This document shows positions 1 through 45,192 of a stretch of 45,192 nucleotides of DNA, in pieces. This DNA is from a virus. Positions within the stretch are counted from its first letter, which is position 1. Each line of letters begins with the position of its first letter. The stretch is from the IMG/VR virus record IMGVR_UViG_3300032820_000020, positions 1 through 45,192 of that record; one strand, written 5' to 3'. The notes beneath the pieces are model-generated. The model was not told the origin of the DNA. It saw nothing but the letters and a program-made list of their open reading frames with translations, and did not search any database. The position numbers and the translations under genes were made by a program.

Positions 1-154
1 CTCTTATAGTTTCGTTACGTTTATCAACTTTTCCCCCAAGAAGTTTAACAATTTTTTCTAATGTAGCTTCAGAGGCGGCATTAGTGACTGTAACCTCTTG
101 TCCAGTCATTCCATCGCCAAATCCATCAGGTAATTTGATTTTTACATCAGCCAT
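1..154 (-). CDS. tail protein N-terminus, possibly tape measure (partial)
   Basis: The first 51 codons are visible, reading leftward from an ATG at 152-154; the rest lies outside the window. The peptide begins MADVKIKLPDGFGDG and contains the segment ASEATLEKIVKLLGG. A short start followed by an EATL..LV/I helix is a pattern I associate with the amino ends of phage tape-measure or long tail proteins, but too little is present for a firm family call. A perfect late-promoter octamer (TATAAATA) sits on the minus strand about 70 bases upstream, so the gene is expected to be expressed late. Its neighbour across the divergent promoter region is the gp26-like chaperone. In many tailed phages the chaperone pair lies beside the tape-measure gene, which fits the tentative call. 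It could equally be another tail or baseplate protein. Confidence 0.4.
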   Translation of the reverse strand, partial: MADVKIKLPDGFGDGMTGQEVTVTNAASEATLEKIVKLLGGKVDKRNETIR

Positions 155-180
155 TCGTTAAAACCCTAGTTAATTGCTCT

Positions 181-188
181 CATAAATA
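181..188 (+). promoter_or_regulatory. T4-type late promoter for the gp26-like gene
   Basis: The octamer CATAAATA differs at one position from the T4 late consensus TATAAATA. It lies 54 bases before the start codon at 243, whose ribosome site (GGAG at 234-237) is good. It faces a second late octamer on the other strand at 225-232. It overlaps the 16-base palindrome 185-200. Confidence 0.6.
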
Positions 189-200
189 TATGCATATATT

Positions 201-225
201 ATTATTACTGCTAAACAGTAGTAAT
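201..225 (+). other. hairpin in leader of gp26-like gene
   Basis: Two 10-base arms (201-210 and 216-225) flank the loop CTAAA; nine pairs are Watson-Crick and one is G-U. In a transcript from the plus-strand late promoter the hairpin would sit just before the ribosome site at 234-237. The right arm touches the minus-strand promoter octamer. It could tune translation or be a binding site; there is no T-run, so a terminator is unlikely. Confidence 0.45.
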
Positions 226-232
226 ATTTATA
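225..232 (-). promoter_or_regulatory. T4-type late promoter for leftward tail gene
   Basis: Read on the minus strand this is a perfect TATAAATA octamer, the sequence recognised by RNA polymerase carrying gp55. It lies about 70 bases upstream of the leftward start codon at 154 and is divergent from the octamer at 181-188. Confidence 0.65.
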
Positions 233-242
233 CGGAGAAAAT

Positions 243-1109
243 ATGCCAAAAAAAATCGAGGAGCAGAAAGATAATCCTTTAAAAAAGTATTTTAGACAAC
301 CTAAAATTTATCTAAAATTACCTAGTGGAGGAGAATTTTATAACTCTAATGAACTAGATATGCCTGAAAACAGTGAAGTTCCTGTATATCCAATGACAGC
401 AAAAGATGAACTTTTGTTTAAAACACCTGATGCATTAATTAATGGCCAGGCTACAGTTGATGTCATTAAAAGTTGCATACCTAATATTAGAAATCCATGG
501 TCAATGCCAAGTATTGATATGGATGCTGTATTAATTGCAATTAGATTAGCAACTTATGGTGAAAAAATGACTATAAGTGTAAAAATTCCTGAAATAGGAG
601 ATGATAAAGATTTTGAAATTGATTTAAGAACTTTATTAGACAGCTTGATTAATGCAAATTACAACAGTACTGTATTTTATAATGATATGGAAATAAAAAT
701 ACGTCCTTTAAACTATGACGAGTTTACTAAAAATGCTATGAGTACGTTTGAAGAACAAAAAATTTATACTCTTGTTAATGATAAAACTATACCAGACGAT
801 AAAAAAATGAAATTGTTCAGTGAAAGTTTTATGAAATTAACAGATTTAACTATTTCAATTGTTTCTCAGAGTATTGTTAGTATTAAAGTAGATGGAAAAA
901 TTGTTTCTGATCAAAAACAGATTAAAGAATTTATGGATAATGTAGATAAACAATTTTATCAAGCTATATTAGATCATATTACAAATCAAAGAGATGCATT
1001 TTCAGTTAAACCTTTCAAAGGAACAACTACAGAAGAAGAACAAAAAAGAGGCGCACCCAAAGAATTTGACGTTCCAATAACATTTGATCAATCAAATTTT
1101 TTCGCATAA
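243..1109 (+). CDS. 26: gp26-like baseplate hub / tail assembly chaperone
   Basis: This 288-residue protein resembles the T4 gp26 baseplate family. The recognisable core is around residues 50-110: PMTAKDELLFKTPDALINGQ, then a VIKSCIPNI segment and a helix with AVLIAIRLATYGE. In T4, gp26 is needed for hub assembly; its position before the next ORF matches T4 genes 26-51. The ATG start has a GGAG ribosome site five bases away and a late promoter upstream. The carboxyl end is lysine/glutamate-rich and stops with FDQSNFFA. The last codons (AAT TTT TTC) form a -1 slippery sequence that leads into the following ORF without a stop, so a minor longer product of about 363 residues is likely (inference). 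This two-product design is typical of tail-chaperone pairs in other tailed phages. Confidence 0.7.
   Translation: MPKKIEEQKDNPLKKYFRQPKIYLKLPSGGEFYNSNELDMPENSEVPVYPMTAKDELLFKTPDALINGQATVDVIKSCIPNIRNPWSMPSIDMDAVLIAIRLATYGEKMTISVKIPEIGDDKDFEIDLRTLLDSLINANYNSTVFYNDMEIKIRPLNYDEFTKNAMSTFEEQKIYTLVNDKTIPDDKKMKLFSESFMKLTDLTISIVSQSIVSIKVDGKIVSDQKQIKEFMDNVDKQFYQAILDHITNQRDAFSVKPFKGTTTEEEQKRGAPKEFDVPITFDQSNFFA
1094..1103 (+). promoter_or_regulatory. candidate -1 ribosomal frameshift site
   Basis: In the gp26 frame the bases read A AAT TTT TTC, giving two overlapping slippery heptamers of the X XXY YYZ type (A-AAT-TTT and T-TTT-TTC). The gp26 stop follows two codons later. The -1 frame is open from 1088 to the stop at 1331-1333. 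I see no convincing stimulatory hairpin or pseudoknot downstream by eye. Confidence 0.6.
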
Positions 1110-1114
1110 GGATA

Positions 1115-1333
1115 TTGACAAAGACTCTCCCCGAAATTCTTAAGGAAGTTGATGTCCTAGATAATGAGAGCAAACAATTTAAAGCGGATCTTCTGAGATT
1201 ATGCTGGTATATGCGTGGAGGTCTTACAATGACTGAAGCATTTGAAACTTGCCAAGAAGATAGGATCCTTATGTCCGCTATAGTTAAAGAAAACCTAGAA
1301 ACAACTAAAAAATCTGGTTTACCATTCTTTTAA
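1115..1333 (+). CDS. gp51-position small tail chaperone, likely read by -1 frameshift
   Basis: The open frame encodes 72 residues if started at the TTG at 1115. It is helical and acidic, with LRLCWYMRGGLTMTEAFETC in the middle. It directly follows the gp26-like gene in the -1 frame, the place where T4 has gene 51, though T4 gp51 is much longer. There is no ATG near its start. The only ribosome-site-like bases (AAGGA at 1108-1112) lie just two bases before the TTG, which is too close for efficient initiation. The frame is open back to 1088, across the slippery sequence at 1094-1103, so the segment is probably translated mainly as the tail of a gp26 fusion, adding about 76 residues. The function is inferred from position only. 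Confidence 0.6.
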   Translation: MTKTLPEILKEVDVLDNESKQFKADLLRLCWYMRGGLTMTEAFETCQEDRILMSAIVKENLETTKKSGLPFF

Positions 1334-1397
1334 TCTGCAAAATCAACCCCTAAATTCAAATATGGACACTTAATTCCGTAGGAACATCACTCTAAAT

Positions 1398-1970
1398 ATG
1401 TCAATTATGGAAATATACACTCAGGTTAATAAACCCGACTGGGTTCATCAGAAGGATATATGGTTACCTTGTCTGCGTTCTGCAAGTGTGGATCACAAAG
1501 AAGCCCCTAAACAAAGTTTATTAATCACTCATATCAAAGCCATAGAGCACTATAAGTATTCCCTTGAACCTTTGTTCAATGAAAAAGTTTATTGTGTAGG
1601 TTCTAAAACATACGACAAGCTAAATGAGATGGGATTTAAAAGCGTCGAATGGCGCCCCCGCGCCGAAGAAATTCGGATCGTGTCGAGAAATTTAGGAGAG
1701 ATTACATGGTTACGAGGAAATAAATGGGCACGAGATTTTTCACACTATCAAAATGTTACTACAATCCAAACATACAAAACCGAACCACATAAAACAAACA
1801 TTAAAAAAGTATTAAAAATGTCCCCAGACGTTCTACACGTCTACAGTAATCAAGTTTTAAAAGAATTTGAAATACGGAGTTGGCCAACTACTCACTTAAA
1901 CTATGTACAAAGTGCTGATCCGGACCGGGGCTTATGGAAATCCTTAAAAATTTTCGATCCCAACGCCTAG
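1398..1970 (+). CDS. HemD-like protein (shortened uroporphyrinogen-III synthase fold)
   Basis: The 190-residue protein shows the order of motifs found in uroporphyrinogen-III synthase, which closes and inverts hydroxymethylbilane in tetrapyrrole synthesis. LLITHIKAIEHY (41-52) matches the 'TS..AV' strand-helix. VYCVGSKTYDKLNEMGF (64-80) matches the 'aVG.kT...l...Gf' motif. ITWLRG (102-107) matches 'vLylRG', followed by a QTYKT strand (124-128). VLHVYSNQVLKEF (145-157) matches the second 'vvftS..av..f'. SADPDRGLW (172-180) matches the terminal 'a..p....l' helix. HemD proteins usually have about 230-260 residues; the amino-terminal strand and a second G.T motif seem to be missing, so activity is uncertain. 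An ATG at 1407 is an alternative start. The coding sequence is visibly richer in G+C than the phage core genes, suggesting acquisition. Another two-domain protein with a similar fold is the main alternative. Confidence 0.5.
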   Translation: MSIMEIYTQVNKPDWVHQKDIWLPCLRSASVDHKEAPKQSLLITHIKAIEHYKYSLEPLFNEKVYCVGSKTYDKLNEMGFKSVEWRPRAEEIRIVSRNLGEITWLRGNKWARDFSHYQNVTTIQTYKTEPHKTNIKKVLKMSPDVLHVYSNQVLKEFEIRSWPTTHLNYVQSADPDRGLWKSLKIFDPNA

Positions 1971-1972
1971 CA

Positions 1973-2335
1973 GAATGAACTTACGTTCATTCATGTTTGG
2001 CTAGTCGCCAAACATCTCTATAATGTAACAATTAGTTACGAAGTAACCTGCATCATGCAGATAGTTCAACCATACTTCTCCCAACAAGGGAGAAGCACAG
2101 TCATCATGCGAGATGAGCCTGCCATTTTGTGCAAAGAGATTTTTACGGAGGCGGTAACCCGCTAACCCCCTACTCTTGACTTCTATAGTTACGGGAGATT
2201 ATTAATCCTACACTAACCAAACTAATAATCTTGGTGTTGTATCTTTTTCACAGAGCACCTTCTTTATGTAATGTGCAACACATCAGGATCTAACCGCACA
2301 AACCGGCGGCTTCAAGATGAATCGAGCTACCTCGA
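1973..2335. other. hairpin-rich region without a gene (candidate structured RNA / bidirectional terminator)
   Basis: The 398 bases between the convergent genes ending at 1970 and 2369 hold no convincing ORF. They contain a run of inverted repeats: 1973-1992 (8 bp, loop TTAC), 1993-2015 (9 bp, loop TAGTC, abutting the first), 2025-2039 (5 bp), 2048-2060 (5 bp), 2075-2095 (8 bp, loop AACAA), 2101-2116 (5 bp), 2151-2162 (4 bp, GC), 2196-2231 (9 bp, long loop), 2271-2283 (5 bp) and 2322-2335 (5 bp). Base composition is more balanced than in neighbouring phage genes. None of the strong stems is followed directly by a T-run, so classical terminators are not obvious. I tested by eye for tRNA, tmRNA, RNase P and group I intron signatures and found none. 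A structured RNA, a stop zone for converging transcripts, or a remnant of acquired DNA are all possible. Confidence 0.45.
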
Positions 2336-2368
2336 CTAAACGTTGTTGCTATGTTATTGTTATTGATG

Positions 2369-2917
2369 TTATTGTTGTATGCCTTGGGTGGAAAGTCTTG
2401 CAACCTGTGACTTATTAAGTTGCCAAAATGAATCAAATTCGGTAAAAACCCATTGAGTATTAGATTTAACGTGATTATATAGAACATGACTATTGGTATA
2501 TAGTCTGTTTTTATAATCTGGTGCTATTAATCGTGATTCAACACAAACATACCTGCCTTTTCTATTAAACTTCATTGTTAGAATATTAAAGTCGTTGTCT
2601 TTTGCAGAATCCAGTGTTTGTTCCAGCCAATTGTTTAAGTTAGGAATAGGTTTATTCCATAGTAAATGATGAAAAGGAAAGTCAGCATAGTTTTTACATT
2701 CCATATTGAAGTAATTCCACGTGTCAGGAGGTATTATGTCGCTTTTCGCTCCGCGGATTTGTCCTTCGGACAAAGTGTCCTTGCGAACCGCGTTGGCTCC
2801 GCCAACATAGGCCCCTGACGATGGCACCCTGATAAACGATAATTGATATAAATCCGATAAAAAGTTAGCCATTTCTCTTTCAAATGACTTTCCTTTGTTT
2901 TTACTTTTACTTGCCAT
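2369..2917 (-). CDS. PD-(D/E)XK nuclease, Holliday-junction-resolvase-like
   Basis: This 182-residue protein has the layout of Hjc/RecU-type nucleases. GKSFERE supplies the early glutamate (E13/E15), RVPSSGAYVGG (30-40) is the usual 'R.p.SGA' loop, SDIIPPD holds the catalytic aspartate (D60), and MECK gives the E-x-K pair (E73, K75). Such enzymes cleave branched DNA, and in T4-like phages a resolvase is needed to remove junctions before packaging. T4 itself uses the unrelated endonuclease VII, so this could be a functional substitute (inference). It is the last gene of the leftward gp47-gp46 unit and overlaps the preceding small gene by 11 bases. The codons for residues 36-57 are unusually GC-rich and contain three palindromes (see findings). 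The carboxyl third has no motif I recognise. Confidence 0.65.
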   Translation of the reverse strand: MASKSKNKGKSFEREMANFLSDLYQLSFIRVPSSGAYVGGANAVRKDTLSEGQIRGAKSDIIPPDTWNYFNMECKNYADFPFHHLLWNKPIPNLNNWLEQTLDSAKDNDFNILTMKFNRKGRYVCVESRLIAPDYKNRLYTNSHVLYNHVKSNTQWVFTEFDSFWQLNKSQVARLSTQGIQQ

Positions 2918-3128
2918 TGTTAATAGTCCTTAATAATTTCCTCTCTTTAAATGATTTTTCATATTCATCCTTTATTTGCTTTCTTCTAGTTCTTGCTAAT
3001 ATACGCAAATTGCCAAGAGCTCGTCTAGCCGCTACTTTTGGCTTTTTGCTATGCTTTTTTTGAAACAATTCATTAGCCTTAACATAGTCTATTACGTTTT
3101 TAATTATTTTATCGTGTACATCATCCAT
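2907..3128 (-). CDS. small basic conserved phage protein, function unknown
   Basis: A 73-residue, strongly basic protein, largely helical, with KPKVAARRALGNLRILARTR near the middle (29-48). The pattern of alternating small and basic residues is reminiscent of DNA- or RNA-binding helices, and similar short proteins occur in other large phages, but I cannot name a function. It lies two bases after the gp46 stop and overlaps the nuclease start, so it belongs to the leftward recombination operon and is probably translated by coupling; no good ribosome site is visible before its ATG. Confidence 0.6.
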   Translation of the reverse strand: MDDVHDKIIKNVIDYVKANELFQKKHSKKPKVAARRALGNLRILARTRRKQIKDEYEKSFKERKLLRTINNGK

Positions 3129-3130
3129 AA

Positions 3131-4933
3131 TTAAACCACTGTTTCTTGTGAAGTAATGGATTCATAAACTTCTATGTCATTTGCATAAGAAGTAAACCCA
3201 TTTTCTTTTATTACTTTAAGTACATTGTTCACACGACCTATTAATTCATCCTTATGACTAATAAGAAATATGTTTTTATTTCTTTCTCTGCTCATTTTTT
3301 TAAGAATTGCTAAAGAACTTTCTACTCCAGCTACATCCATACCACTATCTATTAACTCATCTATAAACAATAAATTAATTTGTTGATATAAATTCTCCCA
3401 AACATCTCTAAAAGCAAAACTTAAACCCAATATTAGTCTATTTCTTTCCCCTCTACTTAAATTATCAAAGTCTAAATCCTGTCCTAATTGTGTTATTTCA
3501 ACAGTTAAGTCATTTTTAAATGTAACAATGTGTGGCAAACCCAATGCATCAAGGTATTGTAATAATCTACTATTAAGGAATCCTAAATTTTGGTCTATAA
3601 TTTTCTTTCTAATAAAACTATCTTTGTTAGTTAATAATTTCATTAAAAACTCTTGGTGTTCTTTTAATGTTTGTAACTCATTAGCAGTATTCCAGTCAAT
3701 TTTTTGTACAGCCTGGTTTTTAAGTTCGTCTACTTGATCATTATAAGGGTTAACGTCTAAATATTTTGTTTTAAGATTTGATTTTAAGTTTTCTAAATGC
3801 TGTCTATGTTCATATGCATTATTAATTGTATCATAAAATGTTTTAGGCTCTGGGCCAATGTTTCCTATGCTTGTTATATTAGTTTGTACCTTACTTAATT
3901 TTACACTTAAATCTATTACATAACTATTTGCATCACCATATTCTGCTTGTAAACTTTTTAGCATTTCTTCTATTTTTTGTTTAGGAAGATCCTGACCACA
4001 AGCATAACATTTAGCTTCTTCGTGCAAATCATCTAAGTCTTTATCTAGTTTTTTTGCAATTTTATCTGATTGTGCAATAGTAGATTCATAATTATCAACA
4101 TCAGTTTGTAATTGTTCCAATTTGTCATTAAGTTTAGTCCATTCTTGCAACTGTTGATGTTGTTTTAATTCTTTATCTATATCTACAGATTCTAATTCTT
4201 TTATAGTAGATTGCATATCTTTTAAATCAATTGTTTTTTGTGTTTCCCACGCTTTTGATTTATGTGTTAAAGAAATTATTGTTTCTTCAACTTTTTCATT
4301 ACTAATTTTAATTCCTTCTAATCTTGCAGTTTCTAAAGTAATTTCTTCTTTTACTGTTTTAATTTTTTCTTTAAGTATTGCCGCTTTTTCAGACAGCATT
4401 GTTATACCTAATAATTGTTCAATTATATCTTGTTGTTCTGTATGATGTAAACTTAAAAAAGGCTGTGTATATGTGTTTAAAGCAACAATATGTTTAAACA
4501 TCCTTGAGCTAATACCTAACATTCGATTTATATCATCTTGTGTTCTTCTACTATCTCCTTGGGCATCTTCGGACATTTCTTGTTCTTGATCATTTACATA
4601 ATACTTCAATGTGTTGGGTTTCCGCCCTCGTTCCACCCTGTATTTCGTTGATTCTTTTTCAAATGTTAATGTAACTAACATATTTTTATTATTAGTTTTA
4701 TTAACTAGATTATCTTTTCTAATTTTGGTTAGTGCTTCACCAAATAATGCATAACTCAAAGCATTTATAATGGTTGTTTTACCTGTACCATTTCTACTTC
4801 CAGAATCATCACCTCCCATATCAAGATTTTCTCCTAATACTAATGTTAATAATTGTTGTTGGAAATTTATTGCTTGAGTTTGTTGTCCTACACTCATGAA
4901 ATTTTTTACAGTTAGATTATTAATTTTAATCAT
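3131..4933 (-). CDS. 46: gp46 recombination endonuclease subunit (Rad50/SbcC-like)
   Basis: The ATPase subunit of the gp46/gp47 nuclease, which resects DNA ends for recombination-dependent replication and helps degrade host DNA. In order: a Walker A motif GSRNGTGKTT (45-54), coiled-coil arms, a zinc hook CYAC (309-312) at the coil tip, a return coil, the ABC signature LSRGERNRL (492-500) and Walker B LLFIDE (521-526). The length of 600 residues is normal for this phage family (T4 gp46 is about 560). The start ATG shares one base with the gp47 stop (TAATG), so the two subunits are translationally coupled. Nothing looks broken. Confidence 0.95.
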   Translation of the reverse strand: MIKINNLTVKNFMSVGQQTQAINFQQQLLTLVLGENLDMGGDDSGSRNGTGKTTIINALSYALFGEALTKIRKDNLVNKTNNKNMLVTLTFEKESTKYRVERGRKPNTLKYYVNDQEQEMSEDAQGDSRRTQDDINRMLGISSRMFKHIVALNTYTQPFLSLHHTEQQDIIEQLLGITMLSEKAAILKEKIKTVKEEITLETARLEGIKISNEKVEETIISLTHKSKAWETQKTIDLKDMQSTIKELESVDIDKELKQHQQLQEWTKLNDKLEQLQTDVDNYESTIAQSDKIAKKLDKDLDDLHEEAKCYACGQDLPKQKIEEMLKSLQAEYGDANSYVIDLSVKLSKVQTNITSIGNIGPEPKTFYDTINNAYEHRQHLENLKSNLKTKYLDVNPYNDQVDELKNQAVQKIDWNTANELQTLKEHQEFLMKLLTNKDSFIRKKIIDQNLGFLNSRLLQYLDALGLPHIVTFKNDLTVEITQLGQDLDFDNLSRGERNRLILGLSFAFRDVWENLYQQINLLFIDELIDSGMDVAGVESSLAILKKMSRERNKNIFLISHKDELIGRVNNVLKVIKENGFTSYANDIEVYESITSQETVV

Positions 4934-5937
4934 TATAAATCTCTATAAATTGACAATAATACTTGTTTGTCATAATTGTCAGAATCAATTGCTTCTATTT
5001 CTTTGGAAACAATTTGATCCACAGATTCAAATTTGGTAACGTCTAAATCTGTTTGAATCTCTTCTTCTTTCTTACTAGGTATTAATATAATTTCTCTACA
5101 ATGATACTCCTTCATGAAATTTTCTTTAATAAAACTTGCTTCTTCATAGCTAATATCTACATCCAAAGTTACTCTTAAATGCATTTTTGGTTTCATTATT
5201 TCTTTTGTTTTGTCTAATAATTCACTTAATTTAATATTTTTATATCTTGGACAATTCCACCAATTAAGATATGTAGGCTCTTTGCCCCATTCTAATATCA
5301 TCATTCCTCGCTCATCATCATCAACATCTGCATAATTGTGAGGCATTGTATTACCAATGTAATGTACATTATTTTTTACTTGTCTTTTATGAAAGTGACC
5401 AGAAAATACATATTCTTGATTTGTAAAATGAGTAGCTTTTAATTCTCCAGCAACTGGCATTTCTATCATAGCATTCATTAAGAAATGAGGTAATTCAAAA
5501 TGACCAAACATATATTTGGCTTTTATTTTACATACTTTTTTCCATTCGTTACCTACCATCCAAGGAACCATTGTAACATCACCCATTGTGGTTATTTCAT
5601 TAACTATTGTAACTCCGGGAATAAATTTTCCAAATTCTACAGAATGAATATCACGTTTATCTTTAAAATATAAATCATGATTGCCAGGAAAAAAATAAAA
5701 ATTTTCAAAAGCCTTTCCTAATTTTTCTAAACTTCTTATGGAAGCGTCCATAGTAGTTAAATTTAAAGAATTTCTATTATGATGCCAATCACCACAAAAC
5801 ATTCCTGTTTCACAATTATGTTTTTTGGCTTGTTCTATATACCAATCTATAAATTCTTCGCAATCGTTATTATGAATTTTTGAATTCGTTTTTAATCCAA
5901 AATGTATATCTGTAAATACTGCTAATTTTTTAAACAA
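4933..5937 (-). CDS. 47: gp47 recombination endonuclease subunit (Mre11/SbcD-like)
   Basis: The metallophosphoesterase subunit of the gp46/gp47 complex. The five metal-binding blocks are present: FTDIHFG (D10, H12), CGDWHHN (48-54), FPGNHD (83-88), GHFE (145-148) and SGHFH (179-183). The length of 334 residues matches T4 gp47 (about 340). The start is an unusual TTG at 5935-5937: an AGGAG lies seven bases before it and no in-frame ATG is near, and the first strand of the enzyme (KKLAVFTDIHFG) begins straight after it. A strong sigma70 promoter (5970-5998) with a palindrome over its -10 box lies just upstream, so this gene heads an early or middle operon with gp46, the small basic gene and the nuclease. 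Confidence 0.93.
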   Translation of the reverse strand: MFKKLAVFTDIHFGLKTNSKIHNNDCEEFIDWYIEQAKKHNCETGMFCGDWHHNRNSLNLTTMDASIRSLEKLGKAFENFYFFPGNHDLYFKDKRDIHSVEFGKFIPGVTIVNEITTMGDVTMVPWMVGNEWKKVCKIKAKYMFGHFELPHFLMNAMIEMPVAGELKATHFTNQEYVFSGHFHKRQVKNNVHYIGNTMPHNYADVDDDERGMMILEWGKEPTYLNWWNCPRYKNIKLSELLDKTKEIMKPKMHLRVTLDVDISYEEASFIKENFMKEYHCREIILIPSKKEEEIQTDLDVTKFESVDQIVSKEIEAIDSDNYDKQVLLSIYRDL

Positions 5938-5966
5938 GTCACTTCTCCTGCGATTTTAGTTTGCTC

Positions 5967-5982
5967 TTTAGTTTAAACTAAA
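5967..5982. repeat. 16-base perfect palindrome over the gp47 promoter
   Basis: TTTAGTTTAAACTAAA is a perfect inverted repeat without spacer. It covers the -10 hexamer (TAAACT on the minus strand, 5970-5975) of the gp47 promoter. The position is right for a dimeric repressor site, but AT-rich palindromes arise readily by chance and no cognate regulator is visible here. Confidence 0.4.
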
Positions 5983-5998
5983 TTTATTTTTATGTCAA
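5970..5998 (-). promoter_or_regulatory. sigma70 promoter for gp47-gp46 operon
   Basis: On the minus strand, a consensus -35 TTGACA (5993-5998), a 17-base spacer and a -10 TAAACT (5970-5975) precede the gp47 start at 5937. This indicates expression by unmodified host polymerase, i.e. early or middle in infection. Confidence 0.75.
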
Positions 5999-6006
5999 CC
6001 TTAATG

Positions 6007-6852
6007 CTATTTTTTTTTAACCGGTTTCTTTGTAGGAGTTGGTTGAGGTGGTACTCCGGGTACTGTATTAGTAGCTTGTGCCTGCCTAGTACTGCTAGGC
6101 ATCATATTATTCATTTCCATTATGTCATCTCGAATGTTTTGATTTCTTTTTTCGATATTAATAATTCTGACAAAAGAATTTGTTACTGCGGCTGTGTAAT
6201 ATGCAAAAGGATTATTTGATTTTGATTCATCAAATTGTAAACCAATTTGTGCTAATTGTAATATAGCTTGACCTTGCATTTCATCGTTGTAAGTATATCC
6301 TCTTACATTACCTCTAGTAGCATAACGTTCACAAAGTTTCATCCACATCATGGCCAATCTATTAGTAACTTGACCTATGCCTTTATTAAATTTACCATTG
6401 TGAAGTCCTCCCTCCCAATGGCTTTTGCCTATGCATACTAAATTCTCATTTTTATTAAATTTCCAATGTTGAAAAGGTGGAAAATTAACTTTGGTTTTTC
6501 GATCTGCAACACTTCTAGGATTTCTTCTACGTCCTATTTCATCTGGTACATGGTCATAGGTCATTACTCTAAATACCAAGTCTTTTTTTAAAATTTTTTG
6601 ATAACCTATTTCACAATCGCTATATCTAACTTTTGGATTAATTTTCTTTCTTCTTTCATATTCTAACGCACCTAGTCGCCTTGCTTTGTTACGTTTTGCT
6701 TGGGCAATAGTTCTTATGTTGATTTTTTCTATGTTAGGGACAATTAGGTCGTAAGTTGCATAATCCGGGTCCGAATAACTGCAAAAGCTACTCTTAGATT
6801 TGTGTATTTCACTCAACAAATCCTTATTATTTAGGTAATTTACTTTTTTCAT
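6007..6852 (-). CDS. 55: gp55 late-transcription sigma factor
   Basis: gp55 is the phage sigma-like factor that directs host RNA polymerase to TATAAATA-type late promoters. The conserved core spans about residues 160-246: a helix QVTNRLAMMWMKLCERYA, then GYTYNDEMQGQAILQLAQIG, NNPFAYYTAAVTNSFVRI and EKRNQNIRDDI, the region 2-like block typical of the family. The protein has 281 residues against about 185 in T4. The extra 130-150 residues at the amino end include an arginine/lysine-rich helix (about 50-70) and a KSHWEGGLHNGKF segment (143-155). The tail is PTPTKKPVKKK; I do not see the T4-style hydrophobic clamp-binding end. A near-perfect sigma70 promoter lies just upstream (6874-6902). The gp55, gp47, gp46 order is as in other marine T4-like phages. 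Late-promoter motifs elsewhere in the window are its expected targets. Confidence 0.88.
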   Translation of the reverse strand: MKKVNYLNNKDLLSEIHKSKSSFCSYSDPDYATYDLIVPNIEKINIRTIAQAKRNKARRLGALEYERRKKINPKVRYSDCEIGYQKILKKDLVFRVMTYDHVPDEIGRRRNPRSVADRKTKVNFPPFQHWKFNKNENLVCIGKSHWEGGLHNGKFNKGIGQVTNRLAMMWMKLCERYATRGNVRGYTYNDEMQGQAILQLAQIGLQFDESKSNNPFAYYTAAVTNSFVRIINIEKRNQNIRDDIMEMNNMMPSSTRQAQATNTVPGVPPQPTPTKKPVKKK

Positions 6853-6873
6853 GTAGTATTATTAATTATCTAC

Positions 6874-6902
6874 AGTATAAACATAGTAGTTAATTTTGTC
6901 AA
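6874..6902 (-). promoter_or_regulatory. sigma70 promoter for gp55
   Basis: On the minus strand TTGACA (6897-6902), a 17-base spacer and TATACT (6874-6879) lie 22 bases before the gp55 start codon. It overlaps, by one base, the plus-strand late octamer at 6902-6909, so early leftward and late rightward transcription start from the same spot. Confidence 0.8.
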
Positions 6903-6909
6903 CTAAATA
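6902..6909 (+). promoter_or_regulatory. late-promoter motif for the baseplate block
   Basis: ACTAAATA matches the late consensus at six of eight bases. It is followed by TAGGAGA (6916-6922) and the start at 6932. This would be the first late promoter of the long rightward structural unit. Confidence 0.45.
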
Positions 6910-6931
6910 TTTGCATAGGAGATTATGGCAT

Positions 6932-7813
6932 ATGGCCGAGAATATTTTTACAACACTCAAAAACCACGTTACTAACAAAGCAACTGCACTTACTAATATA
7001 GTAACAGAAGCAGATATGTCAAGCGTGGTTTCCAAAGATGGAATCAATATGTCAAAATTTTCATCTAAGGCTAATAGAATGGTTAGTTCATTGAAAAATT
7101 GGAAAGATGGAATTTCTACTATTACAAAATCAAATGCCGGTGCAAGTTTTGTTAACGCAAGTGGTACAAAAGATTGGAGAGTAAAATTAAGTTTTCCTGC
7201 GAAGTGGCCCACTCCTCAAGAAGGAGATTTAATGGCTCCATTAGAACATTCTGGCGGACTTGTATATCCTACAAATCCAACAGTAATGATTCAACAACAC
7301 GCTGAATATAATTCATTACAGCCTGTTCATACAAATTATCCATACTGGGCTTATCAAAATAGTAGCGTAGGACGAATAACAATCACTGGTCAATTTTATG
7401 TACAAAATGCCATGGAGGCTAGATACTGGGTGGCGTGTATTCATTATTTAAGATGTGTAACTAAAATGCATTATGGTGGGAATACACCAGATGCTGGTTC
7501 TCCACCTCCTAGAGTAAAATTTAATGCCTATGGGGACCATATTTTTAATAATGTGCCAGTAATAGTTCAAGATTTTACATTTGATTCTCCAGCAGATGTA
7601 GACTATATTAGTTGTGGCTATGAAAATAGTAGATTATCTCCAGGAGCTATGGGTGGAAAAATAGACGCAGAAAAAGTTTCATATGCTCCTACAATGAGTT
7701 TATTAACAATATCAATTGTTCCACAATATACTAGAAAAGAAATTTCTGAATTTAACTTTAATGACTTTATTAAAGGAAATTATAATAGTGGTAATAACAG
7801 AGGATTTATTTAA
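6932..7813 (+). CDS. baseplate / tail-tube junction protein (gp48/gp54 position)
   Basis: A virion protein of 293 residues from the ATG at 6932. The open frame runs back to a TTG at 6896, but AGGAG at 6917-6921 favours 6932, and the TTG lies inside the promoter region. After a helical amino part, the core contains FPAKWPTPQEGDLMAPLE, SGGLVYPTNPTVMI, a YWAYQNSSVGRITITGQF strand pair, YWVACIHYLRCVTKMHYGG and VPVIVQDFTFDSPADVDYI. This pattern recurs in tail-tube-cap or initiator-like baseplate proteins of marine T4-like phages. T4 gp48 and gp54 are of similar size (about 360 and 320). Which of the two it matches cannot be decided by eye. The gene is followed two bases later by gp53. Confidence 0.55.
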   Translation: MAENIFTTLKNHVTNKATALTNIVTEADMSSVVSKDGINMSKFSSKANRMVSSLKNWKDGISTITKSNAGASFVNASGTKDWRVKLSFPAKWPTPQEGDLMAPLEHSGGLVYPTNPTVMIQQHAEYNSLQPVHTNYPYWAYQNSSVGRITITGQFYVQNAMEARYWVACIHYLRCVTKMHYGGNTPDAGSPPPRVKFNAYGDHIFNNVPVIVQDFTFDSPADVDYISCGYENSRLSPGAMGGKIDAEKVSYAPTMSLLTISIVPQYTRKEISEFNFNDFIKGNYNSGNNRGFI

Positions 7814-7815
7814 TT

Positions 7816-8112
7816 ATGTCTTACACAATTACCAGTCCTTGGCATCTTACAGAAGTAAATGATATTCACCTTGAAACACTTACAATAAGACCTGTCCCTG
7901 TTCATCCTGAAGATTATTTGTATACAGTAGAACCTCAATATAATCATAGACCTGATCTTTTAGCTCATGACCTTTATGATAATGCAAAGTTATGGTGGGT
8001 ATTTGCTCAAAGAAATATGGATGTGTTAAAAGATCCAATATTTGATTTAGAACCTGGTGTAGAAATTTATATTCCTCGAGGGCCTGAGTTAAGAGAATTA
8101 TTGGGATTATAA
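7816..8112 (+). CDS. 53: gp53-like baseplate wedge protein
   Basis: The 98-residue protein holds the core of the gp53 family: RPDLLAHDLYDNAKLWWVFA (45-64) followed by NMDVLKDPIFDLEPG and the LysM-like strand EIYIP. In T4, gp53 clamps neighbouring baseplate wedges together. T4 gp53 is about twice as long, so this is the minimal form lacking the long carboxyl extension. It sits two bases from each neighbour, indicating a shared late transcript. Confidence 0.75.
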   Translation: MSYTITSPWHLTEVNDIHLETLTIRPVPVHPEDYLYTVEPQYNHRPDLLAHDLYDNAKLWWVFAQRNMDVLKDPIFDLEPGVEIYIPRGPELRELLGL

Positions 8113-8114
8113 TT

Positions 8115-10841
8115 ATGTCTAACAAAAAAATACCTGTCCTCTGGATTACTAAATCAGGCGAGGGTTTAAATAAAGTATATAATGCTAAAGGTAGTGATGG
8201 AGAATATCTTGATATAGAATCCTGGCGGAATAAAAAAGTTAATAGTAATATTTCAGTAATAAAATCTAATCTTGCAGAAGGAGATATTGGATTGGAAACT
8301 CCCCTTCATGACTTTGATTTTGCTTCTAAAAGTTCAAGTCAAGAAAATGGCGCAAAGAAAAACGTTAAGGTAGGTAATAATTTACAAGGAAATGCTCTTC
8401 ATAAGTATAGTGCTATTAATACAATTTTTACCTTTGCGGCTTTAACAGAAACGGAAATTAATTATCCTTCAGTATTAAAACAACGACCGCCCCAACATAT
8501 TATAGCCAAATCAGGAGGAGGTTATTCTCCTGCTCATGACGGATTAGAACTTTATGTAGATGAAGTAGAAGTTAATGCTTATGTAAGTCAATCTCCAAAA
8601 ACCGGACATTCAAACGCAACATCTATAAGTTTTAAAATTCACGAACCTTATAGCATAGGAAAAACTTTAGAAGCAATGCAATTGAAGGCAGAAGCGGCTA
8701 ATAATGATATTGGAGGACGTAATGGAACAAGTCACTTACACGCCCAGTATGCTCTTATAATAGATTTTAAAGGTGAACAAGAAGCAGAATTAACAGTAGA
8801 AGATATACATCCTTTAAGAAGAATAATTCACATCAATGTTGCGAGTATGGATTTCTCTGTAAATCAAGGGGGAGCAGTATATTCAGTAGAAGCATTTCCA
8901 AATAATCAATATATTTTTTCAGATCATATTGCAAAGATTGGAAAAGAAATTCACTTATCAGGAAAAACTGTAGGCGAAGTTTTACAATGGGGCAAAAATA
9001 GTTTACAAGAACAATTAAATGTAAAATTTGTAAAAACCTACTCTGCGCCAGATCCAGGATCTTATTCAGCAGATCAAGGGTATGGAAAAATAGATAAAAG
9101 AAAACCTTATGATTTTGCTATATTTTTTCCTAAAAGTAATCAATTATTAGGAAAATCATTAAATGATGCACCGGACTATGATGGTTCTGAAGGAGCTACA
9201 ATAAAATCAGTTGATAAAGATATGATGACTGATTCAGTAGTTAAAACATTAGAAGCCGGTATACAATCTAAGGCAGGAAAACACAAAATAGGTAAAAAAG
9301 TAAAATCGCTTTTTGGAAAAGGTGTAGATGCTTCCGTTAATTATGATTCAGGACTTAGACTTAATCAACAAACAATAGTAGGAGTAGATAAATTTGGTGA
9401 ACCGATAACAAGTAATTTTACAGGTAATGAAATAGGTGAATCAGTATTAGTGACTGATGATACTTTTTATGATAATTTAGGCCGAAAAACTCAGGAGATC
9501 GCAACAGGATCAGGAACAACAGGGAGGAAGAGTACAAAGGTCCGATTTGCAATGGCTGGGAAAGCTGTGATGCTTGTATATGATAAAGAAACTGATACTT
9601 ATAATAGAGGTGCTATAACGTTTGATCCTAAGGCAAGAAGTTTTAGTTTTGCAAGAGGAACACCTATTTCAACTATAATAGAACAAGTAATATTATTAAG
9701 CAAATGGGCAGGAACATTACCAGACAGAATTAGTAAGAAAAAAAATGGTCTTGTAGATTGGTTTAAAATTGTGCCTTCTAGATTTCAATTATCGGATTCT
9801 GCAATTTTAAAAGCAACTGGACGACATCCTGAAATATATGTATATTCAATAATCGCACATGAAGTAGTAGAAGGTATGTTTTTGTCACCAAGGAAGTATG
9901 CTAATAATATGGAACAATTAAAAGAGCTTTGTAATAAAAAATATACCTATCTCTATAAAGGAGTAAACAAAGATGTGTTAGATTTTAATATTGATATTAA
10001 AGCGGCATTCTATTCAAAAGTTCCACCTGATGACGGTGCTTATCCGCAAAATCATATGAATGTAAAGGGCGGAGGAATTTGGGAAGATAAAGCTCAATTT
10101 GGAGTAAGCCAAGAAGGCACTGGCCCAAACGTTAAGGGACAATTTACCGGTCAAGTAATAAATGGAAGTGTTTCTGGTCTTTCTGGTCAAGGAACAGAAA
10201 CAAATTCTATAAGAGTTGCAAGATATTTTAATGACATGATACTTAATAGTAATATAGATTTGGCTGTATGCGATCTAAAAATTATGGGTGATGTTTATTG
10301 GATGCCTAATACTGGGATGAGCAATTATCAAGCAAAATATGTTGTAACAGACGAATGGAATAGGCCTGAAGGTTTTAGAGATGATGATAACACAGCACCT
10401 TTTACTTTAGGACAAATATGTTTAGTATTAGAATTTAGATCACCATTAGATTATAATGATGAAGGAGGAATGGATTTCCCCACTCAAAAGGCAAGTTCAG
10501 ACCAATCAACATTAAAAGGTAGTCAAGGAGAAAATTTACAAGCTCTTAGTGGAATATGGAGAGTTATAATGGTTAATAGTCAATTTGTTAATGGTAAATT
10601 TGAACAAACTTTATCATTAGTTAGAATAAACAATCAACCATTAGCTAAACCTGTACAGACAACTGAAGCAGTTGTTACAAAATCAGATGGAATAGAAAAA
10701 GATGATAACTTTAAGGTAGATACCTCAAAAGTAGATAATCTCAATAAAGCGGCTATAATAAAAGGATACCCATATTGGACGCCACCAAACAAAGATTTAA
10801 AAAATGATTCCTGGAATTGGGGAAAGATGAGGAACAAATAA
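8115..10841 (+). CDS. large baseplate hub protein (gp27-like role inferred)
   Basis: A 908-residue virion protein directly before gp5. The first third (about 90-300) has PSVLKQRPPQHIIAKSGGGY, an EVEVNAYVSQ strand and a SFKIHEPYSIG loop. This is followed by LRRIIHINVASMDFSVNQGG and AVYSVEAFPNN, typical of beta-rich tail-hub barrels. The middle (about 470-590) includes FAMAGKAVMLVYDKETDTYN and a TIIEQVILLSKWAG helix. The end has ICLVLEFRSPLDYN and then SGIWRVIMVNSQFVNGKFEQ with TLSLVRINNQ, the 'G.y.V..v...F..G.F.Q.L.l.R' closing motif of phage hub proteins. With gp5 and the PAAR tip following, a central hub role like T4 gp27 fits; T4 gp27 is only about 390 residues, so extra domains are present here. 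The assignment rests on context and these motifs. Confidence 0.6.
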   Translation: MSNKKIPVLWITKSGEGLNKVYNAKGSDGEYLDIESWRNKKVNSNISVIKSNLAEGDIGLETPLHDFDFASKSSSQENGAKKNVKVGNNLQGNALHKYSAINTIFTFAALTETEINYPSVLKQRPPQHIIAKSGGGYSPAHDGLELYVDEVEVNAYVSQSPKTGHSNATSISFKIHEPYSIGKTLEAMQLKAEAANNDIGGRNGTSHLHAQYALIIDFKGEQEAELTVEDIHPLRRIIHINVASMDFSVNQGGAVYSVEAFPNNQYIFSDHIAKIGKEIHLSGKTVGEVLQWGKNSLQEQLNVKFVKTYSAPDPGSYSADQGYGKIDKRKPYDFAIFFPKSNQLLGKSLNDAPDYDGSEGATIKSVDKDMMTDSVVKTLEAGIQSKAGKHKIGKKVKSLFGKGVDASVNYDSGLRLNQQTIVGVDKFGEPITSNFTGNEIGESVLVTDDTFYDNLGRKTQEIATGSGTTGRKSTKVRFAMAGKAVMLVYDKETDTYNRGAITFDPKARSFSFARGTPISTIIEQVILLSKWAGTLPDRISKKKNGLVDWFKIVPSRFQLSDSAILKATGRHPEIYVYSIIAHEVVEGMFLSPRKYANNMEQLKELCNKKYTYLYKGVNKDVLDFNIDIKAAFYSKVPPDDGAYPQNHMNVKGGGIWEDKAQFGVSQEGTGPNVKGQFTGQVINGSVSGLSGQGTETNSIRVARYFNDMILNSNIDLAVCDLKIMGDVYWMPNTGMSNYQAKYVVTDEWNRPEGFRDDDNTAPFTLGQICLVLEFRSPLDYNDEGGMDFPTQKASSDQSTLKGSQGENLQALSGIWRVIMVNSQFVNGKFEQTLSLVRINNQPLAKPVQTTEAVVTKSDGIEKDDNFKVDTSKVDNLNKAAIIKGYPYWTPPNKDLKNDSWNWGKMRNK

Positions 10842-10842
10842 T

Positions 10843-12642
10843 ATGTTTGAAAGTAATGATTTTAGACCTATAGTAAAACGAGATGCTAACCAATTAGAAA
10901 AAGGGAAGATAAATCGAGATTCGGGACCATTTGAAGCAATTGTTACAAATGTTTTAGATCCTAATTATGGAGGATCCCTTGAAGTAGAACTAATAAGAAG
11001 TGTAGACGGAGGAAATCCAATAAGATCAGGACAAAAAACTTTTGTAAAATATTTGTATCCTTTTTATGGTACTACATCTGAAAAAGGATTAACAAGCAAT
11101 CCAGGATATAAAGCTAGTCAACAAAGTTATGGTATGTGGATGGTTCCACCAGATGTAGGAAATATGGTTTTAGTTATATTTGTGGAAGGACAACTTAATA
11201 AAGGTTATTGGATTGGATGTGTTCAACAAGAATTAATGAATTTTATGGTTCCAGATGGTCGGACTGCAACTCGTAACATTGATGGGACTAATGTAGAAAA
11301 AAAGAAACTACCTGTCGGAGAACATAATAAAATAAGAATGGCATTTAATAAGCCTGGACATCCTGTAAGAGAATATATTAGACTTCCAAAACCTGTAAAT
11401 TCAGATTTTAAGACTGTTTTAGAAACCCAAGGATTATTAGAAGATGAAACAAGGGGCATAACAACATCAAGTGCTAGACGTGAAGTACCTTCTGCTGTAT
11501 TTGGTATTAATACACCTGGACCAAAAGATAAAAAACATAGAGATTCAATGGACGGTCGTCCTCATTCGAGATTAGGAGGAAGTAGCTTTGTAATGGATGA
11601 TGGTGATGACAAATTTATTAGAAAAACTAATGCAAGTGAAGGTCATTCTGAATATATTAATATAGAACGAGGTGATCAACCATCAACTGGAAAAGTAGAT
11701 GTTCCACATAATGAATTAACTAGAATAAGAACCAGAACAGGTCACCAACTTCTTTTTCATAACTCTGAGGATTTAATTTATATTGGTAATGCAAATGGAA
11801 CTTCTTGGGTAGAATTAAGCTCTGATGGGAAAGTAGATGTATTTGCAGAAGATAGTATAAGTTTTCATACAAAAAATGATTTTAATCTGACAGCAGATAG
11901 AGATGTAACAATAGAAGCAGGAGGAAATATAAATCTTAAAGCAAGTGGTCAATATGCAGGAGATAAAACACTTAAAGGTCCTTTAAAAGATGATGGTAGT
12001 TTAGAAAAATTAGGAAGAATACAATTAGAATCAAATGCAGAAACAAGTTTACTTGTGGGAAATGGAATGTATATTACAACAACAGGAAATTTTGAAGCAC
12101 ATACAACAGGTGATATGCTAGTGACTACTTTGGGTGAATTAGATATTAATACGACACAGACAACTAAAATTACATCTGGAGAAAATTTTGAAGTTCTTTC
12201 TGTTATAGATAATAAATTAACTGCGGAAAGTGGAAATACTCATATTCATACTGATTTAGAAACAAAAATTACATCAGGAGGAACATCTCATATTAAGTCG
12301 GGTGGTGATCATATAGAAACTGCTTCAAATATTCATATGAATGGTCCTGCCGCCGCTGAAGCCGGTTTGGCTCTTGAGGCTGAAAAATCTTTAGAAGTTG
12401 TACCACTTACAACTCACAAATTACCTGGACATGAAGAAAACCCAATTTTAGTGCAACGTTCACCACAACATGAACCTTGGAATCAACACGAAAATTTAAA
12501 CCCATTAGCATTTAAAACTACATTAACAGATAGAGATGCGTTTGAAAAAGAAGAAGGAGCAATTACAGTTACAAATGATAAAGACTTAACGCCAATACCA
12601 GATACTTTTTTAAATACATCAACTAAAGGGTCGAGTTATTAA
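10843..12642 (+). CDS. 5: gp5-like hub spike protein without a visible lysozyme domain
   Basis: The 599-residue protein begins with the gp5/VgrG OB-fold: FEAIVTNVLDPNYGGSLEVE (28-47), a YLYPFYGTTSEKG loop, MWMVPPDVGNMVLVIFVEG and a YWIGCVQQ strand (to about 127). The carboxyl half, from about 300, is a series of short strand repeats (for example NDFNLTADRDVTIEAGGNIN) typical of the trimeric beta-helix that forms the membrane-piercing needle. T4 gp5 carries a lysozyme between these two parts; here that interval (about 130-290) is charged and proline-rich and shows no lysozyme signature. Local peptidoglycan cutting, if any, must come from another protein. The gene lies between the hub protein and the PAAR tip. 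Confidence 0.8.
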   Translation: MFESNDFRPIVKRDANQLEKGKINRDSGPFEAIVTNVLDPNYGGSLEVELIRSVDGGNPIRSGQKTFVKYLYPFYGTTSEKGLTSNPGYKASQQSYGMWMVPPDVGNMVLVIFVEGQLNKGYWIGCVQQELMNFMVPDGRTATRNIDGTNVEKKKLPVGEHNKIRMAFNKPGHPVREYIRLPKPVNSDFKTVLETQGLLEDETRGITTSSARREVPSAVFGINTPGPKDKKHRDSMDGRPHSRLGGSSFVMDDGDDKFIRKTNASEGHSEYINIERGDQPSTGKVDVPHNELTRIRTRTGHQLLFHNSEDLIYIGNANGTSWVELSSDGKVDVFAEDSISFHTKNDFNLTADRDVTIEAGGNINLKASGQYAGDKTLKGPLKDDGSLEKLGRIQLESNAETSLLVGNGMYITTTGNFEAHTTGDMLVTTLGELDINTTQTTKITSGENFEVLSVIDNKLTAESGNTHIHTDLETKITSGGTSHIKSGGDHIETASNIHMNGPAAAEAGLALEAEKSLEVVPLTTHKLPGHEENPILVQRSPQHEPWNQHENLNPLAFKTTLTDRDAFEKEEGAITVTNDKDLTPIPDTFLNTSTKGSSY

Positions 12643-12651
12643 AGGAGATAT

Positions 12652-12963
12652 ATGCCAAAAGTAGCAAGAGGAGATACAACAGATACAGTAGCTACAAATC
12701 ACGTGTGTACTGGAACAACAACTACAAATGAATGTTCGGGTAACGTATTTGCTAATAATATCGGTGTTGTTCGTAAAACTGATTTAGTTACTACACATAC
12801 TTGGCCACCATTACCGCCGTGTCCATCTCATTCTCCGCCACTAGACGCGGATTATCAGCCTACAGTATTTGCTAATAATCTAAATGTTGCTACATTAGGT
12901 TCAAAATATAATGGATCGGAAGATATTACAACAGGTTCAAGTAACGTTTTTGCAGGAGGTTAA
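12652..12963 (+). CDS. PAAR-type spike tip protein (gp5.4-like)
   Basis: A 103-residue PAAR-family protein that caps the gp5 needle as a sharp, metal-bound tip. Visible features: VARGDTTDTV at the start, paired SGNVFANN and PTVFANN strands, VVRKTDLVTTHTW, a CPSHSPPL segment with cysteine and histidine ligand candidates, and a terminal TTGSSNVFAGG. Its length is ordinary for the family. AAAGGAGA lies a few bases before the ATG. It sits immediately after gp5, exactly where its partner is expected. Confidence 0.85.
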   Translation: MPKVARGDTTDTVATNHVCTGTTTTNECSGNVFANNIGVVRKTDLVTTHTWPPLPPCPSHSPPLDADYQPTVFANNLNVATLGSKYNGSEDITTGSSNVFAGG

Positions 12964-12971
12964 ATAATTAT

Positions 12972-13415
12972 ATGAGCACAAAAGAAAAAGATTTATATAA
13001 ACAAATTAGTATTAAGTCTAATGAAAAACCTAAAGCACCGGCTTTTCAAAGGCATTATAAAGGAATTAGTACGGCTAATTCTGATAATAATAGTTTTACA
13101 CTTCACGACATTGCTTTAATTAAACAAGATTTAATTAATCATTTTCATATTAGGCAGGGAGAAAAATTAGAAAATCCAGAATTTGGGACAATAATATGGG
13201 ATATTCTTCATGAACCATTAACAGAAAGATTAAAAGAAGTTATAGAAGAAGATGTTTCTAACATAATCAATTTTGACCCAAGAATTCAGGCTGAAGGTAT
13301 AGCAATTACTTCATATGAAAGTGGTATACAAATTGAATGCAATTTAACCTATCTTCCTTATAATATATCAGAAAGTTTAAGGATGAAATTTGATGAGGCC
13401 GCTGGTTTAATTTAG
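12972..13415 (+). CDS. 25: gp25 baseplate wedge protein
   Basis: A 147-residue member of the gp25/GpW family, which in T4 and in type VI secretion forms part of the inner wedge and primes the sheath. The conserved block is IALIKQDLINHFHIRQGEKL (47-66), PEFGTIIWDILHEPLTE, IEEDVSNIINFDPRI and the terminal beta hairpin with IQIECNLTYLP. A non-conserved amino extension of about 40 residues precedes it. The length is close to T4 gp25 (132). GTTAAATA just before the start is a weak late-promoter-like sequence. Confidence 0.88.
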   Translation: MSTKEKDLYKQISIKSNEKPKAPAFQRHYKGISTANSDNNSFTLHDIALIKQDLINHFHIRQGEKLENPEFGTIIWDILHEPLTERLKEVIEEDVSNIINFDPRIQAEGIAITSYESGIQIECNLTYLPYNISESLRMKFDEAAGLI

Positions 13416-13442
13416 AAATTAACTGGGTAGTTATAGAGAGGA

Positions 13443-13450
13443 AATAAATA
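13443..13450 (+). promoter_or_regulatory. late promoter before small ORF and gp6
   Basis: AATAAATA matches seven of eight bases of the late octamer. It is followed by TTAAAATAGGACA (13454-13466), a string also found downstream of the octamer at 36606-36613. AGGA at 13461-13464 serves as ribosome site for the ATG at 13472. Confidence 0.6.
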
Positions 13451-13471
13451 TACTTAAAATAGGACATATTA

Positions 13472-13576
13472 ATGATTAGCAGTTTTACATATACACAAAA
13501 CAATAGTTACACTATTACAACTGTAACTTTAACAGATGGGTCTACGCAAACAATTGTAAGACCAAAAGGGAAATAA
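13472..13576 (+). CDS. 34-residue small protein coupled to gp6
   Basis: A short frame beginning MISSFTYTQNNSYTITTV and ending IVRPKGK fills the gap between gp25 and gp6. It has a proper ATG, an AGGA ribosome site seven bases upstream and a late promoter just before that. Its stop shares one base with the gp6 start (TAATG), a classical arrangement for coupled translation. The peptide is threonine-rich and looks like two or three beta strands; it has no family I know. It could be a genuine minor virion or wedge-assembly peptide, or a leader ORF that sets gp6 translation. Confidence 0.55.
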   Translation: MISSFTYTQNNSYTITTVTLTDGSTQTIVRPKGK

Positions 13577-16500
13577 TGTCATCTACAGATAGACAAAATA
13601 GATTATTATTAGCAGAAGATTGGAAAAGAATTTATCAGACTTATAAAAATGCTGAATTTAAAAGTTATGATTTTAATACAATTCGAAGAACTTTAATCAC
13701 CTATTTAAGACAAAATTATCCAGAAGATTTTAATGATTATATTGAAAGTAGTGAATATCTAGCATTAATAGATATGATTGCATTTTTAAGTCAAAATATT
13801 GCTTTTAGAATAGATTTAAATGCAAGAGAAAATTATTTAGAATTAGCAGAAAGAAGAGAATCAATTTTAAGATTAGCAAGATTACTCAGTTATAATGCTA
13901 CAAGAAATCAAGCGGCAAATGGAATTCTTAAGATAGATGCAATATCAACTACAGAAGATTTATTAGATAGTAATAATTTAAATTTATCAAATCAATCTGT
14001 ATCATGGAATGATCCTAGTAATGCTAATTGGTACGAACAATTTATAAAAGTTTTAAATGTTGCTTTACCTGTTAATGAAAAATTTGGAAAACCAGTTCGA
14101 AAAACAACAATAGATGGTATACCAACACATCAATATAAATTTACTTCTGTATCAAGTCTTGTACCAGTGTATAGTTTTGCAAAAAATATAGATGGTAAAA
14201 ATACTGATTTTGAAATAGTTTCAACTACAACAGATGAATTAACTATAACAGAAGAAGCTCCATTAGCCGGAAGACAAACATCTTTAGTACATAGAGATGA
14301 TGGTAGAGGTAATGGAAGTAATAATACTGGATTCTTTATGCATTTTAGACAAGGTGTTTTAGATTCAGGAGATTATGCAATTGATAATCCTAGTTCAAAT
14401 CAAGCAGTTGATATAGATTCTACTAATATTAATAATACAGATATTTGGTTGTATTCTGTAAATGAATTTAATATAGAAACTGCACTTTGGGAACAACTTT
14501 CATCAACTGAAGGTAATAATGCAATTTATAATAGTACTGCTAAAAATATTAGAAATATATATTCTGTTATTACTAAAACAGATGATAGAGTAAGATTACA
14601 ATTTTCTGATGGAGTTTTTGGGAATTTACCTCAAGGATCATTTAAAGTTTATTATAGAGTAAGTGATAATAGAAGATTTAAAATAATTCCTGAAGATATG
14701 CAAAATATTCAAATTGATATTCCTTATATTAGTGAAAATAATAAAACAGAAACATTATCATTAACTATGGGATTAAAATATACAGTAGATAATGCAACTA
14801 CTTCTGAAACAAATGCACAAATACGTACAAATGCTCCTTCCACTTATTATACACAAAATAGAATGATTACCGGAGAAGATTATAATATTGTACCATTAAC
14901 AAAAAATCAAGAAATTTTAAAAATTAAAGCTGTCAATAGAACATCAAGTGGTATATCTAGATATTTTGATTTATTAGATGCTACAGGAAAATATAGTAAT
15001 ACTAATTTATATGGTAATGACGGAGTAGTTTATAAAGAAGATGTAGATGATTTAGGTACTTTTACTTTTTCTACACGGACAGACATTGACGGAGTTATTA
15101 TTAATACTATAGAACCTGGATTGGCGACTAAACGAATTTTTAATTTTTATACTGATAAATTTCCAAAAATTTTATTAACTGATCTTCTTCCTACGTGGAC
15201 TCAAGTAACTAAAGATACAAATTTAAGTACAGGTTATTTTCAAGATGCAAATGCAACCAAATATGATGTAGGTTCATATACAGCAAGTCAATTAAAATAC
15301 TTAGAAGCAGGGGCACTTTGTAAATTTGAAGCGCCAGCAGGTTATCATTTTATGTCTGATGGAACATTAATGGCGGGCGATGCCGATCATAGTGGTTCAT
15401 CTACTTATAAATGGACAGGTGTAGTTAGTGTTTTAGGGGATGGTACAACAAACGATACAGATGGATCAGGCGCAATTAAATTTAATGATATTATACCAAG
15501 CAATGCAATATTAACACAGATTCTTCCAAAATTTAACAAATATCTTACTAATGATATAAAAATTCAATTAATTGATCAAATTTATTCATACAAAACTTTT
15601 GCTTTAAGATATGATGTATCATCAAGAAATTGGAAAGTAATTGATGAAAACAATCTTAACATTTATGGTACATTTAGCACAGGAAAAACAGGTGACTCTA
15701 GTAATATGCAATTAGATTCTAGTTGGATACTTTTGTTTACCAATAATGGTGAAACATATACTATGACGTCAAGAGGTATGCGTTATATATTTGAAAGTGA
15801 CAAAGAAATTAGATTCTTTTTTGATAGTGCAGATAGAAATTATGATTATAAAACAGGAAAAACATTACAAGATAAAATTTCTGTATTAAGCATAAACACT
15901 GCTCCTGATGTAATAACGCCAATGACTAATGAAGTCGTATTTAATATTACTAAAGAATATAGAGATGTAAATGGTTATGTAGATAGTAAAAAAATAGAAT
16001 TAACTCATTATGATTCAGATCAGGACGGTATTGTAGATAATCCAACAGCATTTGATGATGTCGTTGCTTCTTCTATCAATCCTCTTACAAAATATATTTT
16101 TCAAAAAAGATATACATTATCAAATGTAGAAGATTGGAGATATGTTGATGCAACAACAGAAAGTATTATTGTGAAACAAAATACAAGTGCCATAGGTGCA
16201 TATAGTACCTATGTTGATGATAGCGTAATTTATCTAGCAGATGAAGATGCATTTAAAATAGTAAACGGTACTTCTAATACACTTACGGATACAACTGATT
16301 ATAAACAACATATAGGTCGAGATAAACTTAAATTTCAATACGTACATACTGTAGATGGTGATACTAGATTAGATCCTAGTTCAACTAATATTATGGATTT
16401 ATATGTAGTAACTAAAACTTATAATACTAATTTTAGACAATGGTTAGATGGTACACTTTCTATAAAACCTTTACCTCCTAGTAGTTCTAGTTTATTCAAT

Positions 16501-17016
16501 AGTTATGGTACAGAACTTGCTTCAGTAAAATCTATTAGTGATGAAATTATATATCATCCTGTAAAATATAAAATTTTATTTGGATCACAAGCAGAAACTA
16601 ATTTTCAGGCTTCATTTAAAGTTGTTAAAAATGTAGGTGAAGTAACTAACGATAGTGATATTAAAAGTAGAATTAAACTTGCTATTGACGAATTTTTTGC
16701 ATTAGATAATTGGGATTTTGGGGAAACATTTTATTTCTCAGAATTGAGTGCTTACGTAATGACTCAATTAGCTCCAGATATTTCAATTTTCATTATTGTA
16801 CCTAATGAAACAACACAAACTTTCGGTAGTCTTTATGAAGTTAAATCTGAAAGTGATGAAATCTTTGTTAGTGGGACAACGTTAGATAATATAGAAATTA
16901 TAGATGCTGTAACGGCGGCTAAAATTAAATCATCTGGCAAAGTTGTATCGTCAACATCCTCGACCAGTACTGGAGTGGTGAGTTCAACAGGAGCCAGTAG
17001 TGGAAGTGGATACTAA
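13576..17016 (+). CDS. 6: gp6 baseplate wedge protein (enlarged)
   Basis: The amino part is clearly gp6-like: FNTIRRTLITYLRQNYPEDF (34-53), SSEYLALIDMIAFLSQNIAF (59-78), then RIDLNARENYLELAERRESI and LRLARLLSYN. gp6 dimers join the wedges into the baseplate ring. The central QFSDGVFGNLPQGSFKVYYR (around 337-356) and TYYTQNRMITGEDYNIVPL (around 425) are the usual baseplate-J-like core. At 1146 residues it is far longer than T4 gp6 (660). The added carboxyl half includes a DSDQDGIVDNP calcium-loop-like motif (about 813) and ends in a serine/threonine-rich tail. The gene starts on the stop of the 34-residue ORF and ends on the start of the giant gene (one shared base). Confidence 0.85.
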   Translation: MSSTDRQNRLLLAEDWKRIYQTYKNAEFKSYDFNTIRRTLITYLRQNYPEDFNDYIESSEYLALIDMIAFLSQNIAFRIDLNARENYLELAERRESILRLARLLSYNATRNQAANGILKIDAISTTEDLLDSNNLNLSNQSVSWNDPSNANWYEQFIKVLNVALPVNEKFGKPVRKTTIDGIPTHQYKFTSVSSLVPVYSFAKNIDGKNTDFEIVSTTTDELTITEEAPLAGRQTSLVHRDDGRGNGSNNTGFFMHFRQGVLDSGDYAIDNPSSNQAVDIDSTNINNTDIWLYSVNEFNIETALWEQLSSTEGNNAIYNSTAKNIRNIYSVITKTDDRVRLQFSDGVFGNLPQGSFKVYYRVSDNRRFKIIPEDMQNIQIDIPYISENNKTETLSLTMGLKYTVDNATTSETNAQIRTNAPSTYYTQNRMITGEDYNIVPLTKNQEILKIKAVNRTSSGISRYFDLLDATGKYSNTNLYGNDGVVYKEDVDDLGTFTFSTRTDIDGVIINTIEPGLATKRIFNFYTDKFPKILLTDLLPTWTQVTKDTNLSTGYFQDANATKYDVGSYTASQLKYLEAGALCKFEAPAGYHFMSDGTLMAGDADHSGSSTYKWTGVVSVLGDGTTNDTDGSGAIKFNDIIPSNAILTQILPKFNKYLTNDIKIQLIDQIYSYKTFALRYDVSSRNWKVIDENNLNIYGTFSTGKTGDSSNMQLDSSWILLFTNNGETYTMTSRGMRYIFESDKEIRFFFDSADRNYDYKTGKTLQDKISVLSINTAPDVITPMTNEVVFNITKEYRDVNGYVDSKKIELTHYDSDQDGIVDNPTAFDDVVASSINPLTKYIFQKRYTLSNVEDWRYVDATTESIIVKQNTSAIGAYSTYVDDSVIYLADEDAFKIVNGTSNTLTDTTDYKQHIGRDKLKFQYVHTVDGDTRLDPSSTNIMDLYVVTKTYNTNFRQWLDGTLSIKPLPPSSSSLFNSYGTELASVKSISDEIIYHPVKYKILFGSQAETNFQASFKVVKNVGEVTNDSDIKSRIKLAIDEFFALDNWDFGETFYFSELSAYVMTQLAPDISIFIIVPNETTQTFGSLYEVKSESDEIFVSGTTLDNIEIIDAVTAAKIKSSGKVVSSTSSTSTGVVSSTGASSGSGY

Positions 17017-20000
17017 TGGCATACGATAAAAATCAAAAAGAATATCCTTTACCTGCAGGATCAGATCCCAAAAAGCGTCAGACAGCGGCATTCTTACCTA
17101 AGTATTTTAGAACACCTGTAAATGAAAAATTTCTTCATAGTACTGTAGATCAATTATTATCACCAGGATCGGTACAAAAATTAAGTGCTTATTATGGTAG
17201 AAAAAGTAGTAAAGCATATACTACTAGTGATGTTTATGTACCTGAAGTATCATCTGATAGAGAAAATTATAAATTAGAATCAGGAACAGTAATCAAAGAT
17301 GATTTAGATAATACGATTTTTTATAAAGATTATATTGATTATATTAATCAAATTAAAGCGTTAGGTGGTAATGTAGATAATCATAGCATTCTTAATAAAC
17401 AAGAATTTTATGCTTGGGCTCCTCATATACATTGGGACAAATTTTATAATTTTAGAGAATATTATTGGATGACATACGGTCCTTTGACTGTAAGTGTTAC
17501 CGGACAACAAGAAAATGTTCAAAGTACCTATACTGTAGAAATTAAAAACAATGTAGATAGTTATGCATATTTGTTTACCCCAGATGGGTTAACTCAAAAT
17601 CCTAGTTTAAAATTATATAGAGGTCAAACTTATAATTTTGATATATCAACACAAGGTTTACCTTTTACAATTAAAACTGTTAGATCTTTAAGTAGTGATT
17701 ATCTTTATAATGACGGAGTTTCTGCACAAAACGTAGAATCAGGAACAGTAACTTTTACAGTACCTATAAACGCACCTGATCTTTTATATTATGGTAGTGC
17801 TAATGATATTAATGTATTTGGTGAATTTAAAATTTATAATATTAGTGAAAACACTTCTATAAATGTAGATGCAGATTTTATAGGTAAAAAAACTTATATT
17901 TTTGAAGATGGTACAAAACTTTCAAATGGAATGAAAGTTAATTTTAGAGGAAATGTAACACCAGACAAATATAAAACAGATGAATGGTATGTTGAAGGTG
18001 TAGGAGAATCTATTAAATTAATTAAAGATAAAGATTTAGAAATTCCTAGTGTATATTCTCAAACTTTTGAAGTTCCTTTTGATTCTCAAAAATTTGATAG
18101 AGTAGGGTTTGGAACAGCAACAACATATGCAGTTGTAAAAGATTATATTGTAATTAATAAGTCTTCACCAGATAAAAACCCTTGGTCACGTTATAATAGA
18201 TGGACACATAAATCAGTTATAGAAACAAGTGCAATAATTAATAAAGAAATTCCTACATTTGATGAAACATTAAGAGCACAACGTCCTATTATAGAATTTG
18301 AGGCAGGATTAAAATTACATCAATTTGGTACTGGTGCTAAAGACAATGTTACTTTAATAGATACAAAAACAACTGATGTAATGTCTGATATAGAAGGGTC
18401 AACAGGATATTATGTAGATGGTACATTATTGGCACATGGTACGAGGTTATTAGTTACTGCTGATACTGACTCAACTGTTAATAATAAAATTTATGATGTA
18501 AACATTATAGATTTTACTGTAGATGGTGTAGTTACAAAACAAATTGCTCTTAAAGAAGCTACGGACACTACTCCAACTACTAATGATGTTGTGTTAATTA
18601 AAAATGGAACTGTTAATAGTGGAAAAATGTATTATTATACAGGTTCTAAATGGAAAGTAACTCAAGCTAAAACTAAAGTTAATGAGTCTCCTAAATTTGA
18701 TTTATTTGATGATAGTGGTATTAGTTTTTCAGATTCATCTACATATACAAGTACTAATTTTTTCGGAAATAAAATTTTTAGTTATAAAGAAGGCACAGGA
18801 AGTAATGATACAGAATTAGGATTTCCTTTAACATATCAAAATGTTTCTAATATAGGAGATATTGTTTTTGATTTTAATTTAATTAATGAGACATTTTCTT
18901 ATCAATCTGGGGATACTGTATTAACAACAAATACTAATTCAGGATTATTAAGAAAATATTCAGATTTAACTACTTTTAAAGTTGTGTCTGGCTGGGAAAC
19001 TGCTGATGTTAAAAGTTATCAAAGAGTTATTAGACAATATGATGTATCTACTCTAGTTAATGATTTTGCAGTAGATGTATATGATAAAAGTGGTGATATA
19101 AATGACCTAGATGTTACAGTTTTTGTTAATCATAAAATTAAAAAATTAACAACTGATTATGCTATTAATAGAATTAATAGTATAGCATATATAAGATTTA
19201 CAAAAGATTTAACTGCTGGAGACATAGTTCATTTAAAAACAAAAAGTGCCACAATAAAAAATAAAAATGGATATTACGAATTTCCTAAAAATCTTGAGTC
19301 TAATCCTTTAAATGATAAATTGTCTACATTTACTTTAGGCCAAGTAGGAGATCACGTAAATTCAATAGTAGATGAAGTTCCAGGATTTGAAGGATCGTTT
19401 CCAGGTAGCAATAATTTAAGAGATTTAGGTAATGTATCTAAATATGGAAGAAAATTTCTACAACATTCTGGATTAATAAATCTTGCTTTATATCATCTTT
19501 GTAATAAAGAAGCCAATATTGTTAAAGCAATAAGACATTCTCAACATGAATACACAAAATTTAAAAGGTTATTTGTTGAACAAGCAAAAAATTTAGGATT
19601 TGACGGCACACCAGCTCAAATGGTCGATGAAGTAATTAAAAGACTGAATAAAAATAAAAGAAAAATTACATATCCTTTTTATTTTACAGATATGATAGGA
19701 TATGGTGGAGCAAAGAAAACAACATTTACAATTACAGATCCAGGTAATCCATATTATCAATTAACAAATGTATTTTCATTAGATGAATTAAGTTCAAAAT
19801 CTATATTAATTTATAAAAATGATGCACAATTATTGCATGATACAGATTACACATTTACAACAGAAGGATTTATAAAAATTAAATCTACTTTAATATTAAA
19901 TGATATTCTTACTATTGTTGAATATGAATCAACAAATGGTTGCTTTATTCCTGCAACACCAACAAAATTAGGTTTATATCCTAAATTTATACCATCAAAA

Positions 20001-23000
20001 TATAGTGACACTACAGCAATAACTCCAGTCAATGTGATTCAAGGTCATGATGGAAATATTAGTGTTGCATATGATGATTATAGAGATGATTTATTATTAG
20101 AATTAGAAAAAAGAATTTACAATAATATTAAAGTAAAATATGATACAGAAATATTTAATTTAACTGATTTTGTTCCAGGAGAATACAGAAAAACAGATTA
20201 TTCTTTAAGTGCTATCAATAAAAGTTTATTAATAGATTTTACTAATTGGTTATCATATGTAGATAATGTCGATTATACGACAAATTCATATCATAGTGGA
20301 ACTGATTCGTTTACTTACAATTATGGATATATGTCTAGTCTAGATGGAAATCCTTTGTTAGGACACTGGAGAGGTGTTTATAAACACGCTTATGATACAG
20401 ATAGACCACATACACATCCTTGGGAGATGTTAGGTTTTGTGGAAAAACCAACTTGGTGGGACACTACATATGGGTCAGCTCCTTATACTAGTGATAATTT
20501 AATTTTATGGCAAGATTTACAAGACGGTGTAATTAGAGAACCTGATAAAAATGTTGTAATAAAAGATGAATATAAAAGACCAGATTTATTAAAACATATT
20601 CCTGTTAATTCTTCAGGAGAAGTTATAAGTCCTCTTGATAGTAATTTTGCTCAGGAGTATGTTCAAGAATATACTCGAAATCCTTTCAAATTTGGTGATC
20701 ATTCTCCAGTGGAAAATGCTTGGAGAAGAAGTTCGGATTACCCTTTTGCAATTATAACAGCATGGTTAGTAAATCAACCAAGTCATGTTATGTCTTTAGG
20801 ATTTGATAGATCAAGAGTAATTAGAAATAGTGCAAAACAAATTGTATATAAAGATACAAGTTCTAGATTTAAATTAGCTAATTTAAAATTTCCAAATTCA
20901 GTTAATGATAAAACAGTAGTGCATACATCAGGTTTAATAAATTATATTTTTGAATACATTGAAACTGACGTATTAACAAATTATACTGATTACAGAAATA
21001 ATGTTAAAAAAATTACTAATCAATTAGGATTTAAAATTCGTGGTTATACTAAAAAAGACAAATTTAAATTATTATTAGATAGTAAATCTCCTACAAATAC
21101 AGGTAGCGTATTTGTACCAGATGAAAATTATCAAATCATTTATAATACAAGTTCTCCTATAGATATATTAACTTACAGTGGATTGATTATAGAAAAATTA
21201 ACATCTGGATTTACAATTAAAGGTTATGATAAAAATGATCCAACTCTTAAATATTTTGCACCTATAACAAAATCAATGGATCCAGAATTTACAATAGGAG
21301 GTATAAGTGCTTCTTATGTTAATTGGGCAGAAAATAAAAGATATGATGTAGGAATGATTGCAAAATTTAGTAATGATTTTTATTCTACAAAAGAACAACA
21401 TATGTCGGGTACAACATTTGATGATACAAAATTTATTTTATTAAAAGAGTTACCTGTTGAAGGAGGATCTTCAGCAAGATTTTCTCAAAATTTCGAAACT
21501 ACTACATCTGAAATTGCATATGGTACTTTGTTTAGAAAAATTCAAGATGTTGTTGATTTTATTTTAGGTTATGGAAAATATCTTGAATCTAAAGGTTTTC
21601 AATTTAATGAATTTAATCGTGATATAGGTTCTGTTGCTAATTGGCAATTGAGTGCTAAAGAATTTTTATTCTGGACTACGCAGAATTGGGGAGAAGGAGC
21701 AGTTATATCTTTAAGTCCATTAGCTAATAAATTAACGTTAAAAACAGAATATAGTGTAGGAGATAATGTATTTGATAATTTTTATGACTATACATTATTT
21801 AAAGAAGATGGAACTAAATTTGATAAAGAATTTATAAGAGTAGTAAAAAAATATAATGACTATGAATTGTTAACTAAAAATACTATTAATGGAATTTATT
21901 ATGCTAAGATTCCTTTAGTTCAAAAAGAACACGTTGCATTAATTGATAATACAACTGTATTCAATGATACAATATATAATCCAGAGACAGGTTATAGACA
22001 AGATAGAATAAAAATTCTTGGTTATATTACAGAAGACTGGACAGGTGGATTAAACATTCCAGGATTTATTTACGACCACGCTCTAGTTGTTGATTGGGTA
22101 CCTTATACTGATTATGCAATGAGTGATTTAGTTAAACATAAAGAATATTATTATACTGCTAGAAATAAAATAAAAGGATCAGCTACTTTTGATGATGAGG
22201 AATGGAGCAAATTAGAAGGTAGACCTAAAGCAGATTTATTACCTAATTTTGAATACAAAACTAATCAATTTGCAGATTTTTATGATTTGGATACAGATAA
22301 TTTTGATTCAAGTCAACAAAGAATGGCACAACATTTAATAGGATATCAAAAAAGACAATACTTACAAAATATAATTAATGATGATGTATCTCAATATAAA
22401 TTTTATCAAGGATTCATTCAAGACAAAGGAACTAAAAATTCATTAACTAAATTATTTGATGCATTAAGTAGTGCAGATAAAGATAGCGTAGAATTTTATG
22501 AAGAATGGGCTATAAGAAAAGGGCATTATGGTGTAACTCAAGGATTTGAAGAAGTAGAATATATTTTAGATGAAAGTAAATTTAGACTTAATCCACAACC
22601 TATTGAATTAACTAACACCATAGATTCAACAACTACAGATCTTGTTATAAGACAAAAAGATAATGAAACATATCTTAAACCTGAAGGTTATGCACATACG
22701 CCTTTCCCGACCAAATATATTAAAGATACATATTTGCGTACTGCAGGTCCAGTAGATCCTAGTGATATAGATTTTACTATAGCAAATTATGATGATATTT
22801 TAACTATGGATACTTCTGTATTAAAAGAAGGAAACTATATATGGATAGGTGATCATAATAATACTTGGAATGTTGTTAAGTTTTCTAACTCTAAACAAAA
22901 AATAACTTTAATTACTTTAGATAGTAACAAGTTAGTTAAAGTTACCACACAAAATAATGCAGAAATAACTGTTGGTGAAATTTTTACTATTAGAGTAGGT

Positions 23001-26000
23001 GACTCTACATATACTTTAAAAGCAAACAAAGTAGAATTAAATGTAATAACTTGTGATGAGAACGAATCAGTTGTAGCTGTAGATCCTGCAGTAGGATATA
23101 TAAGTCGATTTGTATCATCAAGAATTGCAACTATTAGTGATATAAATTCAAAAATTAATGACAGTGGTTTACAAAGTGATGAGAAATTTTGGGTAGATCA
23201 AAATGACAATGAAAAATGGGCTGTATTAAATAATAAATTTGTATATAAAACACACCAAGAAATATCTAATCCTAATGTAACAGTAAACACTTTGTTTGGC
23301 CAAGTATTGTCAGCTAATGATTCAAATACTATTTTAGTAGTAGGTGCTCCAAATGAATCTGATGGAAAAGTTTATATTTTTAAAAGACCAAGTGATGCCA
23401 CAACAGCAACTTTAGTTCAAGCAATTGATTGTCCAACACAAGATTCTATATTGAATAGTTTAGAAGTATTCGATGCTGGTAGCAAATACGGATCTAGCGT
23501 AGCAATAAGTTCTGATGGAAAATATCTTATGGTCGGTGCCCCAGAGGCAAGTAATGTTAAAACTTATTACAAAGGAGATTATGATGTAGCAAATACATAT
23601 GTCATAGGAGACATAGTAAAATATAAACAACAATTATGGAGAGTTGTAAATCCGATATTAGCTGAAGATCCTTCAGTAGACTTTACAACGTTTGACAGTC
23701 ATGCTCATGCAAAAGAATCAACGTATGATTCAAATACAGGAAATTATGACCCAATATCTAGTATCATTGTAGGAAATTATATTTTTCCAAATACTACTAC
23801 AGATCACTTATTAATTAGAGCATCATTAGATCAATATCAAGGTACAGCAGTAGGAGATAAGTTACAATTAAAATGGAATGGATTTAATACTTTTGTACCA
23901 CCAAGTGGTTCTGCGTATGAACCATTTAATGGCGTAGATGCAAACGTAACAGCAGTACTTACTGGGTCACAAGTAATTCAAGAAAAAATAGATGATATTT
24001 TAAATGTACCAGATACTTTAAACAGCCTTTATGGTGGCGAGACTGTTAGTACAGATACAGCAGATGGTACAGTAGCATATGTGCATCAAGAAGGTACACA
24101 ATCTATAATTTACTTAAAAAATGTTAAAGGTAATTTTTCAACTACAGACAGTCTTAAAGCAGGATCTATAAATGTAGGAACTTATATACGAGCATTCACA
24201 GAAGATTATGCTTACGTAGGTGGCTGGTGGAAAATAGATGTTGGGGCAACTATTAATACTAGTTTAGGTGCTGAAACAAACCCGTATCTTGTAGTACAAG
24301 ATATTATTAGACAAGGAATTACTAGAACACTAAATGAATACTTTAATGTTTTAGGAATATCTCAAAATACTCCTTCACCAGGTGTTGTAAGAACATCAGA
24401 AATAGGAATTTTATCTTATGAAAAAACTTATAGTATTCAAGGTCAGCCTGTTGTTACAGGTTTAATTACCGATTCAAGATTCTTTTTAAGAGTAGGCCCA
24501 GGAGTTATGACTGGCAAAGTTGCTGGAAATACTGTTAATGCTTGGTTAAACACTTTAAGAGATAATCAAAATAGTGTTTTTTCTCCAAGTATAATGGGAT
24601 TAGATTTTGCTGACATTAATAAAGAGCTTACAATAAATGACGTATGGAATGGTTGGATAACTGTAGATGCTCAAGCAGATAATTTAGGTAATTTTTATGT
24701 ACCAATAGTTGGCGATAATATAAAAGATGATACATCAGGATCTACAGCAGAAGTCACTTATGTTAAAACAATTGAATTTAATAGATTACAATTATTTCTT
24801 AAAAATGCTTCAGGCATTTTCTTTCAAGGAAGTGATGCAGGTGCTCCAACTGATATAATTTTATTAGGAACACCAAATAGAAAAGTAGGAGTTCTTAAAG
24901 AAGCTCAAATAGATACATTAGGTCAAGGAGGACCATACTTTGTATTTGATTCTGGAAAAACATTAAAATCAACAACTTTAGCAGATATAGAAGTAAGACA
25001 TTTTGATTTAGAATATTGGTTCTGGGATGAATCTACATTAGATGGTGTGGCAAGAACTGCTGAAATACCTGGAAATACTAATAAAAATTATCTTCAAGTA
25101 TACAACATTATTGCAGGAGACGGATATAAAAGTGCTAAAAGTAATCAAGGAGCATATGTAATTTATGAACTTGGTACAAGTGGAGACTTTGAATACAATG
25201 GTACTTACATAGTACCTGATACTAAAGATAATTTAGGATTAGGTAGTAAAATAGAAATAAGAAAAGTAGGTGATGAAACTGTTGCTTATGTAGGAGCTAA
25301 AGGTAATTTAATATCTAATAATGCTGGAAAAATTTATTTTATTAAAAAAAGTAATACTAAAAATTGGTGGTTAGGAACAAATGAATTATATATGGGTGTG
25401 TTCGATCCAACCCTTACATATGCTGAAGGAGATTTAGTAATTTATAATTTAGAATTATACAAAGCAAAAACTAATCTTTCACCAAATGCTTGGGACGAAA
25501 GTTTTTGGACTCTACAAAGTACTGGTACAGATTATCTTGGTTATGTTCCTAATGATACAGGATTAACATTAGAAGGCGATTCAACTCTAAATCAAAGTAA
25601 TTTAGTAATGTTTGGAGAACAATTCGATATAAATTCAACAGGAACAGTTATTGTATCTAATTTATTATACGGTAATGATGCACAAAAAGTTGCTGTATAT
25701 AGATTACAAAATGGTTATTATACATATTCTCAAACTATTACTACTCCAGAAGATTCTTCACCTAATATTAATTTTGCTAATAGTGTAAGCATATCTAAGG
25801 ATGGTACAATAATAGCTATAGGTAGTCCGAAAAAAGATTTTGTTAATTCTGTAGATGCAGGAATAGTTTATACATATCTTCAACAAGACGGTGTATTTGT
25901 ATTAAATCAAAGTTTAGTAAGTCCTGATAGTGAAAATTCAGAAAACTTTGGTCATCAGTTAGGATTTGATGGCACTACTTTAGCAGTTACAAGTCTAAAA

Positions 26001-29000
26001 GGAGATATGCAAGTTAATACAGCATTTGATTCTACAACTACAGTTTTTGATACAGGAGCAACAACATTTTACAAAATAATGTCTGATAGTGGCGTAGTTC
26101 ATTTATTTGAAATATCAGGAAATTCTTTATTATACGCTGAAAAATTTGCATATGCTAATGATGGTATTGTAGAATTTGGAAATAATTTGTTGGTTAAAGA
26201 TAATCACATTTATGTTGGATTGCCTTCACTTACGTTACCTGATAAGAATGCAGGAACAATAGTAGATTTTAGAAAAACTAAAGGAGCTTCAAGTTGGACA
26301 CAAACAGCCGAAGGTGTAGATCAAGTAGATGTTGATAAAATTAAAAGTGTGTTCATTTATAATAAAAGAACAAATGTTGTTACTACTAATTTAGATTATA
26401 TTGATCCTGTGTTAGGTAAAATACCAGGTGTTGCTGAAGAAGAATTATATTATAAAACTTATTATGATCCAGCAGTTTATAATACTGCGACTGCAAGTGT
26501 TGTAATAGATGAAAATAATTATTGGGCGTCAGAACAAGTAGGAAGACTTTGGTGGGATTTAAGTACTGCAAAATATTATTATCCTTATCAAAGTAATATT
26601 ATATTCAACAATAATTATTGGAATAAACAATTTGTAGGATCATCTATTGATGTATATGAGTGGGTAGAATCAGATTACAAACCTAGTGAATGGGATCAAT
26701 ATAAAGATACTTCTGAAGGTGTAGCTTTAGGTGTAACTGGAACAACAAAATATGTAGATAATGCATATGTAACTAGAAATGTTTACGATAAAATAGCTCA
26801 AATAACTACACCTAAATATTATTATTGGGTAAAAAATAAACAATCAGTACCAGAACTTGAATATAGAAATCTTAGTGCAGAATCTATTGCTAAACTTATA
26901 GATAATCCTAAAGGTCAAGGTTACAAATATGTTACATTTTTTAGTAATAATAAATTTGCACTAGTTAATTGTGATTCACAATTGGATGGTTTAGATACTG
27001 TTCTTAATGTTCGTTATTGGACAATAGCTAATCAAGAACTTAATATTCATAATGAATATCAAATTATGGCAGAAGGATTAGAAACTAGTATGCCTTCTAA
27101 AGAAATAGAAAAAGTTTGGTTTAATAGTTTAATTGGATATGATGAAAACTTTAATAGTGTACCTGATAAAGGTTTAAGTCCTAAACTTAGATATGGAACT
27201 TTACACAAACCTAGACAAGGATGGTTTATTAATCATCAAGAAGCATTTAAACAAGTAATAGAAAAAATTAATTCTGTATTATTAACTCATTTAATTGTAG
27301 ATGAATTAGATTTATCTCCTTTAACAAAATCTGATCCTTTACCTTCAACATATACTAGACTTTATGATAAAACAGTAGATGTAGTAGGAGATTTAGACTT
27401 TGTAGGAGTTAGCCAAGTTAAACAGGCATCTTTAATGCCAATTATTAAAAATGGAAAAGTTACTTCTGTATCTATTCTTGATCCAGGTAAAGCATATAAA
27501 ACTATTCCTACGTATGAAATTATAGGTGATAATGGAAAAGGTGCAGTAATAGAATTAGCAATTGATGGTGATGGAAAAATTACTAGTGCAATTGTGAAAG
27601 CTTCTGGAGAAAATTATACTGCGGCGGCAAAAATTGTTGTTAGAAAATTTAGTGTACTTGTAAGCAGTGATATTGGAATTGCTGGTAAGTGGGCAATACA
27701 TTCATATGACACAGATTTAAGTAGTTGGAATAGAACATCATCACAAAAATATAATGTTGATCTTTATTGGAAATATGTTGATTGGTATGATGTAGGATAC
27801 AGCCAATTTACAGTAATAGATTATGCTATTAGTCAATCATATTTGTTAGATTCTTTATCTGATGAAGTAGGAGATATAGTAAAAATTGAAAATATAGGAT
27901 CTGGTGGATGGTTAATATTAGAAAAAATAGATGATCAACCTAATGTAGATTATACTGTAAATTATAAAACTGTTGGAAGACAAAATGGTACAATTGCATT
28001 TGAAGATTCTTTATATAATTTTACTTCAAGCACTGTAGGATATGAATCAACTAGTTATGATACTGTATTGTATGATCGACAACCAGTAATAGAAGCAAGA
28101 ACAATTTTAGAAACTTTACGAGATAAAATATTTGTTGATGATTTAAAAGTAGAATATAACAAACTTTTCTTTTCTAGTTTAAGATATGCATTTAGCGAAA
28201 ATAAATTAATAGATTTTGCATTTAAAACAAGTTTTGTAAAGGCAAAACACAATGTAGGTGACCTTAAACAAAAAGTTACTTACCAAAATGATAATCTTTC
28301 TAGTTTTGAAGATTATATTAAAGAAGCTAAACCTTATAAAACTAACGTTAGAGAATATGTAAGTTCTTATGAAGAAATGCAACCATCTAGTTCAGTTGTT
28401 ACTGACTTTGATTTAGCACCTGCTTATAATGATCTTAAACAAATAGAACCTAATACTGCAAAAGTTATAGATAGTGCTTTAGTAGGTACTCAAAAAATTA
28501 TAAGTTATCCTGCTAAACATTGGTTAAACAATGTTGGATTTAAAATTACATCAATTAATGTAGGAAGTGCAGGTGACGGTTATACTAATGCACCGGTAGT
28601 TAATATAACAGGAGGTGGTGGATCAGGTGCTACTGCTGTATCATATATTAATAATGGAAAAGTTACTTCTATAGAAATTACTAAAGAAGGTGAAGGATAT
28701 CTTTCAGCTCCTACAGTTACTTTACAAGGAGGAACTCTTGGAACAACAGCTAGAGCAAGTGCTGTATTAGGAAGTTCATTAGTTAAATCTACTCATCTTA
28801 CTGTTAAGTTCGATAGAACTACAGGAACATTTTTAATAACTTCATTAGCAAGAACAGAAACATTTACAGGAAATAATTCTAAACTGGATTATTATTTAAA
28901 ATGGCCAATGGATTTAAAATCTAATACAATTAAAGTAACTGTCAATAATGTAGAAAGTTTAACAAGTGAATATACTTTTACTAATATATTAGATAAAACT

Positions 29001-31673
29001 AAAGAATACAATAGATACATAGGACATATTCAATTTACTTTGCCTCCTGCTAATCTTCATGCTATTAAAGTAGAATATACAATAGATGCATTTGTGTTAC
29101 AAGCTCAAGACAGAATTACTCTTTTCTATAAACCAACTGAAGGAATGCCTGGTAATCAATTAGCACAAATTTTAGATGGAATAGATTATGGAGGTGTGGA
29201 AGTTAGAGCTTTAGGATTTGACACTTCTACAGGTTGGGATAGTGATCCTTATATGAGCGGATCATGGGATACTTATGATACAGCTTATGAAGATGAAGTT
29301 TTAAGAATGGATGGTAGTACTAATGTTATTACGTTAAGCAAACCTTTAGAATCAGGAGTAGTTTATAATGTTTATAAAAATGGAATTAGAATAGATGATC
29401 CTAATTATGGAACATCAACTCCAGTGACTAATACAAATGCAATGATTCAAAGTATTACAGGAGATGATTCTACTCAAAGTATTGCTTTTGATACTGTACC
29501 TACAGTTGATGGTGATATAATTGTAGTAAGAAAATCTACTAGTGATGGTAGTTTCTTACCAGATCCAGGTGACTATGATACTTTATTAGAAGGAGGAGAT
29601 TTAGCATATTCAACTGCAACAGGATTAAAAGCAGAAGACATTATAGTAGAAGGTGATGATTTTGTATCACCTACTACATCTAAAGGTCCAGAAGAATTTA
29701 TACCAGGACAAGTTCTTGATACTGTAGATATTCAAGTTTATGATAAAGGAGGAGAAACTGGAAGTAAAATTAATAGTTACAATTACATAGGTGATGGAGT
29801 AAATGAAGCATTTTTCTTTGATGAATATCCTCAAAGTGCTAATGCTATATTTGTTACAGTAGATAATATTTTGCAAGAATCTAATTTATATACTGTAAAT
29901 TATCAAAATAAAAAAATAGACTTTGTAACCGCGCCAGGATTAAATTCTAAAGTTAATTTTATTACAATGAGTAATAATGGAGAAAAAATACTTGACTTTG
30001 ATACATTTACCGCAGATGGTAGTACTACAGATTTTGTAACAAGAGCAGTATGGATTCCTAATAGTATTAATACGTTTGTTAGAGTGAATGGTCAAGTTGT
30101 TTCATATACAATTTTCGAATCAGATAGTTCTTATGCACTTCAAAACAGAGTAGTTGTAAGATTTGCAACTGCTCCAGTACAAAATGATGTTGTTAGTATA
30201 GTTGTATATGCAAGTACTAGTCAAACTTTTAGTGAAGTTACTCAAGATAATTTTGTTGGAGATGGTAGTACTAATACATTCCAATTAAGTCAAACACCTT
30301 TTAATAAAAAACCTTTATCATATAATGTTGTTGTTAAAGTAGGAGATAAAATTCTTAATGCAGGATTTAATAAAGTATTCACAATAGATAATAATAGAGA
30401 ATATGAATTTGAAACTTGGCAACAATTACCTGGTACAATACTTCCTGCAGATGTAAGAGCATTTCTTAATGGTGTAGAAATATCTCAAGGATCTCAATAT
30501 ATATGGAATGCTGGAACTTCTAGTATAACACTTATTACAGGAGTAGGAGAAATAGGTGATACACTTAAAGTTTTTGGAATGTCAAATGGTGATTATACTT
30601 TAAATGAAACTACAGGTGTAATTACTATTAATAATGCTCCTGCTCAAAGTGAAACTATTACAGTATATCAATTTAGTAATCATGATATAGCTAAAATAGA
30701 AAGAATTAATTATGACGTAGTTGCAAGATTATCTATTACTGTAGGTACAGATGATTATTATCTATATCAACAATTAACAAATGGACTTATAAAATTAAGA
30801 CAATTGGCTGAAGATGCTCAATATGTTTGGGTTTCAGTTAATGGAGATATGTTAGCACCTAGTGTAGATTATAAAGTAACTAATGATCAAATGTATCTAA
30901 AAATAAACAGACGATTAGCTAAAGATGATGTTATAGATATTGTACACTTTACAGCACCAAGATTTATAGGTAAATTTGGTTATAGACAATTTAAAGATAT
31001 GATGAATAAAACTCATTATAAACGTTTAGGAAATAATAACAAATTTTTCTTAGCATCTAATCTTTTATGGTCAGATCAGTCAATAGAATTTATAGATGCA
31101 ACAGAATTAACACAACCTAGTATAGGAAGTAGAAATCCTGGAGTATTGTTTATTGATGGTGAAAGAATAGAATATTATATGAAATCAGGAAATACAGTTT
31201 CTCAACTTAGACGAGGAACATTTGGAACAGGAGTACCTAATACACATATTATAGGTACTGAAGTGTTTGATCAAGGACAATTTCAAACTGTGCCTTATAA
31301 AGATGAGTTTTTAACAGAAGTTTATACAGCAGATGGTAGTACTAATATAATTACTATTGGTTTTACACCAAATAATGTTAATGAATTTGAATTATTTGTG
31401 GGTGGTAAAAGGATGAAAAAAACTCCTATTTCTGCATATGACCCAGCTAATGGTCAAGATAGTCCAGAAGCTGATACAATAATACCTGCAGAATTTAGTG
31501 TAGATGGAACAAGTGCTAGAATAACACTTACACAAACCCCTGTAGTAGATACAAAAATCCTAATTGTTAGGAAAATAGGTAAAAAATGGCAAACTGGCAC
31601 AGATCCATTAAGTCAAACGAAAAATGATATTGCTAGATTCTTGCGACAAAAAGAAGTGGCATTGCCGCAATAA
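17016..31673 (+). CDS. giant 4885-residue baseplate/fibre protein (gp7 region)
   Basis: One unbroken frame of 14.7 kb, about a third of the window. It follows gp6 as gp7 does in T4, so a wedge role for the amino end (1-160, with LPKYFRTPVNEKFLHSTVDQ) is reasonable. T4 gp7 has only 1032 residues. Parts seen in order: a cupredoxin/YHYH-like sandwich (about 186-277); four carbohydrate-binding-like modules of the CBM5/12 type (about 1437-1478, 1695-1738, 2189-2214, 2794-2835); FG-GAP beta-propeller blades (2095-2186 and 2866-3087) split by some 650 residues; two glycine-rich 'GYT..P.V' sandwiches (about 3488-3542, 3848-3915); and from about 3947 several 'GDGSTN.F' tail-strand repeats. The ending DIARFLRQKEVALPQ looks like a conserved terminus. 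It may form much of the baseplate rim and contact host polysaccharide. No enzyme motif was recognised. Confidence 0.7.
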   Translation: MAYDKNQKEYPLPAGSDPKKRQTAAFLPKYFRTPVNEKFLHSTVDQLLSPGSVQKLSAYYGRKSSKAYTTSDVYVPEVSSDRENYKLESGTVIKDDLDNTIFYKDYIDYINQIKALGGNVDNHSILNKQEFYAWAPHIHWDKFYNFREYYWMTYGPLTVSVTGQQENVQSTYTVEIKNNVDSYAYLFTPDGLTQNPSLKLYRGQTYNFDISTQGLPFTIKTVRSLSSDYLYNDGVSAQNVESGTVTFTVPINAPDLLYYGSANDINVFGEFKIYNISENTSINVDADFIGKKTYIFEDGTKLSNGMKVNFRGNVTPDKYKTDEWYVEGVGESIKLIKDKDLEIPSVYSQTFEVPFDSQKFDRVGFGTATTYAVVKDYIVINKSSPDKNPWSRYNRWTHKSVIETSAIINKEIPTFDETLRAQRPIIEFEAGLKLHQFGTGAKDNVTLIDTKTTDVMSDIEGSTGYYVDGTLLAHGTRLLVTADTDSTVNNKIYDVNIIDFTVDGVVTKQIALKEATDTTPTTNDVVLIKNGTVNSGKMYYYTGSKWKVTQAKTKVNESPKFDLFDDSGISFSDSSTYTSTNFFGNKIFSYKEGTGSNDTELGFPLTYQNVSNIGDIVFDFNLINETFSYQSGDTVLTTNTNSGLLRKYSDLTTFKVVSGWETADVKSYQRVIRQYDVSTLVNDFAVDVYDKSGDINDLDVTVFVNHKIKKLTTDYAINRINSIAYIRFTKDLTAGDIVHLKTKSATIKNKNGYYEFPKNLESNPLNDKLSTFTLGQVGDHVNSIVDEVPGFEGSFPGSNNLRDLGNVSKYGRKFLQHSGLINLALYHLCNKEANIVKAIRHSQHEYTKFKRLFVEQAKNLGFDGTPAQMVDEVIKRLNKNKRKITYPFYFTDMIGYGGAKKTTFTITDPGNPYYQLTNVFSLDELSSKSILIYKNDAQLLHDTDYTFTTEGFIKIKSTLILNDILTIVEYESTNGCFIPATPTKLGLYPKFIPSKYSDTTAITPVNVIQGHDGNISVAYDDYRDDLLLELEKRIYNNIKVKYDTEIFNLTDFVPGEYRKTDYSLSAINKSLLIDFTNWLSYVDNVDYTTNSYHSGTDSFTYNYGYMSSLDGNPLLGHWRGVYKHAYDTDRPHTHPWEMLGFVEKPTWWDTTYGSAPYTSDNLILWQDLQDGVIREPDKNVVIKDEYKRPDLLKHIPVNSSGEVISPLDSNFAQEYVQEYTRNPFKFGDHSPVENAWRRSSDYPFAIITAWLVNQPSHVMSLGFDRSRVIRNSAKQIVYKDTSSRFKLANLKFPNSVNDKTVVHTSGLINYIFEYIETDVLTNYTDYRNNVKKITNQLGFKIRGYTKKDKFKLLLDSKSPTNTGSVFVPDENYQIIYNTSSPIDILTYSGLIIEKLTSGFTIKGYDKNDPTLKYFAPITKSMDPEFTIGGISASYVNWAENKRYDVGMIAKFSNDFYSTKEQHMSGTTFDDTKFILLKELPVEGGSSARFSQNFETTTSEIAYGTLFRKIQDVVDFILGYGKYLESKGFQFNEFNRDIGSVANWQLSAKEFLFWTTQNWGEGAVISLSPLANKLTLKTEYSVGDNVFDNFYDYTLFKEDGTKFDKEFIRVVKKYNDYELLTKNTINGIYYAKIPLVQKEHVALIDNTTVFNDTIYNPETGYRQDRIKILGYITEDWTGGLNIPGFIYDHALVVDWVPYTDYAMSDLVKHKEYYYTARNKIKGSATFDDEEWSKLEGRPKADLLPNFEYKTNQFADFYDLDTDNFDSSQQRMAQHLIGYQKRQYLQNIINDDVSQYKFYQGFIQDKGTKNSLTKLFDALSSADKDSVEFYEEWAIRKGHYGVTQGFEEVEYILDESKFRLNPQPIELTNTIDSTTTDLVIRQKDNETYLKPEGYAHTPFPTKYIKDTYLRTAGPVDPSDIDFTIANYDDILTMDTSVLKEGNYIWIGDHNNTWNVVKFSNSKQKITLITLDSNKLVKVTTQNNAEITVGEIFTIRVGDSTYTLKANKVELNVITCDENESVVAVDPAVGYISRFVSSRIATISDINSKINDSGLQSDEKFWVDQNDNEKWAVLNNKFVYKTHQEISNPNVTVNTLFGQVLSANDSNTILVVGAPNESDGKVYIFKRPSDATTATLVQAIDCPTQDSILNSLEVFDAGSKYGSSVAISSDGKYLMVGAPEASNVKTYYKGDYDVANTYVIGDIVKYKQQLWRVVNPILAEDPSVDFTTFDSHAHAKESTYDSNTGNYDPISSIIVGNYIFPNTTTDHLLIRASLDQYQGTAVGDKLQLKWNGFNTFVPPSGSAYEPFNGVDANVTAVLTGSQVIQEKIDDILNVPDTLNSLYGGETVSTDTADGTVAYVHQEGTQSIIYLKNVKGNFSTTDSLKAGSINVGTYIRAFTEDYAYVGGWWKIDVGATINTSLGAETNPYLVVQDIIRQGITRTLNEYFNVLGISQNTPSPGVVRTSEIGILSYEKTYSIQGQPVVTGLITDSRFFLRVGPGVMTGKVAGNTVNAWLNTLRDNQNSVFSPSIMGLDFADINKELTINDVWNGWITVDAQADNLGNFYVPIVGDNIKDDTSGSTAEVTYVKTIEFNRLQLFLKNASGIFFQGSDAGAPTDIILLGTPNRKVGVLKEAQIDTLGQGGPYFVFDSGKTLKSTTLADIEVRHFDLEYWFWDESTLDGVARTAEIPGNTNKNYLQVYNIIAGDGYKSAKSNQGAYVIYELGTSGDFEYNGTYIVPDTKDNLGLGSKIEIRKVGDETVAYVGAKGNLISNNAGKIYFIKKSNTKNWWLGTNELYMGVFDPTLTYAEGDLVIYNLELYKAKTNLSPNAWDESFWTLQSTGTDYLGYVPNDTGLTLEGDSTLNQSNLVMFGEQFDINSTGTVIVSNLLYGNDAQKVAVYRLQNGYYTYSQTITTPEDSSPNINFANSVSISKDGTIIAIGSPKKDFVNSVDAGIVYTYLQQDGVFVLNQSLVSPDSENSENFGHQLGFDGTTLAVTSLKGDMQVNTAFDSTTTVFDTGATTFYKIMSDSGVVHLFEISGNSLLYAEKFAYANDGIVEFGNNLLVKDNHIYVGLPSLTLPDKNAGTIVDFRKTKGASSWTQTAEGVDQVDVDKIKSVFIYNKRTNVVTTNLDYIDPVLGKIPGVAEEELYYKTYYDPAVYNTATASVVIDENNYWASEQVGRLWWDLSTAKYYYPYQSNIIFNNNYWNKQFVGSSIDVYEWVESDYKPSEWDQYKDTSEGVALGVTGTTKYVDNAYVTRNVYDKIAQITTPKYYYWVKNKQSVPELEYRNLSAESIAKLIDNPKGQGYKYVTFFSNNKFALVNCDSQLDGLDTVLNVRYWTIANQELNIHNEYQIMAEGLETSMPSKEIEKVWFNSLIGYDENFNSVPDKGLSPKLRYGTLHKPRQGWFINHQEAFKQVIEKINSVLLTHLIVDELDLSPLTKSDPLPSTYTRLYDKTVDVVGDLDFVGVSQVKQASLMPIIKNGKVTSVSILDPGKAYKTIPTYEIIGDNGKGAVIELAIDGDGKITSAIVKASGENYTAAAKIVVRKFSVLVSSDIGIAGKWAIHSYDTDLSSWNRTSSQKYNVDLYWKYVDWYDVGYSQFTVIDYAISQSYLLDSLSDEVGDIVKIENIGSGGWLILEKIDDQPNVDYTVNYKTVGRQNGTIAFEDSLYNFTSSTVGYESTSYDTVLYDRQPVIEARTILETLRDKIFVDDLKVEYNKLFFSSLRYAFSENKLIDFAFKTSFVKAKHNVGDLKQKVTYQNDNLSSFEDYIKEAKPYKTNVREYVSSYEEMQPSSSVVTDFDLAPAYNDLKQIEPNTAKVIDSALVGTQKIISYPAKHWLNNVGFKITSINVGSAGDGYTNAPVVNITGGGGSGATAVSYINNGKVTSIEITKEGEGYLSAPTVTLQGGTLGTTARASAVLGSSLVKSTHLTVKFDRTTGTFLITSLARTETFTGNNSKLDYYLKWPMDLKSNTIKVTVNNVESLTSEYTFTNILDKTKEYNRYIGHIQFTLPPANLHAIKVEYTIDAFVLQAQDRITLFYKPTEGMPGNQLAQILDGIDYGGVEVRALGFDTSTGWDSDPYMSGSWDTYDTAYEDEVLRMDGSTNVITLSKPLESGVVYNVYKNGIRIDDPNYGTSTPVTNTNAMIQSITGDDSTQSIAFDTVPTVDGDIIVVRKSTSDGSFLPDPGDYDTLLEGGDLAYSTATGLKAEDIIVEGDDFVSPTTSKGPEEFIPGQVLDTVDIQVYDKGGETGSKINSYNYIGDGVNEAFFFDEYPQSANAIFVTVDNILQESNLYTVNYQNKKIDFVTAPGLNSKVNFITMSNNGEKILDFDTFTADGSTTDFVTRAVWIPNSINTFVRVNGQVVSYTIFESDSSYALQNRVVVRFATAPVQNDVVSIVVYASTSQTFSEVTQDNFVGDGSTNTFQLSQTPFNKKPLSYNVVVKVGDKILNAGFNKVFTIDNNREYEFETWQQLPGTILPADVRAFLNGVEISQGSQYIWNAGTSSITLITGVGEIGDTLKVFGMSNGDYTLNETTGVITINNAPAQSETITVYQFSNHDIAKIERINYDVVARLSITVGTDDYYLYQQLTNGLIKLRQLAEDAQYVWVSVNGDMLAPSVDYKVTNDQMYLKINRRLAKDDVIDIVHFTAPRFIGKFGYRQFKDMMNKTHYKRLGNNNKFFLASNLLWSDQSIEFIDATELTQPSIGSRNPGVLFIDGERIEYYMKSGNTVSQLRRGTFGTGVPNTHIIGTEVFDQGQFQTVPYKDEFLTEVYTADGSTNIITIGFTPNNVNEFELFVGGKRMKKTPISAYDPANGQDSPEADTIIPAEFSVDGTSARITLTQTPVVDTKILIVRKIGKKWQTGTDPLSQTKNDIARFLRQKEVALPQ
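29310..31345 (+). repeat. dispersed intragenic repeats in giant gene
   Basis: The string GATGGTAGTACTA occurs at 29310, 30015, 30261 and 31332, each encoding DGSTN or DGSTT at the start of a repeated strand module. The copies are spaced irregularly (705, 246 and 1071 bases), so they mark homologous protein modules rather than a simple tandem repeat, but identical codons are kept. Confidence 0.6.
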
Positions 31674-31676
31674 ATA
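31669..31676 (+). promoter_or_regulatory. late promoter at end of giant gene
   Basis: AATAAATA overlaps the stop codon of the giant gene and precedes the start at 31698, which has GGAG at 31689-31692. Downstream bases (CAGCTAAGAAC) partly match the TAAAATA string of the other late leaders. Confidence 0.5.
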
Positions 31677-31697
31677 CAGCTAAGAACTGGAGCGTAA

Positions 31698-32309
31698 ATG
31701 AATAACATAAAAGAAAATAACGGTGTATTACTTCAAGGACATATAAAGATACATGATCCGGATTCTGGCCATGTATTTGTGAATAAAAGAAACGCCATAC
31801 ATTACGAAAATATGAGTTTAGCACTTGCAGAAAGTCTTGCTAATGCGGGTCAAGGATTCGTAAATTCTATGGTGTTTGGTAATGGTGGAACGTCAATTGA
31901 TCCTACAGGAATTATAACATATTTGACACCTAATTCAACAGGTACTAATGCTAGTCTATACAATCAAACTTTTAGTAAAGTTGTAGATGATAGATCAGTT
32001 TCAAATCTTGATCCAATAAGAAATAAAATTGAGACAAGACACGTAAACGGAACAAATTATACAGATGTTTTAGTTACTTGTTTATTAGATTATGGTGAAC
32101 CAAGCGGACAAGACGCAGTAGATAATGCCAGTAATTCAGAAGGATTATACGTATTCGACGAATTAGGTTTGATGAGTTATTCTCCTAGTGGTACTGGAAA
32201 TTTACTTACTCACGTAATATTTCACCCTGTTCAAAAAAGTTTAAACAGATTAATTCAAATAGATTATACTGTAAGAGTGCAAAGTCTGACAGGTTTTAAC
32301 GAGGAATAA
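31698..32309 (+). CDS. baseplate/fibre-associated virion protein, conserved in T4-like phages
   Basis: A 203-residue protein with GHIKIHDPDSGHVFVNKRNA (14-33), IHYENMSLALAESLAN, a VFGNGGTS loop and a beta-rich carboxyl half ending in FHPVQKSLNRLIQIDYTVRV. The combination 'I.D.dtG.v...k.NaIh.eNms.a.a..la' is one I associate with a conserved structural protein of many large myoviruses. I do not know its exact place; T4 gp8 or a fibre connector would fit the gene order but the sequence is not clearly either. It has its own late promoter and ribosome site and lies three bases before the first fibre gene. Confidence 0.5.
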   Translation: MNNIKENNGVLLQGHIKIHDPDSGHVFVNKRNAIHYENMSLALAESLANAGQGFVNSMVFGNGGTSIDPTGIITYLTPNSTGTNASLYNQTFSKVVDDRSVSNLDPIRNKIETRHVNGTNYTDVLVTCLLDYGEPSGQDAVDNASNSEGLYVFDELGLMSYSPSGTGNLLTHVIFHPVQKSLNRLIQIDYTVRVQSLTGFNEE

Positions 32310-32312
32310 TAG

Positions 32313-34325
32313 ATGGCATACACAGTCAATTTTTCTGACAGCGTAAGTAAAACTGGTGTTACTGTAGAAGACAATACTGTCAATCAGGAAACTAGTTTAT
32401 CGTTACCAGGAAAATCTACGACATCATATGGTACTGTAATAGCAGAAAACTTTTTGCATTTATTAGAAAATTTTGCAAAAAATTCTGCACCATTAAGACC
32501 TATAGAAGGACAATTGTGGTTTGATAGTACTGTTGGAGTTAACCAATTAAAAATTTATGATGGTACTAATTGGGTAGCTAGTGGAGGTTTAAAAAAAGCA
32601 CTTAACCAACCAGCCGCCAGTGAAAGTATTGCAGGTGACCTTTGGGTTGATACAGATAATCAACAATTATATCTTTTTACAGGAACAGGTTGGATTTTAA
32701 TAGGTCCACAATATAGTGCAGGATTGTCAACAGGGGCATCTCCGGCAACAGTTGTTGGTACAGACGACTTATCTCATACTATAGTACAAATAGAAGTTGG
32801 TGCTAAACCAGTTGCCATTGTTGCAACTGAATCATTTACACCTAAATCTACTATTGGCGGTTTTTCATCAATTAATCCTGGAGTAAATTTAAGTTCATTA
32901 GATATAGCAGGAGATGGTGTAGGTAAATTTTACGGCGTTGCCGAAAAGGCAGAAAATCTTTTAGTTGGTAGTAGCATAGTAGCTTCAGGAAATTTTTTAA
33001 GAGCAGATACAACTAATATTGCTAATTTCCCACTTAAAATTAAAAATGATACTGGACTTGAAGTTGGATCAAGTGGTACATTTACAATAGGAATTGAAGG
33101 ACAAGCAGGAATAATAACTCATAAAACATCTGGTTCTCATATAGACTTTCAAGTTAATAATGAAGGTGTAACTGAAACAGTTATGAGATTAGACGCTACT
33201 TCACAAGTAGGAATTAATAATCTTGCACCAACCGAAGCTTTAGATGTAACAGGTAATATTAAAACAAGTGGAAATATACTTGCTAATGGCACAACTGATT
33301 CAACGTCAATAGGTACAGGTTCTTTAATTGTTAAAGGAGGAATAGGTATTGCTAAAGATTTATATGCAGGTGCTAATGTTAATATTGTAGGTGGAATAAC
33401 AGCAGGATCAATTGTACCAACGGCTAATAATACTGATAGTTTAGGTGCTAGTAATAATCAATATTTAAATGTTTATGCTAATAATTTTGTAGGAACCTTA
33501 ACGGGTAATGTCAGTGGTACAGTAAGCGGAACGGCTGGCTCCGCCAATAAATTATCTTCAGCAACTACTTTTCAAATGGCTGGAGATGTTTCAGCACCGT
33601 CATTTAGTTTTGATGGTCAAACAGGTGGAACAATAAAAACTTTTAATACTGTTATAAGCAATACTTTTATAGCAGACAAAACATTAACAACTTCAACACA
33701 AAGCACAGATGAAATTATACTTAATAGAACAACAGGAAACACAGGTGTTTACAAAATTCCAGCAGAACAATTTTTATCTGCTGTAGCAACACCACCTATA
33801 GGTTCTATGATGCCATATGCAGGAGCAACTTCTCCTTCAGATTGGTTAATGTGTGATGGTAGTGAAAAATCTAGATCAACATATTCTAAGTTATATGCAA
33901 TTATAGGAACTCAATTTGGAACACCTTCAAATACTGCTCTTTTTAAACTTCCAGATTTAAGAGGAAGATTTCCTCTTGGTTTGGATAATATGGGTGGAAC
34001 ATCTGCTGATCGTGTTAAATTACAAGAAGCTGATAATTTAGCAGGTTATAGTGGAACTGAAACTAAAACTCTTGTAAAAGAAAATTTACCTGATCACGAA
34101 CACAATTTAAAAGCAGATAATAATGATCAATTTTTTGCTACAAGAGCCATTACAGCAGTACCTACAGATCCAGAAGTTATTGTATATGATGGACCTACAG
34201 GTTCTAATACTGCTCAAGCAATTCCTACTAGTGGTGGAATAGATGGTACTATAGGACAAGCATTAAACGTTATGAATCCTTTCTTGGCTATTAACTTCAT
34301 AATTTATACAGGAGGCACTTCGTAA
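32313..34325 (+). CDS. tail fibre protein with collar domain (paralogue 1)
   Basis: A 670-residue fibre. The amino module (about 1-135) has the pattern 'SYG..iaENFLHLLENF...P..PieGQLWFD....LKIYDGT.W', then GDLWVDTDNQQLYLF and an IGPQY end. It is shared with the next two genes and probably anchors the fibre to the baseplate. The middle consists of beta repeats typical of fibre shafts (NIKTSGNILANGTTD, then GGIGIAKDLYAG). The end carries a phage collar domain (about 493-562): GSMMPYAGATSPSDWLMCDG, then LYAIIGTQFG and FKLPDLRGRFPLG, the fold at the tip of T4 gp12, followed by a glycine-rich end with PDHEHN, the usual metal-site HxH. It is therefore a likely receptor-binding short-fibre analogue. 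Confidence 0.75.
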   Translation: MAYTVNFSDSVSKTGVTVEDNTVNQETSLSLPGKSTTSYGTVIAENFLHLLENFAKNSAPLRPIEGQLWFDSTVGVNQLKIYDGTNWVASGGLKKALNQPAASESIAGDLWVDTDNQQLYLFTGTGWILIGPQYSAGLSTGASPATVVGTDDLSHTIVQIEVGAKPVAIVATESFTPKSTIGGFSSINPGVNLSSLDIAGDGVGKFYGVAEKAENLLVGSSIVASGNFLRADTTNIANFPLKIKNDTGLEVGSSGTFTIGIEGQAGIITHKTSGSHIDFQVNNEGVTETVMRLDATSQVGINNLAPTEALDVTGNIKTSGNILANGTTDSTSIGTGSLIVKGGIGIAKDLYAGANVNIVGGITAGSIVPTANNTDSLGASNNQYLNVYANNFVGTLTGNVSGTVSGTAGSANKLSSATTFQMAGDVSAPSFSFDGQTGGTIKTFNTVISNTFIADKTLTTSTQSTDEIILNRTTGNTGVYKIPAEQFLSAVATPPIGSMMPYAGATSPSDWLMCDGSEKSRSTYSKLYAIIGTQFGTPSNTALFKLPDLRGRFPLGLDNMGGTSADRVKLQEADNLAGYSGTETKTLVKENLPDHEHNLKADNNDQFFATRAITAVPTDPEVIVYDGPTGSNTAQAIPTSGGIDGTIGQALNVMNPFLAINFIIYTGGTS

Positions 34326-34326
34326 G

Positions 34327-36603
34327 ATGAGTTATAAATTAAACAAAACAGATGGAAGTTTATTAACTGATTTAGTTGATGGTCAATTAGATACTACATC
34401 TACTGATCTTTCTTTAATTGGTAGAAATTATACAGGATTCGGTGAAGTTCTTAATGAAAATTTTATTAAAGTACTAGAAAGTTTTTCTAATACAACTGCT
34501 CCAGCACATCCTATTACAGGACAACTTTGGTATGATACATCTGAAAATAAATTAAAAGTTTATAATGGATCAGAATTTGTAGCAGGTGGCGGTGTAACAG
34601 TTTCAGCTACACAACCAAATATGGTGTCAGGTGATCTATGGATAGACAGCTCTAAACAACAATTATACTTTTTTGATGGTACAGTTCTTAAATTAGTAGG
34701 TCCACAATATTCTCTTACACAAGGACAATCAGGTTTTGATGTAGTATCAGTTTTAGATACACAGAACGTAACGCAAACTGTTATTAAATTTTTTATTAAA
34801 GGAGTTGTTATAGGTGCTTATGCTAACGCAGAATTTACACCAGTACCTGCAGACAAAATAACAGAACTAGTTGATCCAAATACTAATCCTAATGGCATAA
34901 TATATAGAGGATTTAATGTTGTTTCTACAGATTTCAAATATAGAGGAAGAGTTACAGAAGCAGAAAATTTAACTAATGCGGCCGGCGTTGCAAGAACAGG
35001 TGATCAATATTTGTATGCAGATGCCAATGATACAACTACAGGTTCAATAACTGTACAAAATAATGCAGGATTAATAGTAGGATTAAATCAAAATACTCAA
35101 TTAAAATTTGATTCAAATGCATTTACAATTGAAAATGTATTAACTGATCAAGATTTTAATTTAAAAGTACGTAATCCTACACCAACATCAGCAATTAAAG
35201 TTGATGCCGCAAATAGTCGTGTAGGAATATTTCAAGGAACACCTGCAAAAACACTTGACGTAGGAGGAGATGTAAACATTTCAGGAAATCTTACAGTAAG
35301 TGGTACTCAAACTAATATTGGAGTTATTAATTTACAAGTAGAAGATAAAAATATTGAATTAGGTATAGATGAAAGTCAAGTTGTAGGAAATGATATAGCA
35401 GTAGATGATGGAGGAATAATTCTTAAATCATCAGACAGTGACAAATATTTTACATGGAAAAATGCTACAGATAGTTGGACGTCAACAGAAAATATAGATT
35501 TAGCAGTAGGCAAAAACTATAAAGTTGATGGAAACATGGTATTATCAGGAGATACATTAGGATCACAAGTAGAATTTTCTTCTTTAACAACTTTAGGAAC
35601 AATGGTCGAACTTGTTATTGATGACATAAGATTAAATGCAAACACCATTGAGTCCATAAATGCAGAAACATTACACCTTAAGAGTGACACGCCTATTACA
35701 ATTTTAGATAGTTCGAGTCAACAAGGTAGTCAAAGAATTACAGGACTAGGTGAACCAGTAAATCCAACTGATGCAGTAACTAAACAATATGCAGATGGTG
35801 GAGTTAGTGCGGCAATTGAACTTGATATATCAGGAATAGGTACAGGATATCAAGACACTGCTGTTCATAATTGGATAATCACTGCTTTAAATGATCTTTA
35901 TCCTGTAGCAGGATATAGCAGTCCTAATTGGACTTATAATGGTAATACTCGAGCACCATTGACATCTGTTAATCCTATAATTGCAATTGGAAAAAAATCG
36001 CATGGTTTATTAGCAAGAGTTCGTACAGTTGATTTTGGAACAACTGGTGCAGTATCAGGAATTGATGTAGATGCAGTAAAATTAATAGATTATACACCTG
36101 TTGATCAAACAATAACAGCTAGTCAAAGAACTATTAATTCTATAGTAACTCATAATACTGATGCAAGTTTAGGTGTAACAACAAAAATTACTTGTTCTGT
36201 TGCTCATTATTATGAAGCAGGACAATCAGTTGTAATTACAGGTACAACATTTAGTACAACACCGCCAAGTGGAGCAACTATTGATGGAAATTATACTGTA
36301 ATAGCATCAGAATTTGCCGCTGAGGCTCCGAATTACATATCATTAACTATTGATCTTAATTCTCAATCAGGTGGACCACTTGGGCAATTTTCAGGTACAA
36401 ATTATAATGCAAATACAGGTACAATAGAAAGAACACCTGTAGTTGGTAGTTCAAATAAACAAGTTGTAGAGGATATTAGTTTTCCAACTCAAGCCGCAGG
36501 TGCTATAGGATTTACACCAATAAGAGGTTTATTACAGTTTGTTGTTAATGACCCTACTGGCACAGGTAGTGGCTCGTGGGAGTTTGATAGAGAACTGTAC
36601 TAA
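34327..36603 (+). CDS. tail fibre protein (paralogue 2)
   Basis: A 758-residue fibre with the same amino module as its neighbours (NYTGFGEVLNENFIKVLESF, GQLWYDTSENKLKVYNGSEF, GDLWIDSSKQQLYFF; about 28-125). The middle repeats include VGGDVNISGNLTVSGTQT and INLQVEDKNIELG, common in fibre shafts of marine phages. The carboxyl part has GLGEPVNPTDAVTKQYADGG, a trimerisation-like segment seen in many fibres, followed by about 260 residues of beta-rich sequence ending GSWEFDREL, with no collar or protease-like domain that I recognise. The start ATG is one base after the previous stop region. Different ends on a common base suggest that each paralogue binds a different ligand or partner. Confidence 0.7.
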   Translation: MSYKLNKTDGSLLTDLVDGQLDTTSTDLSLIGRNYTGFGEVLNENFIKVLESFSNTTAPAHPITGQLWYDTSENKLKVYNGSEFVAGGGVTVSATQPNMVSGDLWIDSSKQQLYFFDGTVLKLVGPQYSLTQGQSGFDVVSVLDTQNVTQTVIKFFIKGVVIGAYANAEFTPVPADKITELVDPNTNPNGIIYRGFNVVSTDFKYRGRVTEAENLTNAAGVARTGDQYLYADANDTTTGSITVQNNAGLIVGLNQNTQLKFDSNAFTIENVLTDQDFNLKVRNPTPTSAIKVDAANSRVGIFQGTPAKTLDVGGDVNISGNLTVSGTQTNIGVINLQVEDKNIELGIDESQVVGNDIAVDDGGIILKSSDSDKYFTWKNATDSWTSTENIDLAVGKNYKVDGNMVLSGDTLGSQVEFSSLTTLGTMVELVIDDIRLNANTIESINAETLHLKSDTPITILDSSSQQGSQRITGLGEPVNPTDAVTKQYADGGVSAAIELDISGIGTGYQDTAVHNWIITALNDLYPVAGYSSPNWTYNGNTRAPLTSVNPIIAIGKKSHGLLARVRTVDFGTTGAVSGIDVDAVKLIDYTPVDQTITASQRTINSIVTHNTDASLGVTTKITCSVAHYYEAGQSVVITGTTFSTTPPSGATIDGNYTVIASEFAAEAPNYISLTIDLNSQSGGPLGQFSGTNYNANTGTIERTPVVGSSNKQVVEDISFPTQAAGAIGFTPIRGLLQFVVNDPTGTGSGSWEFDRELY

Positions 36604-36605
36604 TA

Positions 36606-36613
36606 GATAAATA
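36606..36613 (+). promoter_or_regulatory. late promoter before fibre paralogue 3
   Basis: GATAAATA (seven of eight consensus bases), then TTTAAAATAGGACACAT and ATG at 36631. The string TTAAAATAGGACA is identical to the leader at 13454-13466, so promoter and ribosome site form one re-used cassette. Confidence 0.6.
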
Positions 36614-36630
36614 TTTAAAATAGGACACAT

Positions 36631-38103
36631 ATGGCATATATTGTAAACAAATACGACGGAACATTAATTACAACTGTAGAAGACGGTACTATAGATCAAA
36701 CTACAGATATAAGATTTATAGGACGAAATTATGCAGGATATGGTGAAATTCAAAATGAAAACTTTTTACACTTATTAGAAAACTTTTCAGGAGCAACTTC
36801 TCCATCAAAAGCTGTTAGTGGACAAGTTTGGTTCGATAATGCAACTAGTAAATTAAAGTTTTATGATGGTACTAAATGGAGAACAACAGGTGGCGCAGAA
36901 GTAGATACTGCCGCTCCATCAGGATTAACCACTGGAGATTTTTGGTGGGATACTGGTAATGATCAATTATATGCTTGGAACGGATCTAGTTTTGTTTTAG
37001 TAGGTCCACAAGGGGTAGGAACAGTTGTTACCCAGTTAAAAAGTAGAACAATTAAAGATGATGTTGGTGCTAGCCATTTAATTATTGAAGCTGTTGTAAA
37101 TGATGAAACAATTCTTACAATTAGTGGATCAGAATTTACAATAGGCACATCAGATCCAAGTAATCTTATTACAGGTTTTGATGGAATTAAAACAGGTATT
37201 ACACTTAAAGATACAAAAGCCGCTACAGGTGGAGTTACATCTACAGACACTTATACTTGGGGTACTGCTTCTAACTCATTAAAATTAGGCGGTAAACTTG
37301 CCAGCGAATATTTAACAACTGGTCAAGGTACAACAACTTTTACAACTATTGCTTCTTTTTCTGATGTAGGATATACTGTAGGAGATAGTAATGACCTTAG
37401 AGTATCTATTATAAATGGTAACGAAGCTTCGGTATCAAATGAAGTAGGATCAAAAATTGAATTTAAAGTAAATGATACTGGAACTGTAACTGATATTGCT
37501 AAAATTACTACAGCAGGAATACTTCCAGGAACTGGAAATAGAAATATAGGAGACTCGGCTGATAAGTGGTATGAAGTTCATGCAACTAGTTTCAAAGGAA
37601 ATGCCGATTCGGCTACAGCAATTAAATTTGCTAGTGTTGACTATGCAGGAGCGACGACTGCCGTAGCAAATTCAACTGCTTTAAGAGATGTTAGTTCTAA
37701 TATTACTGCAAATCTTTTTATTGGTACTGCCACGCAGGCACAATACGCAGATTTGGCGGAAAAATATGATACAGATGAAACTTATCCTACAGGTACTATA
37801 GTAAAAATTGGCGGAGCCAAAGAAGCTACAGCAGATGATGGTACAAATCCAATAGGAGTTATATCAGAAAGTCCAGCATACTTAATGAATTCAGATGGTC
37901 CAGGACAGGCTATTGCTTTTGTAGGTAAAGTTCCTATAAGAGTTGTAGGATCAATAGAAAAAGGTGGACACGTATATGCAGGACCAGGTGGTGTAGGAAT
38001 TGGTAGACCAATGGCTCATGATATCGGACGACTTGTAGGCATATCATTAGAAGAAAACAATAAAGCTTCAGAAAAATTAGTTCAGTGCGTATTAAAAGTG
38101 TAA
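36631..38103 (+). CDS. tail fibre protein with peptidase-G2-like C-terminal domain (paralogue 3)
   Basis: A 490-residue fibre with the shared amino module (NYAGYGEIQNENFLHLLENF, GQVWFDNATSKLKFYDGTKW, GDFWWDTGNDQLYAW; about 30-125) and a short shaft. The last 120 residues (from about 371) read YADLAEKYDTDETYPTGTIV, then NPIGVISESPAYLMN, FVGKVPIRVVGSIEKGG and HDIGRLVGISLEE. This conserved end is common in marine phage fibres and resembles the peptidase-G2/intramolecular-chaperone type of domain, which trims itself after trimer formation in related proteins. Whether it cleaves here cannot be seen. It has its own late promoter, separating it from the two preceding fibres. Confidence 0.7.
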   Translation: MAYIVNKYDGTLITTVEDGTIDQTTDIRFIGRNYAGYGEIQNENFLHLLENFSGATSPSKAVSGQVWFDNATSKLKFYDGTKWRTTGGAEVDTAAPSGLTTGDFWWDTGNDQLYAWNGSSFVLVGPQGVGTVVTQLKSRTIKDDVGASHLIIEAVVNDETILTISGSEFTIGTSDPSNLITGFDGIKTGITLKDTKAATGGVTSTDTYTWGTASNSLKLGGKLASEYLTTGQGTTTFTTIASFSDVGYTVGDSNDLRVSIINGNEASVSNEVGSKIEFKVNDTGTVTDIAKITTAGILPGTGNRNIGDSADKWYEVHATSFKGNADSATAIKFASVDYAGATTAVANSTALRDVSSNITANLFIGTATQAQYADLAEKYDTDETYPTGTIVKIGGAKEATADDGTNPIGVISESPAYLMNSDGPGQAIAFVGKVPIRVVGSIEKGGHVYAGPGGVGIGRPMAHDIGRLVGISLEENNKASEKLVQCVLKV

Positions 38104-38106
38104 ATA
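38099..38106 (+). promoter_or_regulatory. weak late-promoter motif before last virion gene
   Basis: TGTAAATA matches the late octamer at six of eight bases. It overlaps the stop of fibre 3 and is followed by CTAAAGGAATA with the ribosome site AAAGGA (38111-38116) and ATG at 38125. Confidence 0.4.
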
Positions 38107-38124
38107 CTCTAAAGGAATATTCAA

Positions 38125-39012
38125 ATGGCATTAGTTACTGCAACTAGATATAACAATCTAAGACAAGATGTGTATAACGTACTTGGTACAGGAACCGGAG
38201 ATTCAGGTTATGGACAAACTGCAACTAGTAGTACGGTATCAGTAGCCCAACTTGTAGAAGCAACTAACATTAATAACCTTTATGAAGATATTAGAAAATG
38301 CTATAAACACCAAAATGGTGGTAATCCAACATCAGGACAACTTCAAGAAGTAGTAGCGGCAGACTTAATTGTAGATGATGATACAACAACTTATAAAGGT
38401 TGGGATCAATACGAAGCATTAGCTCTAGCTATTGCAACAAATAGACTAACAGCTCACATTAATCAAATTCAAGTACAAGGTACAAGTGCATCTAAGACTA
38501 GAAGTAGTTCATGGAATGGTACAATTACACATCTTTTCACGGTTACTTTTACTGATGAAGATGAAAGAAGATATTTTTTCAATTCAGGAGGAACAATTAG
38601 AATAGCGGCAAGTGTTACAGGCGGAAGTGCTAAAGACTCATCTTGGAATACGATGTTAGCTCAGGCAGGTACTATTTCATTTGGAGCAAATAGTACAACA
38701 CAAGCATCAGGAGATCCACAAGGAACAGTAGGATCTGCTATAGGAAATTACCAATTAACTGGGACTGATCAATACATATATCAACGTATTGATGGAGGCG
38801 GAGGCGCCTATGCGGCGAATGATTTTACTATTGAGGCAAGAACTGTATCAAATACTCAATTAATGTTTACTATGGAATATCGTGACGAAGCGGCAGGTAA
38901 TATTGATGAAACAGTTAGTAATGCTACAGCTACTATAGATTCTGGTACTGCTTATATAGATGTAATTGGTACAACACCAGCTTTTGCCATAGATGGAACC
39001 AGCACTCTTTAA
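38125..39012 (+). CDS. virion structural protein, conserved in marine myophages, role unknown
   Basis: A 295-residue protein. The amino third is helical (RYNNLRQDVYNVLGTGTG, then INNLYEDIRKCYKHQNGG). The remainder is beta-rich with HLFTVTFTDEDERRYFFNSG, a GGTIRIAASVTGG strand and glycine/alanine-rich loops. The sentence 'F.DEDeRRyfFNsGG.irf..s..gg' is one I associate with structural proteins next to fibre genes in large marine phages. It closes the late structural block; the following gene has a sigma70 promoter. A fibre or baseplate accessory role is inferred from place only. Confidence 0.55.
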   Translation: MALVTATRYNNLRQDVYNVLGTGTGDSGYGQTATSSTVSVAQLVEATNINNLYEDIRKCYKHQNGGNPTSGQLQEVVAADLIVDDDTTTYKGWDQYEALALAIATNRLTAHINQIQVQGTSASKTRSSSWNGTITHLFTVTFTDEDERRYFFNSGGTIRIAASVTGGSAKDSSWNTMLAQAGTISFGANSTTQASGDPQGTVGSAIGNYQLTGTDQYIYQRIDGGGGAYAANDFTIEARTVSNTQLMFTMEYRDEAAGNIDETVSNATATIDSGTAYIDVIGTTPAFAIDGTSTL

Positions 39013-39026
39013 TACCAAAATCCAAC

Positions 39027-39055
39027 TTGATTAAATTCACAAATCCTGTTATAAT
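39027..39055 (+). promoter_or_regulatory. strong sigma70 promoter, near-leaderless, for the glycosyltransferase/radical-SAM operon
   Basis: TTGATT (39027-39032), 17 bases, then TATAAT (39050-39055) preceded by TG one base away (extended -10). The expected start point is near 39062, only about nine bases before the ATG at 39071. There is no purine-rich ribosome site in those bases, so translation would be leaderless or nearly so. Confidence 0.75.
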
Positions 39056-39070
39056 CGCAATACAAAACGT

Positions 39071-39418
39071 ATGGAAGAAATACAACAAAAAGCCTTGCGA
39101 CTTGCGGACAGATTAAAAGTCCACAATAACCAAACTAGAATTCTGAAAGAAAAGTTTGTGGATTCTAATATTCATTTCCACGAAGGTCATCAATTTACGA
39201 TTAATGTAGCATTAATCAACTATTGTAAAGGACTATTAGATTTAAACAAGAATAAAGACGTTATTATATTAGATGATTACAAAGTTCCTGTTAAAGTAGA
39301 TAACGTTCAGGACTTTTTTGACAACATTTCTGACTTATATCAAAAGAATCTTAATGCTTATTGGCTAGAATATCGTAAGTTAGAAAAGTCAAAAGGTGAA
39401 ATATTGAAGGATGACTAA
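39071..39418 (+). CDS. small conserved phage protein, function unknown
   Basis: A 115-residue, mostly helical protein that heads the operon: QQKALRLADRLKVHNNQTR at the start, then FHEGHQFTINVALINYCKGL (36-55), a short strand pair VIILDDYKVPVKVDN, and a helical end rich in charged residues. Short proteins of this kind are common beside fibre genes in marine T4-like phages, but I cannot assign a role. The ATG is only about nine bases from the predicted transcription start and no ribosome site is visible. The stop overlaps the next start by eight bases. Confidence 0.6.
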   Translation: MEEIQQKALRLADRLKVHNNQTRILKEKFVDSNIHFHEGHQFTINVALINYCKGLLDLNKNKDVIILDDYKVPVKVDNVQDFFDNISDLYQKNLNAYWLEYRKLEKSKGEILKDD

Positions 39419-40259
39419 AGGTGTATTACTATTTGCTCATAATAATGGCCTGATAGATTATGTATCGCAGGCTATCTTTTGTAGTGAACAAATTAAAAAA
39501 CATTTAAACTTATCTGTAAGTTTAGTAACGTCAAATAAAGTACCAGATGACAAGAAATTCCTATTTGACAAAATTATATCCGTAGAAAATACTAATACAA
39601 CACAAATAAAATCTTTTTCAGATGGTTCAATGACCAAGCATACTGCTTTGTGGCATAATTTTTCAAGACCTAACTGTTATGATTTAACACCATATGATGA
39701 AACTATTGTTATGGATACAGATTACATTGTAGGAAATAATCATCTTTTAAAATGCTTTCAATCAAATGCTGATTTTCTTATAAACAAAGATGCAGAATAT
39801 ATCAATTATCAACATAGAGAAGATTTAATCGATAAAAATGTAAGTGATTCTAGCATTCCTATGTATTGGGCTACTGTTTTCTTTTTTAGAAAAACTAAAA
39901 AAATGAAAACTTTCTTTGAATTAATTAAGCATATTAAAAATAATTGGTCATTTTATAGATTCACGTATCAAATTATAGGACAAAATTATAGAAATGATCA
40001 TTCTTTTAGTATTGCTATTCATATGTTAAACGATTTTAAAGAAACTAATTGGCCAATGAACTTGCCAGGCAAGTTATATTACATAACAGATAGAGATGAT
40101 GTTATACATTTTGATGGATCTTGGAAATTAATGCTTTCCATTGATACTAAAAAATATTATCCATGTAGAGTAAATGGTATGGATTTACATATAATGAACA
40201 AATTAGCATTAAATCGTGCAATAATGTATGATCGCTGGATAAAAGAGGAACAAGTATGA
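39411..40259 (+). CDS. glycosyltransferase, GT8-like GT-A fold (pair 1, first)
   Basis: A 282-residue protein with the shape of a GT-A sugar transferase: GVLLFAHNNGLIDYVSQAIF as first strand and helix, LSVSLVTSNKVP as second strand, then DLTPYDETIVMDTDYIV with the metal-binding D-x-D (D102, D104). The second half has NYRNDHSFSIAIHML and VIHFDG, the usual acceptor-side aspartate and histidine. It has no signal peptide or membrane helix, so it would act in the cytoplasm. It is related to the next gene (shared 'YDET.V.D.D' and similar length). The donor and acceptor are unknown; virion proteins or cell-surface sugars are candidates. Confidence 0.7.
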   Translation: MTKGVLLFAHNNGLIDYVSQAIFCSEQIKKHLNLSVSLVTSNKVPDDKKFLFDKIISVENTNTTQIKSFSDGSMTKHTALWHNFSRPNCYDLTPYDETIVMDTDYIVGNNHLLKCFQSNADFLINKDAEYINYQHREDLIDKNVSDSSIPMYWATVFFFRKTKKMKTFFELIKHIKNNWSFYRFTYQIIGQNYRNDHSFSIAIHMLNDFKETNWPMNLPGKLYYITDRDDVIHFDGSWKLMLSIDTKKYYPCRVNGMDLHIMNKLALNRAIMYDRWIKEEQV

Positions 40260-41089
40260 TAAATCAAGGTTATCTTATTTTTGCACAACAAAATGATAGT
40301 GTAGATTACTTTAAACAAGCAATTGCTTTAGCTATGAGTATAAGATTACATAATAAACAAGCAAAAATTAGTTTAATGACCAATGTTTCGATCCCTAATG
40401 AACAAAAGAAGTACTTTAACAGTATCATAGATATACCAGGGGAAGACTATGCAGAGTTTAGTACTTGGAAAATAGAAAATAGATGTAAAATATACAATGC
40501 TTCACCCTATGATGAAACGATGGTGCTTGATGCAGATATGTTAGTGTTAGAAAATCTTGATCATTGGTGGAAATTTTTAAACAATTTTGAATTATTTTTT
40601 ACATCACAAGTAAAAACATATAGAAATGAAATTGTTACATCAGATTTTTATAGAAAAGCATTTACAAAAAATAATTTACCCAATTTATATTGTGGTATGC
40701 ACTATTTTAAAAAAACTAAAAGTAATTTTAATTTTTTTAATTTAGTAGAACATATAATAAAGAATTATGACGTGTATTATAAAAGATTTATCCCTTTGCA
40801 TACTCAAAATTGGTGTAGTATGGACGTATCTGTGTCTTTAGCAAGTAACTTGGTTAATAATATGAACAAAATAACATCTAAAGTAGACTTTTTAACTTTT
40901 ACACACATGAAATCTTATGCACAAAATTGGAAACATAAAACTAATAAGTGGATGTCTTATGTGAACCCTTATTTTGATGAAAAGTGTAATTTAAAAATAG
41001 GAAATTATAAACAAAACGGTATATTTCATTATGTTGATCCTGAATTTCTTTCAGATGACATATTAAATAAATTGGAGGCAAATGTATAG
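40256..41089 (+). CDS. glycosyltransferase, GT8-like GT-A fold (pair 1, second)
   Basis: A 277-residue paralogue of the previous gene: GYLIFAQQNDSVDYFKQAIA, a KISLMTNVSIPN strand, SPYDETMVLDADMLVLEN with D-A-D (D92, D94), PNLYCGMHYFKKTK, and WCSMDVSVSLASNLV near the acceptor site. It lacks a signal peptide. The start ATG overlaps the previous stop (ATGA, four bases), so both are coupled. It diverges enough from its twin to suggest a different acceptor or linkage. Confidence 0.68.
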   Translation: MINQGYLIFAQQNDSVDYFKQAIALAMSIRLHNKQAKISLMTNVSIPNEQKKYFNSIIDIPGEDYAEFSTWKIENRCKIYNASPYDETMVLDADMLVLENLDHWWKFLNNFELFFTSQVKTYRNEIVTSDFYRKAFTKNNLPNLYCGMHYFKKTKSNFNFFNLVEHIIKNYDVYYKRFIPLHTQNWCSMDVSVSLASNLVNNMNKITSKVDFLTFTHMKSYAQNWKHKTNKWMSYVNPYFDEKCNLKIGNYKQNGIFHYVDPEFLSDDILNKLEANV

Positions 41090-41681
41090 ACCAGATTTAA
41101 CATTTAAACCTGTTATAAAAAAACAACAATGGTATTTTGGCTTTAATAAAGAATCTGGGCAAGTAATTTATTGTGGTGTAGTTAAAAAAGGAAATTGTAT
41201 AGAAATAACAGAGTCTTTAGGTACAGATATTGCAGTAGGAATAAAAAATTTATCGCAATATGAAGTAATTTTACAGCAAGGGAAGTATGTAGTGAAATCT
41301 AAAGAGTCAATGGATTCGGTAGAACATAAAATTCAAGCAAATAAAAAAATAGAAAATAGTCATGTATATAAAATTAATCCTAATACTCCAGATAATAAAA
41401 TTTCATTTAAATTAGATATGAAGAAGAAGGAATGGGAAGTTCAAATAGATGACAAATTAAGTAAAGAGTTAGAAAATACTTTAGATTTGTCGCAAAAAAC
41501 AATATTAGACTTTTATGTTACTAAATTAGATGATGCTAATATATTGGACTATGTATTACCTTTAAATTTAAATGAATTGATTGAACAAAAAAGACTTATA
41601 ATGAAGCACAAAAGTAATAACACTCCTTCTTTATATTGTAGGAAAATGCATGATTATAGTTATGAGGTTGTAAATGAATAG
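41082..41681 (+). CDS. unknown protein inside the glycosyltransferase operon
   Basis: A 199-residue protein with no family I recognise. The amino part is beta-rich (QQWYFGFNKESGQVIYCGVV, then CIEITESLGTDIAVG and QGKYVVKSKESMD). The middle is lysine-rich (KISFKLDMKKKEWEVQID). The end is helical with LYCRKMHDYSYEVVNE. There is no signal peptide, membrane helix or catalytic motif. It overlaps both neighbours by eight bases and lies exactly between the two glycosyltransferase pairs, so it is part of the same expression unit. It might be an acceptor, a scaffold or a virion component that becomes modified (speculation from position). Confidence 0.6.
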   Translation: MYRPDLTFKPVIKKQQWYFGFNKESGQVIYCGVVKKGNCIEITESLGTDIAVGIKNLSQYEVILQQGKYVVKSKESMDSVEHKIQANKKIENSHVYKINPNTPDNKISFKLDMKKKEWEVQIDDKLSKELENTLDLSQKTILDFYVTKLDDANILDYVLPLNLNELIEQKRLIMKHKSNNTPSLYCRKMHDYSYEVVNE

Positions 41682-42642
41682 AATAAAAGTTCAAGATGCA
41701 GATTTTGTGTTTTTAAGTTATGATGAACCTAATGCTGATAGGAATTATGCTGATCTTAAAAAGAAATTTCCATGGGCTAAAAGAGTACACGCGGTAAAAG
41801 GATTAGATGCGGCTCATAAGGCGTGTGCAAATATATCTGAAACAGAAAGATTTATTACAATAGATGCTGACACAATAGTAGACAAGAATTTTTTAGATGT
41901 AGAAATAGATTTAGATGCTTTAGGACTTGATAATACATATCAATTTAGTTGGTGTGGTAAAATTGCTATGAATGGATTAATGTATGGTAATGGTAGTTTA
42001 AAAATGTGGACTAAAGACTTTGTTAAAAATATGAAAACTCATGAAATTCATGATGGTAAAGATAAAAATGCAATAGAATTTTGTCATTTTCCAAATTACT
42101 ATCAATTTAATGAAAATTATTCTACAAGTTATGTTAATGCTAGTCCTTATCAGGCCTGGAGATCAGGATTTAGAGAAGGAGTAAAAATGAGTATTGACAG
42201 ATACGTTAGAGTTCCAAGGCTTAAAGACATTTGGTGGCAAAATTATCATAGATTATTAGTATGGATGTCTGTTGGAGCAGATGTTGAAAATGGTTTATGG
42301 GCAATATATGGAGCAAGGTTAGGTTGTTATAATATTACTTGCACAGATTGGGATTTAATGTATACAAGAGATTTTCAATATCTTTTAGAAGAATGGCAAT
42401 CTAATCCATCTGGTCCAATATTTCATCGAAATGCAATTCTTAATGAGGAAAATACTTTAGGAAGAGGTCATTCTAAATTAACTGAGGAAGAATTAATAAC
42501 TCGAATAACACAAATGGGTCAAGATATAAAAAATAGAGAAGAAATAGATATACCTGTATTACCATTGACCCCTGAACAGAGTAAATTTTTTAAATCGGTG
42601 TATATGAATAGTCCAAGAATTTTTAAAAAGAGAACATTGTAA
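41674..42642 (+). CDS. glycosyltransferase-like protein, GT2-like (pair 2, first)
   Basis: A 322-residue protein beginning with DADFVFLSYDEPNADRNYAD and KRVHAVKGLDAAHKACA, then FITIDADTIVD (60-70) with the D-A-D metal site. This layout, with 'FlSYdE..Ad..' followed by 'r..g.kG...AHk..A', recurs in glycosyltransferase-like proteins of marine T4-like phages. The central part has a GNGSLKMW segment and PYQAWRSGFREGVKMS. The last 80 residues are charged and helical. It is related to the next gene, which lacks the last 90 residues. It starts eight bases inside the unknown gene. Substrate unknown. Confidence 0.65.
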   Translation: MNRIKVQDADFVFLSYDEPNADRNYADLKKKFPWAKRVHAVKGLDAAHKACANISETERFITIDADTIVDKNFLDVEIDLDALGLDNTYQFSWCGKIAMNGLMYGNGSLKMWTKDFVKNMKTHEIHDGKDKNAIEFCHFPNYYQFNENYSTSYVNASPYQAWRSGFREGVKMSIDRYVRVPRLKDIWWQNYHRLLVWMSVGADVENGLWAIYGARLGCYNITCTDWDLMYTRDFQYLLEEWQSNPSGPIFHRNAILNEENTLGRGHSKLTEEELITRITQMGQDIKNREEIDIPVLPLTPEQSKFFKSVYMNSPRIFKKRTL

Positions 42643-43349
42643 TGTATGATATTGTTTTTATAAGCTATAATGAAGCTACTGCTGATAAGCATTTTAATAA
42701 TTTGCATAAACGATTTCCAATAGCTCAAAGAGTTAATGGAATAAAAGGAATTCATAAAGCACATAAAGTAGCCGCAAGTAAATGTTTAACAAAAATGTTT
42801 TGGGTGGTAGATGCAGATGCAGATATATTAGATAGTTTTAATTTTGACTTTGTACCTGAAAAAAGAAATGAAAATGTAGTACACGTTTGGCGAAGTAGGA
42901 ATCCAATTAATAATTTAGAGTATGGTTACGGGGGCGTAAAACTATTACCTCGTAGAAAAACTTTAGAAATAAATGAAGATACAGTTGATATGACAACAAG
43001 TATTAGTGATAGATTCAGACCTATGGAACAAGTATCTAATGTTAGTGTTTTTAATACAGATGCGTTCAATACTTTTAAATCGGCATTTAGAGAGTGTGTA
43101 AAATTAAGTAGTAAAGTTATTGATAGAGGAGATGATAAAGAAACAGATAGTAGATTAGATGTTTGGTGTACCGTAGGAAAAGATAAACTGTTTGGGTCAT
43201 ATGCAATTAAAGGAGCGTTAGCAGGAAAAGAATACGGGTCTGAAAGTAAAGATTTACCAAGTAAATTAAAATTAATTAATAATTTTACGTGGTTAAAAGA
43301 ATATTACAAATATAAAATGAAGGATAGTGTTTGTGGATTATCAAAATAA
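42642..43349 (+). CDS. glycosyltransferase-like protein, GT2-like (pair 2, second)
   Basis: A 235-residue shorter paralogue: MYDIVFISYNEATADKHFNN, then RVNGIKGIHKAHKVAASKC and MFWVVDADADILD (52-64) with the D-x-D site. It shares VHVWRSRNPINNLEYGYGG and a later SAFRECVKLSSK with the general pattern of its twin, but is about 90 residues shorter at the carboxyl end. The start shares one base with the previous stop (TAATG). The end overlaps the next open frame by 23 bases if that frame starts at its first GTG. Confidence 0.65.
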   Translation: MYDIVFISYNEATADKHFNNLHKRFPIAQRVNGIKGIHKAHKVAASKCLTKMFWVVDADADILDSFNFDFVPEKRNENVVHVWRSRNPINNLEYGYGGVKLLPRRKTLEINEDTVDMTTSISDRFRPMEQVSNVSVFNTDAFNTFKSAFRECVKLSSKVIDRGDDKETDSRLDVWCTVGKDKLFGSYAIKGALAGKEYGSESKDLPSKLKLINNFTWLKEYYKYKMKDSVCGLSK

Positions 43350-44307
43350 TATACCGTTTAACAATATTGTTAAATTGGGACAAAGAACAATGTTGGAACA
43401 AAATGTGTTCTCTGTTAGCTGGATTCTTGGAAGATTTTGTAATTATGATTGTAGCTATTGTTGGCCATATGCTAAAAGTAAAGTTTTAGATCATAGACCA
43501 CTAGAACAATATCAAAATACTATAAAAGAAATTAAAAAACAAGCAGGAGAATATGGATTTAGTAAATTTCATTTTAGTTTTAGTGGAGGAGAACCTACAA
43601 CATATAAAGGTTTAATAGAATTATTAGATTATTATGCTGATCCTATAAGTGAATATCTTAGTGTGCATATGACTAGTAATTGTAGTCCAGGTTTAAAATG
43701 GTGGGATCGATGGTTAGAAACAACTTATCCATTGGATCGTAGAAGTATTACAGCAAGTTACCATGCAGAATTTTCTAATGAGGAAGAATTTGGTGATAAA
43801 CTTAAATTTTTACAAGAACATGGAATACTTATAACAATAAATCAAGTTATGGTTCCAGAACGTTGGGATGAGTATTATAATAGATGTAAAAGATTTAGAG
43901 ACAAAGGATTAAATGTAACTCTTAAACCTCAAAGTGATCCTACAGCAAGTTTTATTGTACAAGGATATACAGAAGAACAAACTAATATACTACAAAATGA
44001 AATGAACCAGGAAGTAAAACAATTATTATTGTATGATGCAGTAGGAAAAGAATATGAATTAGATCAAGCTGAAAGACTTAATGCATTTGGATTTAATAAA
44101 TTTAAAGGATGGAGTTGTAGTGCAGGATATCAAAGTTGTATAATAAGAGAACCGGGAGGAGAAATTAAAAGAGGGTATAGTTGTCATGATGAACCATTAG
44201 GAACTATAGAAGGTGGATTTAAATTGTTCAAGAGACCAAGAAATTGTATAACACCAACGTGTGTAAGTTCAGCAGATTCTAAAATACCAAAGGAAAAAAA
44301 TGTATAA
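43327..44307 (+). CDS. radical-SAM protein (pair 3, first)
   Basis: A 326-residue radical-SAM enzyme. The 4Fe-4S site is CNYDCSYC (C38, C42, C45), followed by the SAM-contact FSFSGGEPT (83-91) and MTSNCS in the next strand. Cysteines near the end (GWSCSAGYQSC, YSCHDE and NCITPTC) suggest an auxiliary cluster domain. Radical-SAM enzymes with such ends often modify peptides, proteins or sugars. The start is uncertain: GTG at 43327 gives a 23-base overlap with the preceding gene and has AAGGA only two bases before it, whereas ATG at 43391 would still keep the whole radical-SAM core. Which target it modifies cannot be read. Confidence 0.8.
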   Translation: MFVDYQNNIPFNNIVKLGQRTMLEQNVFSVSWILGRFCNYDCSYCWPYAKSKVLDHRPLEQYQNTIKEIKKQAGEYGFSKFHFSFSGGEPTTYKGLIELLDYYADPISEYLSVHMTSNCSPGLKWWDRWLETTYPLDRRSITASYHAEFSNEEEFGDKLKFLQEHGILITINQVMVPERWDEYYNRCKRFRDKGLNVTLKPQSDPTASFIVQGYTEEQTNILQNEMNQEVKQLLLYDAVGKEYELDQAERLNAFGFNKFKGWSCSAGYQSCIIREPGGEIKRGYSCHDEPLGTIEGGFKLFKRPRNCITPTCVSSADSKIPKEKNV

Positions 44308-45192
44308 TTATTCAGAAATAAAAGATGTGCATTTAGAAATTACTAGCAAATGTCAAGCTAGATGTCCTATGTGTCCTAGAAGAATAGGTGGAGGTCCTCT
44401 AAATCCATTAATACATCTTGTGGAAATTAATTTAGATACATTTAAAAAATGGTTTCCAACAGAATTTTTGATTCAATTAGAAAGTTTATTCATGTGTGGT
44501 AATTTAGGAGATCCTATAATTGCTCAAGATACATTAGAAATTTATCAATATATTAAAAGTATTAATCCAAAAATTAGATTAGCTATGCATACAAATGGTA
44601 GTGCTAGAGATATAAATTGGTGGGAAGGATTGGCTAAAGAAAATGTAAAAACAACTTTTGGTATAGATGGTTTGGTAGATACTCATCATCTATATCGTGT
44701 TTCTACTGACTGGAAAAAAATAATTACAAATGCAAAAGCATTTATTAAAGCAGGGGGTTATGCAAAATGGCATATGTTAGTTTTTAAACATAATGAACAT
44801 CAAGTAGAACAATGCCATACAATGAGTAAGGAATTGGGCTTTAAATCTTTTAGTTATAAACATACATCAAGATTTAAAAGTGATAAATTTCACGCTATAG
44901 ATGAAACAGGAAAGACAACGCATATATTGGAGCCAAGTAAAAAAAGTTTTGAAATGATAGCTAAAATGCAAGAAGCAAAAATAACTTCTTGCGTCATAGA
45001 TTGTAAAGCTAAAAAATATAGTCAAATATATATTTCAGCAGATGGTACTGTTAGTCCTTGTTGTTGGTTAGATTTGCAATGGACATTGCCTACACAAGAC
45101 TCAAGGGTAGATTATATGGATCAAATAGGAGAATTTACTAATTTGCATAACAAATCTTTAAAAGAAATATTTGATTCGCAATTTTTTAGAAA
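44300..45192 (+). CDS. radical-SAM/SPASM protein (pair 3, second; partial)
   Basis: The frame starts eight bases before the previous stop and continues past the window edge; 297 codons are visible. It begins MYNYSEIKDVHLEITSKCQA and has the cluster motif CQARCPMC (C18, C22, C25). The pattern 'lEiT..C...CpmC' is typical of SPASM-type radical-SAM enzymes. A second cysteine set near 231-255 (a CVIDCKAK stretch, then YISADGTVSPCCW) is the expected SPASM auxiliary cluster. Many SPASM proteins act on peptides (maturases of RiPPs and quinone cofactors), others on sugars. It is only distantly similar to the preceding radical-SAM gene. Confidence 0.82.
   Translation, partial: MYNYSEIKDVHLEITSKCQARCPMCPRRIGGGPLNPLIHLVEINLDTFKKWFPTEFLIQLESLFMCGNLGDPIIAQDTLEIYQYIKSINPKIRLAMHTNGSARDINWWEGLAKENVKTTFGIDGLVDTHHLYRVSTDWKKIITNAKAFIKAGGYAKWHMLVFKHNEHQVEQCHTMSKELGFKSFSYKHTSRFKSDKFHAIDETGKTTHILEPSKKSFEMIAKMQEAKITSCVIDCKAKKYSQIYISADGTVSPCCWLDLQWTLPTQDSRVDYMDQIGEFTNLHNKSLKEIFDSQFFR

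Follow-up and report, generated by a model that had tools for sequence, protein, structure and literature searches.

A probable programmed −1 frameshift site in a T4 gp26-family gene, a putative tail assembly chaperone, is conserved across several phage lineages

Introduction

The tail assembly chaperones of T4-like phages were reportedly identified by Vladimirov, Gautam and Davidson in 2022 (PMID 34826709), in a paper whose abstract is said to name genes 26 and 51. According to two papers citing that work, poly-T slippery sequences are known in the TAC-N genes of T4-like phages (PMC12846349), and in some of these phages frameshifting is replaced by a short and a long gene (PMC10885494). Since the T4-like chaperones were, according to these citing papers, described in 2022, the idea of a frameshifted chaperone in this group has to be regarded as already published. 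A review of recoding from 2016 had described the tail frameshift as widely conserved among long-tailed phages “except T4” (PMC5009743).

The locus considered here lies at the beginning of a window of 45,192 nucleotides (the whole stretch of DNA that was analysed; IMG/VR virus record IMGVR_UViG_3300032820_000020). In its predicted products it resembles the lambda gpG/gpGT pair, which likewise consists of a short form and a minor −1 long form with the shift near the end of the first ORF, but the slippery sequence differs. The locus of the Vandenendeviridae phage Adele (PMC12846349) is similar in that TAC-N ends with a conserved poly-T −1 shift and its extension carries a gene annotation of its own, but it belongs to another phage family and its motif is given as GTTTTT. 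With the T4-like chaperones of 2022, as the citing papers present them, the window gene shares the gp26/gp51 family and a poly-T slippery sequence; set beside them, the window lineage shows a stem-loop downstream of the heptamer and a neighbouring gene that is divergent and tape-measure-like. These two features, together with the jumbo lineages, are the modest additions that the present case makes to the known T4-like chaperones.

Results and Discussion

The probable slip site in the window

The coordinates of the locus are collected in Table 1. The zero-frame ORF ends with TCA (1092–1094) AAT (1095–1097) TTT (1098–1100) TTC (1101–1103) GCA TAA (1107–1109). The first-pass annotation of this DNA had claimed two overlapping slippery heptamers with a stop shortly after them, and a −1 frame open from 1088 to 1333 that would give a product of about 363 residues. 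Both claims are confirmed: A AAT TTT and T TTT TTC are present, the −1 frame is uninterrupted over these positions, and the predicted long product has 287 + 76 = 363 residues. Past the slip the −1 frame reads CGC ATA AGG ATA TTG, and the junction would be ...NFF-RIRIL... The window ORFs of at least 100 aa contain 38 in-frame heptamers of ten common slippery types; a long −1 frame (76–77 codons) follows this overlapping pair only, and all others are followed by 25 codons at most.

Table 1. Features of the locus, in window coordinates
Feature	Coordinates	Strand	Remarks
Start of divergent gene, cut by window edge	1..153	−	tape-measure-like, as judged from relatives
Short form, T4 gp26-family protein, 288 aa	243..1109	+	PF12322, phrog_150
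Overlapping heptamer A AAT TTT	1094..1100	+	same protein if the slip occurs here; varies among relatives
Slippery heptamer T TTT TTC	1097..1103	+	likely −1 frameshift site, from its invariance among relatives
C-terminal extension in −1 frame	1103..1333	+	76 codons plus stop; long form 363 aa
Stem-loop, arms 1109–1120 and 1129–1140	1109..1140	+	5 nt past heptamer; probable stimulator in the lineage

The second ORF was also said to have no ATG and a poorly spaced ribosome site. The latter part stands, as the nearest start-type codon in the −1 frame is TTG 1115 with AAGGA only ~2 nt upstream; the former does not, as ATGs occur at 1211, 1229 and 1271, all at least 108 nt past the slip.

In profile searches the short form scores 49.1 bits against PF12322 (curated cut-off 24.5) and matches phrog_150, “baseplate hub”, with an E-value of 5.9e-16. 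Its AlphaFold2 model has a pLDDT of 85 and a pTM of 0.77, and its top hit in a comparison with predicted structures of viral proteins is named “Baseplate hub assembly protein, bacteriophage T4-like”, with an E-value of 1e-21. A fold search of the PDB with the predicted structures of the short form and of T4-type gp51 matched no solved structure, chaperones included. The closest named phages by short-form identity are jumbo phages, namely Sinorhizobium phage Phosso (35.5%) and Agrobacterium phage Atu_ph07 (32.4%), and more distant relatives are found in RaK2, PBECO4, CBB, PA5oct and other jumbo phages.

Conservation of the probable slip site

All 81 related loci taken from IMG/VR and GTDB have the heptamer T TTT TTC, invariant and in register; in them the zero-frame stop lies 6 nt after it and the −1 product has 78 residues from the slip. 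Some relatives carry C AAT TTT or G AAT TTT in place of the overlapping heptamer, and of the two sites proposed earlier only the second is invariant. T TTT TTC and the 6-nt stop distance are also kept in all cyanophage loci (80/80). All 13 named jumbo phages have T TTT TTY near the zero-frame end, with TTC in every one except RAS14 (T TTT TTT); their zero-frame stop is found from 6 nt to tens of nucleotides past the slip, and because this distance varies it is the slip that is kept and not the stop. The same heptamer arrangement occurs in XacN1, S-RIM12, Melnitz-1, phiN3, S-PM2, P-SSM2, YB07 and VS1.

Altogether the arrangement is conserved in more than 170 loci, a count of related sequences and not of independent events, which by eye represent about a dozen separate lineages. 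Taken with the lone long −1 frame in the window scan, this conservation means that the arrangement, as judged from the sequences, is beyond chance. Both the slippery heptamer and the frame relation, which the first-pass annotation had suggested comparing among homologues, are conserved. The slip site is thus retained across jumbo phages, cyanophages, rhizobial phages and a part of Straboviridae, while Tevenvirinae use two genes. Vibrio phage VS1 (L105), labelled as a member of Straboviridae, T4's own family, keeps the frameshift arrangement, whereas T4 has two separate genes.

The conserved frame relation also disposes of the proposal that one long gene only looks broken through a mistake in sequencing or assembly: homopolymer runs are error-prone, but the same relation is seen in more than 170 contigs and complete isolate genomes, by which such an error is refuted.

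The −1 extension and its probable translation

The −1 frame codes for a conserved extension of 56–80 residues whose conservation starts at the slip and, in many members, precedes the first start codon. Many relatives have 54–108 nt past the slip without a start codon, yet this stretch is conserved as protein; in the cyanophages the first start-type −1 codon mostly lies 54–99 nt in (80 loci), and the −1 ORF of PA5oct has no ATG, GTG or TTG anywhere. Phosso, Atu_ph07 and PBECO4 have an ATG overlapping the zero-frame stop. The expectation that the extension would prove to have no proper start of its own is borne out in many relatives, the few stop-overlapping ATGs notwithstanding.

Codon usage was analysed after dereplication at 80% identity, in a set of 32 sequences. 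All of them write the zero-frame Phe-Phe as TTT TTC, though TTC makes up only 0.22 of the Phe codons there and most other conserved codons vary. This fixation has to be read with the reservation that the final C of TTC doubles as the first base of a conserved −1 Arg codon; that double role, in turn, is itself a sign of −1 translation from the slip on. In the same set, variability within the −1 codons is highest at the third position, starting at the slip.

These data bear on an alternative in which ribosomes begin the second ORF anew, through reinitiation or coupling at TTG 1115 or at a non-standard start, and make a stand-alone protein of 72 aa. TTG 1115 is close behind the stop and has AAGGA upstream, and the stop-overlapping ATGs of the three phages named above would suit such translation. 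Vibrio phage D493 (L106:3055-3255) is alike in this respect: it lacks the heptamer, reads CTT TTC AAG TAATGG with an ATG overlapping the stop, and may express its second ORF by another route. However, AAGGA is too close to TTG in the window, the start-free stretch past the slip is conserved as protein in many relatives (with PA5oct lacking any start), and the invariance of T TTT TTC is left unexplained. Separate translation is consequently improbable.

The downstream stem-loop

In the marine lineage of the window, 5 nt separate the heptamer from a covarying stem that reaches 12 bp at most. Pairing is found in 71.8% of cells compared with at most 48.4% when one arm is slid, a level reached by 0 of 500 shuffles; 2 of 500 shuffles attain the covariation score, and the lineage mean MFE is −9.37 versus −7.11 with synonymous codons dealt among the sequences (0/150), all these statistics being inflated by the relatedness of the sequences. 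In the lineage, bases on the loop side of the stem, in that half of it, often stay unpaired, and the window's own stem forms 8 of the 12 pairs in a weak fold of −2.5 kcal/mol. The stem-loop likely stimulates frameshifting in the lineage, and for the window phage itself it is a candidate stimulator.

Another conceivable source of the fused product is transcriptional slippage, in which a U is gained or lost as RNA polymerase copies the run of six T and frame-fusing mRNAs arise. Bacteria are known to show slippage at runs, and the site is indeed a run of T. Efficient transcriptional slippage usually requires longer runs. Moreover, the fixed T TTT TTY register, the codon constraint and the covarying stem-loop 5 nt downstream suit ribosomal slippage better, and we regard the transcriptional route as even less probable than separate translation.

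Proposed mechanism

Programmed −1 ribosomal frameshifting, giving a 288-aa short form and a 363-aa long form of a T4-gp26-family tail assembly chaperone, is with high probability the correct reading of this locus. Most ribosomes would terminate at TAA 1107–1109 and release the short form. A minority would slip back by one base at T TTT TTC (1097–1103), bypass the TAA and produce the long form, in which a C-terminal domain of 76 aa follows the short-form body. If the lambda gpG/gpGT pair (function in PMC5009743) is taken as the model, coating of the tape measure protein may fall to the short form and recruitment of tail tube subunits to the long form, and both would be absent from virions. In T4 and other Tevenvirinae the same outcome would be reached with two genes, 26 (short) and 51 (long).

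This reading is favoured by the invariance of T TTT TTC, by a −1 peptide whose conservation sets in at the slip and by the fixation of TTC, though rare; the covarying stem-loop in the lineage and the membership of gp26 and gp51 in one family favour it further. It is also favoured by the neighbour, in relatives a long virion protein that is annotated as tape-measure-like in RaK2, and by the listing of T4 gp26 and gp51 as hub assembly chaperones in PMC3004832. Counted against the frameshifted chaperone are the weak stem-loop of the window, the divergent neighbour with its tape-measure identity unsupported in PHROGs and Pfam, the fold search that matched no solved chaperone structure, the lack of detectable homology between the jumbo extension and the gp51 C-terminus, and D493 without the heptamer. 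On balance, the earlier proposal of a −1 frameshifted chaperone pair is strongly supported by the comparison of slip site, frame and starts. The conserved frameshift arrangement spans several giant-phage lineages, and their annotations miss it.

Comparison with T4 gp26 and gp51

T4 gene 26 precedes gene 25 on the minus strand; gene 51 lies on the plus strand and has its own start. PF12322 is matched by both gp26 (E 8.8e-64) and gp51 (E 3.9e-52), as is phrog_150; in the alignment to the latter, gp26 stops at profile position 235 and gp51 runs to 280 of 282. T4 gp51 thus aligns as a gp26-like protein with ~45 additional C-terminal residues. By these alignments gp26 and gp51 are full-length paralogues encoded on opposite strands, and gp51 is a naturally fused long form. 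Annotated as “baseplate hub assembly catalyst”, gp51 resembles the long form described here in having a gp26-like domain and a C-terminal extension, but unlike it is the product of an independently started gene, which lies on the strand opposite to gene 26 and has no frameshift.

The first-pass annotation had placed the second ORF at the gp51 position. The second ORF alone does not correspond to gene 51, whose product is a full-length gp26 paralogue. Because T4 gp51 is the long form, the name “gp51” for the second ORF fits only the truncated cyanophage “gp51” annotations. The cyanophage genes of that name (L099, L100, L103, L107) are annotated from an internal −1 ATG, and the N-terminal part is missing from the annotation.

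The −1 extensions of cyanophages, phiN3 and VS1 match phrog_634, which is also matched by the C-terminus of gp51 (hhalign 92%). The jumbo extensions match each other (marine lineage versus RaK2 type, hhalign 94.7%, E 6e-8), and between the extension of the jumbo and window lineages and the C-terminus of T4 or cyanophage gp51 no homology was found by HMM or hhalign (0.2–0.3%). The window-lineage extension occupies the same position as the C-terminal domain of gp51, and the two resemble each other in helix pattern and in the motif MP..(D/E)R. These resemblances, seen by eye only, hint at distant homology; a by-eye alignment of the jumbo extension with the gp51 C-terminus is not supported by the profile comparisons.

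The neighbouring gene

The adjoining gene is divergent in the window lineage as well as in most jumbo relatives. In the relatives it encodes an Ala/Gly-rich virion protein of 700–970 aa, which in RaK2 is annotated as similar to tape measure protein. PHROGs describes the family only as “virion structural protein”, and neither PHROGs nor Pfam supports a tape-measure identity, which is therefore putative. One sub-threshold Pfam match of the neighbour to a toxin-domain model was judged to be due to chance. In the cyanophages a large gene lies directly downstream of the pair.

In lambda the tape measure gene follows the G/GT pair in the same orientation. This layout, with the pair directly upstream of a co-directional tape measure gene, is not encountered in the window lineage or in most jumbo relatives, where the neighbour is divergent. 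The divergence lowers the claim of a lambda-type layout and not that of function, because T4-like chaperones are already known to vary in layout. It is conceivable, and here our confidence falls somewhat short of even, that in jumbo lineages the chaperone gene is divergent from its own tape measure gene and that in the marine lineage the covarying 3' stem-loop aids the slip. If so, the chaperone dose and the ratio of short to long form would be set independently of the tape measure, unlike in co-directional lambda.

Other features of the window

The ORF at 1398–1970 encodes a protein of 190 aa, whose match to uroporphyrinogen-III synthase (PF02602, E 0.0026) is weak and stays below the threshold. 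Just past it, at 1973–2015, there are two back-to-back perfect hairpins, GAATGAAC-TTAC-GTTCATTC and ATGTTTGGC-TAGTC-GCCAAACAT. A GC-rich stretch with short inverted repeats (~2730–2810) is situated inside the otherwise AT-rich ORF 2369–2917 on the minus strand. Downstream of a baseplate wedge gene (13576–17016), a single ORF of 4885 aa occupies positions 17016–31673 and probably encodes a giant baseplate or fibre protein.
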